This document shows, piece after piece, positions 1 to 64,000 of a DNA stretch of 64,000 nt. Positions within the stretch are counted from its first letter, which is position 1. Each line of letters opens with the position of its first letter. A program made the translations under genes and the position numbers. Where the stretch lies: contig JAFTLT010000012.1 in the NCBI GenBank assembly GCA_017452785.1, positions 1-64,000 on the forward strand, read 5' to 3'. Below the pieces are notes generated by a model. It ran no database searches, was not told where the DNA came from, and saw only the letters and a program-made list of their open reading frames with translations. Origin of the DNA: Clostridia bacterium. GTDB lineage: Bacteria > Bacillota > Clostridia > Oscillospirales > Acutalibacteraceae.

Positions 1-11
1 ATGAAAAACTC

Positions 12-269
12 AAAAAGCACCTTATCTGGAGCAACAACAAAACAATGCGGACATTAGGTAGAAAAAGTCCGATTCAGCTCCTTGATGAGAAGCTGTCTGC
101 GTGACCGCCGATTTTTGGAAGCCTTTTCCATTCCGCTACGCACCATTCCAAAGGCTTCCAAAAATCATTGTACTATACTTTGACTTTATTTTTTAAAAAA
201 AATGGGTCACATCTATTTACAACGCAGATGAATTATTTGCGGTATTTATAAAAAAATAAGGTGCTTTTT
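12..269. repeat. Possible MITE-like element with 14-bp terminal inverted repeats
   Basis: Bases 12-25 (aaaaagcaccttat) and 256-269 are perfect inverted repeats. Nested inside are gtgacc (101-106) with ggtcac (205-210), and a perfect 17-bp inverted repeat at 110-126 and 150-166 built on gatttttggaagcc. No transposase or credible ORF lies within; the longest ATG ORF is 18 codons. Nested symmetric repeats with no coding content suit a non-autonomous element or a remnant. No target-site duplication was evident. I see no gene in 1-339. Confidence 0.35.
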
Positions 270-278
270 AATCGGCTA

Positions 279-308
279 TTGTGTTTTGTTTGCTTTTTGT
301 GCTAAAAT
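279..308 (+). promoter_or_regulatory. Candidate sigma-A promoter for the flavin reductase gene
   Basis: TTGTGT (279-284), 18-nt spacer, TAAAAT (303-308), about 30 nt upstream of the start codon. It is an approximate match, judged by eye. Confidence 0.35.
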
Positions 309-339
309 AAAGTGCAAAATGCTGAAAGGAGAATTTTCA

Positions 340-900
340 ATGAGAAAGAACTTTGGAGCAAAAACAATACTTTATCCTATGCCGGTGCTGATTATCGGCA
401 CATATGATGAAGAAGGCACACCCAACGCAATGAACGCTGCTTGGGGTGGCATAAGCGAAGAAAATGAAATATCAATTTGTGTCAGTGATGAACACAAAAC
501 AGCAGAAAATGTGGTTAAAAGCGGTGCCTTCACTGTCAGTGTTGCAGATAAGAATAACGTTGTTGCGGCTGACTATTTGGGCATAGTTTCAGGAAATGAT
601 GCCCCGGATAAAATTGCAAAATGTGGCTGGACAGCAGTAAAAAGTGAGCTTGTCAATGCTCCGCTTTTCAGTCAGCTGCCTATGACACTTGAATGTGAGC
701 TCATCAGCTATGATAAGGAAAGCTGCCGCCTTGTGGGGAAAATTGTCAATGTCAGTGCCGATGAGGGCATCTTAGACGAAAAAGGAAAAATTGACCTTGA
801 TAAGTTTTCACCCATAACCTATGACCCTGTGGGACATACCTACAGAGTTTTAGGTGAGGTTGTTGGCAAGGCTTTTTCAGACGGAAAGGAGCTTAAATAA
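340..900 (+). CDS. Flavin reductase-like FMN-binding protein
   Basis: A 186-residue protein of the flavin reductase/DIM6-NTAB split-barrel family, which bind FMN and act in flavin-dependent electron transfer. The N-terminal pattern (LYPMPVLIIGTYDEEGTPNA, then NAAWGG) is typical of this family in anaerobes. The ATG at 340 is chosen because AAAGGAGA at 325-332 is well spaced; the longer open frame upstream has no ribosome binding site. It is a single-domain cytoplasmic protein with no signal peptide. The next gene follows after 1 nt, so they are probably cotranscribed. Substrate and partner cannot be told from sequence. Confidence 0.8.
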   Translation: MRKNFGAKTILYPMPVLIIGTYDEEGTPNAMNAAWGGISEENEISICVSDEHKTAENVVKSGAFTVSVADKNNVVAADYLGIVSGNDAPDKIAKCGWTAVKSELVNAPLFSQLPMTLECELISYDKESCRLVGKIVNVSADEGILDEKGKIDLDKFSPITYDPVGHTYRVLGEVVGKAFSDGKELK

Positions 901-901
901 C

Positions 902-1999
902 ATGAGCGAGGAATTTCCCCGTACCTATGTGCCTTTTAAGGATTGGGCAGAAAAATCAAAGCAGACCGAATACACTGAGCCGACTGAGCTTCTGAATGCA
1001 GACGGCACTCTCAATGCAAGAGGCTGGGCAAGGCACAATGTTTTTCGGTACGACAGAAAATTAGTCAAAAAAGAACGCTTCATCAGCAAAAAAGAGTGGG
1101 ACTACTACACTGTTACCGACGGTCGCAAGCAGTTGCTTGTTTCTTTTGCTCATGTGGGCATAGGCGGCTTTATGGGGCTTCGTCTGATTGACCTTCACAC
1201 AGGTGAGGTTCACGCTGACGGCATGACTATTTTTGCAGGTGAAAACAAATTTCTGCCTCTTGACAGAATTGATGCACCGGGCAGATTTACGGGCAAGCAG
1301 GGCAACACTGTTTTCGATTTCAACACTATGGAAAAGGAGCGCACTGTTTATTTCAAAATGATGCATCAGGGGAAAATACTCAAATGCGACCTGAGTATGG
1401 ATATACCCGAAGGCCTTGAAAACATAACAACGGTGCTTCCCTTTAAAGGTGATGACACTAAGTTTTTTATGACAACAAAGCAGAACTGTATGCCAACGGG
1501 AGGAGTTTTTCAGTTTGGTGATTATACCTATGAGTTTTCAAAGGAAACCTCCTTCTGCACTCTCGACTGGGGCAAGGTCAACACACCAAGAGAGCTTGTC
1601 TGGTACTGGGGAAGTGCTGCCACATATTTAACCGATGATAAAGGGGAAAAACACATCTTCGGCTTTGAAATCACATGGGCAATAGGCGATGAAAGTCACG
1701 CCACGGAGACCTGCCTTTTCTATGACGGCAAGGTGCACAAAATAGGTGCTGTCGATGTTGAAAAATTCCCGAAGGGCAGATTTATGGAAGAGTGGAGGAT
1801 TGTCTCAGAAGACGGCAGATTCAATATGACTATGAAGCCAACATATAATAACCGCAGTGATGTGAAGCTGGGCATTGCAAGAATGGACTGCAATCAGATT
1901 TACGGCCTTTGGAACGGAAACGTCACTCTCGACGACGGCAGGGTACTTGAAATTAAAGACCTCTTTGCTTTTTGTGAATATGTTGAAAATAAATGGTAA
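902..1999 (+). CDS. DUF2804 family protein
   Basis: A 365-residue protein that I recognise as DUF2804 from its Trp/Gly-rich beta pattern (GFMGLRLIDLHTGE, LVWYWGSAATYL, FGFEITWAIGD) and its length. No biochemical role is established for the family to my knowledge. There is no signal peptide or membrane segment. The start at 902 follows GGAAAGGAG (883-891) inside the end of the preceding gene. A terminator follows at 2013. Coupling to a flavin reductase-like gene may be functional but is unexplained. Confidence 0.7.
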   Translation: MSEEFPRTYVPFKDWAEKSKQTEYTEPTELLNADGTLNARGWARHNVFRYDRKLVKKERFISKKEWDYYTVTDGRKQLLVSFAHVGIGGFMGLRLIDLHTGEVHADGMTIFAGENKFLPLDRIDAPGRFTGKQGNTVFDFNTMEKERTVYFKMMHQGKILKCDLSMDIPEGLENITTVLPFKGDDTKFFMTTKQNCMPTGGVFQFGDYTYEFSKETSFCTLDWGKVNTPRELVWYWGSAATYLTDDKGEKHIFGFEITWAIGDESHATETCLFYDGKVHKIGAVDVEKFPKGRFMEEWRIVSEDGRFNMTMKPTYNNRSDVKLGIARMDCNQIYGLWNGNVTLDDGRVLEIKDLFAFCEYVENKW

Positions 2000-2012
2000 A
2001 TAAACAAAGGAA

Positions 2013-2043
2013 AGCGCAGCTCATTTCAGAGCTGTGCTTTTTT
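2013..2043 (+). terminator. Rho-independent terminator
   Basis: agcgcagctc (2013-2022) pairs with gagctgtgct (2029-2038) with one G-U pair, followed by a T run. It ends the flavin reductase-DUF2804 unit. Confidence 0.85.
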
Positions 2044-2127
2044 CGTTACATGGTGTTGTTTTATATAAAGTTTATATATTGATAAAATTTCGTTTTCTCA
2101 TTTTTGTTTAAATTGCTTGCTTTTGAG

Positions 2128-2156
2128 TTGACCTTTATAAGTTTTTATGATAGAAT
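2128..2156 (+). promoter_or_regulatory. Sigma-A promoter for the MFS-LRR unit
   Basis: TTGACC (2128-2133), 17-nt spacer, TAGAAT (2151-2156) with an extended TGA just upstream of the -10. A GGAGG site at 2172 and the ATG at 2184 follow. Confidence 0.65.
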
Positions 2157-2183
2157 AATAGCATTATAAAGGAGGAACATATT

Positions 2184-3953
2184 ATGAACGAAAACAAAAC
2201 CGGCGGTGCCGTCGGTAAGGTAAAGGATTTCTTTACCGAAATCAAAACTCATTGGAATACTCCGGCAGAGGGTAAGTATGTGCCATATAAGGAGTATAAA
2301 GACGTGGTTATTGCAGTCGGCAGTAACTACGCAGGCTCAAAGGTACTCGAATATATCGGCTTCTGGTCAGCATGTTATCTTATCATGCACCACTATAAGC
2401 TGCCTTATCTCACATTCTCTGTTATCGGCATTCTTAATATGCCTCTGGGATATATTTCGGCACTTATGTGGTGGGTTGTCTGTGACAACCTTGGCTTCCT
2501 CCCCAAAAAGACAGAACGGAAATTCTACGGCGTTTATGTGGGAATGATGCTATTCGGTATATCGACTATACTATTTGACTATTCACTGCTGTTTAATCAG
2601 TCGGGCACCTTTATTACATATCTCAACGGTCTTGAGGGCATGAGTGCCACGGCGTGCTTTAAAACCTTCGGTACCCACTTCCTTTATACAGGTTGGGTAG
2701 GCGCAAGAAATATTTTCTGGCGCAAGAAGCTCCTTCCGAAGTACGGCAGATATAAATATTCACTTTACTGTGACGTTGTGCCAAAGTGCATAATGGTTAT
2801 ACTCATCGGCTGGCTTCCCGTTTACAACATCCCCGATGTTGCCACAAGAGTGTGGGTCGCAAACCTTCTGTTTGCCACATATAATGTTTTCGGCTTTGCA
2901 AATAACCTTGAAACCTGCACAAAGAGCATCAGCCCCAATCTTCAGGAAAGAATTTATGTCAGAAGCTATCCCGTAAAGATTTCACACATCTTCCATTCAA
3001 TTCTTGCAATTATTCTTCCTGCTGTGGTGGGTGCACTTCGTCACGAGTGGGCAGATATCAACCTTTACAGATATGTTATCCCCATAACATTCTTGATTTT
3101 TGCATCACTTACAATGCTCTTTGCAGGCAGAATCAAGGAAAGAATTCCTCAGCCGCCTATTGAGCAGAAGCCTCAGATCAAATTCTGGGACGGCATGTTC
3201 GGCGTGCTCAGAAATAAATATCTTCTTATCAACACAATTGTAGGTCTTATTGACTCCCTTGGTAACGGTATGCTTCCCTTTGTTACCATTCTTTATCTTT
3301 ACACATTCCGTCTGAGCGGTCTTCCCTACAGCCTTATTGTTGCACTTATTTCCTTTGCGGGTACTCCGCCCGATTTCTTCGCTCCTTATTTCCTCAAGAG
3401 ATTCTCATACAGACAGATTATGATTTTCTATCAGCTGTCACGAGCCATAGGCAACGCAACTATTGCTGCTGCAATGTGGTTCTGCGGTGAAAATCTTGTG
3501 CTTTGCGGCACTATCTGTATTGTGGTTCTCTTCTTTATGGAAATGACAAAGACTATTCCCACCACAGCAGGTCACGATATGAACGTCAGAATAGGCGACT
3601 ATCAGATGTACCTTTCAGGTGAGCGTCTTGAAAGTTTTGCAGGCATTTTCGGTTGGTTCACAGGACCTATCACATCCTTTGTCGGTCTTCTTATTCCCAT
3701 CTTCCTGCTTAAATACGGCTTCAACAGTAACTGGGAAGTTCTCTTTATTGATGCTTCGAGAAGAAACATTATCGTTATCCCCATTATTGTTGACGTTATA
3801 GGCTTTGCTCTTATGACCATTCCTTATCTTTTCTGGGACTATGACAGCAAAAAGCAGAATATGGTTATGGAAGTGCTCAAACGCCGTGCCGAGGTTACGG
3901 AAAGAAAGGCTGCTGAAGAGGGCACATCAACTAAAGGCGCATATTTAGGTTAA
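2184..3953 (+). CDS. MFS transporter
   Basis: A 589-residue polytopic membrane protein of the major facilitator type, with about 12 hydrophobic helices. It is longer than a minimal 400-residue MFS protein because of a ~50-residue soluble N-terminus and a charged C-terminal tail (KKQNMVMEVLKRRAEVTERK). A central cytoplasmic loop (RIKERIPQPPIEQKP, about residues 315-330) separates the two halves. Gut Clostridia carry similar MFS proteins, often called sugar-type, but no residue here fixes the substrate. Its downstream partner after 12 nt is a membrane-anchored LRR protein, an unusual pairing. Confidence 0.7.
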   Translation: MNENKTGGAVGKVKDFFTEIKTHWNTPAEGKYVPYKEYKDVVIAVGSNYAGSKVLEYIGFWSACYLIMHHYKLPYLTFSVIGILNMPLGYISALMWWVVCDNLGFLPKKTERKFYGVYVGMMLFGISTILFDYSLLFNQSGTFITYLNGLEGMSATACFKTFGTHFLYTGWVGARNIFWRKKLLPKYGRYKYSLYCDVVPKCIMVILIGWLPVYNIPDVATRVWVANLLFATYNVFGFANNLETCTKSISPNLQERIYVRSYPVKISHIFHSILAIILPAVVGALRHEWADINLYRYVIPITFLIFASLTMLFAGRIKERIPQPPIEQKPQIKFWDGMFGVLRNKYLLINTIVGLIDSLGNGMLPFVTILYLYTFRLSGLPYSLIVALISFAGTPPDFFAPYFLKRFSYRQIMIFYQLSRAIGNATIAAAMWFCGENLVLCGTICIVVLFFMEMTKTIPTTAGHDMNVRIGDYQMYLSGERLESFAGIFGWFTGPITSFVGLLIPIFLLKYGFNSNWEVLFIDASRRNIIVIPIIVDVIGFALMTIPYLFWDYDSKKQNMVMEVLKRRAEVTERKAAEEGTSTKGAYLG

Positions 3954-3965
3954 GGAGGCGAGAAT

Positions 3966-5219
3966 ATGAGTAAGAAAAAAGAAAAAGCAATGCCGCCTCT
4001 TGGCGGCGCAGATGCTGCTAACACAGAATCACGAGTTGTTGACGCAGAAATCAAGCTTGATATTCCCGACGACGAAATCTGGACCTATCAGGTTGAGGGT
4101 CTTGCAGCGCCTCATATCAACAAACCTTTTAAAAATTTCATAGCTAAAAAGATATTGCTTACTCTTGTAATTCTTGTTGCTGTTTCACTTTCAATGTATT
4201 TCAGTATCAGAACTGTTCAGAACGAAACCTTTGAATATGAAAAGAATGATACAGGTTATACACTTTCAAAATTCAGCAACACTGGCTTTATCAAAGAGCT
4301 TGATATTGACTATGCTTCCTCTGTCAGCTATGACGAGGGCAACTCAGATCCCGACACAAACTTCAACATTGATAAGGATACCTCAATCAAGGTTACCTCA
4401 GTCGGCCCCTATGCTCTTAACTGTGACGGTACCGTCAAGGTCATAAATATCGGCCCTGATGTTGAATATATCGATTCAAAAGCATTTTATTCCTGCTGGT
4501 CACTTGAAAGAATAGAGGTTGACGAAAACAATCCCTATTACTGCGATGTTGACGGTGTTCTTTATAACAAGGATAAAACTGTTGTTATGAATTATCCCTG
4601 CAACCATGACCAGTATCTGCGTGAGAAATACGGCATAACTGAAGAACTTAACCGTGTCACCTCAACAGAAGAATACAGACAGAAGATTCAGACCTATGTT
4701 TTGCCCTCAACAGTTGAGACAGTGGGTGAGCTTGCATTCGCATACACCAACCTCAGAGAAGTTTATCTTCCCGAAGGTCTCAAAAAGATTGAAACTCTCG
4801 GCTTCTTCAAGCTGCACGAGCCGGGCGAGTGGAGCAATACACCTTCACTTGATAGCATCTACAGCTACAAGGCAGATGATGTTGCAGACACTGCACTGAC
4901 AGATAAAGCAGCTCTCGGTGAAATCTATCTTTCACTGCCTGAGGGACTCGAATATATCGGTTCAGATGCATTCAGCTATAATCAGGTGCTCTCTTATCTT
5001 TATATCCCCGATAGTGTAAACCATATCGGTCACCATGCATTCTGGGATACAGTTTATAAAGAGGGCGGCGAGCTCAAGGGTGTAACTGAGATAAATGTTG
5101 CCGCTGACGAAGAAAGCTTCGGCAAAGCAAAGAAGGGCGACCAGTGGAGACCTCAGTATGACTATATGCTCTTTAAAAAGTCTGTTGGCATAAATTACAG
5201 TGCCGAAAGAGCAAACTAA
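3966..5219 (+). CDS. Membrane-anchored BspA-type leucine-rich-repeat protein
   Basis: A 417-residue protein with a ~60-residue charged cytoplasmic N-terminus, one transmembrane helix (about 62-81, KKILLTLVILVAVSLSMYF) and an extracytoplasmic part with LRR_5/BspA-like repeats: VKVINIGPDVEYIDSKAF, LPEGLKKIETLGF, LPEGLEYIGSDAF, IPDSVNHIGHHAF. BspA-type repeats usually mediate protein binding at the surface. There is no cleavable signal peptide, so it is probably a type II anchored protein. AAGGAGG precedes the ATG. It shares the MFS promoter and ends at the terminator at 5233. Confidence 0.75.
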   Translation: MSKKKEKAMPPLGGADAANTESRVVDAEIKLDIPDDEIWTYQVEGLAAPHINKPFKNFIAKKILLTLVILVAVSLSMYFSIRTVQNETFEYEKNDTGYTLSKFSNTGFIKELDIDYASSVSYDEGNSDPDTNFNIDKDTSIKVTSVGPYALNCDGTVKVINIGPDVEYIDSKAFYSCWSLERIEVDENNPYYCDVDGVLYNKDKTVVMNYPCNHDQYLREKYGITEELNRVTSTEEYRQKIQTYVLPSTVETVGELAFAYTNLREVYLPEGLKKIETLGFFKLHEPGEWSNTPSLDSIYSYKADDVADTALTDKAALGEIYLSLPEGLEYIGSDAFSYNQVLSYLYIPDSVNHIGHHAFWDTVYKEGGELKGVTEINVAADEESFGKAKKGDQWRPQYDYMLFKKSVGINYSAERAN

Positions 5220-5232
5220 ATAAATTAAATAT

Positions 5233-5263
5233 GGAGCGCAGGCTGATGTCTGTGCTCTTTTTT
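5233..5263 (+). terminator. Rho-independent terminator after the LRR gene
   Basis: gagcgcag pairs with ctgtgctc (one G-U), with an 8-nt loop, followed by ttttttt. Confidence 0.8.
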
Positions 5264-5285
5264 TAATATAAAAAGTGAAAAACAC

Positions 5286-5314
5286 TTGCTTTTTGGTTTT
5301 TACTGTGCTATAAT
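5286..5314 (+). promoter_or_regulatory. Upstream promoter of the aromatic operon
   Basis: TTGCTT (5286-5291), 17-nt spacer, TATAAT (5309-5314) with an extended TGC. It would give a ~160-nt leader before the first gene. I found no T-box or attenuator in that leader; it is AT-rich with loose ttaaag repeats. Confidence 0.55.
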
Positions 5315-5401
5315 CGTTTCAATTTAAAGATTTAAAACTTTAAAGAGTTAAAGCAAAATTACATGAACATTCGGGAAAAGCTAAAAAATATGCAAAATTA
5401 A

Positions 5402-5431
5402 TTGACACTTAATTGTAAATAGGTGTATAAT
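5402..5431 (+). promoter_or_regulatory. Main sigma-A promoter of the aromatic operon
   Basis: TTGACA (5402-5407), 18-nt spacer, TATAAT (5426-5431): both hexamers are consensus. A small hairpin (ggggc-ctt-gcccc, 5450-5462) sits in the ~50-nt leader. Confidence 0.8.
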
Positions 5432-5486
5432 ATCTCTTATTATTATTCAGGGGCCTTGCCCCAACGGAAAAAAGACGGTGATTATT

Positions 5487-6677
5487 ATGGTATCAAATGA
5501 AATGTATGAGCTTGGTGCAAAAAGCTCCGTAATAAGAGAAATATTTGAGTTCGGCAAAAAGAGAGCTGCTGAAATCGGCAAGGAAAATGTCTATGACTAC
5601 AGCCTTGGCAATCCTAGCGTGCCCGCCCCTGAAATTGTCAATGAAACTATCAGAGAGCTGACTCTCAATATGCCCACATGTGAGCTTCACGGTTACACCT
5701 CTGCAGTGGGTGATAACGGCACAAGACAGGCTATTGCCGATAACCTTAATGAGCGTTTTGGTACACACTTTACAATGAATAACCTTTATATGACCTGCGG
5801 TGCCGCCGCTTCACTTTGCATAACCTTCAGAGCGCTGACTGAAAAGGATGACGAAATCATTATATTTGCTCCCTACTTCCCTGAGTACAAAGTGTTTATC
5901 ACATCTCAGGGTGCAAAGGCAGTTGAGGTCAAGTGCAAGGCAGAGGATCTGACAATTGACCTTGAAGCATTTGAAAAAGCCATAACTCCAAACACCAAGG
6001 CAGTTGTGCTCAATTCACCCAATAACCCCAGCGGTGTTGTTGCAAGTGAAGAAATTGTAAAGGATATGTGTGCCATTCTCGAAAGAAAGCAGAAGGAATA
6101 CGGCAAAAGTATTTTCCTTATCAGCGATGAGCCCTACCGTGAGCTTGTTTATGATGATGTTGAGGTTCCTTATCTGACAAAATATTATGATAACACTATC
6201 GTGTGCTATTCTTTCAGCAAATCACTTTCACTTCCCGGTGAGAGAATAGGTTATATCCTTGTTCCCTCAGAGGTGGAAAACTTTGAGCTTATTTATAAGG
6301 CAGTCTGCGGTGCAGGCAGAAGCCTCGGCTATGTGTGCGCACCATCAATGTTGCAGTTTGTTATAAGAAAGTGTGTCGGTCACACAGGCGATGTCAACGC
6401 ATATAAGAGAAACAGAGATATACTCCTTGATGCCTTCAATGAATACGGCTTCAAAACAGCTAAGCCTGACGGTGCATTTTATCTGTTTATGCGTTCTCCC
6501 GTTGAGTCGGCAAGCGATTTCTGCGAGAGTGCAAAGAAATATAATCTTCTTTTGGTGCCCAGTGATTCTTTTGGCTTCCCCGGCTATGTGAGAATTTCCT
6601 ATTGTGTGGCAGAGGATATGATAAGACGCTCACTGCCTGCGTTTAAGAAATTGGCAGAGGAATATGGTTTGATTTGA
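5487..6677 (+). CDS. Class I/II PLP aminotransferase, probably for aromatic amino acids
   Basis: A 396-residue fold-type I aminotransferase. The PLP lysine is K245 in SFSKSLSLPGERIGY; NSPNNPSG and SDEPYRELVY are the other family signatures. As first gene of an operon making phenylpyruvate and hydroxyphenylpyruvate, it most likely performs their final transamination to Phe and Tyr; that is inference from context, since aspartate and other aminotransferases share the fold. ATG 5487 is preferred over an in-frame GTG at 5478 because GGTGAT (5477-5482) looks like the ribosome binding site. The pheA start is 12 nt downstream. Confidence 0.85.
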   Translation: MVSNEMYELGAKSSVIREIFEFGKKRAAEIGKENVYDYSLGNPSVPAPEIVNETIRELTLNMPTCELHGYTSAVGDNGTRQAIADNLNERFGTHFTMNNLYMTCGAAASLCITFRALTEKDDEIIIFAPYFPEYKVFITSQGAKAVEVKCKAEDLTIDLEAFEKAITPNTKAVVLNSPNNPSGVVASEEIVKDMCAILERKQKEYGKSIFLISDEPYRELVYDDVEVPYLTKYYDNTIVCYSFSKSLSLPGERIGYILVPSEVENFELIYKAVCGAGRSLGYVCAPSMLQFVIRKCVGHTGDVNAYKRNRDILLDAFNEYGFKTAKPDGAFYLFMRSPVESASDFCESAKKYNLLLVPSDSFGFPGYVRISYCVAEDMIRRSLPAFKKLAEEYGLI

Positions 6678-6688
6678 GGTTAAAAGCA

Positions 6689-7774
6689 ATGGACAAGCTG
6701 CTTGAAGCAAGAAAAATAATAAACGAAGCTGACAAGGAAATAGCAAAGCTCTTTGAAAAGAGAATGCAGGCTGTTAAAATGGTTGCAGAATATAAAATGG
6801 AAAGAGGCCTTCCTGTTTTTGATGCAGCAAGAGAAGATCAGCTTATAAGAAACAACATAAACAATGTTGAAGATGAAGAAATAAAGGAATATTATGTGCC
6901 CTTTATAAAAAGCACAATGGATATTTCAAAACGCTATCAGCATCGCATACTTTCAGGTGCAAACATAGCTTACAGCGGTGTTGAGGGTGCCTTTGCCCAC
7001 ATTGCCGCAGGCAGAATTTTCCCTGACGGCAACAGAATATCCTATCCCGATTTCAAAGCGGCATATGAAGCTGTTGAAAAGGGCGAGTGCGAATGTGCTG
7101 TTATTCCCATTGAAAACAGTCGAGCAGGTGAGGTTGGTCAGGTTATCGATCTTCTCTTTTCAGGCTCACTTTATGTCAACGGTGTTTACTCACTTGATAT
7201 AAGACATAACCTTATCGGTCTCAAGGGCGCTAAAGAAAGCGACATAGCAGAGGTTATATCTCATCAGCAGGCGCTTGACCAGTGTGCCACATATATCAGA
7301 AGTCAGGGCTATAAAGCTACTTCCTGCGTTAACACCGCAAGAGCAGCGAAGATTGTTGCCGAAACAGGTGACATCACAAAGGCAGCCATTGCTTCAAGAG
7401 AGACAGCTGACCTTTACGGCCTTGAGGTAATAAGAGAAAATGTCAATGAGGCAAGCGACAACACAACACGCTTTGTTGTTGTCTCACGCACTCTTTCAAA
7501 AGAAAAGAAAGACCATTCAATCATCGTTTTCACAGTGCCTGACGAAGCGGGCGCACTTGCTCACGCTATCAACATCATCGGTCATCATGGCTATTCAATG
7601 AGACATATCAAGAGCCGTGCGATGAAAGACCTTATCTGGACTTATTATTTCTATGTTGAGCTCAAGGGTGACCTTCAGTCCTCACGCCGTGGCAAGTATA
7701 TGATGGAAGAGCTTGCCGAGTGCTGTGATAAGCTCAAGATGATAGGTACCTTTAATGAAAACAGTAAAATCTGA
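6689..7774 (+). CDS. pheA: Bifunctional chorismate mutase / prephenate dehydratase (P-protein)
   Basis: A 361-residue protein in three parts. Residues ~1-85 are an AroQ-type chorismate mutase (MDKLLEARKIINEADKEI, RMQAVKMVAEYK). Residues ~90-275 are prephenate dehydratase (VEGAFAHIAA, CAVIPIENSRAG, and the catalytic NTTRFVVV motif). Residues ~280-350 are an ACT domain for Phe feedback (PDEAGALAHAINII, then IKSRAMK where ESRP is usual). It converts chorismate to prephenate and phenylpyruvate; the mutase presumably also feeds tyrA, which lacks a mutase domain. ATG 6689 is chosen because GAGG at 6676 precedes it and the protein begins with the canonical mutase helix. Confidence 0.93.
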   Translation: MDKLLEARKIINEADKEIAKLFEKRMQAVKMVAEYKMERGLPVFDAAREDQLIRNNINNVEDEEIKEYYVPFIKSTMDISKRYQHRILSGANIAYSGVEGAFAHIAAGRIFPDGNRISYPDFKAAYEAVEKGECECAVIPIENSRAGEVGQVIDLLFSGSLYVNGVYSLDIRHNLIGLKGAKESDIAEVISHQQALDQCATYIRSQGYKATSCVNTARAAKIVAETGDITKAAIASRETADLYGLEVIRENVNEASDNTTRFVVVSRTLSKEKKDHSIIVFTVPDEAGALAHAINIIGHHGYSMRHIKSRAMKDLIWTYYFYVELKGDLQSSRRGKYMMEELAECCDKLKMIGTFNENSKI

Positions 7775-7785
7775 GGTGACAGATT

Positions 7786-8787
7786 ATGATTATACCCCTT
7801 GATTTAGGAAAAGATTCTTACGACATAATCCTTGAAAGAGGTGCCCTTAAAAAAGCAGGGGAGCTTCTCGGTATACCCAAGGACAGAAAAGTGCTTGTTG
7901 TTACTGATACGGGCGTACCTCGTGAGTATGCGGATACGGTGGCTTGGTGCTTTGAGAACAGTCATATTTTTATCTTCCCTCAGGGTGAAAAAAGCAAAAA
8001 CTTTGATACCTACAGAAAAATCTGTGAGACACTTATGGATGCATCCTTCACAAGAAAAGATGCTGTTATCGCCGTTGGCGGTGGTGTTACGGGTGATATG
8101 GCAGGCTTTGCGGCGGCAACATATATGAGAGGCATTGCCTTTTACAATATCCCTACTACACTTCTTTCACAGGTTGACTCTTCAATCGGCGGAAAAACAG
8201 CTATTGACCTTGGCAAGATAAAAAATATTATCGGTGCTTTCTATCAGCCCAAAAAGGTTATTATTGACCCCGATGTGCTTGGTACTCTGCCGATAAGGCA
8301 AATTAAAAACGGACTTGCAGAGAGCATAAAAATGGGTGCAACTTTTGATAAGGCGCTTTTTGAAATTTTCCTTAAAGAAGACTATATGGAGCATATAGAA
8401 GAAATCATTGAACGCTCACTTAAGGTCAAAAGATATGTGGTTCAGCAGGACGAAAAAGAAATGGGACTTCGCAAGGTTCTCAACTTCGGTCACACAATAG
8501 GCCACGGCATAGAAGCAACGGTAGAGTATGAAGAGCTTTATCACGGAGAATGTGTGGCTCTGGGCATGATTCCCATGTGTGGCGAAAAGGTCAGAGACTC
8601 TATGCTCAAGGCTCTTAAAACTGTGGGACTTCCAACTTCATATGAATATGACAAAGCTAAAGTTTATGAGGCTCTTTGCCACGATAAAAAATCTCAGGGC
8701 AAGAGTATAACTGCTGTCATGTGCGACGAAATCGGCACATTCAGGTTTGAAGATATGACAAACGAAGATCTCGGTAAAATGATTTAA
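7786..8787 (+). CDS. aroB: 3-dehydroquinate synthase
   Basis: A 333-residue NAD- and metal-dependent enzyme converting DAHP to 3-dehydroquinate, the second shikimate step. Signatures: FPQGEKSKN, the nucleotide-binding VGGGVTGDMAGFAA, TTLLSQVDSSIGGKT, and the metal ligands Glu in NGLAESIKMG and His in LNFGHTIGHG and LYHGE. Length is normal to slightly short. It starts 11 nt after pheA with AGGTGA as ribosome binding site. Confidence 0.95.
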   Translation: MIIPLDLGKDSYDIILERGALKKAGELLGIPKDRKVLVVTDTGVPREYADTVAWCFENSHIFIFPQGEKSKNFDTYRKICETLMDASFTRKDAVIAVGGGVTGDMAGFAAATYMRGIAFYNIPTTLLSQVDSSIGGKTAIDLGKIKNIIGAFYQPKKVIIDPDVLGTLPIRQIKNGLAESIKMGATFDKALFEIFLKEDYMEHIEEIIERSLKVKRYVVQQDEKEMGLRKVLNFGHTIGHGIEATVEYEELYHGECVALGMIPMCGEKVRDSMLKALKTVGLPTSYEYDKAKVYEALCHDKKSQGKSITAVMCDEIGTFRFEDMTNEDLGKMI

Positions 8788-8796
8788 GGTGATAGA

Positions 8797-9888
8797 ATGA
8801 AAAACACATTCGGAAATAATATCTGCATAACTCTTTTCGGTGAAAGCCACGGTGAAGCCATCGGCTGTGTTCTTGACGGTATTGCTCCCGGTGTTGAAGT
8901 GGATGAAGAGTTTATTGCTTCACAGATGGAAAAGCGCAAGGGCATAAACTCAATCTCCACCCCAAGAAGAGAAGCTGATAAAGTCAGAATATTAAGCGGT
9001 GTTTTTGAGGGTAAAACCACAGGCACACCCATAGCTTTAATGATAGAAAATCAGTCTCAACACAGCAAGGATTATTCAGCCACTAAGGATTTAGCCCGAC
9101 CCGGTCACGCTGATTTTACAGCTGAATGTAAATATCACGGCTTTCAGGACTACAGAGGCGGCGGACACTTTTCCGGCAGAATAACTGCTCCCATAGTTGC
9201 TGCAGGTGCAATATGCCTTAAGGCTCTTGAAGCAAAGGGCATAGAAATCGGCACACACATTGCTTCCTGTGGCGGCATTAATGACAGAGAGTTTAACGAT
9301 TTGAATAAAGATATTATACTTCTTAAAAATCGTGAAATGCCCACATTATGCGAAAAAGCAGGGAAGGATATGATAGCTCTCATTGAAAAAATGAGAGGTG
9401 AGGGAGACAGTGTCGGTGGTGTGCTTACCACAGCTGTCACAGGTGTTCCTGCAGGTGTTGGTGAGCCTTGGTTCGACACTGTGGAAAGTGTGATTTCACA
9501 CGCACTGTTCAGTGTGCCTGCAATAAAAGGTATTGAGTTCGGTGCAGGCTTCGGCTTTGCTGCAATGAAGGGCAGTGAAGCCAATGATCCGTTTCTTATT
9601 TCTGACGGCAGAGTACACACAAAGACAAACAATAACGGTGGCATTAACGGCGGCATAACAAACGGTATGCCTATAATTTTCTCCTGTGCCGTGAAACCCA
9701 CACCGTCAATTTATAAAAAACAGCAGACCGTTGATTTTAAAAAGCGTGAAAACGCTGAAATTGAAATCAAGGGCAGACACGACCCTGCAATTATCCACAG
9801 AGCCAGAGTGGTTGTTGACAGTGTAACGGCTATTGCACTTTGCGATTTGCTCACAGGCCGCTTCGGCACCGATTATCTGGCAAAGTAA
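8797..9888 (+). CDS. aroC: Chorismate synthase
   Basis: A 363-residue FMN-dependent lyase, the last step to chorismate. Signatures are GESHGEAIGCVLDG at the N-terminus, RPGHADFT, YRGGGHFSGRIT and the C-terminal HDPAIIHRARVVVDS. Full length. It lies 9 nt after aroB with AGGTGAT upstream. No flavin reductase domain is fused, so reduced FMN must come from elsewhere. Confidence 0.95.
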   Translation: MKNTFGNNICITLFGESHGEAIGCVLDGIAPGVEVDEEFIASQMEKRKGINSISTPRREADKVRILSGVFEGKTTGTPIALMIENQSQHSKDYSATKDLARPGHADFTAECKYHGFQDYRGGGHFSGRITAPIVAAGAICLKALEAKGIEIGTHIASCGGINDREFNDLNKDIILLKNREMPTLCEKAGKDMIALIEKMRGEGDSVGGVLTTAVTGVPAGVGEPWFDTVESVISHALFSVPAIKGIEFGAGFGFAAMKGSEANDPFLISDGRVHTKTNNNGGINGGITNGMPIIFSCAVKPTPSIYKKQQTVDFKKRENAEIEIKGRHDPAIIHRARVVVDSVTAIALCDLLTGRFGTDYLAK

Positions 9889-9906
9889 ATGCTCAGGAGT
9901 GATAAA

Positions 9907-11148
9907 ATGAAATACGGACTTATAGGTGAAAAATTAGGTCACAGCTTTTCAAAACCCATACATGAAAAAATTGCAGGCTACACCTATGAAATAAAAGAAA
10001 TTGCAAGAGAAGACCTTGATGCTTTTATGAAGGCAAAGGATTTCTGCGGCATAAATGTTACTATTCCTTATAAGGCAGACGTTATTCCCTATCTTGATTA
10101 TATTGACCCTACTGCCGAAAAAATAGGTGCAGTCAACACGGTTGTCAACCGTGAAGGCAAGCTTTACGGCTATAACACGGATTTCGGTGGCATGAAAGCT
10201 CTTATTGAAAGGTGCGGCTTTGATTACACCGATAAAAAGGTGCTTGTGCTCGGCACAGGCGGCACATCAAAAACAGCTAATGCTGTTGCAGCGGCTCTGG
10301 GTGCAGGTGAAATTATCACTGTGGGCAGAGAGCAGGATCCGGGCTATCAGGGTGTAAACTATGAGAATGTTTACTCTCTTCACCGTGATGCCGATTACAT
10401 AATCAACGCAACTCCTTTGGGCATGTATCCCAATGTTGAGGGCTATGCAGTTGAACCTTCAGAGTTTCCGCAACTTAAGGGTCTTACAGATGTTGTCTAT
10501 AATCCGCTTAAAACAAGACTTTGCCAGAAGGCAGAGGAGTGCTCTGTTAAAAACGCAGCAGGACTCTATATGCTTGTTGGTCAGGCAGTCCTTGCCTGCA
10601 GCATTTTCACAGGCAAAGATTTTGACACCGTAAAGGTTACTGATGAAATTTTCGGCGAGATAGTTTCTGAAAAGCAGAATATTGTTCTTATCGGTATGCC
10701 CGGCTCAGGAAAGAGCACAATCGGCAAGGCACTGAGTGAAAAAACAGGCAAGCCATTTATTGACACTGACGAAATGATAGTGGAAAAACACGGTGTTATA
10801 AGCGATATTTTTGCTCAGCACGGTGAAGAATACTTCCGTGACAGAGAAACTGAGGCTGTCAAAGAGGCTGCAAAGCAAAGCGGTATGATAATCGCAACAG
10901 GCGGCGGTGCAATTCTCAGAAAAGAAAATGTGGATGCACTTAAGCAGAACGGTGTGATTTTCTTTCTTAACAGACCTCTTGAGGATATTATCCCGACCGA
11001 TGACAGACCTCTTTCAAGCAATATCGAGGCTCTTAAGAAGCGTTTTGATGAAAGATATGACAAATATGTTTTGGCAGGCGACTGCGAAATTCATGTTGAC
11101 GGCATAGTTGAAAACGCTGTCAATAAGATATTGGAGTGCTTAAAATGA
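9907..11148 (+). CDS. Fused shikimate dehydrogenase - shikimate kinase
   Basis: A 413-residue two-domain protein catalysing consecutive shikimate steps. Residues ~1-255 are AroE: substrate-binding HSFSKPIH, catalytic Lys in NVTIPYKADV, Asp in GYNTDF, and the NADP loop LVLGTGGTSKTA. Residues ~256-413 are AroK: Walker A GMPGSGKSTIG, DTDEMI, the FRDRE arginine, GGGAI, the lid DRPL and the RFDERYDKY arginine. All key residues of both are present, so both activities should be intact. ATG 9907 follows AGGAGTGAT; an in-frame ATG at 9889 has no such site. The stop overlaps aroQ by ATGA. Confidence 0.93.
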   Translation: MKYGLIGEKLGHSFSKPIHEKIAGYTYEIKEIAREDLDAFMKAKDFCGINVTIPYKADVIPYLDYIDPTAEKIGAVNTVVNREGKLYGYNTDFGGMKALIERCGFDYTDKKVLVLGTGGTSKTANAVAAALGAGEIITVGREQDPGYQGVNYENVYSLHRDADYIINATPLGMYPNVEGYAVEPSEFPQLKGLTDVVYNPLKTRLCQKAEECSVKNAAGLYMLVGQAVLACSIFTGKDFDTVKVTDEIFGEIVSEKQNIVLIGMPGSGKSTIGKALSEKTGKPFIDTDEMIVEKHGVISDIFAQHGEEYFRDRETEAVKEAAKQSGMIIATGGGAILRKENVDALKQNGVIFFLNRPLEDIIPTDDRPLSSNIEALKKRFDERYDKYVLAGDCEIHVDGIVENAVNKILECLK

Positions 11149-11579
11149 AAATTCTCATAATAAACGGCCCTAATCTCAATATGCTTGGCATAAGAGAGCC
11201 GGGTCATTACGGCAAAGAGACCTATGCCGATTTAGTTAAGAAAATAGAAAGCTATTGCAGTGACAAGGGCATTGACTGTGAATGCTATCAGTCAAACCAT
11301 GAGGGTTGTCTTGTTGATAAAATACAAGAGGCTTACGGCAACACAGACGGCATCGTTATTAATCCCGGTGCTTACACCCATACAAGCGTTGCAATTCTTG
11401 ATGCAGTGAAAAGTGTCTCAATTCCCACCGTTGAGGTGCATATCTCAAAAGTTGAGGAAAGAGAGGACTTTCGTCAGATAAGCTATATCCGTCTTGCAGC
11501 GGTCAAGACCATCACAGGTCACGGTACTGACGGATATTTGGAAGCAATTGACTTTCTGACAGAAAATTATAAGAAGTGA
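11145..11579 (+). CDS. aroQ: 3-dehydroquinate dehydratase, type II
   Basis: A 144-residue small dodecameric-type dehydroquinase making 3-dehydroshikimate. Signatures: INGPNLNMLGIREPGHYG carries the catalytic Arg and Tyr, NPGAYTHTSVAILDAV the Asn and His region, EVHISKVEERE the second His, and GHGTDGY the C-terminal loop. GGAG at 11133-11136 sets ATG 11145, overlapping the preceding stop. It is the type II, not the AroD-like type I, enzyme. Confidence 0.95.
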   Translation: MKILIINGPNLNMLGIREPGHYGKETYADLVKKIESYCSDKGIDCECYQSNHEGCLVDKIQEAYGNTDGIVINPGAYTHTSVAILDAVKSVSIPTVEVHISKVEEREDFRQISYIRLAAVKTITGHGTDGYLEAIDFLTENYKK

Positions 11580-11583
11580 TAAT

Positions 11584-12795
11584 ATGACAGCAAATATAAA
11601 GCCTTCAAAAATCCGTGGCACTCTCAGAGCTCCCTCGTCAAAGAGCATGGGGCACAGACTTCTTATCTGTGCAGGTCTGAGTGAAGGCGAAAGCCGCATA
11701 GACAATATCCTTTACAGTGAGGATATTCTTGCAACTCTCGACTGCCTTAGTGCAATGGGTGCCAAAATCGAAAAAGGCGAAGACTATGTTACAGTTTGCG
11801 GTACTCTGCCGAAAAGGGCAGGGGAAGGCATATATAAGTGCCGTGAAAGCGGCAGCACCCTGAGATTTTTTATACCCATAGCAATGCTGAGTGAAAAGGA
11901 GTCTCTTTTCACGGGCTACGGCAGACTTATGGAAAGACCCATGACTGTTTATGAAAGCATTGCAAAAGAAAAAAATCTCACCTATATAAAAAACAGTGAG
12001 GGCATAACAGTTGGCGGTGTGCTCACTTCAGGCATATTTACCGTTCCCGGCAATATCAGCAGTCAGTTTATATCAGGCTTGCTGTTTGCACTGCCTTTAT
12101 GTGAGGGCGACAGCGAAATTGAGCTTACGGGCGGCATTGAAAGCAAAAGCTATATTGATATGACCGTTTACGCCATGAAGCTTTTTGGCGTTGATGTTTA
12201 TTGGAAGAATGAAAACACACTTTATATAAAAGGCAATCAGCAATATGGAAGCAGAGCCATTTCTGTTGAGGGTGACTATTCAAATGCAGCCTTTCTCGAC
12301 GCTTTCAATCTTCTTGGCGGTGATGTGAGCGTAACGGGACTTGATGAGAACTCATTGCAGGGAGATAAAATATATAAAGAATATTTCTCGGCTTTGCGGC
12401 AGGGTACACCCACGCTTGACATTAAAAATTGCCCTGACCTTGCTCCGATACTTATGACTCTTGCAGCGGCAACGAACGGCTGCAGGCTCACAAACACGGC
12501 AAGGCTTAAGATAAAAGAAAGTGACAGAGGTCTTGTTATGGCCCGTGAGCTTTCAAAATTCGGAGCAGATATTGAGCTTTATGAAAACGAGATAACAGTA
12601 AACAAAGCCGAGCTCTACATACCGAAAGATACCCTTTATTGCCACAATGATCATAGAGTAGTTATGTCTCTGGCAGTGCTCTCGTCTGTTTACGGCGGCA
12701 CAATAGAGGGCACAGAGGCTGTGAAAAAGAGCTTCCCTGACTTTTTCAGCAAAGTGACGGCTCTCGGATTGGAGGTTAATTTTAATGACGATTAA
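11584..12795 (+). CDS. aroA: 3-phosphoshikimate 1-carboxyvinyltransferase (EPSP synthase)
   Basis: A 403-residue enzyme transferring enolpyruvate from PEP to shikimate-3-phosphate. Motifs: PSSKSMGHRLLICA (substrate Lys/Ser), RESGSTLRFFIP, FISGLLFALP, ESKSYIDMT, and the C-terminal IKESDR and HNDHRVVMSLAV. Slightly shorter than the usual ~430. The class I glyphosate-target motif (LGNAGT-like) is replaced by ESGSTLRF, as in other clostridial enzymes. It overlaps tyrA by 11 nt, implying coupled translation. Confidence 0.93.
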   Translation: MTANIKPSKIRGTLRAPSSKSMGHRLLICAGLSEGESRIDNILYSEDILATLDCLSAMGAKIEKGEDYVTVCGTLPKRAGEGIYKCRESGSTLRFFIPIAMLSEKESLFTGYGRLMERPMTVYESIAKEKNLTYIKNSEGITVGGVLTSGIFTVPGNISSQFISGLLFALPLCEGDSEIELTGGIESKSYIDMTVYAMKLFGVDVYWKNENTLYIKGNQQYGSRAISVEGDYSNAAFLDAFNLLGGDVSVTGLDENSLQGDKIYKEYFSALRQGTPTLDIKNCPDLAPILMTLAAATNGCRLTNTARLKIKESDRGLVMARELSKFGADIELYENEITVNKAELYIPKDTLYCHNDHRVVMSLAVLSSVYGGTIEGTEAVKKSFPDFFSKVTALGLEVNFNDD

Positions 12796-13639
12796 TAAAA
12801 ATACAAAATTCCTCATAGTCGGTCTTGGTCTTCTTGGCGGCTCTTATGCCAGAGGACTGACGGAAAAAGGCTATTATGTTGAGGCAATAACAAGAGGCAA
12901 AAGCTCGTGTGACTATGCCCTTGAGCACGAAATGGTAAAAAAATGCACCACTGAGGTTGATGAAGCAATGATAAAAAATGCGGATGTTATTATCTTCGCT
13001 CTTTATCCCACAACCTTCGTTCAGTGGATAGAGCAATACGGCGAGCTTATAAAGCCGGGCACCATTATAACTGACGTAACAGGTGTTAAGGGCTGCATTG
13101 TCGATAAGGTGCAGAATATGCTTCCGCCTATGGTTGAGTTTATTTCAGCTCACCCTATGGCAGGTAAAGAGGTTTACGGCATTGAAAACAGTGACGAAAG
13201 AATTTTTTACGGTGCAAACTATGTTGTTGTGCCTACAAAGCGCAACACAGATGAAGGCATAGAGGCGTGCAAAAGAATAGGCGAAATTCTCGGCTTTGGA
13301 AGAATAAGTGAAATTTCACCTGAAGGCCATGATGAAATGATCGGCTTCGTGTCACAGCTTACTCACTGCATAGCTGTCAGTCTTATGAACTGCTATGAAC
13401 AGGAAAGACTCGAAAGATATACAGGTGACTCTTTCAGAGACCTGACAAGAATTGCCAACATTAACGAAAATATGTGGAGTGAGCTTTTTCTTATGAATAA
13501 GGAAGCACTTCTTGAGCAGATGGAGCTTTTTGAAAAGAACTTCACAGCCCTTCACGAATGTCTTAAGAAGGATGACCGTGAAGGTATGATGGAAATGATG
13601 AGAATTTCCACAAGACGCAGAAAACAGTTTGATAAATAA
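12785..13639 (+). CDS. tyrA: Prephenate dehydrogenase
   Basis: A 284-residue NAD(P)-dependent enzyme converting prephenate to 4-hydroxyphenylpyruvate for tyrosine. The N-terminal Rossmann motif is VGLGLLGGSYARGL; SAHPMAGKEVYG carries the catalytic His; the rest is the helical C-terminal half. There is no ACT or chorismate mutase domain, so it depends on the PheA mutase and has no visible feedback domain. GGAGG at 12771 lies within aroA. Confidence 0.9.
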   Translation: MTINKNTKFLIVGLGLLGGSYARGLTEKGYYVEAITRGKSSCDYALEHEMVKKCTTEVDEAMIKNADVIIFALYPTTFVQWIEQYGELIKPGTIITDVTGVKGCIVDKVQNMLPPMVEFISAHPMAGKEVYGIENSDERIFYGANYVVVPTKRNTDEGIEACKRIGEILGFGRISEISPEGHDEMIGFVSQLTHCIAVSLMNCYEQERLERYTGDSFRDLTRIANINENMWSELFLMNKEALLEQMELFEKNFTALHECLKKDDREGMMEMMRISTRRRKQFDK

Positions 13640-13669
13640 TATAAATTAAAATTTCGGAGGTAAAAAATT

Positions 13670-14698
13670 ATGAATATGGATTTCGTTTGCAAGCTGCCCA
13701 TTCCCAAGGATATTAAGGAGCAGTATCCCTTAACTAAAGAAGCTGTTGAAATCAAAGCAAAAAGAGATAAGGAAATCAGAGATATTTTTGAGGGTAAGGA
13801 AAGAAAGCTTATTCTTGTTATCGGTCCCTGCTCTGCTGACAATGAAGACAGCGTTATGGATTATATTTCACGCCTTGTTCCTGTGCAGGAAAAGGTTAAG
13901 GATAAGATTCTTATCGTTCCCAGAATTTACACCAACAAACCCAGAACAACAGGCGACGGCTACAAGGGCATGCTTCATCAGCCTGACCCCAATGCAGCTG
14001 CAGACCTTATCAAGGGTATCGTAGCTATAAGAAAGCTTCATATGAGAGCAATCAACGAAACCGGCTTCAGCTGTGCAGATGAAATGCTCTATCCTGAAAA
14101 TCATCGTTATCTTTCAGACATTCTGTCATATGTTGCCGTTGGTGCAAGAAGCACTGAGGATCAGCAGCACAGACTCACAGCCAGCGGACTTAATGTGCCC
14201 GTTGGTATGAAAAACCCCACAGGCGGCGACTTGGGTGTTATGATGAATTCAATCACAGCAGGTCAGCACAGCCATGACTTCATCTACAGAGGCTGGGAAG
14301 TAAAGAGCCACGGCAACGACCTCACTCACGCAATTTTAAGAGGTTATGTTGATGAACTCGGCGTAAGCTATCCCAACTATCATTATGAGGATCTTCTCAA
14401 GCTCTGTCATCTTTATGCTGAGCGTGACTTAAAGAACCCTGCCGTTATAGTTGACACAAACCATGCAAACTCAGGCAAGAAGTTCCTTGAGCAGCCAAGA
14501 ATTGCTAAGGAAGTGCTTCATTCCTGCCGTCATAACAGCGAAATCGACAAGATTGTCAAGGGCTTTATGATTGAAAGCTATATCGAAGACGGCACACAGA
14601 AAATAGGTGACGGTTGCTATGGAAAGAGCATCACAGACCCTTGCCTCGGATGGACAAAAACAGAAAGACTCATTTACGATTTAGCTGAGGTTTATTGA
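13670..14698 (+). CDS. 3-deoxy-7-phosphoheptulonate (DAHP) synthase, AroF/G/H type
   Basis: A 342-residue type I-alpha DAHP synthase condensing PEP and erythrose-4-phosphate, the first committed shikimate step. Motifs: IGPCSADNEDS, RIYTNKPRTTGDGYKG, GARSTEDQQHR, VGMKNPTGGDLG, VDTNHANSGKK. This is the AroFGH class, not the AroG(f)/CM class of Bacillus. It is the last biosynthetic gene of the operon although it catalyses the first step. CGGAGG at 13655 is a strong ribosome binding site, so expression may be set apart. Which amino acid inhibits it cannot be read from the sequence. Confidence 0.93.
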   Translation: MNMDFVCKLPIPKDIKEQYPLTKEAVEIKAKRDKEIRDIFEGKERKLILVIGPCSADNEDSVMDYISRLVPVQEKVKDKILIVPRIYTNKPRTTGDGYKGMLHQPDPNAAADLIKGIVAIRKLHMRAINETGFSCADEMLYPENHRYLSDILSYVAVGARSTEDQQHRLTASGLNVPVGMKNPTGGDLGVMMNSITAGQHSHDFIYRGWEVKSHGNDLTHAILRGYVDELGVSYPNYHYEDLLKLCHLYAERDLKNPAVIVDTNHANSGKKFLEQPRIAKEVLHSCRHNSEIDKIVKGFMIESYIEDGTQKIGDGCYGKSITDPCLGWTKTERLIYDLAEVY

Positions 14699-14699
14699 T

Positions 14700-14789
14700 A
14701 TGTCGCTGCAGGAAATTATCTGGAATATAAAAATGTTTTTCGGCAGAGTGCTTGGTCTTTTCGGAATTCATTTTCCAATGCCGCTGTAA
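14700..14789 (+). CDS. Small hydrophobic 29-residue peptide ORF
   Basis: ATG one base after the DAHP synthase stop, with GAGG about 10 nt upstream, encodes MSLQEIIWNIKMFFGRVLGL followed by nine residues ending PMPL. It is predicted amphipathic/hydrophobic. With one gap it resembles the minus-strand peptides at 18.3-18.9 kb (M-x-L/F start, Asn at 9, FG[IL] near 21-23, then Pro). Its stop leads directly into the AAGGAGAT site of the next gene. It fills an otherwise unexplained 101-nt spacer in the operon. It may be a real small protein or a translational-coupling ORF; the sequence alone cannot decide. Confidence 0.45.
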   Translation: MSLQEIIWNIKMFFGRVLGLFGIHFPMPL

Positions 14790-14799
14790 GGAGATAACC

Positions 14800-15261
14800 A
14801 TGTCAATCGAAAGAGTAAGAGAACACTTTAAAACCTTGGGTATTGAAGAACGAATAATGGAATTTGATGTGTCAAGTGCAACTGTTGAGCTGGCTGCGCT
14901 GGCAGTCGGAGTTGAGGGCGCAAGAATAGCTAAGACCCTTTCGTTTCTTGTGCATGATGAGCCAATACTTATCGTCACTGCGGGCGACGGCAGAGTTGAC
15001 AACAAAAAGTATAAGGCAGTCTTTGGCGCCAAGGCTAAAATGCTCACTCACGAGCAGGCTGCCGAAATGATAGGCCATGCCGTGGGCGGTGTTTGTCCCT
15101 TTGCTGTTAATGAGGGTGTAAGGGTTTATCTTGACGAAAACCTGAAACGGTTTGAAACAGTTTTTCCTGCCTGCGGAAGCTCAAACAGTGCAATTGAGCT
15201 GACAATAGAGGAGCTCGAAAAGTATTCAGGCTTCACTCAGTGGGTGGATGTATGTAAATAA
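14800..15261 (+). CDS. YbaK/EbsC family aminoacyl-tRNA editing protein
   Basis: A 153-residue single-domain protein of the YbaK/ProX trans-editing family, which hydrolyse mischarged tRNAs such as Cys-tRNA(Pro). Family features: ARIAKTLSFLV, GDGRVDNKKYK, VGGVCPFAV and PACGSSNSAIEL. ATG 14800 is set by AAGGAGAT (14788-14795). It sits at the end of the aromatic operon after the 29-residue ORF. The exact tRNA specificity is not evident. Confidence 0.85.
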   Translation: MSIERVREHFKTLGIEERIMEFDVSSATVELAALAVGVEGARIAKTLSFLVHDEPILIVTAGDGRVDNKKYKAVFGAKAKMLTHEQAAEMIGHAVGGVCPFAVNEGVRVYLDENLKRFETVFPACGSSNSAIELTIEELEKYSGFTQWVDVCK

Positions 15262-15279
15262 AAAACTTTGCTATTACTA

Positions 15280-15308
15280 TTGATTTTTCTTTAAGAAGTG
15301 TATATAAT
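15280..15308 (+). promoter_or_regulatory. Promoter of the SCIFF operon
   Basis: TTGATT (15280-15285), 17-nt spacer, TATAAT (15303-15308). AAGGGAGG follows, then ATG at 15349. Confidence 0.7.
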
Positions 15309-15348
15309 AGACTAAAGTAATCTGAAAGTCCGAAGGGAGGATAATGAA

Positions 15349-15498
15349 ATGAAGCACATCAAAACAATTGAAACTCGCAACCTTTGCAAAAGCGCAAAGA
15401 ACGGTGGCTGCGGCGAATGCCAGACATCATGCCAGAGCGCTTGCAAAACAAGCTGCGGCATCGCAAATCAGGAATGCGAAAATAAAGAAAGCAAATAA
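15349..15498 (+). CDS. scfA: SCIFF ranthipeptide precursor
   Basis: A 49-residue precursor of the six-cysteines-in-forty-five family. The start MKHIKTIETR and the core CGECQTSCQSACKTSC are hallmark. Cysteines fall at 21, 24, 28, 32, 36 and 43, plus a seventh at 13 in the leader part. The maturase installs Cys-to-Thr thioether links; the biological role of the product remains open. An ATG five bases upstream (15344) gives only ATG AAA TGA, so 15349 is the start. It lies upstream of its maturase gene, separated by a hairpin. Confidence 0.95.
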   Translation: MKHIKTIETRNLCKSAKNGGCGECQTSCQSACKTSCGIANQECENKESK

Positions 15499-15505
15499 TT
15501 TAAGA

Positions 15506-15530
15506 TGCCGCCCATAAAAGGCGGCAATTC
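15506..15530 (+). terminator. Hairpin between SCIFF precursor and maturase, probable attenuator
   Basis: tgccgcc (15506-15512) pairs with ggcggca (15520-15526), followed by attctta rather than a full T run. A leaky terminator would give more precursor than maturase transcript, as is common in RiPP operons; that role is inference. Confidence 0.6.
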
Positions 15531-15563
15531 TTATGCGGTTATTTATAAAGTGAGGAATTATAT

Positions 15564-16943
15564 ATGATACATCAGTATAAGCTTGGCGGTTATAATATAG
15601 TGCTTGACATCTGTTCAGGTGCAGTTCATGTTGTGGATGATGTTGCCTATGACATTATTGCTGATTTTGAAAACAAGGATAAGGCTGAAATAATCAGCTC
15701 TCTTTGCGAAAAATATAAAGATGAAGACGATATAACAAAAGAGGATATTGCCGAATGTTATAAGCAGGTTGTTTCTTTGAAAGAAAGCGGCAAGCTTTTT
15801 ACTCCCGACAGCTTCAGACCTATGGCGGGCGAGCTTAAAAGAAAGACCTCAGGTGTTATAAAAGCTCTTTGCCTTCATGTTGCTCACTCATGCAACCTTA
15901 ACTGCGCTTATTGCTTTGCTGCTCAGGGCAAATATCAGGGTGAAAGAGCACTTATGAGCTTTGAAACAGGCAAAAGAGCACTTGATTTTCTTATAGAAAA
16001 CTCAGGCAGCCGCCGCAACCTTGAGGTGGACTTTTTCGGCGGTGAGCCTCTTATGAACTGGGATGTAGTCAAAAAGCTGGTTGAGTACGCAAGAAGCATC
16101 GAAAAGGAAAAGGGTAAAAACTTCCGTTTCACCCTGACAACAAACGGTGTGAATATTGACGATGATGTTATAGAGTTTTCTAACCGTGAAATGAGCAATG
16201 TTGTTCTCAGTCTTGACGGCAGAAAAGAGGTTCATGACCGTTACAGAGTTGATTACAGCGGCAAGGGTAGCTGGGACCTGATAGTGCCTAAGTTTCAGAA
16301 GTTCGTAAAAGAAAGAGGTAACAAAAACTATTATATGCGTGGCACCTTTACTCATGCGAACCCGGATTTCCTTGAGGATATAAAGCAGATGCTCTCATTA
16401 GGTTTCACAGAGCTGAGCATGGAGCCCGTTGTCTGCGCAAGCGGTGCCCCATCAGTGCTGACCGAGGAGGATAAAGAAGTAGTTCTCTCGCAGTATGAAA
16501 AGCTGGCAGAGCTTATGCTTGAAAAAGATAAAGAGGGCAAGTCCTTTACCTTCTATCACTATATGATTGACCTTAAGGGCGGTCCCTGCATTTATAAAAG
16601 AATCAGCGGTTGCGGCTCAGGCACAGAGTATATGGCAGTTACACCTTGGGGAGATCTTTATCCCTGCCATCAGTTTGTGGGTGATGAAAAATTCCGTCTT
16701 GGCGATATATGGCACGGTGTTTCAAACATCGGAATTCAGGATGAATTTGCCGCTTGCAATGTTTATGCAAGAGAAGACTGCCACGATTGCTGGGCAAAGC
16801 TTTATTGCTCAGGCGGCTGTGCAGCTAATGCATATCATTCCACAGGCTCGGTAACAGGTGTTTATAAATACGGCTGCGACCTTTTCAGAAAAAGAATGGA
16901 ATGTGCAATTATGGTTGCCGTTGCAAGAGAATTAGGTGAATGA
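15564..16943 (+). CDS. scfB: SCIFF maturase, radical SAM/SPASM thioether synthase
   Basis: A 459-residue radical SAM enzyme. Residues ~1-100 match the peptide-binding RRE-like N-terminus. The SAM cluster motif is C110-x3-C114-x2-C117 (CNLNCAYC), then DFFGGEPLMNW. The C-terminal SPASM part holds many cysteines (CGSGTEYMAVTPWGDLYPC; CHDCWAKLYCSGGC) for auxiliary Fe-S clusters. It forms thioether crosslinks in the upstream peptide. GTGAGGAAT precedes the ATG. The next gene starts 1 nt after the stop. Confidence 0.95.
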   Translation: MIHQYKLGGYNIVLDICSGAVHVVDDVAYDIIADFENKDKAEIISSLCEKYKDEDDITKEDIAECYKQVVSLKESGKLFTPDSFRPMAGELKRKTSGVIKALCLHVAHSCNLNCAYCFAAQGKYQGERALMSFETGKRALDFLIENSGSRRNLEVDFFGGEPLMNWDVVKKLVEYARSIEKEKGKNFRFTLTTNGVNIDDDVIEFSNREMSNVVLSLDGRKEVHDRYRVDYSGKGSWDLIVPKFQKFVKERGNKNYYMRGTFTHANPDFLEDIKQMLSLGFTELSMEPVVCASGAPSVLTEEDKEVVLSQYEKLAELMLEKDKEGKSFTFYHYMIDLKGGPCIYKRISGCGSGTEYMAVTPWGDLYPCHQFVGDEKFRLGDIWHGVSNIGIQDEFAACNVYAREDCHDCWAKLYCSGGCAANAYHSTGSVTGVYKYGCDLFRKRMECAIMVAVARELGE

Positions 16944-16944
16944 T

Positions 16945-18282
16945 ATGACAACACCGATATGTGATTTTGTGTCACGGTATGCGGGTGAGGGTACTCTGCG
17001 ACTTCACATGCCCGGCCACAAAGGAAAATCTGTGCTCGGCTTTGAAGACAGAGACATAACAGAAATTAAGGGTGCCGACTCTCTTTATGAGGCGGAGGGC
17101 ATAATAGCCGAGAGCGAAAAAAACGCATCTGAAGTTTTCGGCTGCAAAACATATTACAGCACAGAGGGTTCATCGCAGTGCATAAGGGCAATGCTTTATC
17201 TTGTTTGTCTCTATGCCGAGTCCCTTGGCAGAAAGCCTCTGATATTTGCTGCAAGGAATGTGCATAAAACCTTTCTTTCGGCAGCTGCACTGATTGGCTT
17301 TGATGTTAAGTGGCTTTACAGAAAAAACTGTAACTATCTTTCCTCTTCACCAAGTGAATATATGCTTGATAAGGCACTCAGCAGTGCAGAAGAAAAGCCC
17401 GTAGCTGTTTATGTGACATCACCTGATTATCTTGGCGAAATGGCTGACATAAGAGCTTTAAGTGAGGCCTGCAAAAAACACGGCGTGCTTCTCATAGTTG
17501 ATAATGCACACGGTGCATACCTTAAGTTTATGGGTGAAAGCATGCACCCTATAGATCTTGGCGCTGACATCTGCTGTGACTCAGCACATAAAACTCTTAG
17601 CGTTTTAACCGGGGGAGCTTATCTTCATATCAGTAGCTATTTGCCACCTTTATTTGAGGATAATGCTAAAAGAGCTCTTTCGCTTTTTGGTTCAACAAGT
17701 CCCTCATATCTTATTCTGCAGTCACTCGATAAGGCTAACGAATATCTTGCTTCTTCTTATAAAGTGGAGCTTGCGGATTTTGTCGGCAGAGTACGCAGTA
17801 TAAAGGAAAAACTGATAAATCACGGCTATAGCTTATATGGTGATGAATTTCTTAAAATAACTCTGTGCACCAAAAGATACGGCTATAGCGGTCAGGAGTT
17901 TGCCGACATTCTTCGTGGCAATGGGATAGAGCCCGAATTTGCCGACCCTGACTTTGTTTGTCTTATGCTCACACCGAGCCTTGATGAAAAGGATTTGCAA
18001 AAGCTTTGCGAAGTGCTTTTAGGCATAGAAATGAAGCCTGAGATAACACTTGGGTCACCGAAAATAGCTGCACACGAAAAGGTGACGGATATAAGAAGTG
18101 CAATGCTGTCTTTATGCGAAACTGTGCCTGTAGAAGAATGCGTTGGCAGAGTGCTTGCAGAGCCGTCGGTGGGCTGCCCTCCTGCAGTGCCCATTGTTAT
18201 GTGCGGTGAGAGAATAAGCGAAAATGACAAGGATGCATTTTTATATTACGGCATAAAGCAATGCAGTGTTATAAAAGAATAA
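16945..18282 (+). CDS. Orn/Lys/Arg decarboxylase-family PLP enzyme
   Basis: A 445-residue fold-type I PLP enzyme with the family start LRLHMPGHKGKS, VDNAHGAYL for the cofactor Asp and the PLP lysine K216 in SAHKTLSVLTGG. It lacks the N-terminal response-regulator-like wing of the large E. coli enzymes, as in the Bacillus SpeA/YaaO-like short forms. Substrate (Arg, Lys or Orn) cannot be read off. ATG 16945 follows AGGTGA at 16934, directly after the SCIFF maturase stop, so it may be in the same transcript. A bidirectional hairpin follows. Confidence 0.85.
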   Translation: MTTPICDFVSRYAGEGTLRLHMPGHKGKSVLGFEDRDITEIKGADSLYEAEGIIAESEKNASEVFGCKTYYSTEGSSQCIRAMLYLVCLYAESLGRKPLIFAARNVHKTFLSAAALIGFDVKWLYRKNCNYLSSSPSEYMLDKALSSAEEKPVAVYVTSPDYLGEMADIRALSEACKKHGVLLIVDNAHGAYLKFMGESMHPIDLGADICCDSAHKTLSVLTGGAYLHISSYLPPLFEDNAKRALSLFGSTSPSYLILQSLDKANEYLASSYKVELADFVGRVRSIKEKLINHGYSLYGDEFLKITLCTKRYGYSGQEFADILRGNGIEPEFADPDFVCLMLTPSLDEKDLQKLCEVLLGIEMKPEITLGSPKIAAHEKVTDIRSAMLSLCETVPVEECVGRVLAEPSVGCPPAVPIVMCGERISENDKDAFLYYGIKQCSVIKE

Positions 18283-18290
18283 ATATAAAT

Positions 18291-18320
18291 GCCTCACCCG
18301 TTCTGAGTGAGGCAAATTTT
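18291..18320. terminator. Bidirectional terminator between convergent units
   Basis: gcctcac (18291-18297) pairs with gtgaggc (18307-18313). aaattttgtttt follows on + and atttatattt on the minus strand. It separates the + strand decarboxylase from the minus-strand peptide cluster. Confidence 0.7.
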
Positions 18321-18323
18321 GTT

Positions 18324-18428
18324 TTACACAAGCTCTGTGGGCCAACCTTCTGTGTTGATACCGTTATTTTTAAGAATTGCTACAACGAGCTTGAAAATGT
18401 TGTTGATTAAATTTGAAATGAAACCCAT
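18324..18428 (-). CDS. Small amphipathic peptide 1 (34 aa)
   Basis: Encodes MGFISNLINNIFKLVVAILK followed by NNGINTEGWPTELV. AAAGGAG lies 9 nt upstream of the ATG and a near-consensus promoter lies further up. Residues 3-19 form a helix with hydrophobics at 3/4, 7/8, 11, 14/15 and 18/19, so amphipathic. A Gly at 23 is followed by a polar tail with Pro near the end. It shares M1, F3, I/L4, I11, I18, L19, G23, a hydrophobic at 24 and N/D at 25 with the next two genes, without gaps. No cysteine and no cleavable signal. The function is unknown to me. Candidates are a signalling peptide, a membrane-active peptide or a small regulatory membrane protein. Confidence 0.75.
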   Translation of the reverse strand: MGFISNLINNIFKLVVAILKNNGINTEGWPTELV

Positions 18429-18455
18429 AATGTTTTCTCCTTTTCTTTAATATCG

Positions 18456-18470
18456 TGTGAATTTATCACA
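18456..18470 (-). promoter_or_regulatory. Inverted repeat TGTGA-N5-TCACA over the predicted start of transcription
   Basis: Reads the same on both strands in its 5-bp arms and lies just downstream of the -10 of the peptide 1 promoter. A sister element with 6-nt spacing occurs at peptide 2. It may be an operator for a CRP/FNR-superfamily regulator or a 5'-UTR hairpin. Confidence 0.45.
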
Positions 18471-18475
18471 ACACC

Positions 18476-18504
18476 ATTGTACATAATATTTACATAAAAG
18501 TCAA
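18476..18504 (-). promoter_or_regulatory. Promoter of peptide 1
   Basis: On the minus strand: TTGACT (18504-18499), 17-nt spacer, TACAAT (18481-18476). It lies immediately beyond the terminator of peptide 2. Confidence 0.75.
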
Positions 18505-18506
18505 CA

Positions 18507-18538
18507 TAAAAAACAAACTCCGCTTTGAAGCGGAGTTT
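18507..18538 (-). terminator. Terminator of peptide 2
   Basis: aaactccgc (18515-18523) pairs with gcggagttt (18530-18538); on the minus strand the stem is followed by gttttttatg. Confidence 0.85.
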
Positions 18539-18551
18539 ATCTTTGCTTTAA

Positions 18552-18665
18552 TTATTCAGCGGGGAAAAGGTCTTCGTTGAATGCTGTTACATCAACACCT
18601 GAAGCCTTGAGAATGCTCATAATCATGTCATAGATGCTTTCAAGAATGTTTTTGATGAAATTCAT
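18552..18665 (-). CDS. Small amphipathic peptide 2 (37 aa)
   Basis: Encodes MNFIKNILESIYDMIMSILK followed by ASGVDVTAFNEDLFPAE. ACGGAGG precedes the ATG. It is paralogous to the flanking peptides along residues 1-25 (F3, I4, N6, I11, I18, L19, K20, G23, V24, D25) and diverges in an acidic tail containing Pro. Net negative, with an amphipathic helix at 3-19. It is monocistronic with its own promoter and terminator. No family name is recognised. Confidence 0.78.
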   Translation of the reverse strand: MNFIKNILESIYDMIMSILKASGVDVTAFNEDLFPAE

Positions 18666-18691
18666 TTTAGTATCCTCCGTAATTAAATTTC

Positions 18692-18709
18692 TTGTGAATG
18701 TTTTCACAA
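18692..18709 (-). promoter_or_regulatory. Inverted repeat TTGTGA-N6-TCACAA at the peptide 2 start of transcription
   Basis: A perfect 6-bp-arm palindrome just downstream of the -10. It matches the CRP/FNR-superfamily spacing TGTGA-N6-TCACA; the analogous site at peptide 1 has N5. At this position a bound protein would repress. Confidence 0.5.
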
Positions 18710-18713
18710 TTCA

Positions 18714-18741
18714 ATTTTACACATATTCCATAAAAAGTCAA
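18714..18741 (-). promoter_or_regulatory. Promoter of peptide 2
   Basis: On the minus strand: TTGACT (18741-18736), 16-nt spacer, TAAAAT (18719-18714). The spacer begins TTTTATG, close to TTTATG in the peptide 1 promoter, consistent with duplication of the whole unit. Confidence 0.7.
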
Positions 18742-18770
18742 TAACTTTTTTTCATTGTTAACAATTTGAG

Positions 18771-18799
18771 TAAAAAAATAAGCCCTGCCGGAGCAAGGC
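18771..18799 (-). terminator. Terminator of peptide 3
   Basis: gccctgc (18782-18788) pairs with gcaaggc (18793-18799) with one G-U; on the minus strand it is followed by ttattttttta. Confidence 0.85.
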
Positions 18800-18813
18800 C
18801 TATCAGTAGGCGA

Positions 18814-18939
18814 TTATTCGCCTTCTTTTTCTGTTGTGGGAATTTCACCGGGAACTCTGTCGGTGTTAAGACCAAAGAAGTTGAGAATGTCAAGAACGAA
18901 CTTAACGATTGCGTTGTAAAATTCAGTTAAAAAATCCAT
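18814..18939 (-). CDS. Small amphipathic peptide 3 (41 aa)
   Basis: Encodes MDFLTEFYNAIVKFVLDILN followed by a 21-residue tail ending TTEKEGE. CGGAGG lies upstream of ATG 18939; a longer in-frame extension to 19023 crosses the promoter and has no ribosome binding site. It is the third gap-free family member (F3, L4, I11, I18, L19, G23, L24, N25, T26 shared with peptide 1). It has the longest and most acidic tail of the three. Function is unknown. Confidence 0.78.
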   Translation of the reverse strand: MDFLTEFYNAIVKFVLDILNFFGLNTDRVPGEIPTTEKEGE

Positions 18940-18972
18940 AGTGTTTTCCTCCGAGAAAATTATTGTAATAAT

Positions 18973-19001
18973 ATGATAACTCTTTTTTATCAAGTTGTCA
19001 A
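18973..19001 (-). promoter_or_regulatory. Promoter of peptide 3
   Basis: On the minus strand: TTGACA (19001-18996), 17-nt spacer, TATCAT (18978-18973). The spacer and -10 hold an inverted repeat TGATAA-N7-TTATCA. The TGTGA palindrome of the other two is absent. Confidence 0.65.
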
Positions 19002-19070
19002 CCTTATGCAAAATATTTAACATTTAAAACATTTAAACAAGATGACTGGTTTCAATTTTCTTAAAAGCTA

Positions 19071-19099
19071 TTGTATTTTTTTATTAATTATAGTACAAT
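19071..19099 (+). promoter_or_regulatory. Promoter of the helicase gene
   Basis: TTGTAT (19071-19076), 17-nt spacer, TACAAT (19094-19099). It is divergent from peptide 3. Confidence 0.55.
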
Positions 19100-19134
19100 T
19101 CATAATGTATGACTATATAATAATGAGGTAAAAA

Positions 19135-21540
19135 ATGGCAGATAAAGAATTTTTAGATTTAAGACGAAAAATAATTGAAAAAGACTTTCAGCATATGAAT
19201 GATAAGCAGAAGCAGGCTATCTTTCAGGTTAAGGGTCCTGTGCTCATTCTGGCAGGTGCAGGCAGCGGAAAGACAACGGTTATTGTTAACAGAATTGCAA
19301 ATATAGTTAAATACGGCAACGCATATAACAGCAAAGAGTGTGCCTTTGAGCCGTCAGTTCACGACCTTCGCAGCATGAGAGCATATCTTGACGGTGATGA
19401 GAGTGTGCTCTTTGATATAGAGGATTTGCTTTCAGTTGAGCCTGCAAGACCTTGGCAGATTCTTGCCATCACCTTCACCAATAAGGCTGCAAACGAGCTT
19501 AAAGAGCGTCTTGAAAAAATGCTTGGTGAAGAAGCAAAAGACATATGGGCTTCAACCTTCCATTCATCTTGTGTTCGCATACTTCGCCGTGACGGTGAGG
19601 TTTTAGGCTACACAAAGCATTTCACCATTTATGACACAGATGACACCAAGCGTCTTATCAAGGAATGTCAGAGACAGCTTAATATTTCTGATAACACTAT
19701 TTCATATAAGGCAATTATAGGTGAAATCAGCCGTGCAAAGGATAACCTTATTTCCCCGGCAGAGTACGAGAAAAAGGCAGCAAACGAAAAAGACTCACGA
19801 ATGCAGAAAATAGCTGCCTGCTATAAGATGTATCAGAGTGAAATGAAAAAAGCCGATGCAATGGACTTTGACGATATTATTGTCAACACTGTTAACCTTC
19901 TTGAAAAATATGACGATGTAAGAGAATATTATCAGAAAAAGTTTAAATATATTATGGTCGACGAATATCAGGACACCAACCATGCACAGTATAAGCTGAC
20001 GGAGCTGCTTGCAGGCATGCACAGAAACATATGCGTTGTGGGTGACGATGACCAGAGCATTTACCGTTTCAGAGGTGCAACCATTGAGAATATCCTCTCA
20101 TTTGAGCATCGCTATGCAGAAAGCCAGATTATCCGTCTTGAGCAGAACTACCGTTCCACACAGACAATACTTGACGTAGCCAATGAGGTTATCTCAAACA
20201 ATCACAAGCGTAAGGGCAAGAGTCTGTGGACATCTAATCCGGGCGGTGACAAGGTTGTGGTGAACACTGCCTATGATGAAAGCGACGAGGCTAAATTTAT
20301 AGCTGACACAATTGAAGAAAATGTTGCTTCAGGCAAATTCGGCTTCAGTGACCATGCAGTGCTTTACAGAATGAATGCACAGTCAAACTTTATTGAAAAG
20401 GTTCTTGTCAGAGCAGGTATTCCCTACCGGATTATCGGCGGTCACCGTTTCTATGAAAGACAGGAAATAAGGGATGCTATTGCATATCTGACTGTTGTTA
20501 ATAACCCCAGTGACAATATAAGGCTTCGCCGAATAGTCAATATTCCTAAAAGAGGTATAGGCGAGGCAACACTCAATAAAGCTGCAGAAATTTCAACAGG
20601 TCTTGGCATAAGTATGTTTGAGGTCTTCAAGCAGTCTGAGGAATTTGATGCTCTGAGAAGAAGTGCCAAAAAGCTCATAGCCTTCACTCAGATGATTGAG
20701 GAGCTTCGTGAAAGCCTTGACAAGGTGCCTCTTGATGAGCTTTTCACAGAGATTATTCACAAAACTCAGTATCTCGGTCACCTTCGTCTTGATAAAGAAA
20801 AGGGCGAAGAAAGAGAAGAAAACATCTACGAGCTTATCTCAAACCTTAAAACCTATGAGCAGGAAAATGAGGAAGCAACACTTTCGGGCTTCCTTGAGGA
20901 AGTTGCTCTTATGACAGACATTGACAATTATAACGCTCAGACTGATGCTGTTGTACTTATGACAATTCACTCTGCCAAGGGTCTTGAGTTCCCCGTTGTT
21001 TTCCTTCCGGGTATGGAAGAGGGCATTTTCCCCGGCATACAGAGTATGTATAGCCCCGACGATATTGAAGAGGAAAGACGACTTGCCTATGTCGGCATCA
21101 CAAGAGCTAAGCGTAATCTTTATATTTCCCACGCAAACCTTCGCATGCTCTTTGGTACCACCTCAAGAAACCTGCCCTCAAGATTTCTTGTTGAAGTGCC
21201 TGAGGCTCTCATTGAGAGAACGGGCAGACGTGACACCTCACAGATGAATAACTATTCACAGCCCACAAGAGCAGATGCTGATTTCGAGCGTTCACAGGGC
21301 TATTCAAGATATATGGGCACAGGCTATCTTTCAAAAATCAAGCAGCAGTCACAGCCTAAAAAAGAGGAGCTTCCCAAGCTTAGCTTCAGTGTGGGCGACA
21401 CAGTCATCCACAAGGTTTTCGGTCAGGGTGTTATACTCTCAAGCAAGCCTATGGGCAACGACTCAATGCTTGAAATAGCCTTTGAAAAAGCGGGCACTAA
21501 AAAGCTTATGGCAAATTACGCCAAGCTTGAAAAGAAATAA
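19135..21540 (+). CDS. pcrA: PcrA/UvrD-type ATP-dependent DNA helicase
   Basis: An 801-residue superfamily 1A 3'-5' helicase for repair and for clearing transcription-replication conflicts. Motifs: Q-motif MNDKQKQAI, Walker A AGAGSGKTT (~residues 40-48), ITFTNKAANEL (~112), VDEYQDTN, GDDDQSIYRFRGA, LEQNYRST, TIHSAKGLEFPVVFLPG and AYVGITRAK. Between motifs I and Ia there is a ~40-45 residue acidic insertion (about 65-108) absent from Bacillus PcrA. The C-terminus (VGDTVIHKVFGQGVI) is the Tudor-like RNA-polymerase-binding module. GAGG precedes the ATG. The next gene is 13 nt away. Confidence 0.92.
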   Translation: MADKEFLDLRRKIIEKDFQHMNDKQKQAIFQVKGPVLILAGAGSGKTTVIVNRIANIVKYGNAYNSKECAFEPSVHDLRSMRAYLDGDESVLFDIEDLLSVEPARPWQILAITFTNKAANELKERLEKMLGEEAKDIWASTFHSSCVRILRRDGEVLGYTKHFTIYDTDDTKRLIKECQRQLNISDNTISYKAIIGEISRAKDNLISPAEYEKKAANEKDSRMQKIAACYKMYQSEMKKADAMDFDDIIVNTVNLLEKYDDVREYYQKKFKYIMVDEYQDTNHAQYKLTELLAGMHRNICVVGDDDQSIYRFRGATIENILSFEHRYAESQIIRLEQNYRSTQTILDVANEVISNNHKRKGKSLWTSNPGGDKVVVNTAYDESDEAKFIADTIEENVASGKFGFSDHAVLYRMNAQSNFIEKVLVRAGIPYRIIGGHRFYERQEIRDAIAYLTVVNNPSDNIRLRRIVNIPKRGIGEATLNKAAEISTGLGISMFEVFKQSEEFDALRRSAKKLIAFTQMIEELRESLDKVPLDELFTEIIHKTQYLGHLRLDKEKGEEREENIYELISNLKTYEQENEEATLSGFLEEVALMTDIDNYNAQTDAVVLMTIHSAKGLEFPVVFLPGMEEGIFPGIQSMYSPDDIEEERRLAYVGITRAKRNLYISHANLRMLFGTTSRNLPSRFLVEVPEALIERTGRRDTSQMNNYSQPTRADADFERSQGYSRYMGTGYLSKIKQQSQPKKEELPKLSFSVGDTVIHKVFGQGVILSSKPMGNDSMLEIAFEKAGTKKLMANYAKLEKK

Positions 21541-21553
21541 AGGAGCGACTTTT

Positions 21554-23155
21554 ATGAAAAAGACATTCAAAGCGGCAATTTCCCTTATCCTCACAGTTAT
21601 TCTTGTTTTCTGTACGCTTTCAGTTGCAGCAGCAAAGGAAGATGTGACCCCGGTTATAGTTGTCAGCGGTATGAACTCATTCCCTTTGACAAATGCTCAG
21701 GGTGAGCAGGTTTATCCCCCTTCAGGTGACAAAATCACAAGCCTTGTTATGGATAACATAAAGCCTCTTTTAGGCTTTCTTGCCACAGGTGACTGGCAGA
21801 AATTAGGCGACGAAATCATCTATGATGTTTACGAAGACCTTTTCAATGAGATAGTCTGTGATGAAAAGGGCAACTCCGTAAATGAAATCAAGACCTCAAT
21901 CTTCCCCAAGAGTGTTGACAATTATCCTGATGTGTTTGCAGGCGGTGAAGAAACCGAAGACGAAATCGGCATAGTCAAGGGTCTTATTGAGGATATCGGC
22001 GGTGAGAATGTCTATTTCTTTAACTATGACTGGCGTCTTGACCCCATGAAGCACGCCGATGATCTTAATGCTTACATCGAAAATGTCAAAAAAGAAAAGG
22101 GCAGCCATAAGGTTACACTTATCCCCTGCAGCATGGGCGGCACCGTAACAAACTCCTACCTTTATAAATACGGTAACGGCAGTGTCAATAAGGTTATTTA
22201 TGCAATGACAGCCATTCAGGGGCTTGATGCTGTGGGTGAGGTTTTCCACAGAAATATTGATGTTGATGTTGATGTGCTTATGGCTTATCTTTTCTCAATG
22301 CAGAGAGACGACCTTGCTATGCAGATTCTTATGTCGGCTCTGGCTTCATTTACAGAGGTTACTCCCGCAATAACAAAGTGGATGGATTCATTTATTGACG
22401 AATCCCTTGATGAGCTCAATGACAGAGTTTATGATGAGCTTATGTGCATTTCTTTCGGCACTCTGCCGGGCTTCTGGTCACTTGTGCCTGACAGCTATTA
22501 TGATGAAGCTAAGGATATTTTCTTCGGCGGCAAGATAAACAAGACCTTCGAGAGTGTTATCGATAACTATCACTATAACGTGCAGGCAAGAGCCGAGGAA
22601 ATTATGAAATCAGCTGCCGATAACGGCACAGAAATTTATGTTCTCGCTTCCTACGGCTATGTGGGCGGCCCTTACACCAATAAGGCTATGAATCAGTCTG
22701 ACTGCCTTATTGAAACAGCAAATCAGAGCCTTTGGGCAACAACGGCTCTTTACGGTGAGAGCTTCTCAGAAGATTATGAAGCTATAGGTACGAAATGTGC
22801 TGATAAGAGCCATAACCATGTGTCCACTGACGGAATAATTGATGCTTCAACCTGCGGCTTCCCTGAAAACACATGGTTCATTAAGTATAATAAGCATGTG
22901 GGCATGCCTTGCGGCACAGACTGTCAGAAGCTGATGACCTATCTTGTTACAAGCGAAAGCTATGTAAATGTTCATTCCGACGAAAGCTATCCTCAGTTTA
23001 TGTCACTTAATAAAAACACAGGCAAGCTCACAAGCCTCACAGGTGACGAAATAAATGCTGATATAACAAGCGGCAAAAGTGGCTTCTTTATGAGACTTGT
23101 TGAAATATTCAGAAACATTTACATAAATATCTGCACTCTTTTTGACCGTGGATAA
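21554..23155 (+). CDS. Exported LCAT-like alpha/beta hydrolase (lipase/esterase)
   Basis: A 533-residue protein with a signal peptide (cleavage near residue 27, after VAAA) and the lecithin:cholesterol acyltransferase-like fold. Evidence: PVIVVSGMNS near the mature N-terminus, FFNYDWRLDPMKHADDLNAY (YDWR is an LCAT-family hallmark), and the nucleophile elbow IPCSMGGTV with Ser193, in which the usual first Gly/Ala of the elbow is Pro. A late HVSTDGIID could supply the catalytic His. It ends in a hydrophobic amphipathic tail (FMRLVEIFRNIYINICTLF). It probably acts on lipids or esters outside the membrane; the substrate is unknown. AAGGAG precedes ATG 21554, 13 nt after pcrA. Confidence 0.72.
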   Translation: MKKTFKAAISLILTVILVFCTLSVAAAKEDVTPVIVVSGMNSFPLTNAQGEQVYPPSGDKITSLVMDNIKPLLGFLATGDWQKLGDEIIYDVYEDLFNEIVCDEKGNSVNEIKTSIFPKSVDNYPDVFAGGEETEDEIGIVKGLIEDIGGENVYFFNYDWRLDPMKHADDLNAYIENVKKEKGSHKVTLIPCSMGGTVTNSYLYKYGNGSVNKVIYAMTAIQGLDAVGEVFHRNIDVDVDVLMAYLFSMQRDDLAMQILMSALASFTEVTPAITKWMDSFIDESLDELNDRVYDELMCISFGTLPGFWSLVPDSYYDEAKDIFFGGKINKTFESVIDNYHYNVQARAEEIMKSAADNGTEIYVLASYGYVGGPYTNKAMNQSDCLIETANQSLWATTALYGESFSEDYEAIGTKCADKSHNHVSTDGIIDASTCGFPENTWFIKYNKHVGMPCGTDCQKLMTYLVTSESYVNVHSDESYPQFMSLNKNTGKLTSLTGDEINADITSGKSGFFMRLVEIFRNIYINICTLFDRG

Positions 23156-23174
23156 TTACTGAAAGGGGAACCTT

Positions 23175-24530
23175 ATGATACTTTATAATGTTAAAAATTA
23201 CGGAGCTGTGGCTGACGGTGTAACCGACGACGGCGAGGCTATACAGAAGGCTATTGACGACTGTGCGTCAAAGGGCGGCGGCAGAGTAGTGCTTGAAAGC
23301 GGTAACTACTATAGCCATTCAGTTGCACTTAAAGAAAACGTTGAGCTTCATCTGCAGAAGGGAGCTACTCTCAAAGCAAGCAGTGATATTGATTCCTACA
23401 TCAGACCCTGCGAAACAATCAATGACCCGAAAACAGCCCTTGTTGGTAATCCTGTAACGGGTAAGCCTTCATTTGCATTTATTTACGGCTACGGTGCTCA
23501 CGGCTGCACAATCAGCGGTGAGGGTGTAATTGATGCCAATTGCTACGCTTTTGTAGAAAGAAAAAGTCAGTATTATGTTACGGGCAATTTCTACCCCAGA
23601 CCAACAGTTATCTATATCGAAAATTCCAACCACATCACCGTTAAGGATGTCACAATAAAGGATGCACCCTTCTGGACTCTTCATCCTGCAGGCTGTGACG
23701 ATGTGCTCATTTCAAATATAAGAATTCTCAACCCCATTGATGTTGCAAACAGTGACGGCATTGACCCTGACCACTGTTCAAATGTGAGAATACTGGGCTG
23801 TCATGTTGTCTGCGCTGATGACTGCATCTGTCTCAAGGCTTCAAAGGGCAACAGTGAATACGGTCCGACTGAGAATGTTATCATCAGCGGCTGCACACTC
23901 ACTTCCACTTCGGCTGCTATCAAAATCGGTACTGAGGGAGTGGGCGACTTCAGAAATGTTATCGTTTCCGACTGCACTATCTCAAAGTCAAACAGAGGCA
24001 TTTCAATTCAGATAAGAGACGGCGGCAATGTTGAGAATGTGTCTTTCAGCAACATCATCATCGAAACAAGACGCTTCTGTCCCGATTGGTGGGGCAGTGC
24101 AGAGCCTATAGCAATCACTGCTTTCAGACGTGATGAAAACACTGTCTGCGGTCACATTAAAAATATCCGCTTCAATAACATCACCTGCAAGGGTGAAAAC
24201 GGTGTGCTCGTTCACGGCACAAAGGATAACCCCATTGAGGATGTGCACTTTGAAAATGTGCAGGTTACACTTGACAAAACCTCAAAGTGGGATTGCGGAC
24301 TTTATGACCTTCGTCCTGCAATTGATTACGGTCTGACAGACAGCAAAAATTCCTGTTTCCACATTAAAAATGCTGTCAATGTCACAATCGAAAAGTCCAC
24401 GGCAGGGTACAAAAACATCTGCAAGGATTATGCACACGGTCTTTATGCCGAAAATGTTAAGGGTCTTGATATGATCCGCTTTAAGTGCGAAAGTGCTTCA
24501 GAGGAATATGAAAGCATAAAAATAATTTAA
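23175..24530 (+). CDS. Glycoside hydrolase family 28 (polygalacturonase-like)
   Basis: A 451-residue right-handed beta-helix enzyme. The start YNVKNYGAVADGVTDDGEAI is typical of pectin-degrading parallel beta-helix proteins. Catalytic-type motifs are NSDGIDPDHCSNV and CADDCICLKASKG (acidic residues of GH28), followed by KIGTEGVGDF. No signal peptide, so it probably acts inside the cell on imported oligogalacturonides or related oligosaccharides; the exact linkage is not evident. AAGGGG precedes the ATG. No transporter or other pectin gene is adjacent, so context gives no pathway. Confidence 0.85.
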   Translation: MILYNVKNYGAVADGVTDDGEAIQKAIDDCASKGGGRVVLESGNYYSHSVALKENVELHLQKGATLKASSDIDSYIRPCETINDPKTALVGNPVTGKPSFAFIYGYGAHGCTISGEGVIDANCYAFVERKSQYYVTGNFYPRPTVIYIENSNHITVKDVTIKDAPFWTLHPAGCDDVLISNIRILNPIDVANSDGIDPDHCSNVRILGCHVVCADDCICLKASKGNSEYGPTENVIISGCTLTSTSAAIKIGTEGVGDFRNVIVSDCTISKSNRGISIQIRDGGNVENVSFSNIIIETRRFCPDWWGSAEPIAITAFRRDENTVCGHIKNIRFNNITCKGENGVLVHGTKDNPIEDVHFENVQVTLDKTSKWDCGLYDLRPAIDYGLTDSKNSCFHIKNAVNVTIEKSTAGYKNICKDYAHGLYAENVKGLDMIRFKCESASEEYESIKII

Positions 24531-24549
24531 GAAAAAAGCCAAAAAAGAC

Positions 24550-24578
24550 TTTACACTTAAGGTTATATTTAGTAAAAT
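24550..24578 (+). promoter_or_regulatory. Promoter of the pyrH-frr unit
   Basis: TTTACA (24550-24555), 17-nt spacer, TAAAAT (24573-24578), 33 nt before the pyrH ATG. Confidence 0.6.
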
Positions 24579-24611
24579 GGTGTAAAAGGAATATATCGGA
24601 GGAATTTAATT

Positions 24612-25316
24612 ATGGCAGTTAAATATAAAAGAATACTCCTTAAGATAAGCGGCGAGGTTTTAGCCGGCGAAGAAGGTAAGGGTATCAACTTTGATGTGGC
24701 TAATGAAATCTGCGGTGTTATCAAGCAGTGCGTTGATATGGGTACTCAGGTGGGTCTCGTTGTCGGCGGTGGTAACTTCTGGCGTGGCAGATCTTCAGGC
24801 AAAATGGACAGAAGCAGAGCTGACCAGATGGGCATGCTTGCAACCTGCATAAATGCTCTTGCACTTTGTGACACACTCGAACAGCTCGGTGTTAAGGCAA
24901 GTGTGCTTTCAGCCTTCTCAATGCCTCAGGTTGCAGAAACCTTCTCAAAGAGAGCAGCAGTGGAGCATTTAGAAAAGGGTGAGGTTGTTATTTTCGGTTG
25001 CGGAACAGGTCTTCCCTTCTTCTCAACTGACACAACAGCAGCCCTTCGTGCAGCAGAAATTGAAGCTGAGGTTATCTTTAAGGCAACTAATGTTGACGGC
25101 GTTTATGATAAGGACCCCAATAAATATGACGATGCAGTGAAATATGACGAGCTGAGCCACTCAGAGGTTCTTGCAAAGGGCCTTAAGGTTATGGATTCAA
25201 CTGCTGCTTCACTTTGCAGAGATAACGGCATCAACATTCTCGTTTTCAATCTCAATGACCCGCAGAATATCGTCAAGGCTCTTCAGGGCGAAAAGATTGG
25301 CACAACAGTAAAATAA
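24612..25316 (+). CDS. pyrH: UMP kinase
   Basis: A 234-residue hexameric amino-acid-kinase-fold enzyme phosphorylating UMP to UDP. Motifs: [77 protein letters not shown]. Full length. Heads the conserved pyrH-frr-uppS-cdsA block. CGGAGG precedes the start. Confidence 0.96.
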
Positions 25317-25344
25317 TTATATTTACATAAGAGAGGAATTTATT

Positions 25345-25899
25345 ATGAAAACAGTATTTGAAACAGCAAAAACAAAGATGGGCAAAACAATAAGTGCCCT
25401 TCAGTCAGAATACGGTGCAATCCGTGCAGGCAGAGCTAATCCTCAGATTCTTGACAAACTCACAGTTGACTATTACGGCACACCTACACCTGTAAATCAG
25501 CTTGGCTCAATCTCAGTTGCAGAGGCAAGAATTCTTGTTGTTCAGCCTTGGGATAAGTCAGTGCTCAAAGCAATTGAAAAGGCTATTCAGACATCTGATA
25601 TCGGCATCAATCCTCAGAATGACGGCTCAGTTATCAGACTTACATTCCCGCCTCTTACAGAAGACAGACGTAAGGAGCTTGTTAAGGACATTCAGAAAAT
25701 CGGTGAAAACTCAAAGGTAGCTATCCGTTCAATCCGCCGTGACTGCCTTGAAAAGCTCAAGGCTATGAAGAAGGCTTCTGAAATCACAGAAGACGACCTT
25801 AAAGACGGCGAAAAGGAAATCCAGAAAATTACTGACGGCTTCATTAAAGAGGTTGATGATGTAACTGCAGCAAAGCAGAAGGAAATTATGGAAATCTAA
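25345..25899 (+). CDS. frr: Ribosome recycling factor
   Basis: A 184-residue factor that splits post-termination ribosomes with EF-G. Motifs: IRAGRANPQILDKLTVDYYG, PWDKSVLKAIEKAI, RKELVKDIQKIGENSKVAIR. It lies 28 nt downstream of pyrH as in most Firmicutes, with AGAGGA upstream. A hairpin follows before uppS. Confidence 0.97.
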   Translation: MKTVFETAKTKMGKTISALQSEYGAIRAGRANPQILDKLTVDYYGTPTPVNQLGSISVAEARILVVQPWDKSVLKAIEKAIQTSDIGINPQNDGSVIRLTFPPLTEDRRKELVKDIQKIGENSKVAIRSIRRDCLEKLKAMKKASEITEDDLKDGEKEIQKITDGFIKEVDDVTAAKQKEIMEI

Positions 25900-25912
25900 C
25901 CATATACAAAAG

Positions 25913-25953
25913 CAGTGGCTATCTTTCAGGGTAGCCACTGTATAATCATTTTT
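25913..25953 (+). terminator. Hairpin terminator between frr and uppS
   Basis: cagtggctat (25913-25922) pairs with gtagccactg (25931-25940), then tataatcatttttt. The T tract starts late, so read-through into uppS is likely. Confidence 0.65.
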
Positions 25954-25969
25954 TAGGGTAGGATATAAT

Positions 25970-26692
25970 ATGGCAATCAGCAGAGAAAATTTGCCTCAGC
26001 ACGTGGCTATCATTATGGACGGCAACGGCAGATGGGCAAAGCAGAGAGGTCTCAAACGCACTGAGGGACACAAGGTCGGTGCAGAGGTTTTCAGAAACAT
26101 AGCCAAATATTGCAGTGACCTTGGCATAAAGCACGTTACCTTTTACGCTTTTTCAACAGAGAACTGGAAGCGCTCTAAAACAGAGGTAACAGCAATAATG
26201 AATCTTTTCAGAAAATATCTTGACGAAATGCAAAGACGAGCCGAAGAAAACGAAGAAGCAGGCTATAATATACGCTTCATCGGCTCAAGAGAGGGCATGC
26301 CCAAGGATATTGTAAAGCTTATGGATACCGTTGAAGAACGCTCTAAGGATAAAAGCAACACCTATGTCAACCTTGCTGTCAATTATGGCGGCAGAGCTGA
26401 GATAGTTGAGAGCGTGAAGTCAATTGCCGAAAAAGTGAAAAACGGCACACTTAAAATCGAAGATATAACCGAGGATACTGTATCTGCAGGCATATACACT
26501 GCAGGTCAGCCTGACCCGGATTTAATTATAAGACCAAGCGGAGAATACAGACTCTCTAACTTCCTTTTATGGCAATCGGCATATGCTGAAATTTATATTG
26601 ACGATGTGCTGTGGCCTGATTACAAGCCCGAAGACCTTGACAGAGCCCTTGAGGCTTATGCAAAAAGAAACAGACGCTTTGGGGGAGTGTGA
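25970..26692 (+). CDS. uppS: Isoprenyl transferase (undecaprenyl diphosphate synthase)
   Basis: A 240-residue cis-prenyltransferase making the undecaprenyl carrier for cell-wall synthesis. Motifs: IIMDGNGRWAKQRGL with the catalytic Asp, TEGHKVG, YAFSTENWKRS, and IRPSGEYRLSNFLLWQSAYAE (usually IRTSGE, so Thr is Pro). Linked in this window to MEP-pathway genes dxr, ispG and ispF that supply its substrate. Confidence 0.95.
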   Translation: MAISRENLPQHVAIIMDGNGRWAKQRGLKRTEGHKVGAEVFRNIAKYCSDLGIKHVTFYAFSTENWKRSKTEVTAIMNLFRKYLDEMQRRAEENEEAGYNIRFIGSREGMPKDIVKLMDTVEERSKDKSNTYVNLAVNYGGRAEIVESVKSIAEKVKNGTLKIEDITEDTVSAGIYTAGQPDPDLIIRPSGEYRLSNFLLWQSAYAEIYIDDVLWPDYKPEDLDRALEAYAKRNRRFGGV

Positions 26693-26694
26693 GC

Positions 26695-26707
26695 GAAGCT
26701 GCGCTTC
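26695..26707. repeat. Single mini-hairpin GAAGC-tgc-GCTTC
   Basis: Lies directly after uppS and is close to the GAAGC-nnn-GCTTC units of the hairpin arrays at 35481 and 50841. It is followed by an A/T-rich tract of near-repeats (agaataaataataaa). Confidence 0.4.
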
Positions 26708-26759
26708 TAAGATAAAAGATAATAAAGAATAGAGAATAAATAATAAACAGGTGAGCTTT

Positions 26760-27671
26760 ATGAGTGAAACTAAAACGAAAAAGAAACTTTTTAAAGGGGA
26801 AAGAACAGCATCAACCATAGTTATATGTGTTTGTCTTGCAGCTTTTCTTCTGCTTATAATTTTTGATATTACGCCGGCTGTAACAGCAATACTTGCTGCT
26901 CTTGCTGCAACGGCAACCTTTGAGGTGACAAGAGCAGTGGGCACAAAGAGTAAGATACTCTTCACTCTTGCCTGCACAGTGAGCTTATTTACTGTTCTGG
27001 CAGAGGGCTTTTCTCTTGCTTTGCCGAGTGGAGCAGTGCTTCTTTGCATTTATGCTCTGGTGCTTATGTGCCTTATGGTGTTCTTCAACAAAGAAATAAA
27101 GTTTGTGCATTGTGCAACTGCTTTCTTCTCTTCAATTGCACTGCCTTTTGCATTTTTGTGTTTCCTAAGGCTCAACAATATTGCTGATTGGTTCAGCGGC
27201 TACACACACCATGAGGGCACATATTTTGTCGGCCTCGGCTTTGCCTGCTCATGGTTTACAGACAGCTTTGCTTATCTTGTGGGCAGAAAGTTCGGCAAGC
27301 ATAAGATGGCACCCGTTATCAGCCCCAAAAAGTCAATTGAGGGCGCTATAGGCGGTGTTGTGTTTGCAGCAGCCTTAAATGTGCTTCTTCTTTACCTTTT
27401 CACTCTCGGCTGCAGAAATCTCTATGATTACAGCTTTATGGGTGAGAGCAACATGAAGTTCCTTTACATCATCCCCATTTCAATGGTGCTTTCCTTTATC
27501 AGCATGATGGGCGACCTTGCCGCAAGCGTTATCAAGAGAAACTTCGGCATAAAGGACTACAGTCAGCTTCTCCCCGGCCACGGCGGAATTATGGACAGAT
27601 TTGACAGCTGCGTTTTCGTGTTGCCCACACTCTACTGCATTTTAAAGCTCATCGCTGAATACACAGCTTAA
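26760..27671 (+). CDS. cdsA: Phosphatidate cytidylyltransferase
   Basis: A 303-residue polytopic membrane enzyme making CDP-diacylglycerol for phospholipids. About eight hydrophobic helices; signatures SPKKSIEGAIGG and the C-terminal IKDYSQLLPGHGGIMDRFDS. ATG 26760 follows AGGTGA (26750-26755); a GTG at 26751 in frame overlaps that site and is not used. It lies between uppS and dxr as in other Firmicutes. Confidence 0.93.
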   Translation: MSETKTKKKLFKGERTASTIVICVCLAAFLLLIIFDITPAVTAILAALAATATFEVTRAVGTKSKILFTLACTVSLFTVLAEGFSLALPSGAVLLCIYALVLMCLMVFFNKEIKFVHCATAFFSSIALPFAFLCFLRLNNIADWFSGYTHHEGTYFVGLGFACSWFTDSFAYLVGRKFGKHKMAPVISPKKSIEGAIGGVVFAAALNVLLLYLFTLGCRNLYDYSFMGESNMKFLYIIPISMVLSFISMMGDLAASVIKRNFGIKDYSQLLPGHGGIMDRFDSCVFVLPTLYCILKLIAEYTA

Positions 27672-27686
27672 GAAAGGAAGCTTGCT

Positions 27687-28835
27687 ATGGCACAGAAACT
27701 TTCTATCCTCGGCTCCACCGGTTCTATTGGTACCCAGAGCCTTGATGTTGCTCAGAAGCGTGGCTATGAAATTATAGCTCTCACTGCAGGCAGCAATAAA
27801 AAGCTCCTTGAAGAGCAGATAAGAAAATGGAAACCCAGATATGCGGCACTCTATGACGAAAAGGCTGCTGCTGACTTGAAAATTGCTGTTGCCGACACAG
27901 ACACTAAGGTACTCTCAGGTCTCAGTGGTGTCTGCGAGTGTGCAGCTGCCAACGAAGCCGACACAGTGCTCAACTCAGTTGTAGGTATAGCGGGTCTTGT
28001 TCCCACGCTGACAGCTATTGACAGTGGCAAGGATATTGCTCTTGCAAATAAGGAAACTCTTGTTGCAGGCGGTCAGCTTGTAATGCAAAAAGCAAAAGAA
28101 AAGGGTGTGAAGATACTTCCCGTTGACAGTGAGCACAGCGCAATTTTTCAGTGCCTTGAGGGCATGAATAAAAAAGAGGAGCTGGGGTCAATTATATTAA
28201 CGGCATCAGGCGGCCCCTTTTTCGGCAAAACAAGAGACGAGCTTAAGGATGTCACTGTGGAGCAGGCACTTAAGCACCCTAACTGGGAAATGGGTGCAAA
28301 GATAACCGTTGACAGCGCAACAATGATGAATAAGGGCCTTGAGCTTATTGAGGCAGTGTGGCTGTTTGATGTCTCTCCCGACAAAATTGATATAGTTGTT
28401 CACAGAGAGAGTATAATTCATTCTCTTATAGAATATAATGATAATTCAGTTATAGCTCAGCTCGGGGTGCCTGATATGAGAATACCTATTCAGTACGCTC
28501 TGACATATCCCGAAAGGTTTGAGTCACCTGTGAGAAAATTAAATCTCTGGGAATATGGCAACCTGACCTTCTTTAAGCCTGACTATGACACCTTCAGATG
28601 CATAAATATCTGCCGTGATGCCATAAGAAAGGGCGGACTTTATCCATGCACGGCAAACGGTGCAAATGAAGTGGCAAACTATCTTTTCCGTCAGGGCAAA
28701 ATCGGTTTCTTAGAGATAGCCGATATGGTGGAAAAGGCAGTAGAGTATGCCCCGAAATGTGACAGCTACACATTAGAGGATGTTCTTGAAGCTGACAAAC
28801 AAGCAAGATTATTTGTCGAAAACTCTTTAAAATAA
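27687..28835 (+). CDS. dxr: 1-deoxy-D-xylulose 5-phosphate reductoisomerase
   Basis: A 382-residue NADPH enzyme making MEP, the first committed step of the non-mevalonate pathway. Motifs: ILGSTGSIGTQSLDV, LANKETLVAGG, PVDSEHSAIFQCL, TASGGPFFG, HPNWEMGAKITVDSATMMNK. AAAGGAAG upstream, 15 nt after cdsA. Confidence 0.96.
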   Translation: MAQKLSILGSTGSIGTQSLDVAQKRGYEIIALTAGSNKKLLEEQIRKWKPRYAALYDEKAAADLKIAVADTDTKVLSGLSGVCECAAANEADTVLNSVVGIAGLVPTLTAIDSGKDIALANKETLVAGGQLVMQKAKEKGVKILPVDSEHSAIFQCLEGMNKKEELGSIILTASGGPFFGKTRDELKDVTVEQALKHPNWEMGAKITVDSATMMNKGLELIEAVWLFDVSPDKIDIVVHRESIIHSLIEYNDNSVIAQLGVPDMRIPIQYALTYPERFESPVRKLNLWEYGNLTFFKPDYDTFRCINICRDAIRKGGLYPCTANGANEVANYLFRQGKIGFLEIADMVEKAVEYAPKCDSYTLEDVLEADKQARLFVENSLK

Positions 28836-28864
28836 TTAACTCAACGATACATTCAGGTGAAACT

Positions 28865-30175
28865 ATGGATTTAAACTTACTTTTTTCATTTGCCGATGTT
28901 AAAGGCAAAATATTGCCCATATTGATTGCAGTGCTCTTTTTCGGTGTAATCATCACGATACATGAATTCGGTCACTTCATATTTGCCAAAATCTTTGGTG
29001 TTAAGGTTAATGAATTCGCAATCGGCATGGGTCCCACTCTTTTAAAAAAACAGGGCAAGGAAACTAAATATGCCCTCAGACTTTTCCCTATAGGCGGATT
29101 CGTTTCTATGGAGGGTGAGGATGAGGAAAGCTCCGACAGCAGAGCCTTTTGCAACCAGAAGGTCTGGAAGCGAATGATAATCATTGCTGCAGGTGCCACA
29201 TTTAACCTTATTCTCGGACTCATTGTCTGCTTCTTTCTTGTTGGCAGTGAAGATCTTGTGGGTACCACTAAGATTTTGCAGTTTTATGAGGGTGCCGTCA
29301 GCAATCAGGAAGCAGGACTTATGGAAGGCGACCGCATTATCAAAATTGACGGCAAGCGTGTTTTTTCAGACTATGACATCAGCTTTTTAATGCAGAGAAA
29401 CGGCAGCGGCAGCTATGAGTTTGCCGTGGAGCGTGAGGGTGAAAATATCACACTGCATGATGTTAAGTTCGCTAAGAGAACAAGCGGAAACTTCTCATAT
29501 AACCCTGACTGCACTATAAGCAATGTCAGCGCAAATATGAAGGATTTCGGATTTAAAGACGGCGACAAAATTGTTTCAGTTAACGGTGAAAAGGTCACAT
29601 CAGGTGAAGAGCTTATAGCAGCTATAGGCAAAGATGGCGACTATATTCTTGATTTCACCGTGGAGCGTGAGGGTGAAAACATAAACCTCAGCGAAGTGGA
29701 AATGATGACGGTGACAGTTTTTGACTTTGTCATTTTAGGTGAGGATAAAAATGTTTTCAATGTAACTAAAAATGCTTTCGGATATGCCTTCAGTCTTGGC
29801 AGAATGGTATATCTGAGTCTTTTCGATTTACTCAGAGGTCAATACGGCATGAACGACCTTGCAGGTCCTATCGGCACAATTTCGGTTATAACTGATATTG
29901 CCGAAGAAAGCATAGCGTCTGTTGACTGGTCACAGCTGTTTATGATAATGGCTATGATTACTATTAATATCGGACTTTTCAATCTTCTTCCTGTACCTGC
30001 TCTTGACGGCGGACACTTATTCTTTATGTTCTTTGAGCTTATTTTCAGAAAGAAGATTCCTCAGAAATATGAAAGCTACATTCACGCCGCAGGACTTGTA
30101 ATACTGTTTGGTATTATGGCTATTACTTCGGCAAGCGATATATGGAAGCTCATTTCAGGCAGAGGGTTTTATTGA
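28865..30175 (+). CDS. rseP: RIP metalloprotease RseP (site-2 protease)
   Basis: A 436-residue membrane protease cleaving transmembrane segments of anti-sigma factors and signal peptide remnants. The zinc motif is H33-E34-F35-G36-H37 in the first helix; the Asp ligand lies in PALDGGHLFF near the C-terminus. Between them are two PDZ-like regions (QEAGLMEGDRIIKIDGKRV and KDFGFKDGDKIVSVNGEKV), so two modules rather than the single one common in Bacillus. Four or so transmembrane segments. It could process anti-sigma partners such as a regulator of the ECF factor at 42.8 kb (speculative). Confidence 0.93.
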   Translation: MDLNLLFSFADVKGKILPILIAVLFFGVIITIHEFGHFIFAKIFGVKVNEFAIGMGPTLLKKQGKETKYALRLFPIGGFVSMEGEDEESSDSRAFCNQKVWKRMIIIAAGATFNLILGLIVCFFLVGSEDLVGTTKILQFYEGAVSNQEAGLMEGDRIIKIDGKRVFSDYDISFLMQRNGSGSYEFAVEREGENITLHDVKFAKRTSGNFSYNPDCTISNVSANMKDFGFKDGDKIVSVNGEKVTSGEELIAAIGKDGDYILDFTVEREGENINLSEVEMMTVTVFDFVILGEDKNVFNVTKNAFGYAFSLGRMVYLSLFDLLRGQYGMNDLAGPIGTISVITDIAEESIASVDWSQLFMIMAMITINIGLFNLLPVPALDGGHLFFMFFELIFRKKIPQKYESYIHAAGLVILFGIMAITSASDIWKLISGRGFY

Positions 30176-30176
30176 G

Positions 30177-30314
30177 TGCAGAATGCAGAATGCAGAGTGC
30201 AGAATTGCGTGTTAGTTTTGTCAAAGGATGAAATGAGAAGCCGCAGAAGCAACGCGTTTTTGGTTACTTTTTGGGCGGCAGCAAAAAGTAACGCCTGCCC
30301 GGCGAGGGCGATAG
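30177..30314. repeat. Dispersed intergenic repeat, copy A
   Basis: Begins with tandem gcagaatgcagaatgcagag hexamer-like units and continues with ttttgtcaaaggatgaaat. It includes a hairpin ggttactttttg ... caaaaagtaac and ends cgcctgcccggcgagggcgatag. It is strongly similar to 36341-36474. The open frame across it is not credible as a gene. Confidence 0.85.
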
Positions 30315-30375
30315 AGTGCAGAGTGCAGAAATGCGGGTTGATTTTGTCAAAGGATGAAATGAGTTGCCGCAGAGT
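30315..30375. repeat. Dispersed intergenic repeat, partial copy B
   Basis: Restarts with agtgcagagtgcagaa directly after copy A, repeats ttttgtcaaaggatgaaat and gccgcagag, then diverges. It is the left part of the same element in tandem. Confidence 0.8.
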
Positions 30376-30477
30376 AAGTAAAATAGTTACAGAGAACTGC
30401 TGATATATTGCTTGGTTAGAAATATAATGTTAGTTTACAATTTGTTCATAGACTTGTGTCTGACCAGTAACATTTCG

Positions 30478-30537
30478 GTAAGAATTGGTAAGACGCAAAA
30501 CCCCAGTATTTATAAGGGTTTTAAGGGGTTTTCTTAC
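30478..30537. repeat. Long imperfect palindrome built on AAAACCCC / GGGGTTTT
   Basis: ggtaagaattggtaagac is a short direct repeat followed by aaaacccc, an ~19-nt centre, aggggtttt and cttac, so gtaag...cttac encloses the structure. No gene is seen in 30176-30669. 30540-30620 is very A/T-rich. It could be a transcription hairpin or a recombination-site relic; neither is shown. Confidence 0.4.
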
Positions 30538-30669
30538 TAAACAACTAATAATTATATATTTTATATTTTTTATTACATTATATGTATTTATATATTTATA
30601 CGTAAGTTAGTATGTTTGTAAGATAATGTATAACCTTCGGGTGCTATTAATTGATAAAAGGTGAGGATT

Positions 30670-31722
30670 ATGACAGAAAGACGAAACTCAAAAAAAGTTA
30701 AGGTCGGTAACATATATATCGGCGGTGACAGCAGAATAAGTGTGCAGTCTATGCTCAATGTACCCTCCCGTGACAGTGAGGGTAATGTAAAGCAGGCACT
30801 CTCTTTAGAAAAGGCAGGCTGTGAAATTATCCGTCTTGCAGTGCCTGATATGGAAAGCGTAAACACTGTCAGGGCACTTAAAGAAGCTGTTTCAATTCCT
30901 GTTGTTGCCGACATTCATTTTGACTATAAATTAGCTCTTGCTTCTCTTGAAGCAGGGGTGGATAAAATCCGCATTAACCCCGGAAATATCGGCAAGGATG
31001 AAAATGTGAAGGCTGTTGCCGATGCCTGCAAAAGCAGGGGAGTACCCATAAGAATAGGCGTTAACTCAGGCTCCGTTGAAAAGGAAATTCTCGCTAAGTA
31101 CGGTGCACCCACACCTGAAGCTATGGCAGAGAGTGCAATGTATCATGTCAGACTCCTTGAAAAATTTGACTTTGACGATATTGTCATTTCAATTAAATCT
31201 TCAAATGTTATCAATATGATTGAGGCATATGAAAGAGTTGCCGAAATGTGTGATTACCCACTTCATCTTGGTGTTACCGAGGCAGGCACGCAGAGAATGG
31301 GACTTATTAAGTCAAGCGTTGGCATAGGCTCACTTCTCACTAAAGGAATAGGCGACACTATCAGAGTGTCTCTCACTGCTGACCCCACTGAGGAGGTTTA
31401 TGCAGGCTTTGATATACTTAAGTCAATCGGTCTTGACAATTCTACTCCGAGGCTTGTTTCATGCCCCACCTGCGGCAGAACAAAGATTGACCTTATCGGT
31501 CTTGCCAACGAAGTGGAGGAGCGCCTGAGAAGCGTTAAAAAGAACATAACCGTTGCTGTTATGGGCTGTGTTGTCAACGGCCCCGGTGAGGCAAGAGAAG
31601 CTGACATCGGCATTGCAGGCGGCGACAAAAGCGGACTTATCTTTAAAAAAGGTGAAATTCTCAGAAAAGTCCCGGAAGATAAAATAATAGACGAACTTAT
31701 GAAAGAAATAGAACTGCTTTAA
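30670..31722 (+). CDS. ispG: 4-hydroxy-3-methylbut-2-enyl diphosphate synthase (IspG/GcpE)
   Basis: A 350-residue 4Fe-4S enzyme of the MEP pathway. Motifs: ISVQSMLNVPSRD, ADIHFDYKLAL, IRINPGNIG, and cluster cysteines in SCPTCGRTKID and VMGCVVNGPGEA. ATG 30670 follows GGTGAGG; the in-frame GTG at 30661 lies inside that site. polC starts 16 nt downstream, a conserved adjacency in Clostridia. Confidence 0.95.
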   Translation: MTERRNSKKVKVGNIYIGGDSRISVQSMLNVPSRDSEGNVKQALSLEKAGCEIIRLAVPDMESVNTVRALKEAVSIPVVADIHFDYKLALASLEAGVDKIRINPGNIGKDENVKAVADACKSRGVPIRIGVNSGSVEKEILAKYGAPTPEAMAESAMYHVRLLEKFDFDDIVISIKSSNVINMIEAYERVAEMCDYPLHLGVTEAGTQRMGLIKSSVGIGSLLTKGIGDTIRVSLTADPTEEVYAGFDILKSIGLDNSTPRLVSCPTCGRTKIDLIGLANEVEERLRSVKKNITVAVMGCVVNGPGEAREADIGIAGGDKSGLIFKKGEILRKVPEDKIIDELMKEIELL

Positions 31723-31737
31723 TAAAAGGATTAAATA

Positions 31738-34700
31738 ATGAGTAATAATTTTGAAAGCCTTTTCGGAGTGTTTGAAAACGAAAAGCTCCACGAGGCGTTT
31801 AGTGACTGTGAAATTGAAAATGTCAGAATATCTATGGAAAAAAAGAGCGTTGAAATAGACGCTCTGTTTCCTCGTTTAGTCACATACAGATATATTGCCG
31901 AGGCTCAGCGTGTGCTTTGCCAAAAACTTTTGGTGAATACCTTAAAAATAGAAAGCCGTATGCCCTCAGAGTGCTTCAGTGAGGAGTATTTCGCCTCACT
32001 TGTGAAAGAAACAAACGAAGCTCTTGCAGCTTCAAACGGCTTCTTTGAGGGTGCTTCATGCCGCTTTGACGGCAGAGTACTTTATATTGAGCTGACCCAC
32101 GGCGGCAAGGATGTGCTTGAGACTATAGGTGCAAAAGAATTTATGGAAAGGCTTATTGCAAAACGCTTCAGACGTGAGGTAGCCATTGAGTTCTGCGGCA
32201 AGACAGAAATTGCTCTTGAAGATGAGCAGGTGACCCAGATGGTTAAAAAAAGTGAGGAAGAAAATCTTCGCTCAAAGGGTATTGACCCTGCAACCGTAGG
32301 TCAGCCCAAGCCTAAAGAGCATAAGATAATTGAGGGCATCCCCCTTTATATGGAAACTGCAAAGCCTATTTACGGCAACAAGATAACAAAAAATCCCAAG
32401 CCTCTTAGTGAAATTTCACCTGACGAGGGCAGCTGTGTTGTGTGGGGTGATGTTTTCGGCTTTGAAAGCAGAGAAACCAGAGACGGCAGAAGTCTTATTA
32501 TCACCTTTAACATAACTGACGGCACCTATTCTTACACCTGTAAGGTCTTTGAAAGAAAAGAAGACTGCGAAATCATAATGAAAAGAATTAAAAACGGTGC
32601 TACGGTGCTGCTCAGAGGTGACCTTCGTTTTGACAAGTTCTCAGGCGAAAATGTCATTTCACCAAGGGCGATCTCTATGATAGATAAAATTCCTAAGCAG
32701 GACACTGCCGAGGAAAAGCGTGTTGAGCTTCACCTTCACACCAAGATGTCAATGATGGACGGTGTTACCGATGCAGGTACCCTTGTTAAGCGTGCAATTG
32801 AGTGGGGTCACAAGGCTATAGCCATAACCGATCACGGTGTTGTTCAGGCCTACCCTGATGCAGTTAAGGCAGCAGCCGGCAAAATCAAAATCATCTATGG
32901 TATGGAAGGCTATTTCATAGACGACACGGAAATGAGCTTTGAGGACTGGAAAAAGGCAAAGAATAAATATTTTCATCAGATTATTCTTGCAAGAAACTCT
33001 ACGGGACTTAAAAATCTCTATAAGCTCATTACACTTTCAAACCTTGAATATTTCCACAGAAGACCGATTATTCCTAAAAGTGAGCTTGTTAAGCACAGAG
33101 AAGGTCTTATTATAGGTTCAGCCTGTGAGGCAGGTGAGCTTTACAGAGCTATTGTCGAGGGCAAGAGCAATGATGAAATATTAAAGATAGCTTCCTTCTA
33201 TGACTATCTCGAAATTCAGCCCTGCGGCAATAACGAATACATGATAAGAAGTGAGAAGTACCCTCACATCAAATCTGTCGAGGATATTCAGAACTTAAAC
33301 CGTAAGGTTATACATATAGCTGATGCACTCGGCAAACCGGTGGTTGCAACCTGCGACGTTCACTTTATTGATCCGGGTGATGCAAAATACAGAGCTATTC
33401 TCATGGCAGGTCAGGGCTTCGGTGATGCCGATAATCAGGCGCCTCTTTATTTCCGCACCACTGAGGAAATGCTCAGTGAATTCGACTATCTCGGTGAAGA
33501 GACTGCAAGGGAAATAGTTATAACCAACACAAATAAAATTGCGGATATGATTGAAACTCTCATTCCCATTCCTAATGGCAATTTCCCGCCAAGCCTTGAA
33601 GGTGCAGACGAAGAGCTGACAAGACTTTGCTGGGATAAGGCAAAGGCTCTTTACGGTGACCCTGTGCCCGAATATGTTGCAAAGCGACTTGAAAAAGAGC
33701 TTACATCAATTATCAAGCACGGCTTCGGTGTTCTTTATATGATTGCCCAGAAGCTTGTGCATAACTCAGAGGAGCACGGCTATCACGTCGGCTCACGAGG
33801 CTCTGTCGGCTCATCATATGTTGCCAATGCCTCAGGCATTTCAGAGGTTAACCCCCTTGCTCCTCATTACCGTTGCCCAAATTGCCGTTACAACGAGTTT
33901 TTCCTCAAGGGTGAGGTTGGCTCAGGCTATGACCTTCCGCCTAAGGATTGCCCCGAATGCGGCACTGCCATGGTGCGTGACGGTCACGATATTCCTTTCG
34001 AGACCTTCCTTGGCTTCAAGGGTGATAAGAGCCCTGATATCGACCTTAACTTCTCAGGTGAATATCAGTCGAGAGCTCACAAATACACAGAAACTCTCTT
34101 TGGTGACGGCCACGTTTTCAAGGCAGGTACCATTGCCAGTGTTGCAGATAAAACAGCTTACGGCTATGTTAAAAAGTACCTTGCCGAAAGAGGTCAGGTT
34201 GTCTCAAAAGCAGAGGAGGACAGACTCACTATCGGCTGCACCGGTGTCAAGCGTACAACAGGTCAGCATCCGGGCGGCATGGTTGTTGTGCCCGATATAT
34301 TCGAAGCTTCCGACTTTACACCCATACAGCACCCTGCCGATGACAATAAGAGTGACACGAGAACAACTCACTTCGATTTCCACGCTTTGCATGACACAAT
34401 TCTCAAGCTGGATAATCTCGGCCATGATGTTCCCTCCCTTTATAAGCACCTTGAGGATCTGACGGGAATTCCCGTAATGGAAACGGATATATGCGACCCG
34501 AAGGTTTATGAGCTTCTTGCAAGTCCCGAACCCTTAGGTGTAACGGCAGAGGATATCGATTGCCCTCTCGGTACTCTTTCAATTCCCGAAATGGGTACAC
34601 CCTTCGTTATACAGATGCTTCTTGATGCAAAGCCGAAAAACTTCTCAGACCTTTTGCAGATTTCAGGTCTGTCACACGGCACTGATGTTTGGCTCGGAAA

Positions 34701-35472
34701 CGCTCAGGATCTTATCAAAGACGGTGTCTGCACCATTTCTGAGGTTATCGGCACACGAGACAATATTATGGTTTATCTTATGCATAAGGGTGTTGAACCC
34801 AGTATGGCCTTCAAGATTATGGAAATTGTGCGTAAGGGTAACGCAACAAAGTTGCTGACAGAGGAGCATATCAACACAATGAAAGAAAACGGTGTTGAGC
34901 AGTGGTATATCGATTCGTGTATGAAAATCAAATATATGTTCCCCAAGGCTCACGCTGCTGCTTATGTCAGTGCTGCACTTCGTCTGGGCTGGTATAAGAT
35001 TTATTATCCCCTTGAATATTATGCTGCATTTATGACAGTGCGTGGTGATGACATTGATGCTGTTACCGTGCTCAAGGGCAGACAGGCTGTCAAGGATATG
35101 ATGGCGGATATAAAAAGACGAGGCAAAGAGGCACAGCCTAAGGAAATCAATATGTATCCTACACTGCAGGTTGTAAATGAAATGATGGCACGAGGCGTGG
35201 AATTTCTGGGTATTGATATTTATAAATCGGAGGCTACTGTCTATAAGATTGAAGACGGAAAAATCCGAATGCCCTTCGGTGCACTCAGCGGTGTTGGTGA
35301 AAACGCTGCTATTGCCCTTGCGGGTGCAAGAGAGGGCGTAGACGAATTTGTGTCAATTGACGATTTTGCCCAAAGAGCAGGCGCAGGCTCATCAACGGTT
35401 GAATTGCTCAAGCAGGTGGGTGCCTTCGGCAGTCTGCCTGAAACGAGACAGATTAGTTTGTTTGAGATGTAA
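31738..35472 (+). CDS. polC: PolC-type DNA polymerase III alpha subunit lacking the 3'-5' exonuclease domain
   Basis: A 1244-residue replicative polymerase. Order: N-terminal domain (~1-225); OB fold (~230-325, VVWGDVFGFESRETRDG); PHP domain from ~328 (VELHLHTKMSMMDG, AITDHGVVQAYPD); zinc-binding CPNCRYNEFF and CPECG (~712-742); palm with D767 and D769 in SPDIDLNF; LKLDNLGHD; fingers and C-terminal PHA-AAYV region. In Bacillus PolC (~1437 aa) a DEDD exonuclease is inserted in the PHP domain. Here residues ~391-417 pass directly from GYFIDDTEMSFEDWKKAK to HQIILARNSTGLKNLYKL with no FDxETTGL motif. The length deficit fits loss of that domain. The frame is intact throughout. Confidence 0.95.
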   Translation: MSNNFESLFGVFENEKLHEAFSDCEIENVRISMEKKSVEIDALFPRLVTYRYIAEAQRVLCQKLLVNTLKIESRMPSECFSEEYFASLVKETNEALAASNGFFEGASCRFDGRVLYIELTHGGKDVLETIGAKEFMERLIAKRFRREVAIEFCGKTEIALEDEQVTQMVKKSEEENLRSKGIDPATVGQPKPKEHKIIEGIPLYMETAKPIYGNKITKNPKPLSEISPDEGSCVVWGDVFGFESRETRDGRSLIITFNITDGTYSYTCKVFERKEDCEIIMKRIKNGATVLLRGDLRFDKFSGENVISPRAISMIDKIPKQDTAEEKRVELHLHTKMSMMDGVTDAGTLVKRAIEWGHKAIAITDHGVVQAYPDAVKAAAGKIKIIYGMEGYFIDDTEMSFEDWKKAKNKYFHQIILARNSTGLKNLYKLITLSNLEYFHRRPIIPKSELVKHREGLIIGSACEAGELYRAIVEGKSNDEILKIASFYDYLEIQPCGNNEYMIRSEKYPHIKSVEDIQNLNRKVIHIADALGKPVVATCDVHFIDPGDAKYRAILMAGQGFGDADNQAPLYFRTTEEMLSEFDYLGEETAREIVITNTNKIADMIETLIPIPNGNFPPSLEGADEELTRLCWDKAKALYGDPVPEYVAKRLEKELTSIIKHGFGVLYMIAQKLVHNSEEHGYHVGSRGSVGSSYVANASGISEVNPLAPHYRCPNCRYNEFFLKGEVGSGYDLPPKDCPECGTAMVRDGHDIPFETFLGFKGDKSPDIDLNFSGEYQSRAHKYTETLFGDGHVFKAGTIASVADKTAYGYVKKYLAERGQVVSKAEEDRLTIGCTGVKRTTGQHPGGMVVVPDIFEASDFTPIQHPADDNKSDTRTTHFDFHALHDTILKLDNLGHDVPSLYKHLEDLTGIPVMETDICDPKVYELLASPEPLGVTAEDIDCPLGTLSIPEMGTPFVIQMLLDAKPKNFSDLLQISGLSHGTDVWLGNAQDLIKDGVCTISEVIGTRDNIMVYLMHKGVEPSMAFKIMEIVRKGNATKLLTEEHINTMKENGVEQWYIDSCMKIKYMFPKAHAAAYVSAALRLGWYKIYYPLEYYAAFMTVRGDDIDAVTVLKGRQAVKDMMADIKRRGKEAQPKEINMYPTLQVVNEMMARGVEFLGIDIYKSEATVYKIEDGKIRMPFGALSGVGENAAIALAGAREGVDEFVSIDDFAQRAGAGSSTVELLKQVGAFGSLPETRQISLFEM

Positions 35473-35480
35473 TTATGAAA

Positions 35481-35570
35481 TACCTGACGGTATAAATGAA
35501 TTGACCTTGCGGTCATGAATTGGCTTCGCCATGAATTGCCTGACGGCATGAATTGAAGCTTCGCTTCATT
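35481..35570. repeat. Mini-hairpin array 1: five different hairpins with a common linker
   Basis: Hairpins: tacc-tgac-ggta (35481-35492), gacc-ttgc-ggtc (35503-35514), ggc-ttc-gcc (35522-35530), gcc-tgac-ggc (35538-35547), gaagc-ttc-gcttc (35555-35567). The last four are separated by identical atgaatt linkers; the first linker is taaatgaatt. Stems differ in sequence but all pair perfectly. It lies between polC and the phosphodiesterase gene. Confidence 0.85.
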
Positions 35571-35593
35571 ATCAATATAAAGGAGTGTTTATA

Positions 35594-36313
35594 ATGTCAA
35601 AAATATTTGCTCACAGAGGTTTCAGCGGTAAGTACCCTGAAAACACAATGATAGCTTTCAGAAAAGCTGTGGAAATTGGTGTTGACGGCATAGAGCTTGA
35701 CGTTCACCTGACTAAAGACAACGAGGTTGTTATCATCCACGATGAAGATATCAAGCGCACTTGCAACGGTGAGGGTCTTGTTAAGGATATGACTCTGAGT
35801 GAACTTAAGAAGTTTGATGCAAGTGCAACCTTCAAGGGTGTTTACGGCAAAAACGAAATTCCCACCCTCAGGGAATATTTTGAGCTTGTGAAATGCACAG
35901 ATGTTATCACAAACATTGAGCTTAAGACAGGCGTTTATGAGTACCCCACAATTGAGCAGAGGGTTATTGACCTTGTAAGAGAATACGGTCTTGAAAGCAA
36001 GATAATTTTTTCATCATTCAATCACTTTACAGTTAAACGCTGTGAGGAAATTGCCCCCGAAATCAAACGAGGCTTCCTGACAGGGGACTGGATTGTCGAC
36101 TTCGGCAAGTACGCAAAAGAGAGAAATGTTCAGTGCTGCCATCCTTGGCATGTAACACTCAGTCAGGCTGTGGTTGACGAAATGCATAAGCAGGGCCGTG
36201 AAATCAACACATGGACAGTTAACGAATATGCCGACATCGAGCGCCTTGCCGCAATGGGTGTTGATGCGCTTATAGGCAACTTCCCCGACAGAATGATTGA
36301 AAAGCTCAGATAA
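35594..36313 (+). CDS. Glycerophosphodiester phosphodiesterase
   Basis: A 239-residue GDPD-family TIM-barrel enzyme releasing glycerol-3-phosphate from glycerophosphodiesters. Motifs: AHRGFSGKYPENTMIAF, IELDVHLTKDNEVVIIHDE and the C-terminal NTWTVNEYADIERLAAMGVD. No signal peptide, so cytoplasmic (UgpQ-like). AAAGGAG sets ATG 35594. It stands alone between a hairpin array and the dispersed repeat. Confidence 0.92.
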   Translation: MSKIFAHRGFSGKYPENTMIAFRKAVEIGVDGIELDVHLTKDNEVVIIHDEDIKRTCNGEGLVKDMTLSELKKFDASATFKGVYGKNEIPTLREYFELVKCTDVITNIELKTGVYEYPTIEQRVIDLVREYGLESKIIFSSFNHFTVKRCEEIAPEIKRGFLTGDWIVDFGKYAKERNVQCCHPWHVTLSQAVVDEMHKQGREINTWTVNEYADIERLAAMGVDALIGNFPDRMIEKLR

Positions 36314-36340
36314 AAAACGACGAAGACGTTTTTTAAATGT

Positions 36341-36474
36341 AGAATGCAGAGTGCAGAGTGCAGAATTGCGGGTTGGTTTTGTCAAAGGATGAAATAAGAT
36401 ACCGCAGAAGCAGTAAAGTTTTTTTGATTACTTTTTTTACAAAAAAAGTAATGCCTGCCCGGCGAGGGCGATAG
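36341..36474. repeat. Dispersed intergenic repeat, copy C
   Basis: Same layout as copy A at 30177: agaatgcagagtgcagag units, ttttgtcaaaggatgaaat, ccgcagaag, a hairpin and tgcctgcccggcgagggcgatag. The hairpin arms read attac...gtaat where copy A reads gttac...gtaac, a compensated base-pair change. Confidence 0.85.
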
Positions 36475-36500
36475 AGTGCAGAATGCAGAATTGCGGTTGT
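36475..36500. repeat. Dispersed repeat, partial copy D
   Basis: agtgcagaatgcagaattgcgg directly follows copy C, as copy B follows copy A, then diverges. Confidence 0.7.
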
Positions 36501-36584
36501 GGATTTACCGCCTACTAAGCCTTAAATTCTTATCCGCAGAGCCGAAGCTCAGAAGCTTATAATTTTATCAATCTTAAATCAAAG

Positions 36585-36627
36585 GCAGGTCACTACCGTT
36601 TGGAAGTGACCTGCTCAGCTTTTCTTT
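36585..36627 (+). terminator. Strong hairpin, probable terminator
   Basis: gcaggtcact (36585-36594) pairs perfectly with agtgacctgc (36605-36614), followed by tcagcttttcttt. It lies 270 nt after the phosphodiesterase stop. I see no gene in 36314-36768. Confidence 0.6.
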
Positions 36628-36664
36628 ATGGATTTAAACTTTTTATCAGCAAAAACTCCTTCGC

Positions 36665-36696
36665 AATTCATAATTCATAACTCATAATTTATAATT
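36665..36696. repeat. Tandem heptamer aattcat (four copies)
   Basis: aattcat, aattcat, aactcat, aatttat, then aatt. This is the same heptamer that links the hairpins in array 2 (and its complement in array 1), here without hairpins. Confidence 0.65.
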
Positions 36697-36700
36697 TTCC

Positions 36701-36729
36701 TTTACTTTTTCTTTTTAATGTGTTACAAT
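36701..36729 (+). promoter_or_regulatory. Promoter of thrC
   Basis: TTTACT (36701-36706), 17-nt spacer, TACAAT (36724-36729). The ATG is 40 nt downstream. Confidence 0.6.
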
Positions 36730-36768
36730 AAACCGATTATAATTCTCTGTAAAATTGGAGGTTTTAAA

Positions 36769-38259
36769 ATGCTTTATACAAGTACAAGAGACAAAAGCGT
36801 AAAAGTAACATCTGCTCAGGCTATCGCTCAGGGCATCTCAAAGGACGGCGGTCTGTTCGTGCCCGAAACAATTCCTGCTATCAGCAAGGATTTCGTTGAC
36901 TCACTCGTCGGTCTTGATTATATTTCAAGAGCTAAAAAGGTGCTCTCACTTTACCTCACCGACTACACCGAAGATGAAATTGATATGTGTGTGGGCGGTG
37001 CTTATGCCAAGGGCAAATTCTCAAGTGATAAGGTGTCACCCATAAAGACAATTGCTAAGGGTGAAAATATCCTTGAGCTGTGGAGAGGCCCCACATGTGC
37101 ATTTAAGGATATGGCTCTTCAGCTTCTTCCTTATCTTCTCACCACTGCAGCTAAAAAGACAGTTGCAGATAAGACTATCGTTATTCTTGTTGCTACATCA
37201 GGTGACACAGGCAAGGCAGCACTTGAAGGCTTCAAGGATGTGCCCGGCACAAAAATAATGGTTTTCTATCCCAATGACGGTGTCAGCCCCATGCAGAAGC
37301 TGCAGATGACAACTCAGGCAGGCGAAAATGTGGCAGTCTGCGCTATCAACGGCAACTTTGACGATGCTCAGAACGGCGTTAAGAAAATCTTTACTGATAA
37401 GGATGTTGCTGCAAAGCTCGACAGCAAGGGCATGATGTTCTCCTCAGCCAACTCAATCAACTGGGGCAGACTCGTTCCTCAGATTGTTTACTATATCAGT
37501 GCCTACTGTGACCTTATCGAAAACGGCACTATCAAAAACGGCGATGAGGTCAATGTTGTTGTACCTACAGGTAACTTCGGCAACATTCTCGCTGCATACT
37601 ACGCTAAAAAGATGGGCGTACCCTTTGCAAAGCTTATCTGCGCTTCAAATGCCAATAATGTACTTACCGACTTCCTCAAGACAGGTACCTATGACAGAAA
37701 CAGAAAGTTTTTCACCACAACCTCACCCTCAATGGATATTCTCATTTCCTCAAACCTTGAGAGACTTCTCTATCATCTCTCAGGCGAAAATGACGAAACA
37801 ATAAGAGAGTGGATGGGTCTTCTTTCAAGCGAAGGCAAGTACACAGTAAATGAAGAAGTAAAATCACTCATTCTTGACCTGTTTGACGCAGGCTGCTGTG
37901 ACGATAAAGAAACTGCCGAGACTATTGCCGCAACCTATAAAAACGGATATCTTCTTGACACTCACACTGCTGTTGCAGTCAAGGTTTATGAGGATTATGT
38001 CAAGGCTACAGGTGACGATAAGGAAACTGTTATCGCTTCAACAGCTAACCCCTATAAATTCTCTGCCGCTGTGCTCGGTGCAGTTGCAGAAGTACCCGCC
38101 GATGCTGATGAATTCCAGCAAGTTGAGCTTCTCAAAGAGGCAACAGGTGAGCCTTGCCCCGAACAGCTCGCAACACTCAAAGGCAAGTCACCCAGATTTA
38201 CCGATTGCTGCAATAAAGAGGATATGGTGAATAAAGTTTATGAGATGCTCGGCATCTGA
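36769..38259 (+). CDS. thrC: Threonine synthase
   Basis: A 496-residue PLP enzyme converting O-phosphohomoserine to threonine. Motifs: MLYTSTRDKSVKV start, LWRGPTCAFKDMALQLLP (PLP Lys), ATSGDTGKAALEGF, VVPTGNFGNILAAYYAKKMG. It is the longer type with a split N-terminus, as in yeast, E. coli and Clostridia. TTGGAGG sets ATG 36769; the in-frame upstream extension overlaps the promoter. Confidence 0.95.
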   Translation: MLYTSTRDKSVKVTSAQAIAQGISKDGGLFVPETIPAISKDFVDSLVGLDYISRAKKVLSLYLTDYTEDEIDMCVGGAYAKGKFSSDKVSPIKTIAKGENILELWRGPTCAFKDMALQLLPYLLTTAAKKTVADKTIVILVATSGDTGKAALEGFKDVPGTKIMVFYPNDGVSPMQKLQMTTQAGENVAVCAINGNFDDAQNGVKKIFTDKDVAAKLDSKGMMFSSANSINWGRLVPQIVYYISAYCDLIENGTIKNGDEVNVVVPTGNFGNILAAYYAKKMGVPFAKLICASNANNVLTDFLKTGTYDRNRKFFTTTSPSMDILISSNLERLLYHLSGENDETIREWMGLLSSEGKYTVNEEVKSLILDLFDAGCCDDKETAETIAATYKNGYLLDTHTAVAVKVYEDYVKATGDDKETVIASTANPYKFSAAVLGAVAEVPADADEFQQVELLKEATGEPCPEQLATLKGKSPRFTDCCNKEDMVNKVYEMLGI

Positions 38260-38275
38260 TATGAGGTGAGCTCTT

Positions 38276-38968
38276 TTGTCAATATTCACAATAGCAGACA
38301 CTCATTTATCCTTCAGCTGTGACAAGCCAATGGATATTTTCGGGGGATGGAGCGACTATGTGCAACGCCTTGAAAACAACTGGAAAGCTCTTGTGAGTGA
38401 AGATGACACAGTTGTTATCCCCGGTGATATTTCCTGGGCAATGTCTCTTGAGGGAGCCGAGGAAGATTTCCGCTTTATCCACAATCTTCCCGGCAAGAAA
38501 ATAATACTCAAGGGCAACCATGATTATTGGTGGAACACTAAAAAGAAGATGGATGCCTTCTTAACTGAAAAAGGCTTTGACACAATAAGCATATTGCATA
38601 ACAATGCTTTCAAGGTGGGGAACTATGTGCTTTGCGGCACAAGAGGCTGGTTTTACGATGCCGAAAAAAGTGCCGATATGAAGGTGCTTCTCAGAGAAGC
38701 CTCACGCCTTGAGCGCTCCATTGAAGAGGGCGAAAAATTAGGCGGTGAGATAATTGTTTTTCTTCACTATCCGCCGGTTATGCAGATGGGTGTGTGCGAA
38801 GAAATATTTTCAGTGCTGCAAAAGCACAATGTCAGACGCTGTTACTACGGTCATTTACACGGTGAATCAACCAGACGAAGTGTCACTGAAACCGTAGGTG
38901 GTGTGAAATTATCACTGATTTCTGCAGATTTCTTATCTTTTTCTCCTCAATTAGTGGAAAAATTTTGA
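38276..38968 (+). CDS. Metallophosphoesterase
   Basis: A 230-residue calcineurin-like phosphoesterase with IADTHLSF, PGDISWAM, KGNHDYWW, FLHYPP and YGHLHG, the complete two-metal site. The start is TTG at 38276 after GAGGTGAG (38262-38269). Cytoplasmic; substrate unknown. The gene follows thrC by 16 nt. Confidence 0.85.
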   Translation: MSIFTIADTHLSFSCDKPMDIFGGWSDYVQRLENNWKALVSEDDTVVIPGDISWAMSLEGAEEDFRFIHNLPGKKIILKGNHDYWWNTKKKMDAFLTEKGFDTISILHNNAFKVGNYVLCGTRGWFYDAEKSADMKVLLREASRLERSIEEGEKLGGEIIVFLHYPPVMQMGVCEEIFSVLQKHNVRRCYYGHLHGESTRRSVTETVGGVKLSLISADFLSFSPQLVEKF

Positions 38969-38996
38969 AAAAACTATGGAAATTTGCAAACAATGC

Positions 38997-39005
38997 TGAT
39001 ATAAT
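38997..39005 (+). promoter_or_regulatory. Extended -10 promoter of trigger factor
   Basis: TGATATAAT matches TGnTATAAT; no good -35 is seen. A gtgggt...acccac hairpin (39024-39042) follows in the leader. Confidence 0.45.
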
Positions 39006-39059
39006 ATATGGGTTAAATTGTGAGTGGGTGTATGAAACCCACGGAATAGGAGTTTTGAA

Positions 39060-40385
39060 ATGTTAAAATCATCAAACAAAGTTGAAACAAATGTTTACGC
39101 TCTTGAAATCGGAATTGATGCCGAAGCATTTGAAAAAGCACAGGACAAGGCTTTTAATAAGCAGAAGAATAAGATTCAGCTTCCCGGCTTCCGTAAGGGT
39201 AAGGTAACACGTAAGGTTGCTGAAAAGTTCTTTGGCACAGCATGGCTCTATGAGGATGCTCTCGATCTTCTTTTTGGCGATGCAGTTGAAGAGGCTGTTA
39301 AAGAAGCAGGTCTTGACATGGTTGGCACAAAGAGTGCTGATGTTAAGGAAATCGGTAAAGACGGCGTTGAAATGACCGTTGAGATTTTCGTTAAGCCCGA
39401 AATCGAAATCACAGAATATAAAGAGCTCAAGGCAACAAAGCAGAAGGTTGACGCAACTGAGGAAGAAATCGAAGAAAAAATTAAGAGCCTCGTTGAAAGA
39501 AACGCACGTCTTGTTGCAGTTGAAGACAGAGCAGCTCAGGAAGGTGACATCACAGTTATCGACTTTGAAGGCTTTGTTGACGGCGTAGCTTTTGACGGTG
39601 GTAAGGGTGAAAACTATGAGCTTACACTCGGTTCAGGTCAGTTTATCCCCGGCTTTGAGGAGCAGGTTGTCGGCCACTCAATCGGTGAAGAATTTGATGT
39701 AAATGTTAAGTTCCCTTCAGAATATACTCCCGAACTTGCTGACAAGGATGCTGTCTTCAAGATTAAGCTTCACGAAATCAAGGTTAAGGAGCTCCCTGAG
39801 GTTGACGATGAATTTGCTCAGGATGCAGCAGACTGCGACACTGTTGAAGAAATGAAGAAGAACCTCAAGGACGAAATCAAGGCTCAGAAAGAAAGCCAGA
39901 ACGAAAGAGACATCGAAGCTCAGCTTCTTGAAAAGCTTGCAGAAAACGTTAAGGGTGAAATCCCTGAGGTTATGTTTGAAAACGAAATCAACGGTCAGAT
40001 CAGAGACATTGATTACAGACTTTCAATGCAGGGCATGAACTTTGAAACTTATCTTCAGTACACAGGCATGACAATCGAAATGTATAAAGAGCAGGCTATG
40101 CCTCAGGCTGAAAAGAACGTTAAGATCCGTCTTGCACTTGAAAAGATTGCAGAGCTCGAAAGCCTCGATGCTACCGAAGAAGAAATCGAAGCAGAATATG
40201 TGAAGTTTGCAGCTCAGTACGGCATGGAAGTAGACAAGATTAAGGAAGTAGTTCCCGTTGACGGTCTTAAGGCTGATATGCTCAAAGAAAAGGCAATCAA
40301 GTTCGTAAGAGATAACGCTAAGGTTACAACAGCAAGAAAGCCCAGAGCTAAGAAGGAAGAAGCTAAAGAAGAAGCTGCTGAATAA
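39060..40385 (+). CDS. tig: Trigger factor
   Basis: A 441-residue ribosome-bound chaperone and peptidyl-prolyl isomerase. The N-terminal ribosome-binding signature is LPGFRKGKVTRKV; the FKBP domain is about residues 165-245 (EGDITVIDFEGFVDG, LTLGSGQFIPGFEEQVVG); the C-terminal chaperone part is helical. A Lys/Glu-rich tail (RKPRAKKEEAKEEAAE) ends the protein. It precedes clpP-clpX in the usual Firmicutes order. Confidence 0.95.
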   Translation: MLKSSNKVETNVYALEIGIDAEAFEKAQDKAFNKQKNKIQLPGFRKGKVTRKVAEKFFGTAWLYEDALDLLFGDAVEEAVKEAGLDMVGTKSADVKEIGKDGVEMTVEIFVKPEIEITEYKELKATKQKVDATEEEIEEKIKSLVERNARLVAVEDRAAQEGDITVIDFEGFVDGVAFDGGKGENYELTLGSGQFIPGFEEQVVGHSIGEEFDVNVKFPSEYTPELADKDAVFKIKLHEIKVKELPEVDDEFAQDAADCDTVEEMKKNLKDEIKAQKESQNERDIEAQLLEKLAENVKGEIPEVMFENEINGQIRDIDYRLSMQGMNFETYLQYTGMTIEMYKEQAMPQAEKNVKIRLALEKIAELESLDATEEEIEAEYVKFAAQYGMEVDKIKEVVPVDGLKADMLKEKAIKFVRDNAKVTTARKPRAKKEEAKEEAAE

Positions 40386-40419
40386 TTAGTGTTAATTTAA
40401 AGTATAATTACTATAATGA

Positions 40420-40452
40420 GGTGGAACTGGCTTAATTTGTCAGTTCCTCTCT
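40420..40452 (+). promoter_or_regulatory. Leader hairpin upstream of clpP
   Basis: ggaactg and cagttcc pair around gcttaatttgt, with flanking partial pairing, between TATAAT-like boxes (40403-40417) and the clpP ribosome binding site. There is no T run, so a leader structure is more likely than a terminator. Confidence 0.4.
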
Positions 40453-40488
40453 TCCACTTATAATATTATTTTAAAGGAGGCAATTACT

Positions 40489-41070
40489 ATGGCATTAGTA
40501 CCTTATGTTGTGGAACAGACAAATCGTGGCGAAAGGCAGTATGATATTTATTCAAGACTTTTAAATGACAGAATCATTGTTCTTTCAGACGAAGTTAACG
40601 ATGCAACTGCAAGCCTCGTAGTAGCACAGCTGCTTTTCCTTGAAAGTCAGGACAGCGAAAAGGATATCAGCTTTTATATCAACAGCCCCGGCGGAAGTGT
40701 AACTGCAGGCATGGCAATATATGACACAATGCAGTATATCAAGTGTGATGTTTCAACTATCTGCATGGGTCTTGCTGCAAGCATGGGCGCATTTCTTCTT
40801 TCCTCAGGCACAAAGGGCAAGAGACTCATTCTCCCCAACGCTGAGGTTATGATTCATCAGCCTTCAGGCGGTGCAAAGGGTCAGGCAACAGATATCAAGA
40901 TTGTGGCTGACCATATTTTAAGAACAAAAGAAAAGCTCAACAAGATTTTGGCTGATAACACAGGCAAGAGCATTGATGTTATTGCTGCAGACACAGAGCG
41001 TGACAACTTTATGACAGCTGAAGAAGCTCTCGAATACGGTCTTGTTGACAAAATTCTCTATAAGAGATAA
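40489..41070 (+). CDS. clpP: ATP-dependent Clp protease proteolytic subunit
   Basis: A 193-residue serine protease; catalytic S98 in [14 protein letters not shown]123 in [11 protein letters not shown], and Asp near 172 (ADTERDNFM). Tetradecameric barrel partnering with ClpX, encoded 15 nt downstream. AAAGGAGG precedes the ATG. Confidence 0.97.
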
Positions 41071-41085
41071 TTAAGGAGTAATCTT

Positions 41086-42384
41086 ATGGCAAGAGATGGT
41101 GACATCAAAGAAAAGAATATAAGATGTTCATTCTGCGGCAAAACACAGAATGAAGTCAAATCATTGATTGCCGGCCCCGGTGTTTACATCTGCGATCAGT
41201 GCATAGACCTTTGCCAAAGCATTGTTGACGATATGGCTCAGGAGCAGAATGAAAAGGAAAGCGAGCTTGACTTCACTGCCCTTAAGAAGCCCCACGAAAT
41301 CAAGGCAAAGCTTGATGAGTACGTCATAGGTCAGGATGAGGCTAAAAAAGCTCTCAGTGTTGCTGTTTATAACCACTATAAGAGAATTTACACCGGAAAC
41401 AAAGGCGATGTTGAAATAAGCAAGAGCAATATTCTTATGCTGGGCCCCACAGGTGTTGGTAAGACAATGCTTGCCCAGACTCTTGCAAAAATACTTGATG
41501 TACCCTTCGCAATTGCCGATGCAACAACTCTCACTGAGGCAGGTTATGTGGGTGAGGACGTTGAAAACATCCTCTTAAGGCTTATTCAGGCAGCTGATTT
41601 TGATGTTGAAAGAGCTGAGCGAGGCATCATCTATGTTGACGAAATTGATAAGATTGCCCGCAAGAGCGAGAGCACATCTATCACAAGAGACGTCAGCGGT
41701 GAAGGTGTGCAGCAGGCACTGCTCAAAATTCTTGAGGGTACCGTGTCAAATGTTCCGCCTCAGGGTGGCAGAAAGCATCCTCAGCAGGAATTTATCCAGA
41801 TAGATACCACAAACATTCTTTTTATCTGCGCAGGTGCCTTTGACGGCATTGAAAAGCAGGTTGAAAAGAGAATGGGTAATTCGGGTCTTGGCTTCGGTGC
41901 AGAGATAAAGAACAAAAAGGAATATGAAAGAGATAAGATAATGCATAAGGTTGTGCATCACGACCTTGTCAAGTTCGGTCTTATCCCTGAGCTTGTGGGT
42001 CGACTTCCCGTTATAACAGCTCTCGACAACCTTGACGAGGATGCCCTTGTGAGAATTATGTCTGAGCCCAAGAATGCCCTTATCAAGCAGTATCAGTATC
42101 TTTTCGGCATTGACGGCATAGAGCTTCGTTTTGAAGAAGATGCTCTCAGAGCAATTGCAGAAAAAACTCTTGAGGCAGGCACAGGCGCACGAGGTCTTCG
42201 CTCTATAATTGAGAAGCTGCTTATGGAGTATATGTATGACTTCCCGTCAAGCGGCACTGCAGGGGTACTCACCATAACAAAGGACACTGTGACCGACGGC
42301 GTGGCACCTGTTTTTGAAGAAAAGGACATTCAAAGCATAAAAAATGCCAGAATACCTTTGCCAAAACGCAAAAAGTCTGAATAA
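41086..42384 (+). CDS. clpX: ATP-dependent Clp protease ATP-binding subunit ClpX
   Basis: A 432-residue AAA+ unfoldase. Zinc-binding domain with C14, C17, C36 and C39; Walker [10 protein letters not shown]; Walker [14 protein letters not shown]; sensor and [20 protein letters not shown]-like region (here [12 protein letters not shown]); the ClpP-contact IGF-type loop is GLGFGAEI. C-terminal D2 small domain intact. Confidence 0.97.
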
Positions 42385-42388
42385 TCTA

Positions 42389-42418
42389 TTGACTTTTTAT
42401 ATCGGGTTATGATAAAAT
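42389..42418 (+). promoter_or_regulatory. Promoter of secG
   Basis: TTGACT (42389-42394), 18-nt spacer, TAAAAT (42413-42418) with an extended TGA. Confidence 0.65.
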
Positions 42419-42451
42419 ACCATAGCATAAAAATTACGGAGGTTTAATCTC

Positions 42452-42703
42452 ATGACAGCTCTTCAGTATGTATTAGCAATTGTTATTATATTAGTTTCTA
42501 TTGTTATCATTGGTCTTGTTATGCTTCAGGAAAGCAAGCAGCAGGGTCTTTCAGGCGCAATTTCAGGCGCTGCAGAAAGCTTCTTCGGCAAAAACAAGGG
42601 CAAGACAGCAGAAGCTAAGCTGGTGCTTTTCACAAAGATTGCAGGTTCACTTTTCTTCATCCTTGCACTTGTGGCATCACTTCTTGTTCTCTTTGGTGCA
42701 TAA
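42452..42703 (+). CDS. secG: Preprotein translocase subunit SecG
   Basis: An 83-residue protein with two membrane helices (VLAIVIILVSIVIIGLVMLQ and AGSLFFILALVASLLVLF) around a Gly/Ser loop (SKQQGLSGAISGAAESFFG), the standard SecG layout. It assists SecYE. CGGAGG upstream. Unlike many Firmicutes, rnr and smpB do not follow. Confidence 0.92.
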   Translation: MTALQYVLAIVIILVSIVIIGLVMLQESKQQGLSGAISGAAESFFGKNKGKTAEAKLVLFTKIAGSLFFILALVASLLVLFGA

Positions 42704-42735
42704 TAGAGACAATTTAATATTGTACACGAGAAACT

Positions 42736-42772
42736 CAGGCGGTGGAATGTAAAAATTCCCCGCCTGTTTTAG
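42736..42772 (+). terminator. Terminator after secG
   Basis: caggcgg-tggaat pairs with attcc-ccgcctg, followed by ttttagtttt. Confidence 0.85.
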
Positions 42773-42778
42773 TTTTGG

Positions 42779-42805
42779 TGAAACTTTTTGATAATGCTAA
42801 ACGTT
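42779..42805 (+). promoter_or_regulatory. Candidate ECF-type promoter (autoregulatory)
   Basis: TGAAAC (42779-42784), 17-nt spacer, CGTTA (42802-42806 region). The GAAAC/CGT pattern is the ECF-sigma type, unlike the TTGACA/TATAAT boxes elsewhere, and it sits directly upstream of an ECF sigma gene. Confidence 0.55.
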
Positions 42806-42830
42806 ATATTTATGTAAGGAAGTGATAAAA

Positions 42831-43349
42831 ATGGATGAAAAAGAGCTTGTCCAAAGAGCAAAAATCGGAGATAAAGAAGCGTTAAGCGAACTGATTGAAA
42901 TATATTATGATGAAGTTTACAGTTTTCTTTATCGCCGTATGGGTAACAAAGCCGCTGCAGAGGATGTTACTCAGGATACTTTTATAAAATTTATTAAAAA
43001 CCTTCCTTATTACAAAGAAAAGAATAAACTCAAAAGTTTTCTTTTTACTATTGCAATAAACACCTCAAACGATTTCTTTCGCAGGCATAAACAAGAAACT
43101 TCCTTACATTCCCTTGATAATGTAGGCGAAGAAATCACAGAAGATGAAACCTTGCAAAAAGAAAAAGCCTTAATTGTGCGTCAGGCGGTTCTTTCACTTC
43201 CCGAAGTACAAAGAGATGTAATTATTCTTAGGTTTTATCACGACTTAAAAATCAAAGAAATTGCATCTGTACAGAAGGTTCCCATACCTACGGTAAAAAC
43301 CCGTTTGAGAAGAGCTCTGAAGGCTTTAAAGGAGTGTGAATTATGGTAA
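42831..43349 (+). CDS. ECF-type RNA polymerase sigma factor
   Basis: A 172-residue protein with only sigma2 (YYDEVYSFLYRRMGNKAAAE, DVTQDTFIKFIKNL) and sigma4 (LPEVQRDVIILRFYHDLKIK, VPIPTVKTRLRRALKALK). ATG 42831 follows AAGGAAGTGAT; a GTG at 42822 lies in that site. It overlaps the next gene by 7 nt, so it is translationally coupled to the membrane protein that may control it. The unit continues into an ABC exporter, suggesting a stress or antimicrobial-peptide response. Confidence 0.9.
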   Translation: MDEKELVQRAKIGDKEALSELIEIYYDEVYSFLYRRMGNKAAAEDVTQDTFIKFIKNLPYYKEKNKLKSFLFTIAINTSNDFFRRHKQETSLHSLDNVGEEITEDETLQKEKALIVRQAVLSLPEVQRDVIILRFYHDLKIKEIASVQKVPIPTVKTRLRRALKALKECELW

Positions 43350-44092
43350 ACAAAAAAGAAATATCAGATGTTCTCTCGTTATACGAAACCGAACAGTACA
43401 GCAAAGAAGCTAAAGATAATCTCAAAGCACAAGTTTCTGCTATAAGCATAAGACATGTCCCTGAATTCTCATTAGCAGGATTTTTGTCAGGAGTTATAAA
43501 AGGTCTTACTCCTTGGTTTTTCGTGCTTTCTCTTGGATATCTTGTTGTTGTTTTTATTATAACTTCAAATTCGCAATCGGCTGCTTCTCCTCTTATAGCC
43601 TGTATTATGACTCCCTTGCTTGCTGTGGGCAGTGTGGGTTGCATATACTTTTCATCCTCACCGCAGTTCCTTGAAATGGAAAGTGCGTGCCTTTACAAGC
43701 CGGAAACCGTTTTTGCGGGAAGATTGGTTTTGTGCGGAATATATGACCTTGCAGTGGTGTGCATCGGAAGTCTCATGTCAGAAACCTTTTTATATACAAT
43801 TTCACTCTCTCTTATCGGTTTTCTGCTATCGTCAATTGCGGTGCTTTCAATGTGCTGCATCTTCAATGTTAAAGCTGTTATAGGCCTATCAGCAGGAATG
43901 GTGTTCGTTTTCGCCGGTTTTGTTGTTTCGCAGAGCGAAGTAACAACCCGAATCCAAAGTGTTTTATGGGCCTTACCAATCGGCAGTATTGCTGTAACTT
44001 TATTTGTGCTTATTCTTTCAGCTTTGTTCATAGGTTTAATTGCAATTAAAAACTTCAATTTTGAAAGGCTGGTGAAAATGTATGAAGATTGA
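43343..44092 (+). CDS. Polytopic membrane protein, possible anti-sigma factor
   Basis: A 249-residue protein with a ~45-residue soluble N-terminus (VNKKEISDVLSLYETEQYSK) and about six hydrophobic segments. Position right after an ECF sigma gene with overlapping frames is typical of anti-sigma factors, but no zinc-binding anti-sigma motif (HxxxCxxC) is present. It could instead be an accessory subunit of the downstream ABC exporter. No family is recognised. Confidence 0.6.
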   Translation: MVNKKEISDVLSLYETEQYSKEAKDNLKAQVSAISIRHVPEFSLAGFLSGVIKGLTPWFFVLSLGYLVVVFIITSNSQSAASPLIACIMTPLLAVGSVGCIYFSSSPQFLEMESACLYKPETVFAGRLVLCGIYDLAVVCIGSLMSETFLYTISLSLIGFLLSSIAVLSMCCIFNVKAVIGLSAGMVFVFAGFVVSQSEVTTRIQSVLWALPIGSIAVTLFVLILSALFIGLIAIKNFNFERLVKMYED

Positions 44093-44975
44093 TATTATTA
44101 ATGTTACCAAGAAGTACGGCAATAAAAAAGCCGTAGATAATCTGAGTCTTACTCTCACAAACGGAGTTTATGCACTTTTAGGTGCAAACGGCTCAGGAAA
44201 AACAACCCTTATGAGAATGATTGCAGATGTACTGAAGCCTACTCAAGGTGAAATTCGTCTCGATGGTGAATCAATAAAAAAGCTGGATGCAGAATACCGC
44301 AATCTAATTGGGTATCTTCCACAAAACTTTGGGTACTATAAGGATTTTACAGCAGAGGATTTTCTTTATTATTTCTGTGCACTTAAAGGTATCAACGGTT
44401 CGTTCAGAAAAAGCCGCACAGAAGAACTGCTGAAATATGTAGATCTATACAGTGAAAGAAAAAAGAAAATCAAAACCTTTTCAGGCGGTATGCGTCAGAG
44501 ATTAGGTATAGCTCAGGCACTTTTGAATAACCCTGCCATTCTTATACTTGACGAGCCGACAGCGGGTCTTGACCCAAAAGAGAGAATCCGTTTTCGTAAC
44601 CTTATGATGGAAATGTCAAAGGACAGAATTGTAATTTATGCTACACACATCGTGTCGGATATATCTTTTATTGCTGACAGAGTGCTTATTATGAAAGAAG
44701 GTAGAATTGTTGCAGACGGAACAGTTCAGAGCCTGACAGAAAGTGTAAAAGGTAAGGTTTGGCGAATAAAAGCTAAAAGAGAGGCTTTGACTGTTATACA
44801 GAAGCGTTTTGTTATCGGTGAAGCTTTTACAGAAAGTGACGGTATTGTATCTTTGCGACTTATTTCTGCTGAAAAGCCTTGCGAAAACGCTGAACCCTGT
44901 GAGCCTGATTTAAGTGATGTTTATCTGAATTTCTTCGGGGAGGTGTCAACAGATGAAAACCATTATACGGTATGA
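44082..44975 (+). CDS. ABC transporter ATP-binding protein
   Basis: A 297-residue nucleotide-binding subunit: Walker A LGANGSGKTTLM, signature FSGGMRQRLGIAQALL, Walker B AILILDEPTAGLDPKER, H-loop in ATHIVSD. The C-terminal ~80 residues (after VADGTVQSLTES) are an extension of the type seen in ABC-2 exporters. It overlaps the upstream gene by 11 nt and the permease by 23 nt, so one translationally coupled unit. Confidence 0.92.
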   Translation: MKIDIINVTKKYGNKKAVDNLSLTLTNGVYALLGANGSGKTTLMRMIADVLKPTQGEIRLDGESIKKLDAEYRNLIGYLPQNFGYYKDFTAEDFLYYFCALKGINGSFRKSRTEELLKYVDLYSERKKKIKTFSGGMRQRLGIAQALLNNPAILILDEPTAGLDPKERIRFRNLMMEMSKDRIVIYATHIVSDISFIADRVLIMKEGRIVADGTVQSLTESVKGKVWRIKAKREALTVIQKRFVIGEAFTESDGIVSLRLISAEKPCENAEPCEPDLSDVYLNFFGEVSTDENHYTV

Positions 44976-46224
44976 GCTTAAAAAGATTTTTCAAAATAAG
45001 CTGTTTATAGGAGCTTTTATTATCTGCTTTGTGGCTATGATAGCAATATCAGCAGTTGCTGTTTATCAGTACAACACAGGTGTAAGAGGCAGTTTTGATA
45101 TGGAATATCTGGAAAACGGAAAGCCGACCGAGGTGTTTGTGTCGAACGATACTATTGATGAGCTGAGAAAAGCGGTTGAGGATTTTGAAGAACGTGATGA
45201 CATTTATTATGAAAGTCACGAGGAACGCCTGAGTGATTATGCTGATGGCGGAACGGTCTTTTTTGGAAAATATGACATAAATACTTCAGATATATTCTTT
45301 AAATTAGAAAAAGGAGAAATAACAGAAGAAGAGTTTGAAGCTCTTATGTCAAACACACCTAAAACCTCAATAAAAAAACAATATTTTCCCGAATACATAA
45401 AGCTTTGTTGGGGTGTAGAAGAATATGAAAATATTGAAAGAGCCATCGAGCGTGAAGAGTTTTATGCAAGCAGTAACGATGAAACTCAATATTACAGAGA
45501 TTACAATGCATTTTTAGCCAAGCAACACAGAGAGATACTCGAAAAAGGGTTTGTTTCCGGCTATGACTACGGTTGGGAGAATTTCTATTCTATACTTTCT
45601 CAGGATGTGGGAATTTTTCTTGCAATTATTATAATTTTCGGCCTTTGTAATGTGTTCACCTTAGAATACTCACTTTCCGTAGATGCATTTCTGCTTTCAA
45701 GCAAAAAAGGCAGAGGTACCCTTGCAGGCGGAAAAATAATCGCAGCTCTTATTTATACAGTAATTTGTTTTGTGGTATATGCTTTGTTGGCACTTATTAT
45801 CAGCTTTATTTTTCTTGGCGCAGAAGGTATGAATGTAGGTCAGGGTGAAAGTCACCTGACAAAACTTTTAACGGTTATTCCGTTTATTCTTGTTGGCTGT
45901 ATTTCTCTTTGCTTTATCACTCTTGCTGTGTCAGCGTTCTGTAAAAAGCAGATTACATCTATAGCAGTTTCATCGCTTGTGTGTCTTCTTCCTTTCCTGA
46001 CAGAATTTATCATTTACATTGATAACCAATACATTTCGCAGTTGCTGGAAGTTATGCCGATAAATACTGTGTTCGGTACGTACATATATTCATCAAGATA
46101 TGTTTATCTTGACGGCAATTTTATTGATATGCGTTATTTCTTCCCCTTTGTTGCTTTAGCGGTAATGATTGTTTGTCTGCCTTTGATTTATAAGAAATAT
46201 ACAAGTCATCAGGTTAGCAACTGA
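44953..46224 (+). CDS. ABC-2 type transporter permease
   Basis: A 423-residue membrane protein. Helix 1 at ~15-38 (FIGAFIICFVAMIAISAVAV), a large extracytoplasmic region (~40-215, rich in Tyr/Glu), then five or six helices in the C-terminal half, ending VMIVCLPLIYKKYTSHQ. This is the architecture of ABC-2 exporters. GGGGAGG precedes the ATG. Substrate unknown; the sigma factor in the same operon suggests induction by envelope stress. Confidence 0.82.
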   Translation: MKTIIRYELKKIFQNKLFIGAFIICFVAMIAISAVAVYQYNTGVRGSFDMEYLENGKPTEVFVSNDTIDELRKAVEDFEERDDIYYESHEERLSDYADGGTVFFGKYDINTSDIFFKLEKGEITEEEFEALMSNTPKTSIKKQYFPEYIKLCWGVEEYENIERAIEREEFYASSNDETQYYRDYNAFLAKQHREILEKGFVSGYDYGWENFYSILSQDVGIFLAIIIIFGLCNVFTLEYSLSVDAFLLSSKKGRGTLAGGKIIAALIYTVICFVVYALLALIISFIFLGAEGMNVGQGESHLTKLLTVIPFILVGCISLCFITLAVSAFCKKQITSIAVSSLVCLLPFLTEFIIYIDNQYISQLLEVMPINTVFGTYIYSSRYVYLDGNFIDMRYFFPFVALAVMIVCLPLIYKKYTSHQVSN

Positions 46225-46235
46225 TATCAACCCCA

Positions 46236-46268
46236 AGTGCAGTAGCCTAAAAACTACTGCACTATCCC
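46236..46268 (+). terminator. Terminator of the sigma-ABC operon
   Basis: agtgcagtag (46236-46245) pairs perfectly with ctactgcact (46254-46263), followed by atcccttt, a weak T tract. Confidence 0.65.
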
Positions 46269-46313
46269 TTTAATTCCTAATTACCCCCCTCGGCAGAGTA
46301 CCAAACCCCGCCC

Positions 46314-46342
46314 TTGACATGCACCGAAGTATGGTTTATACT
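46314..46342 (+). promoter_or_regulatory. Promoter of the nitroreductase gene
   Basis: TTGACA (46314-46319), 17-nt spacer, TATACT (46337-46342). Confidence 0.75.
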
Positions 46343-46370
46343 TATTCCATCAACTTAAGGAGCGAACATT

Positions 46371-47150
46371 ATGGAAAAACAAAAAGCAATAGCTATCAAT
46401 AAAGATAAATGCATAGGCTGCGGCAAGTGCGTGAAGGATTGCGTAGGCGGCAAGCTGAAAATGGTGGACGGCAAGGCTGAGTTTATGTTTTCACGCTGTA
46501 TAGAGTGCGGTCACTGCTATGCCATTTGCCCCGTGGGTGCCGTGTCAATGGCGGCTTACCCCGATGCTACAGATGAAAAGCCCGTGAGCATGACAGAGTT
46601 TGACAGCGAAAAACTTCTCACTGCTATGAAATCAAGAAGAACTATCCGTCAGTTTGCCGATAAAGCTGTCAGTGACGAAGATATTGCTAAAATCCTTGAA
46701 GCAGGCAGATATTGCCCCACCGGCACCAACGCTCAGGATTTCTCATTTACAGTGCTTCGCTCGAAAAAAGATGATGCCGAAAGGGAAGCGGTTAAGTTTT
46801 TCCGCACTGCACAAAAGGCGGCAACACCTTTTTCATCTTATATCAAGCACTTTGAAATTGACGATAAATTTTTCTTTAAGGGTGCTCCCGTTGTCATTTT
46901 GGTTTCCTCCAAGGGCAGCACAAGCGGATGCCTTGCTTCATCCTATATGGAGCTTATGGCTTATAGCCTTGGTCTCGGTGTGCTTTACAGCGGCTTCTTT
47001 GTTGCGGCGGCAAAGTTCAGCAAAAAAATTGCTTCACTTATAAACCTTGAAAAGGGCAGCAAGCTTGTCACCTGCCTTGTTATCGGGTACCCTGCCGTAG
47101 ACTATGAGAGAATACCGCCGAGAAAAGAAGCAGAAGTAAAGTGGTTATGA
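46371..47150 (+). CDS. Nitroreductase family protein with N-terminal 2x4Fe-4S ferredoxin domain
   Basis: A 259-residue fusion. Residues 1-60 carry two 4Fe-4S motifs: C14, C17, C20, C24 (CIGCGKCVKDC) and CIECGHCYAICP. Residues ~75-255 are an FMN nitroreductase fold (KSRRTIRQFADKAVSDEDI, GRYCPTGTNAQDFSF, GVLYSGFFVAAA). The ferredoxin part suggests electrons come from reduced ferredoxin inside this anaerobe. AAGGAG upstream. Monocistronic, with a promoter and a following hairpin. Confidence 0.9.
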   Translation: MEKQKAIAINKDKCIGCGKCVKDCVGGKLKMVDGKAEFMFSRCIECGHCYAICPVGAVSMAAYPDATDEKPVSMTEFDSEKLLTAMKSRRTIRQFADKAVSDEDIAKILEAGRYCPTGTNAQDFSFTVLRSKKDDAEREAVKFFRTAQKAATPFSSYIKHFEIDDKFFFKGAPVVILVSSKGSTSGCLASSYMELMAYSLGLGVLYSGFFVAAAKFSKKIASLINLEKGSKLVTCLVIGYPAVDYERIPPRKEAEVKWL

Positions 47151-47163
47151 TTATTAATAAGCA

Positions 47164-47203
47164 GCAGAATTTTGTCAATTGATGAAGTTCTGCTCTTTTT
47201 TTA
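47164..47203 (+). terminator. Terminator after the nitroreductase gene
   Basis: gcagaa (47164-47169) pairs with ttctgc (47188-47193) with further internal pairing, followed by tcttttttt. Confidence 0.6.
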
Positions 47204-47232
47204 TTGCACAGGCAAAAATAATGTGCTATAAT
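47204..47232 (+). promoter_or_regulatory. Promoter of the holA-rnmV-ispF unit
   Basis: TTGCAC (47204-47209), 17-nt spacer, TATAAT (47227-47232) with an extended TGC. Confidence 0.7.
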
Positions 47233-47256
47233 ATATGGTCAGAAAGAGGTGAAAGC

Positions 47257-48297
47257 ATGGCTCAGTTTGATGAAAAAACGCTCAAATCACACATCAAAGC
47301 AGGGGAGTATTATCCCATTTATCTTATGTGCGGTGATGAAGACTATCTCAAAAAGCACTATGCTGATATGATAGCTTCCAAAAATGTTGAGCCGGCTTTC
47401 GAGAGCTTTAATCTGCAGAAATTTGACGGCAAGGGTCTTGACCTTCAGGATGTCTTTGAGCAGGCAAGCATTATGCCTATGATGAGCGATAAACGCTGCA
47501 TCATTGTTGAGGACTATAAATTAGAGGGCGCAGGCGAAGACACTCTTTCTCAGATTTCAGCTTATGTGGAGTCTATTCCAGACACCTCTATAGTTATCTT
47601 TCACCAGAAAAGTGCCGATTTCTCTTTGGCAAAAGCAAAAAAGGCGGCAGATATTATATCAAAGCACGGCGCAGTGTGTCTGCTTAATAAGAGAAAGGGA
47701 AATGACCTTATAAAGCCTCTTATTTCCTCAGCTTCAAAACAGAACTGCACTCTGAGTGTGCAGATGGCAAACTATCTTGTGTCCTGCGTGGGTGACGATT
47801 TCAATGTGCTCATAAATGAGCTTCATAAAGTCTGCGGCTATGTGGGCGGCGGTGAAATAACACGTTCACATATCGATGCAGTTGCTGTCAAAACAGACGA
47901 AGCAAAGATTTACGATCTGACAAAAGCTCTTATGGCAAAGGATTTTGACAAGGCTTATAAGGTGCTTCACACTCTCATTAAAAACAAGGTTTCCCACGAA
48001 TATATCTTCGGCACAATTGTGAGCACCTATGTTGATATGTACCGTGGCAAGGTGTCACTTTCATGTGGCGGGCGAGCCGACGAGCTGGCTGCTGATTTCG
48101 ATTACGGCAAACGTGCCTTTGCTCTGACAAACGGAGCAAGGGACTCTTCAAAAATAGACTTGCCAACACTTCGCAAATGCCTTGATGTGCTCTGTGAGGC
48201 TGATATGAAGCTGAAAATGAGCAGTGACGATAATGTTATAGTTCTTGAGCAGCTTATGGTCAGGCTGTTTCTTGTGACAAACGGTGAAAGAGTATGA
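47257..48297 (+). CDS. holA: DNA polymerase III subunit delta
   Basis: A 346-residue clamp-loader subunit. Family features: YYPIYLMCGDEDYLKKHYAD at the N-terminus, MPMMSDKRCIIVEDY, the C-terminal collar region (YDLTKALMAKDFDKAYKVL, LRKCLDVLCEADMKLK). ATG 47257 follows AGAGGTGAA; the longer in-frame extension overlaps the promoter. It works with PolC in the replisome. Stop and next start overlap as ATGA. Confidence 0.9.
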   Translation: MAQFDEKTLKSHIKAGEYYPIYLMCGDEDYLKKHYADMIASKNVEPAFESFNLQKFDGKGLDLQDVFEQASIMPMMSDKRCIIVEDYKLEGAGEDTLSQISAYVESIPDTSIVIFHQKSADFSLAKAKKAADIISKHGAVCLLNKRKGNDLIKPLISSASKQNCTLSVQMANYLVSCVGDDFNVLINELHKVCGYVGGGEITRSHIDAVAVKTDEAKIYDLTKALMAKDFDKAYKVLHTLIKNKVSHEYIFGTIVSTYVDMYRGKVSLSCGGRADELAADFDYGKRAFALTNGARDSSKIDLPTLRKCLDVLCEADMKLKMSSDDNVIVLEQLMVRLFLVTNGERV

Positions 48298-48890
48298 TAA
48301 AGCTTGACAGACCCATTATCGTTGAGGGCAAATATGATATAATCAAGCTCAGCAATATAATAGACACGATTATAATCAAAACTGACGGCTTCGGCATATT
48401 CAAGGATAAAGAAAAGCAGCTTCTTTTAAGGCGACTTGCCCGTGAAAAAGGTATAATTGTTATGACCGACAGTGATTCGGCAGGCTTTCTTATAAGAAAA
48501 TTTATTTCTTCAAGTGTACCGCCTGAAAAGATAACCCACGTCTATATACCTGATTTATACGGCAAGGAAAAGCGCAAAACAGAAGCTTCAAAAGAAGGAA
48601 AGCTGGGCGTTGAGGGTACCCCTGAAAATATAATAATTGAAGCGCTCAGAAAAGCAGGTGTCACCTGCAGTGAGAGTGAAAATGAAAACAGACAGCTTAT
48701 AACAAATATAGACCTTTATGAGTGTGGTCTTATGGGTGGGCAGCACAGCAAAGAAAAAAGAAAACTTCTGCTTAAAAGCCTCGCATTGCCCGAAAGAATG
48801 TCAACTTCATCACTCATTAAGATACTTAACACCTTCGTAACTTATGATGAATTTATTGCTAAAGTAAAGGAGCTGAATTTATGCGAATAG
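48294..48890 (+). CDS. rnmV: Ribonuclease M5-like Toprim protein
   Basis: A 198-residue protein with a Toprim domain ([12 protein letters not shown] at the N-terminus; [13 protein letters not shown] metal site) and the C-terminal region typical of RNase M5, which trims 5S rRNA precursors. It is longer by name-level resemblance than a bare Toprim. Overlaps holA by 4 nt and ispF by 10 nt. In Bacillus the gene neighbours ksgA, not holA, so the context differs. Symbol assigned by family. Confidence 0.82.
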
Positions 48891-49351
48891 GTCACGGCTA
48901 TGACGTTCACAAGCTCGTGGAGGGCAGAAAGCTTATTCTCGGCGGTGTTGATATTCCCTATGAAAAGGGACTCTTGGGTCACTCTGATGCAGATGTGCTC
49001 CTTCACGCAATATCCGATAGCCTTTTAGGTGCTGCTGCAATGGGGGATATAGGCAAGCTTTTTCCTGATAATGATCCTGCGTTTGAGGGGGCAGACAGCC
49101 TTGTGCTTTTAAAAGAGGTCTATGCCTGTTTGCAGGAAGAAGGCTACAAACTCATAAATCTTGATGCAACAGTGCTTGCACAAAGACCTAAGCTCAGACC
49201 CTATATCGACACAATGAGGGAAAATGTTGCCTCAGCTTTGGGTGTGGACATGGACTCAATCAGCATTAAAGCCACAACGGAAGAAGGCTTAGGCTTCACA
49301 GGTGAGGGCAAGGGAATAGCTGCTCACTGTGTATGCTTAATCAGTAAATAA
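48881..49351 (+). CDS. ispF: 2-C-methyl-D-erythritol 2,4-cyclodiphosphate synthase
   Basis: A 156-residue trimeric zinc enzyme of the MEP pathway. Motifs: GHGYDVHKL (Asp and His ligands), [47 protein letters not shown]. With dxr and ispG, it is the third MEP gene in the window, each in a different operon. ispD is not adjacent. Confidence 0.95.
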
Positions 49352-49383
49352 TTGCCGAAAGGCTATTGAAAGGAAGATATAAT

Positions 49384-50805
49384 ATGAAAATTAAAACAAC
49401 CAGACTCACTGCATTGCTTTTATGCCTTGTTATGCTTATGAGTGTACCCTTTACTGCTTATGCAGCAGGTAACGAGGTTTCAAGAGTGGCAGTTACAATC
49501 AACGGTGACAGCGCTAATGCAAGAGGTATAAGCTGGTACACTGATGAAGAATGCGACTCAGTTGTGCAGATAGCAAAAGCAGGTGAAGACCTTGAAAACG
49601 GCAAGCTCGTTAAGGGTGATGGCTACAAGGCAATGAAAAAGTATGTACATAAGGTTACAGTTACTGACCTTGAGCCTGCAACAAGATATGCCTACAGAGT
49701 GGGTGACGGCAGTGTCTGGAGTGAAATTGGCTATTTCACCACAAGCAACCCTGACAGCGATAAAGCTGAGTTTATTGTTATTTCTGACGTTCAGGCAAGC
49801 AATGAAGAGAACTTCCAAAAAGCAGCAGCTGTTATGAAGCAGGCAGTTGAAACAATGCCCGAACACGAATTTGTTGTTAATTTAGGTGACTTTGTCAATG
49901 ACTGCACCAACGAAGAGTGGGACAGCTTTTTCAGAAACTTTGCTTTCTCAAATATGAACACCACAATGATTCCCGTTGCAGGCAACCATGAGGGCAATCT
50001 GCAGTGGAATAAGTTTAACAATATCTTTAATGTCGGTGCTGCAAAGGGCAGCATGACAACCACAGGTTGTTACTATTCCTTTGACTGGGGTGATGCACAC
50101 TTTGCAGTGCTTAACTCAAATGATATGTACCCCATGTCACAGCAGCAGCTTAACTGGCTGAAAAATGACATGAGAGCAAGTGACGCTCAGTGGAAGATTA
50201 TCCTTATGCACAGAGCCGTCTACTCAGCAGGTAAAAACATAAACAAGCCTGACACAATCATTATGCGTGAGGTACTTCTGCCGATCATTGATGACCTTGG
50301 CATTGATGTTGTTTTTGCAGGTCACGACCATATGTATTTCAGAACAAAGCAGGTCAAGGGTGACGAGGTTCAGCTTTGCGAAAGTGTAACTGAAGTTTAT
50401 GACGGCGAAGAAACAACATTTATGCTCAATCCTGCAGGTACCGTTCACATTCTTCCCTCAACAACAGGCACAAAGCGTTACAGTGTTAACGAGAGTGCAA
50501 TTCCGCCCATTCTTCAGTGCGGCGATGTTGTCAGAGATACAAAGGCAGGCGGCTGCTTCGCAACTGTTTCAATGGATAATGAGCATTTCGTTTATAAGGC
50601 ATATATAGTTGATGACGAAACAGGCGAAAAAGAGCTTATTGACTCATATGCAATTAAAAAGACTGTTAAAGATGAACAGAAGGATTATCTTAAGCTACCT
50701 ACAGATCCTATTCTCACCTTACCGGGTAACATTATCAATTTTGCAGTTCAACTTATCAAGATGATATTCACCTATCTCTTTGAGCTTCTTCCTGCAGTAG
50801 TTTAA
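49384..50805 (+). CDS. Exported purple-acid-phosphatase-like metallophosphoesterase
   Basis: A 473-residue protein with a signal peptide (cleavage near residue 28, TAYAA), a Fn3-like N-terminal domain typical of purple acid phosphatases (~35-130, ATRYAYRVGDGSVWSE), and a calcineurin-like domain (FIVISDVQAS, NLGDFVNDC, PVAGNHEGN, ILMHRAVYSAG, FAGHDHMYF). The C-terminus is hydrophobic (NFAVQLIKMIFTYLFELLP) and could hold it at the membrane. ATG 49384 is set by AAAGGAAG at 49370. Probably extracellular phosphate scavenging or nucleotide hydrolysis; the substrate is not evident. Confidence 0.85.
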   Translation: MKIKTTRLTALLLCLVMLMSVPFTAYAAGNEVSRVAVTINGDSANARGISWYTDEECDSVVQIAKAGEDLENGKLVKGDGYKAMKKYVHKVTVTDLEPATRYAYRVGDGSVWSEIGYFTTSNPDSDKAEFIVISDVQASNEENFQKAAAVMKQAVETMPEHEFVVNLGDFVNDCTNEEWDSFFRNFAFSNMNTTMIPVAGNHEGNLQWNKFNNIFNVGAAKGSMTTTGCYYSFDWGDAHFAVLNSNDMYPMSQQQLNWLKNDMRASDAQWKIILMHRAVYSAGKNINKPDTIIMREVLLPIIDDLGIDVVFAGHDHMYFRTKQVKGDEVQLCESVTEVYDGEETTFMLNPAGTVHILPSTTGTKRYSVNESAIPPILQCGDVVRDTKAGGCFATVSMDNEHFVYKAYIVDDETGEKELIDSYAIKKTVKDEQKDYLKLPTDPILTLPGNIINFAVQLIKMIFTYLFELLPAVV

Positions 50806-50840
50806 TTTACTCTGAATTGCACCGTGACGGCTGCCGAATT

Positions 50841-50929
50841 AATGAAGCTCTGCTTCATTCCATGACCCCATAGGGTCAATTCATGCATATCGTGCAATTC
50901 ATGGCTCTAGCCAATTCATGCCGTTAGGC
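50841..50929. repeat. Mini-hairpin array 2: five hairpins with a common linker
   Basis: Hairpins: gaagc-tct-gcttc (50844-50856), gaccc-cata-gggtc (50864-50877), gcat-atc-gtgc (50885-50895, one G-U), ggct-ct-agcc (50903-50912), gcc-gtta-ggc (50920-50929). Linkers are attccat then aattcat three times; aattcat is the reverse complement of the array 1 linker. The opposite orientation and different stems argue for a mobile or actively maintained structure. Confidence 0.85.
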
Positions 50930-50950
50930 GATTCATTATTTACAATATTG

Positions 50951-50990
50951 CATCCACCTCACCGTTACGGTAAGAGGTGGATGTTTTCTT
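50951..50990 (+). terminator. Terminator after the phosphatase gene and hairpin array
   Basis: catccacctc (50951-50960) pairs perfectly with gaggtggatg (50974-50983), with an inner accg-tta-cggt, then ttttcttttg. Confidence 0.85.
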
Positions 50991-51040
50991 TTGTTTATAA
51001 TTCATAATTACCTCGTCAATACTTTTCCAGAGGTGAAACT

Positions 51041-51712
51041 ATGAATCTTCTTTTTAAAGGAATTATTGTTTATGTGGCAGTTATAATTGCAATGCGTTTT
51101 ATGGGCAAAAGGCAGATTGGTGAGCTTCAGCCGGGTGAGCTTGTTATAACCTTTTTGCTCTCAGAGGTGGCGGCAATGCCTTTGCAGGGCGATAATATAC
51201 CTATTCTTGCAAGTGTGAGCCTTGTTTTTTTGCTTGTGGTGCTTGAAATGACCTCATCATATCTCAGCATGAAAAGCCGTGTATATCGCACTATGACTCA
51301 GGGACACAGTGTGCTTATTATAAAAGAGGGCAGGCTTCTTAAAAGGAATATGAAAATGATAAGATACAGCAATGACGATCTTATGGAAGCCTTAAGGCTC
51401 AAGGATGTTTTTGACATAAACACAGTGCAATATGCCTATATTGAAACTAACGGCTCTGTGAGCATACAGCTGAAAAAGAAATATCAGGGCATAACTGCAG
51501 AGGATATGAATAAAAAAATTGATGAGGAGTTTCTGCCATGCCTGGTTATCAGTGACGGCAGAGTTATAACAAGAGAGTTTAGTCTTTGCGGCATGACCGA
51601 GGAAAAGCTCGAAAAACTGTTGAAAAAAGAAAATCTCACCCCAAAGGAGGTTTTTCTTATGACGGCAGACAAAAAGGGTAACACATATATTGTAAGAAAG
51701 GGAGAGCAGTGA
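51041..51712 (+). CDS. DUF421 (YetF/YcaP-like) membrane protein
   Basis: A 223-residue protein with three N-terminal hydrophobic helices and MRFMGKRQIGELQPGELV, the hallmark of DUF421, then a soluble domain (VLIIKEGRLLKRNMKMIRYS, DLMEALRLKDVFDINTVQYA). Members occur widely in Firmicutes; a spore or envelope role has been proposed for some. AGAGGTGAA precedes the ATG. The DUF4363 gene follows after 1 nt, a pairing common in Clostridia. Confidence 0.88.
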   Translation: MNLLFKGIIVYVAVIIAMRFMGKRQIGELQPGELVITFLLSEVAAMPLQGDNIPILASVSLVFLLVVLEMTSSYLSMKSRVYRTMTQGHSVLIIKEGRLLKRNMKMIRYSNDDLMEALRLKDVFDINTVQYAYIETNGSVSIQLKKKYQGITAEDMNKKIDEEFLPCLVISDGRVITREFSLCGMTEEKLEKLLKKENLTPKEVFLMTADKKGNTYIVRKGEQ

Positions 51713-51713
51713 T

Positions 51714-52094
51714 ATGAAACGGATAGTGACTGCCTTTTTGCTGGCAGGGCTTCTCTTTTCTCTGAGCTTTTTTGCCGGGGATTATCTTAAAGAGTGCTGC
51801 AGTTATATGTCAGATGAGCTGGAAATCTGTGCCGAAAAAATAAAGGCTCAGGAATATGAGAAAGCGTTGTTTCATCTTGAAGGTCTGCAGGCTCAGTGGC
51901 AGAAAAATATCACGCTTCTGAGCGTTGTTTCAGGTGATGATATGCTCATAGGACCCGGCAAAAATATCCCTGCAATTTATGACAGTGTAAGAGATGAAAA
52001 TTATGACAGTGCCCTTATGCTTATCAGAGAGTGTCAGGGCTATTTTGAGGAAGTTATAGAGTCTCAAAAGCTCAGCATAGGCAATATATTGTAG
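51714..52094 (+). CDS. DUF4363 family small exported/membrane protein
   Basis: A 126-residue protein with an N-terminal hydrophobic helix (IVTAFLLAGLLFSLSFFAG) and a helical soluble domain (YEKALFHLEGLQAQWQKN, LMLIRECQGYFEEVIESQ). Adjacency to a DUF421 gene and size fit DUF4363. Function unknown. GGGAGAG precedes the ATG, and stop and start are separated by 1 nt. Confidence 0.75.
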   Translation: MKRIVTAFLLAGLLFSLSFFAGDYLKECCSYMSDELEICAEKIKAQEYEKALFHLEGLQAQWQKNITLLSVVSGDDMLIGPGKNIPAIYDSVRDENYDSALMLIRECQGYFEEVIESQKLSIGNIL

Positions 52095-52101
52095 TTTTCA
52101 G

Positions 52102-52130
52102 TTGACAAAGAAAAGAGGCTTTGATATACT
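52102..52130 (+). promoter_or_regulatory. Promoter of the first Fn3 gene
   Basis: TTGACA (52102-52107), 17-nt spacer, TATACT (52125-52130) with extended TGA. The flanks (gttgacaaagaaa; ctttgatatact) are nearly identical to the promoter at 54151. Confidence 0.8.
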
Positions 52131-52170
52131 AATAGTATGGAAAATATTAACAAAAGAAAGGTGAGAAAAT

Positions 52171-54030
52171 ATGAAAGCAAGTCAGAAAATTCTCAGTTTA
52201 ATTCTTTGCCTTATTGTGCTGTTCACTGCAGGCAGCCTTGCTGCCGAGGCAGCTGCTGTCAAGGTTGGTGTTACAGCAAACTTTGTGGCTGAAACCACCT
52301 CAGACAGCGTTGAACTTCGTTGGAGAAAGGTAAGCGGTGCTACAGGCTACAGAATATATCTGCGTGAAGGAAAAAAGTGGAAGCACATAAAAACCGTCAA
52401 GAAAAATAAATATGTGCTCGAAGACCTGACAGCAAGTGAAACATATAAGTTTGCCGTCAGAGCATATAAGGTTTCGGGCGGAAAAACCTATCTTGCAGAT
52501 AAGTATAAAACAGTAACTGCAAAAACAGCAAAAATGGGCAAGACTCCCACACCCAAGGCATCTAAGGTAACTAAAAACAGCATCACTCTTAAATGGAGTG
52601 CAGTTGCAGGTGCCACAGGCTACAGAGTATATCAGTACAAAGGCGGCAAGTGGGTCAAGATAAAGTCTGTCACCACAAACAGTTATACTGTTAAATCACT
52701 TAAGAGCGCAACAACCTATAAATTCAGAATCAAGCCCTATGCAAAGCCTGCAAGCGGCACTGTCTGGGGCTCAACCTCAAAGACCTTATCAGTTAAGACA
52801 ACAGACCCCACAAAGACAAAAATCACCTACGCTGCAGTTACAGATACCACTGTTACCCTTAAATGGAGCAAGGTTTCATCTGCTACGGGATACAGACTCA
52901 GTGTGCTGCAAAAAAACGGTGAGTGGAAGCGAGTCAAGTCAACACCGGCACTTGAATACACTGTTAAAAAGCTGACACCGGGCACAACATACACCTATAT
53001 GGTCAGAGCTTATAAAAAGGTTGACGGCAAGGTTACATGGTACCCCGAAAGTGATGTCAAGAAGGTAACTACCACAAAGGCACCTGAGGAAATTCCTGAG
53101 GAGCCAACCACAGAGCCTTCAACATCAGAGTCAACAACAAAGCCGACTACAACTAAGCCGACTACAACTAAGCCGACTACAACAAAGCCGACTACAACAA
53201 AGCCGACTACAACTAAGCCGACTACAACAAAGCCGACTACAACAAAGCCGACTACAACTAAGCCGATTACAACTAAGCCGACTACAACGAAGCCGACTAC
53301 AACTAAGCCGACTACAACCAAGCCGACTACAACAAAGCCGACTACCACAAAACCGACTACAACAAAGCCGACTACAACAAAGCCGACTACCACCAAGCCG
53401 ACCACTACAAAGCCGACTACAACAAAGCCGACTACCACAAAACCGACTACAACAAAGCCGACCACAACTATCAATCCCGATTACGAGCTCAAGGCTTTCA
53501 GAATTGAGAAGTACAAGAAGATATTTGAGAGTGATACACTTTATTTCAAAATCTCAAGTGACAACGGTAACGGCGGCCTTGCAAATATGGAATACGCACA
53601 GAAAAACGGCAACATCTATGTCAATGCAACCGATGAGGGCATAAATGCAAAGATGTATTATGAAAAGAAGACAGATAAGATGTTTGCATATTTCCTTATG
53701 TTCTATTATGAAGTGCCTAAGGCTGAGTGGAAAGAGATGAATATAACCGAGCCTCTTGACGAAATGAAGGTTCAGAATATGGGTAACTTTGTCACCGTAA
53801 CTGAAACTACATTCAACGGAAAAAATGTTATCTGTGAAGGGTACATTGACTCAAAGTACGGCTATATAGTGAAGTATTATTTCGACGGTGCAACTCTTGT
53901 TGGTCTTGAAAAGGTATATAAAAATGAAACCAAGCAGGTTATTTATGTTGACGAAGTGAGAACCACTGTTGACGATAAGCTGCTGCAAAGACCCACATCA
54001 GGCTATATTGATGCTTCATCAATGATGTAA
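52171..54030 (+). CDS. Exported three-Fn3 protein with (TTTKP)n linker and C-terminal domain
   Basis: A 619-residue protein: signal peptide (~1-28, cleavage at AEAAA); three fibronectin type III-like domains (~35-120, 127-212, 215-303; each with LKWS/ATGYR motifs); a Thr-Lys-Pro linker (~320-433); and a ~180-residue beta-rich domain (LKAFRIEKYKKIFESDTLYF to the end). The last domain is paralogous to that of the next gene. There is no LPxTG sorting signal, so release or non-covalent wall binding is likely. Function unknown; surface adhesion or envelope scaffolding is a guess. AAAGGTGAG precedes the ATG. Confidence 0.8.
   Translation: MKASQKILSLILCLIVLFTAGSLAAEAAAVKVGVTANFVAETTSDSVELRWRKVSGATGYRIYLREGKKWKHIKTVKKNKYVLEDLTASETYKFAVRAYKVSGGKTYLADKYKTVTAKTAKMGKTPTPKASKVTKNSITLKWSAVAGATGYRVYQYKGGKWVKIKSVTTNSYTVKSLKSATTYKFRIKPYAKPASGTVWGSTSKTLSVKTTDPTKTKITYAAVTDTTVTLKWSKVSSATGYRLSVLQKNGEWKRVKSTPALEYTVKKLTPGTTYTYMVRAYKKVDGKVTWYPESDVKKVTTTKAPEEIPEEPTTEPSTSESTTKPTTTKPTTTKPTTTKPTTTKPTTTKPTTTKPTTTKPTTTKPITTKPTTTKPTTTKPTTTKPTTTKPTTTKPTTTKPTTTKPTTTKPTTTKPTTTKPTTTKPTTTKPTTTINPDYELKAFRIEKYKKIFESDTLYFKISSDNGNGGLANMEYAQKNGNIYVNATDEGINAKMYYEKKTDKMFAYFLMFYYEVPKAEWKEMNITEPLDEMKVQNMGNFVTVTETTFNGKNVICEGYIDSKYGYIVKYYFDGATLVGLEKVYKNETKQVIYVDEVRTTVDDKLLQRPTSGYIDASSMM
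53146..53460 (+). repeat. 21 tandem copies of a 15-bp repeat (actacaacnaagccg)
   Basis: Exactly periodic at 15 bp, encoding TTTKP; one unit gives ITTKP. Silent differences between units (acaacaaag, acaactaag, accacaaaa) are few. It is prone to slippage, so copy number probably varies between strains without frameshift. Confidence 0.95.
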
Positions 54031-54040
54031 TAAATAAAAA

Positions 54041-54075
54041 AATACGGGAGTTTTCAGCTCTCGTATTTTTCTTTT
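54041..54075 (+). terminator. Terminator after the first Fn3 gene
   Basis: aatacgggag (54041-54050) pairs with ctctcgtatt (one mismatch), followed by tttcttttg. Confidence 0.75.
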
Positions 54076-54150
54076 GTGTGGCTTATGTGAAAGCTGTGTA
54101 ACGCCCCTGTAAACAAGGCGCAGGTAAATATTAACAATGCCTTTTTTCCG

Positions 54151-54179
54151 TTGACAAAGAAATTTTGCTTTGATATACT
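54151..54179 (+). promoter_or_regulatory. Promoter of the second Fn3 gene
   Basis: TTGACA (54151-54156), 17-nt spacer, TATACT (54174-54179). Shares gttgacaaagaaa and ctttgatatact with the promoter at 52102. Confidence 0.8.
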
Positions 54180-54214
54180 GAGATTATTAAAATATATTAA
54201 GATAGGTGAAAACA

Positions 54215-55678
54215 ATGAACAGACTAAGAAAAATCTTTACGCTTATAGTCAGTGTGATAATGATAGGCTCCTTGCTGGGTACGGGGAGCATAGCTGAGGC
54301 GGTAAGTGTTGCGGCTCCCACGAAAATCACTGCCACTGCCACGTCAGACAGTGTGACCCTTAAGTGGTCAAAGGTCAGCAAGGCAAGCGGCTACAGAGTT
54401 TATCTCAAGCAGAGCGGTAAGTGGCAGAAGCTGAAAAGTCAGAGTGCTGTTTCTTACACTGCAAAAGACCTTACAGCCTCAACTACATACACCTTCGGCA
54501 TTAAGACATACCGTAAATCAGGGGGTAAAACCTATTGGGCAAAGCTGAAAACAGTTAAGGTAAAGACTAAAGCAATGCCGGACATAAAGACACCCAGTGC
54601 CACAGCAACCAAAGACAGCGTTACAATCAAATGGGATAAGGTTGCAGGTGCCACCGGCTACAGAGTATATCAGTACAAAAATAAAAAGTGGGTCAAAATC
54701 AAATCCACTACAGCAAATAAATATACGGTGAAATCGCTTAAAAGTGCAACGACCTATAAGTTTAAAGTAAAGCCCTATGCAAAAACAGATTCAGGTACCG
54801 TATGGGGTGACACCTCAAAGGCGGTTTCCGTTAAAACAATTGACCCGACCAAGACAAAAATAACATCCTGTTCTGCCGGCACTACCTCGGTTTCTCTTAA
54901 GTGGAGCAAGGTGTCGGGTGCCACGGGCTACAGAGTCAGCGTGCTTGAAAAGGGTGAGTGGAAAAGGGTTAAATCCACCACTGCCCTCAGCTATAAAATA
55001 ACAGGTCTTGACAGCAATAAAGAGTATTCCTTTGCCGTGAGAGCATATAAAAAGGTGGGCACAAAGGTTACTTGGTACACGCAAAGTAATGCAGTCAAGG
55101 TTGTGACCAAAGCAGGCGAAAGCGACCTTAAAGCATACAGAATAGAAAAGTATAAGAGTATATTCAGCTCGGATGTGCTTTATATAAAAATGTCAACCAA
55201 TGACCCGGATATGGGTACTCTGCCCGTTGAGTTTGCAAGAAAAAACGGCAGCCTTGCCATGAAAGCAACTCTTGAGGGCATGGATGCAAGAATAGTCTAT
55301 AACAAAAAAGAAGACAAGTCATATATGATTATCGACTCACTTAATATGTATATGGAAATGTCAAAGGAAGATATGGAAAGCATGGATATGCAGTCTATAA
55401 TCGAAGGCATGGCTATAACTAATGTGGGTGATATAACTGTCACTCAGACAACCTATGGCGGCAAAAATGCTATATGCGAAAGCTACACGGACACAGCAAC
55501 AGGGGATAAGGTTAACTATTATTTTATAGCCGATGAGCTTATTGCCTCAGAGAGAATATATCCCGGTGCTCAGACAGAGAAAATTGATTTTGTAAAAATA
55601 AGCACAAGTGTTGACGATTCACTCTTTGCTTCACCGCCATGGTACTATATCAACATGGGTGCAATGACTAACTCATAA
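54215..55678 (+). CDS. Exported three-Fn3 protein, paralogue without the linker
   Basis: A 487-residue protein: signal peptide (~1-32), three Fn3-like domains (~36-120, 127-212, 215-300) and a ~180-residue C-terminal domain (DLKAYRIEKYKSIFSSDVLY onward) matching that of the upstream gene. Domain order is the same, but the (TTTKP)n linker is absent. The tandem pair and its duplicated promoters indicate gene duplication. ATG 54215 follows ATAGGTGA; an in-frame GTG lies within that site. Followed by a terminator. Confidence 0.8.
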   Translation: MNRLRKIFTLIVSVIMIGSLLGTGSIAEAVSVAAPTKITATATSDSVTLKWSKVSKASGYRVYLKQSGKWQKLKSQSAVSYTAKDLTASTTYTFGIKTYRKSGGKTYWAKLKTVKVKTKAMPDIKTPSATATKDSVTIKWDKVAGATGYRVYQYKNKKWVKIKSTTANKYTVKSLKSATTYKFKVKPYAKTDSGTVWGDTSKAVSVKTIDPTKTKITSCSAGTTSVSLKWSKVSGATGYRVSVLEKGEWKRVKSTTALSYKITGLDSNKEYSFAVRAYKKVGTKVTWYTQSNAVKVVTKAGESDLKAYRIEKYKSIFSSDVLYIKMSTNDPDMGTLPVEFARKNGSLAMKATLEGMDARIVYNKKEDKSYMIIDSLNMYMEMSKEDMESMDMQSIIEGMAITNVGDITVTQTTYGGKNAICESYTDTATGDKVNYYFIADELIASERIYPGAQTEKIDFVKISTSVDDSLFASPPWYYINMGAMTNS

Positions 55679-55685
55679 ACAAAAA

Positions 55686-55717
55686 GGCAAAATGTCTTCG
55701 GGCATTTTGCTTTTTTA
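55686..55717 (+). terminator. Terminator after the second Fn3 gene
   Basis: gcaaaatg pairs with cattttgc around tcttcggg, followed by tttttt. Confidence 0.85.
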
Positions 55718-55729
55718 ATTCTTTTACTA

Positions 55730-55758
55730 TTGATTATTTTATTTATAGCAGTTATAAT
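55730..55758 (+). promoter_or_regulatory. Promoter of the M28 peptidase gene
   Basis: TTGATT (55730-55735), 17-nt spacer, TATAAT (55753-55758). It overlaps the longest possible open frame and so supports a start further downstream. Confidence 0.65.
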
Positions 55759-55792
55759 ATATAAGTCAGAATTTTATGAAGAAGGTGTTATT

Positions 55793-57037
55793 TTGATTTT
55801 TACAGACAAGATTAAAGAGGTTAAAACAACTGTCAGTGACTGCACAGACTATGCTGTTAAGGGTATAACAAAGATTTGTGAGGCTTACGGCCCAAGACCC
55901 TGCGGAGAACCTGCAGAGCAGTTCGCTCAGGAAACAATGATGGAAGAGCTTGCAGCTTTTTCAGATGAAGTGCGCCGTGAAACCTTTAAGGTTAATCCCG
56001 AAGCATTTATGTCTTTTGTACCCCATGCAGGTGCGTGCCTTATGGGTGCGAGTGCTATCAATGCAGCTGCTGCTTTCAAAAAGCAGCCTAAAGCAGCTCT
56101 GGGCAGTGTTGCTCTTATGGGTGGTGCTCTTGCAGGAATAGTAGGGGAGTTCCTTCTCTATAAGAAGATGTATGACCCTCTTTTCAAAGAGAAAATTTCA
56201 GGCAATGTTATTGCTGTGAGAAAAGCTAAGGGTGAGACAAAGAGAAGAATTATCCTCTCAGGTCACACAGACTCAGCTCCCGAATGGACATATACATATA
56301 AGCTCGGTTCACACGGTGTTTTAGGTGTTGCAGGCTATGCCGTTGCAGGTCTTGCATACACAGGTGCAACTGCTGCTGTGGCTCTTAAGGGCAAGAACCC
56401 TTCACTTGCAAAGAAAATGGCTATTGGTCAGGCTGCGTTCCTTCCTGCATATGCTGCTCTTTTCAAGTTTGCTGATCACAAAAACTATGTTGACGGTGCT
56501 AATGATGACCTTTCAGGCTGCTATGTTTCATCCGCAGTTATGAAGTATCTCAGTGACAACGATATCCGCTTTGAAAACACAGAAGTTATCTGCATGCTTG
56601 CAGGCGGTGAGGAAGCAGGTCTTCGTGGCTCAAAGGCATTCTTTGAGGCTCACCCCGAAATGAAGAATGACGGTGTTGAAACTGTATTCGTAGGCTTTGA
56701 TACAATCCGTGATGAAGACTTTATGATGATTTATGAAAAAGATATGACAGGCATGGTTAAAAATGATAAGCGTGTTTGTGCGCTGCTTAAAAATGCAGGC
56801 GAAAAGCTCGGCAAGGATATCCCTGTTGGTGCTATTCCTCTTGGTTCAACTGATGCTGCTGCCGCTTCACAGGCAGGCATTGCTGCAGCTTCTCTCGTTG
56901 CGATGGATCCCACACCGGCAAGATATTATCACACAAGACTTGACACAGCTGATATTCTTGTGCCTGAATGCATTGAGAAGGTGATCAATATTGCACTTCA
57001 GACTGTCTTTGATTTCGACGAAAAGGGTCTTAACTGA
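55793..57037 (+). CDS. M28 family zinc peptidase
   Basis: A 414-residue metallopeptidase. Metal-site motifs in order: SGHTDSAPEW (His, Asp), DGANDDLSGC (bridging Asp), AGGEEAGLRGS (Glu pair), FDTIRDED, and YYHTRLDTAD (last His). Two hydrophobic stretches (~75-125 and ~180-200) interrupt the fold and could be membrane-associated, but no cleavable signal peptide is seen. The TTG at 55793 is chosen because GAAGGTG lies just upstream and the open frame before it contains the promoter. Likely an aminopeptidase; the substrate is unknown. Confidence 0.82.
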   Translation: MIFTDKIKEVKTTVSDCTDYAVKGITKICEAYGPRPCGEPAEQFAQETMMEELAAFSDEVRRETFKVNPEAFMSFVPHAGACLMGASAINAAAAFKKQPKAALGSVALMGGALAGIVGEFLLYKKMYDPLFKEKISGNVIAVRKAKGETKRRIILSGHTDSAPEWTYTYKLGSHGVLGVAGYAVAGLAYTGATAAVALKGKNPSLAKKMAIGQAAFLPAYAALFKFADHKNYVDGANDDLSGCYVSSAVMKYLSDNDIRFENTEVICMLAGGEEAGLRGSKAFFEAHPEMKNDGVETVFVGFDTIRDEDFMMIYEKDMTGMVKNDKRVCALLKNAGEKLGKDIPVGAIPLGSTDAAAASQAGIAAASLVAMDPTPARYYHTRLDTADILVPECIEKVINIALQTVFDFDEKGLN

Positions 57038-57051
57038 TAATTGAATACTCA

Positions 57052-57076
57052 GGTCGCCTTTATGGCGGCCTTTTTG
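57052..57076 (+). terminator. Terminator after the M28 peptidase gene
   Basis: ggtcgcc (57052-57058) pairs with ggcggcc (57064-57070) with one G-U, then tttttg. Confidence 0.85.
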
Positions 57077-57224
57077 TTTAATTACATTTCGTCAACTTAA
57101 CCTCGTGTTTAAAATTATAAATCGGAATTTAAGCGGTTTTTCAGGCTTTACGGAGTTAATTGGGAGGGTGGGGTGAAACCTGCGAATAACGCTTCGTTAA
57201 ATTGCAAAACAAGAAATAAAATGG

Positions 57225-57261
57225 GTAAAAAATAAAAAAATCCGCCTAAAAAGCGGAAAAA
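57225..57261 (-). terminator. Hairpin with T tract on the minus strand
   Basis: tccgc (57241-57245) and gcgga pair; read on the minus strand it is followed by tttttttattttt. I see no minus-strand gene feeding it. 57077-57296 otherwise holds no gene that I can see. Confidence 0.4.
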
Positions 57262-57296
57262 TTTGCTAATATAAAGAAAAAACATCACAAAACCTC

Positions 57297-57325
57297 TTGA
57301 CATAACAAGAGCTATGTGATAAAAT
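57297..57325 (+). promoter_or_regulatory. Promoter of rpoBC
   Basis: TTGACA (57297-57302), 17-nt spacer, TAAAAT (57320-57325). It leaves a leader of about 155 nt before rpoB. Confidence 0.75.
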
Positions 57326-57344
57326 ACTTAAACCTATAATGTGG

Positions 57345-57384
57345 TAATATGCCTAGAGACCACCTCTCCACTAATTGCATATTA
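57345..57384 (+). promoter_or_regulatory. Leader inverted repeat upstream of rpoB
   Basis: taatatgc (57345-57352) and gcatatta (57377-57384) are perfect 8-bp arms around a 24-nt loop that itself contains gagacc/cacctct. No T run. It is a candidate regulatory leader structure for RNA polymerase synthesis. Confidence 0.45.
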
Positions 57385-57488
57385 GCATTTTATCGGAAAA
57401 ATGTCAATACATTTTCACAAAAAAAACTGTGTCAGCAGTTTCGCAGTGCCACGTAAGGCAAATAAAAAAGATATGGAGTGATAAGCCA

Positions 57489-60400
57489 ATGGTTAACACG
57501 ACCGATGTAAAGGTTGGTACCAAAACGAGAAAGAGCTACGGCAAAATCCAGGAAGTTATGCAGATGCCCAATCTCATTCAGGTGCAGAAAGACAGTTACA
57601 AATGGTTCCTTGAAAAGGGTCTGAAGGAAGCTCTCAAGGATATGGCTGAGATTACCGACTACACAGGTAACCTTGTTCTGACATTTGTAGACTACCGTAT
57701 GGACGACAAACCGAAGTACAGCGTAAAGGAATGCAAGGAAAGAGATGCAACATATGCAGCTCCCATGCGTCTGACCGCCCGTCTTTACAACAAAGAAACA
57801 GGCGAAGTAAAGGACAGCGAAGTTTATATGGGTGAGTTCCCGCTTATGACAGAGAGCGGTACTTTCATCATCAACGGTGCTGAAAGAGCTATCGTTTCAC
57901 AGCTTGTCCGTTCCCCCGGTGTTTATTTCGGTATGACTCACAACGTAACGGGTAAGAAGCTTTATACTTCAACAATCATTCCCGGACGTGGTGCATGGCT
58001 TGAATATGAAACAGATCAGAACGATCTTTTCTATGTAAGAATTGATAAAAACAGAAAAATCCCCATTACCACTCTTATCCGTATCCTCGGCTGCTCCACC
58101 AATGCAGATATCCGTGAGTTCTTCGGTGCAGACGACAGAATCGAAGCAACCCTCGAAAAGGATAACACAAAGAACACAGAGGAAGCTCTTATTGAAATCT
58201 ATAAGAAGCTTCGTCCCGGTGAGCCCCCCACGCTCTCAAGTGCTCAGACTCACATCGAAGGCATGTTCTTTGACGAGAGAAGATATGACCTTTCAAGAGT
58301 TGGCCGTTACAAATATAACAAGAAGCTGGCTATTTCTGACAGAATCCGCGGCTTCAGACTTGCAGCTCCCATTGTCAATGACCTGACAGGCGAAATCATC
58401 GCCGAAGAGGGCGAGCTTATGACAAAGCAGAGAGCCCTTGAGGTTGAGCAAGCAGGTGCAAAAATTGCTTATGTCAGCGTTGAAGGCAGAGAGGAACCTG
58501 TTAAGGTTATCTCTAACCACATGGTTGACGCTTTACCTTATCTTGCTTCTTTCGGTTACACAAGAGAAGACCTGCTTGAAGCAACAATCAATGAGCATGT
58601 AAGATTCAGTGTACTTACCGAAATCCTTGAGGAAATCGGTGATATGAGCAAGGAAGAAGGTCTTGCATACCTTGAAAGCAAGGCTGACGACCTTATCCCC
58701 AAAACAATCATAGTTGATGATATCCTGGCATCAATCAACTATCTTAACTGCCTTGCTAACGGTGTGGGCAGTGCTGATGATATTGACCATCTCGGCAACC
58801 GCCGTATCAGAAGCGTAGGCGAGCTTCTTCAGAACCAGTTCCGTGTAGGCTTCTCAAGAATGGAAAGAGTTATCAAGGAGAGAATGACTCTTCAGACTCA
58901 GGAAAGTGCAAAGGTTACACCTCAAGCACTTATCAACACCCGCCCGGTTATTGCTGCTGTAAGAGAATTCTTCGGTTCATCACCTCTGTCACAGTTTATG
59001 GATCAGAACAACCCCCTTGCAGAGCTGACACATAAGAGAAGACTTTCAGCCCTCGGCCCCGGCGGTCTTTCAAGAGACCGTGCAGGCTTCGATGTTCGAG
59101 ACGTTCACTATTCACACTACGGACGTATGTGCCCCATTGAGACTCCTGAAGGTCCCAACATCGGTCTTATTTCGTACCTTGCCACATTCGCAAGAATCAA
59201 CGAATACGGCTTCATTGAGGCTCCCTTCCGTCCTATTGATAAGGAAACAGGCGTAGTGCTTGACACCTATGAATATATGACAGCTGATGTTGAAGACGAA
59301 TACACTGTAGTTCAGGCTAACGAAAAGCTTGACGAAAACGGCAGATTTGTCAGAAACAAGGTTAATGCCCGTCACCGTGACGAGTTCCTTGAAATCGACC
59401 CCTCAAGAGCCGATTATATGGACGTTTCACCCAAGATGGTTGTTTCAGTTGCTACAGCACTTATTCCCTTCCTTGAAAACGACGACGCTAACCGTGCTCT
59501 TATGGGTTCAAACATGCAGCGTCAGGCAGTTCCCCTTCTTACCTGTGATTCACCCAGAGTCGGCACAGGTATGGAATATAAAGCAGCTACAGACTCAGGT
59601 GTTTGCGTGCTTGCCAAGAATGCAGGTACAGTAACATATGTGAGTGCCGACAAGGTTGACGTTGTTACAGACGAAGGCAGAGTTGACACATATAACCTCA
59701 TTAAGTTTATGCGCTCCAACCAGGGTACATGCATAAACCAGAAGCCCGTTGTAAGTGTAGGCGAAAAAATTGAAGTAAATCAGGTTATCGCTGATGGTCC
59801 TGCAACAGACCACGGTGAAATAGCTCTCGGTAAGAATGCACTTATCGGCTTTATGACATGGGAAGGCTACAACTACGAAGACGCTGTTCTCATTAACGAA
59901 AGACTTGTTCGTGATGATGTTTATACATCAATCCACATTGAAAAATATGAGCTCGAAGCAAGAGACACCAAGCTCGGACCCGAAGAAATCACAAACGATA
60001 TTCCCAATGTCGGTGATGCTCTCAAGGACCTTGACGAAAGAGGTATTATCCGTGTAGGTGCTGAGGTTCACTCAGGCGACATCCTTGTTGGTAAGGTTAC
60101 ACCCAAGGGTGAAACAGAGCTCACAGCTGAAGAAAGACTTCTTCGTGCTATCTTCGGCGAAAAAGCAAGAGAAGTCCGTGACACATCACTTCGTGTTCCC
60201 CACGGTGAATACGGTATCGTTGTTAACGTTGAAGAGTTCACAAGAGAAAACTCAGACGAGCTTTCACCCGGCGTTAATAAGGTAGTTCGCTGCTACATCG
60301 CTCAGAAGCGTAAGATTCAGGTCGGCGACAAGATGGCAGGTCGTCACGGTAACAAGGGTGTTGTTTCCCGTGTACTTCCCCAGGAAGATATGCCCTTCCT

Positions 60401-61307
60401 CAAAGACGGCACACCTCTTGACATTGTGCTCAACCCCCTCGGTGTTCCCTCTCGAATGAACATCGGTCAGGTTCTTGAAGTTCACCTCGGTTTTGCTTGC
60501 CGTGAGCTTGACTGGAAGATTATGACCCCCGTTTTTGACGGTGCACATGAAGAGGACATCAGAGAAGCTCTTAAAGAAGCAGGTCTCAACGAAAACGGTA
60601 AGTCAGTTCTTTATGACGGACGTACAGGTGACCGCTTTGACGGTGAAGTTACTGTCGGTGTTATGTACTTCCTTAAGCTCCACCATCTTGTTGATGATAA
60701 GATGCACGCCCGTTCAACAGGCCCCTATTCACTTGTTACTCAGCAGCCCCTCGGCGGTAAAGCCCAGTTCGGTGGCCAGCGTTTCGGTGAAATGGAAGTT
60801 TGGGCTCTTGAAGCTTACGGTGCAACTTATACTCTTCAGGAAATTCTTACAGTTAAGTCAGACGACGTTGTAGGTCGTGTTAAGACATACGAAGCTATTG
60901 TTAACGGTGAAAATGTGCCTCAGGCAGGTGTTCCCGAATCCTTCAAGGTTCTTGTTAAGGAACTTCAGAGCCTTGGTCTTGACGTTAAGGTGCTTGACGG
61001 CGAAGGCGAAGAAATCGACCTTAAGCAGAATATTGACGGTGATGAAGGTGTTTCAATTCACAGAAGACCCATTCCTCAGGATGACGAGGAAAGCGAAATG
61101 CATGAAGACGATGAGGATTCACTCGATCTCGACCTTGATCTCGATGATGAAGATAGCGATGAAGGCTTCTTAGCCGCTATGGCAGTGGATGATGACGAGG
61201 ATGAAGACGCAGGCTTCGATTACGGTGCATTCTTCAATGAAATGAACCCCACAATCAATGATGCAGGTTACTCTGCAGGCTTTGTACCCGACGAAGACAA
61301 TATGTAA
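57489..61307 (+). CDS. rpoB: RNA polymerase beta subunit
   Basis: A 1272-residue catalytic subunit. The rifampicin region (~495-526) reads [20 protein letters not shown], with the usual sensitive residues at the Asp, His and Ser positions. Other landmarks: [58 protein letters not shown]. The C-terminus carries a long acidic tail (many Asp/Glu after residue ~1195), beyond the conserved end. ATG 57489 follows GGAGTGAT. Not preceded by rplJL, unlike the usual bacterial cluster. Confidence 0.97.
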
Positions 61308-61315
61308 TTATCAGT

Positions 61316-61355
61316 CCCGGGAAGCAATTATGTGTTTGCGCACAGCTTCCCCGGG
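61316..61355 (+). promoter_or_regulatory. Stable hairpin in the rpoB-rpoC spacer
   Basis: cccgggaagc (61316-61325) pairs with gcttcc-ccggg (61345-61355) with a single bulge, and the loop has tgtg...cgca. Followed by an A tract, not T, so it is an RNA-stability or processing element rather than a terminator. Confidence 0.5.
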
Positions 61356-61403
61356 TACTCAAAAAAATATGTTATTATACAGGAAAGGGCTGGCTTAATA
61401 TAT

Positions 61404-64000
61404 ATGGAAAATATAACCTTTGAATCAATCAAAATAGGTCTGGCTTCTCCGGAAAAGATCAGAGAATGGTCTTACGGTGAGGTAACAAAGCCTGAAACTA
61501 TAAACTACCGTACACTCAAGCCCGAAAGCGACGGTCTTTTCTGCGAAAAGATTTTTGGACCGCTTAAAGACTGGGAGTGTCATTGCGGACGCTATAAGAG
61601 AATCCGCCACAAGGGTAAGATTTGTGAGCGCTGCCATGTTGAAATCACAAAGGCAAAGGTTCGCCGTGAACGTATGGGTCACATCGAGCTTGCAACTCCC
61701 GTTTCACATATCTGGTACTTTAAGGGTATCCCCTCAAGAATGGGTCTTATTCTTGATATATCACCCAGAGATCTTGAAAGAATACTTTACTTTGCTGCTT
61801 ATGTTGTTATCAATCCCGGTTCAGTTCCCAATGTTAAAAAGGGTGATGCTATCAACGAAAAGCAGTATGACGATATTAAGGAATACTACTACAACGATGA
61901 GGAATTCAAAGTTGGTATGGGTGCTGAGGCTATCAAAGAGCTTCTTAGCGAAATTGATATTGATGCACTTGATGCTGAGCTTCGTGAACAGCTTCAGACT
62001 GCAACAGGTCAGAAAAAGGCAAGAATCCTTAAAAGACTTGATGTTGTCGGTGCTTTCAAGGCAAGCGGCAACAGACCTGAATGGATGATTCTCGATGTAA
62101 TTCCCGTAATTCCTCCCGATATTCGTCCTATGGTTCAGCTTGACGGTGGCCGTTTTGCAACCAGTGACCTCAATGACCTTTACAGACGTGTTATCAACAG
62201 AAACAACCGTCTTAAGAAGCTCCTTGAGCTTGGTGCACCCGCTATCATCATCAGAAACGAAAAGAGAATGCTTCAGGAATCCGTTGATGCACTTATCGAT
62301 AACGGTAGAAGAGGCAGACCCGTTACAGGTCCCAATAACAGACCTCTTAAGTCACTCTCAGAAATGCTTAAAGGTAAGCAGGGTCGTTTCCGTCAGAACC
62401 TTCTCGGTAAGCGTGTTGACTATTCAGGTCGTTCAGTTATCGTTGTCGGTCCCGAACTTAAGCTCTATCAGTGCGGTCTTCCCAAGGAAATGGCACTTGA
62501 GCTGTTTAAGCCCTTCGTTATGAAGAGACTTGTTGAAACCGGCAAGGCTACTCACATAAAAACAGCAAGAAAAACTGTTGACCGTCAGGAAAAATGCGTT
62601 TGGGATGCTCTTGAAATTGTAATCAAGGACCACCCCGTTATGCTTAACCGTGCTCCCACACTTCACCGCCTTGGTATTCAGGCATTTGAGCCCGTACTTG
62701 TAGAAGGTAAGGCTATCAAGCTTCATCCTCTTGTTTGTACCGCTTTCAACGCCGACTTCGACGGTGACCAGATGGCTGTTCACGTTCCTCTTTCAGCAGA
62801 AGCCCAGGCTGAGGCTCGTTTCCTCATGCTTGCTGCTAACAACCTTCTTAAGCCTTCAGACGGAAAGCCTGTTGCTGTTCCTACACAGGACATGGTTCTG
62901 GGTTCATACTACCTTACACTCGAAATTCCCGGCAGCAAGGGCGAGGGCAAGGTCTTCCGTGATGTTGACGAAGCAAGACTTGCTTATGACAGCGGTGTTA
63001 TCGACCTTCATGCAAAAATTAAGGTTCGTATGACAAAGACAATTGACGGTGAAAAGAAGTCAAAGATTATCGAAACAACTCTCGGTAAGATTATATTCAA
63101 CGATCCCGTCCCTCAGGATCTCGGATTTATTGACAGAACAGACCCTGAAAATATGTTCCGCCTTGAGGTTGAAGGTCTTGTTAATAAAAAGCTTCTTGGT
63201 AAGGTTATTGCTAAGTGTATTCAGGTACACGGCACAGCTAAGACAGCTGAGGTTCTTGACAATGTTAAGAATCAGGGTTACAAATACTCAACAAAATCAG
63301 GCATCACCGTTGCAGTTTGTGACGCCACAATTCCTGCAACCAAGAAGGAAATTCTTCAGGAAACAGAAGATATCGTTGACGAAATCAACAGAAAATATAA
63401 CCGTGGTCTTCTTTCAAATCAGGACCGTTCAAGACAGGTTCTTAAGGCTTGGGATATCTGTACAAACCGTGTAGCTGATGCACTTACAGGTTCATTTGAG
63501 GCAACTAACCCCATCTGGATGATGCTTGACTCAGGTGCCCGTGGTTCAAACAGCCAGCTTCGTCAGCTTGCAGGTATGCGTGGTCTTATTGCCAACACTG
63601 CAGGTAAAACAATTGAAGTTCCCATTCGTGCTAACTACCGTGAAGGTCTTAACGTTCAGGAATACTTCATTTCATCACGTGGTGCCCGTAAAGGTCTTGC
63701 CGATACAGCTCTTCGTACTGCTGACTCAGGTTACCTTACACGTCGTCTTGTTGACGTTTCACAGGATGTTATTATCCGTGAAGAGGACTGTGGCTGCACA
63801 GAAGGTCTTGAAGTTTATGACATCATGGACGGTAACCGTGTGCTTGAGCCTCTGACAGAAAGACTTAAGGGCCGTTACCTTCTCAATCCTCTTGCTAATG
63901 AGGAAACAGGCGAAATCATTATGGATAATGACCATATGATGAGTGAAGCAGATGCTGAAAAGGTTGACGCTTATCTCACAGCTAAGATGAATAAGGCTCT
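61404..64000 (+). CDS. rpoC: RNA polymerase beta' subunit, partial (runs off the window end)
   Basis: The first 865 codons of beta'. The N-terminal zinc site lies in [20 protein letters not shown] and following CHVEI. The catalytic Mg motif NADFDGDQ is at residues 449-456. Other landmarks: [55 protein letters not shown] and the trigger-loop-proximal [20 protein letters not shown]. The frame is open to base 64000 without a stop. ATG 61404 lies 96 nt after rpoB. Confidence 0.97.

Follow-up and report, generated by a model that had tools for sequence, protein, structure and literature searches.

Phenol-soluble modulins of staphylococci are leaderless amphipathic helices of ~20-60 residues that are encoded by clustered mini-genes and fall into shorter and longer classes; a Pmt-type ABC transporter exports them, and they have surfactant or cytolytic activity. 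To our knowledge, surface-active peptides of this kind are known only from staphylococci. Other systems share parts of this layout: AgrD has an amphipathic N-terminal helix followed by an acidic tail, with a Cys for the thiolactone ring; the leaderless bacteriocins aureocin A70 and garvicin KS consist of several cationic helical peptides per cluster, encoded in operons with transporters; and the Ldr/Ibs type I toxins are hydrophobic peptides from tandem independent mini-genes.

Here, we analyzed three mini-genes, A, B and C, in a 64,000-nucleotide stretch of DNA from a Clostridia bacterium (the window, meaning this whole stretch). They and their relatives resemble phenol-soluble modulins as leaderless amphipathic (predicted helical) peptides from clustered mini-genes, with shorter and longer classes. 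They differ in lineage, in matching no phenol-soluble modulin model, in having secreted Cys-rich and ~130-aa helix proteins as neighbors of the family, in that some relatives carry signal peptides and in that no transporter, of the Pmt type or otherwise, was noticed beside the window genes. On our best reading, the mini-peptides may 'work like' phenol-soluble modulins in design and are unrelated to them in sequence. The array in the window has the following features:

18814..18939, minus strand: mini-gene C, 41 aa, MDFLTEFYNAIVKFVLDILNFFGLNTDRVPGEIPTTEKEGE; orthologues in G005 and G020
18973..19001, minus strand: promoter of C, TTGACA-17-TATCAT, 11/12; similar promoter in both orthologues
18948..18952, minus strand: Shine-Dalgarno site of C, GGAGG
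18777..18804, minus strand: terminator of C, hairpin
18552..18665, minus strand: mini-gene B, 37 aa, MNFIKNILESIYDMIMSILKASGVDVTAFNEDLFPAE; orthologues in G005 and G020
18714..18741, minus strand: promoter of B, TTGACT-16-TAAAAT, 10/12; similar promoter in both orthologues
18692..18709, minus strand: inverted repeat TTGTGAAAACATTCACAA where the B transcript should begin; 5' hairpin (or operator)
18674..18678, minus strand: Shine-Dalgarno site of B, GGAGG
18515..18538, minus strand: terminator hairpin of B, then GTTTTTT on the minus strand; the tool listed the plus strand only
18324..18428, minus strand: mini-gene A, 34 aa, MGFISNLINNIFKLVVAILKNNGINTEGWPTELV; orthologue in G005
18476..18504, minus strand: promoter of A, TTGACT-17-TACAAT, 10/12
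18456..18470, minus strand: inverted repeat TGTGATAAATTCACA where the A transcript should begin; 5' hairpin (or operator)
18437..18442, minus strand: Shine-Dalgarno site of A, AAGGAG
18290..18314, minus strand: terminator of A, hairpin

All three genes start with ATG and have sigma-70-type promoters, and they comprise 34 (A), 37 (B) and 41 (C) codons. For B and C, the ATGs are the likely starts because longer ORFs would cross the promoters and add no recognizable signal peptide. Signal peptides are absent from A, B and C, and no exporter adjoining them was noticed when the gene map was read by eye. On one side of the array lies a gene resembling PLP-dependent decarboxylases (weak NCBIfam matches) and on the other a pcrA/uvrD-like helicase gene; the names pcrA, ybaK and uvrC were assigned by eye from translations. 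An earlier sequence-only reading of this DNA had placed and translated the three mini-genes correctly, and its ungapped alignment of 26 N-terminal residues, with M1, F3, I11, I18, L19 and G23 in common, was confirmed. A simple gene caller found no other minus-strand genes in the window, as that reading had said, and each mini-gene does have its own promoter, Shine-Dalgarno site and terminator, making the three independent transcription units. Within the array kilobase, promoter-like sites were not clearly above chance (9 versus 5.6 +/- 2.6 in shuffles), and terminator-like sites were above it (4 on both strands versus 0.3 +/- 0.6). A SCIFF ranthipeptide precursor (window 15349-15498; TIGR03973, 81.8 bits) and its radical SAM maturase (15564-16943; TIGR03974, 755 bits) lie 1.4-3 kb from the array.

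Using peptide C to search 35 same-genus genomes, we found the same place in one genome with four mini-genes (G005) and two genes in another (G020); the fourth G005 gene is a paralogue of B (21/39 identical). Seven pairs of orthologues were compared for A, B and C, with dN of 0.08-0.37 and dS of 0.55-1.40, giving ratios of 0.10-0.36 overall and 0.21-0.36 in the five pairs containing a window gene. Between the window and G005, dN/dS was 0.23/0.74 for C, 0.16/0.77 for B and 0.25/0.80 for A. When the same substitutions were re-placed at random 2000 times, the observed protein similarity was reached at most once in each pair (window versus G005: 1 for C, 0 for B and 0 for A), using a protein-guided codon alignment that slightly favors this result. 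The sequence-only reading had treated the three as genes, and conserved orthologues with synonymous-biased substitution were indeed present in two same-genus genomes. Judged by the low dN/dS of these orthologues, A, B and C are real genes under purifying selection.

Orthologues also bear on the Pro-containing tails, for which selection toward divergence had been proposed. Identical residues between orthologues numbered 10/11 (A), 11-13/14 (B) and 7-9/18 (C) in the tails, compared with 15/23 (A), 16-20/23 (B) and 10-15/23 (C) in the helices. Thus, for A and for each of the three B pairs, tail conservation equals or exceeds that of the helix, and the C tail is looser than its helix. The paralogues do differ, but the A and B tails are paralogue-specific and yet kept across species, which is the opposite of diversifying selection.

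The peptides differ in net charge (A 0, B -4, C -5), and their hydrophobic moments rank in the top 0% (A), 0% (B) and 1.7% (C) of their own shuffles, with helical wheels that display a single nonpolar arc of ~180 degrees. The usual hydropathy threshold for a transmembrane segment is 1.6, and maximum 19-residue Kyte-Doolittle values were 1.66 for A, 1.11 for B and 1.17 for C. By these measures, A would be borderline transmembrane, B and C do not look transmembrane, and all three would be amphipathic if helical.

Comparison with existing libraries yielded no match above cut-off for A, B and C in Pfam, NCBIfam, PHROGs and PADLOC, in agreement with the earlier statement that the family was not recognized, nor for their relatives in Pfam, NCBIfam and PADLOC. 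The best weak matches, all below cut-off or to models without one, were to DUF4389 (E 0.18) and phrog_2731 (E 0.13) and, for relatives, to AgrD (E 0.01) and an aurein-like model (E 0.0065). PDB sequence searches gave nothing above cut-off (two matches at E 0.87 and 2), and Rfam gave sub-threshold matches only. No phenol-soluble modulin or delta-toxin model was listed at E up to 10 in Pfam and NCBIfam for A, B, C and 17 relatives, and the titles and abstract openings of the literature searched contained no description of the mini-gene family.

Leaderless amphipathic mini-genes of 26-66 aa were found in 29 of the 35 same-genus genomes when gene maps were read by eye; none was seen in G007, G014 and G017, and G023, G027 and G033 had signal-peptide forms only. 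These counts are lower bounds because the maps cover only stretches around matches. Arrays contain one to seven mini-genes, with seven in G030:C8 and, over both strands, in G008:C16. Recurring types include window-like MDF/MEF peptides, a Trp-rich type (MAEFF..., MDFAVIKDMYAFLWEFIYK...), the W-type described below and longer forms of up to 66 aa. The window's own genome (G000) carries a contig, C61, with three mini-genes beside a gene for CHCC, a secreted protein described below (L047), and another, C44, with one W-type gene (L138). From the first loci, we collected 76 Shine-Dalgarno-preceded small ORFs regardless of helix, and in 59 of them, including A, B and C, the helical moment ranked within the top 5% of shuffles of that ORF. 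Dropping seven unrelated-looking ORFs (including two SCIFF peptides) left 69, of which 57 passed this test; 64 were net acidic, 3 net basic and 1 contained Cys. Judging from these relatives, A, B and C are one outpost of a larger genus-wide system.

A profile of 16 peptides detected further mini-genes, its matches above ~E 0.001 being largely chance. Four matches in other genera (E 1.7e-4 to 9.4e-4) fell in large ORFs, namely at the N-termini of L074, L076 and L077 and, in a secreted protein of 434 aa (L075), at the C-terminal helix, and were not counted as members. One longer mini-protein likewise had matches in other genera, again to large ORFs (two, at E 1e-4 and 2.7e-4). Of 200 family genomes, 3 carried the Trp-rich type 2, each of them belonging to the same genus, and a scan of viral contigs with type-2 peptides found none, which argues weakly against a phage origin.

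Several further features were observed around the mini-genes. A distinct mini-protein type of 51-53 aa, in which a basic RR/KR pair precedes a hydrophobic FGLIG-like end, accompanies longer mini-gene arrays (L184 831-989; L185 625-783 and 828-989; L201 7665-7820), and longer mini-genes follow an aquaporin-like gene (by eye) in G029, G031 and G011 (L062 4709-5377, L063 3709-4377, L031 714-1382). At L187 1286-1435 (G033:C7), a strong Shine-Dalgarno site precedes a mini-protein of 49 aa that is rich in Cys, Gly and Asn (MSCNNSLFGTNCCTWLIIILLLVLF...) and contains a hydrophobic stretch. Secreted proteins resembling alpha/beta-hydrolases or lipases (by eye) lie near mini-genes in several genomes (window 21554-23155, L052 2810-4594, L054 3826-5028, L204 5576-7045), the one in the window matching a PHA depolymerase model at E 0.0009, far under cut-off; this proximity may be a coincidence of a multi-copy family.

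The W-type, with the pattern ..WL.ELI.RL..V..KLLIKLGIK.., occurs in 17 of the 35 genomes. It is leaderless in 11 (G000, G001, G005, G009, G012, G016, G021, G022, G024, G032 and G034) and begins with a signal peptide (judged clear by eye) plus acidic linker in 6 (G018, G023, where it starts from GTG, G026, G027, G030 and G033); G026 carries a leaderless copy on the same contig as the leadered one. It sits between an XRE gene and the gene for the ~130-aa protein in G021 and G032 (leaderless) and in G033 (leadered). Window-type and W-type profiles were collinear over 25 columns with a score of 18.8, which was reached by 0 of 200 column shuffles (maximum 12.4) and 0 of 200 shuffles preserving hydrophobic class (maximum 13.5), although hhalign's own probability for this kinship was low (15% and 31%) and the W-type profile comprised four sequences. 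Because a type collinear with the window peptides exists both with and without a leader, an envelope or outside site is likely, and this kinship provides the chief, if indirect, argument for placing the window peptides at or outside the membrane. Leadered forms were seen for the W-type only, none being of the window type, and the roles of the two may differ since the W-type helix is lysine-rich and A, B and C have charges of 0, -4 and -5.

CHCC is a secreted (signal peptide by eye), Cys-rich protein with 13-18 cysteines and a conserved C-terminal amphipathic helix. In an alignment of 29 sequences (148-178 aa), ten Cys columns were invariant and three nearly so. At E 1e-6, CHCC was found in 34 of the 35 same-genus genomes (in G034 one longer ORF matches twice) and was missing in G004; its loci include L047, L061, L080 and L098, with G000:C61 and G005:C15 among the contigs. 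Mini-genes lie directly downstream of CHCC in 15 of 30 mapped loci, and in the other 15 no mini-gene was seen within 1.5 kb downstream. Searches of 200 genomes of the family (135 genera) and 394 of the order (169 genera), with 18 (family) and 9 (order) candidates scored per genome, gave no convincing match outside the genus. Matches in 8 genomes of 7 other genera (E 3e-4 to 1e-3) were not counted, as they cover the profile from position 1-2 to position 28-87 of 161 and therefore look like signal-peptide matches.

A second secreted protein, of ~130 aa and with a lysine-spaced helix, was clear in 31 of the 35 genomes (E of 1e-20 or lower in 30, and 1.6e-13 in G029); in G000, G004, G022 and G034, the search gave weak signal-peptide-like matches only. 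Its gene is often preceded by that of an XRE regulator (HTH_3 identified for G019). Neither CHCC nor the ~130-aa protein had a match above cut-off in Pfam, NCBIfam and PADLOC. We do not claim homology between the C-terminal helix of CHCC and the mini-genes: the match to the mini-gene profile was no better than the hydrophobic pattern predicts, with 25 of 200 class-preserving shuffles reaching its score. Comparison of the mini-genes with the ~130-aa protein found no relationship.

The full set adjoins a ybaK-like gene in G012, G016 and G019, and in G012 and G019 pcrA lies beyond it. The window array has a similar neighborhood, with a ybaK-like gene at 14800 and pcrA at 19135, and on account of this it may have arisen as a copy of that locus. 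Beside the window array there is no CHCC and no ~130-aa gene; its genome (90% complete) carries CHCC on contig C61, and the search there gave no clear ~130-aa protein.

Strong promoters extend across the family. On a scale with a maximum of 12.5, including a bonus for 17-bp spacing, 59 of 69 mini-genes scored at least 10, compared with 8.7% of shuffles. CHCC promoters were near-perfect (29 of 30 at 11.5 or more), and 9 of 49 window genes of at least 90 codons reached a score of 10 over a longer search stretch. The idea that A, B and C are separately regulated gained no support; their promoters are all near-consensus, which looks more like strong steady expression.

Hairpins at the 5' end, which can stabilize mRNA, were also enriched. 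Thirty of 64 mini-gene leaders folded better than 95% of their own shuffles, and 36 of 46 leaders, with 32 distinct stems in all, had a 5' stem of 5 bp or more close to where transcription should begin, versus 38% of shuffles. Folding at p<=0.05 was seen in 5 of 30 CHCC leaders, in 0 of 6 ~130-aa genes with leaders long enough to fold and in 10 of 38 control window genes with poorly defined leaders, so that the enrichment relative to controls is moderate. Within the window, A and B have the hairpin and C is without it. We initially took these inverted repeats for operators; an RNA hairpin fits better because the B orthologues have a different stem sequence at about the same position. The common TTAAGG...CCTT type of repeat may still act as an operator.

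How might these peptides function? Our leading explanation, which we consider about as likely to be right as wrong, is by analogy with phenol-soluble modulins: A, B and C would be genus-specific leaderless surface-active helical peptides that act at the envelope, most likely outside, as a surfactant or coat. A strong vegetative-type promoter would give a short mRNA for each gene, opened by a 5' hairpin in A and B and closed by a terminator hairpin in all three, a combination that would favor high, steady expression. The first ~23 residues would fold into an amphipathic helix that has a single broad nonpolar face and stops at the conserved Gly23; this helix would lie flat in the membrane interface with the tail in water. 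The resulting surfactant or surface-coating mixture would probably act alongside the secreted helix-bearing CHCC and ~130-aa proteins. This explanation builds on the genes and their selection, the amphipathic pattern, the arrays, their occurrence in the genus, the gene neighborhoods and the leadered relatives (signal peptides by eye), which we regard as established. Counting against it are the lack of a signal peptide or noticed exporter and the absence of the partners beside the window array, together with leadered forms seen for the W-type only, the low hhalign probability of that kinship, the difference in charge from the W-type, a CHCC helix match that its hydrophobic pattern accounts for, and a hairpin excess that is weaker against other window genes, small in CHCC leaders and missing from C. 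It is unlikely, though conceivable, that acidic and cationic mini-peptides co-assemble outside the cell with the CHCC and ~130-aa helices into a surface coat or surfactant film; this would be a genus-wide system of gut Clostridia with species-specific arrays of up to seven mini-peptides, and it becomes slightly less probable because the window's genome has no clear ~130-aa protein.

The peptides could instead stay inside the cell, bind the inner leaflet and tune membrane proteins or curvature as small membrane regulators. We think this possible but doubtful: it would suit peptides that have no signal peptide, no exporter noticed by eye beside them and, given their Kyte-Doolittle maxima (1.66, 1.11 and 1.17), an amphipathic rather than clearly transmembrane character, but leadered W-type relatives in 6 genomes and a secreted protein directly upstream of mini-genes in 15 of 30 loci argue against it. 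A role as leaderless multi-peptide bacteriocins that permeabilize competitors appears quite improbable. Like aureocin A70 and garvicin KS, the arrays encode several different leaderless, amphipathic (predicted helical) peptides, their composition varies between species, and a W-type pair in G009 adjoins ABC-type ATPase genes (L140; named by eye). Unlike those bacteriocins, the mini-peptides are mostly acidic (64 of the 69 collected) and the window genes have separate promoters; moreover, no adjacent immunity gene was recognized by eye in the gene map, and the companion CHCC is near-universal in the genus rather than patchy (one genome per species).

Of the roles suggested by the sequence-only reading (peptide signals, membrane-active peptides or small membrane regulators), a probably membrane-active function gained from the evidence that the family is amphipathic and under purifying selection, and a cyclic-peptide signal came to look unlikely. 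Indeed, AgrD-like or RiPP signal precursors strike us as very improbable. The short amphipathic N-terminal helix followed by an acidic tail recalls the AgrD layout, one longer same-genus mini-protein matches Pfam AgrD (PF05931) at E 0.01, and a SCIFF ranthipeptide with its maturase lies 1.4-3 kb away. That match, however, scores 16.3 bits against a cut-off of 22.7, and A, B and C do not match AgrD and contain no Cys (found in 1 of the 69); SCIFF has its own maturase, no modifying enzyme was noticed directly beside the mini-genes, and no agrB-like neighbor was noticed by eye in the window gene map. Type I toxins paired with antisense antitoxin RNAs are hardly credible here: tandem, independently promoted mini-genes for hydrophobic peptides are reminiscent of Ldr/Ibs and an Rfam istR match exists below threshold (24.4 bits versus a gathering score of 45, E 0.017), but no strong opposite-strand promoter covers the genes (best plus-strand sites 9/12), and the peptides are amphipathic, B and C not being transmembrane-like and A being borderline. 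Lastly, their small size might suggest chance ORFs between terminator hairpins, a negligible prospect given purifying selection on the orthologues, similar orthologue promoters and promoter strength across the family; orthologue selection refutes it as far as sequence can.

This analysis marks out a gene set that is unclassified by the libraries searched, comprising the mini-genes, CHCC, the ~130-aa secreted protein and the W-type. Natural leaderless and leadered pairs of one peptide make the route by which leaderless peptides get outside directly testable. If the surface-active reading is true, peptides resembling phenol-soluble modulins would belong to a gene system that is near-universal in one genus of gut Clostridia.
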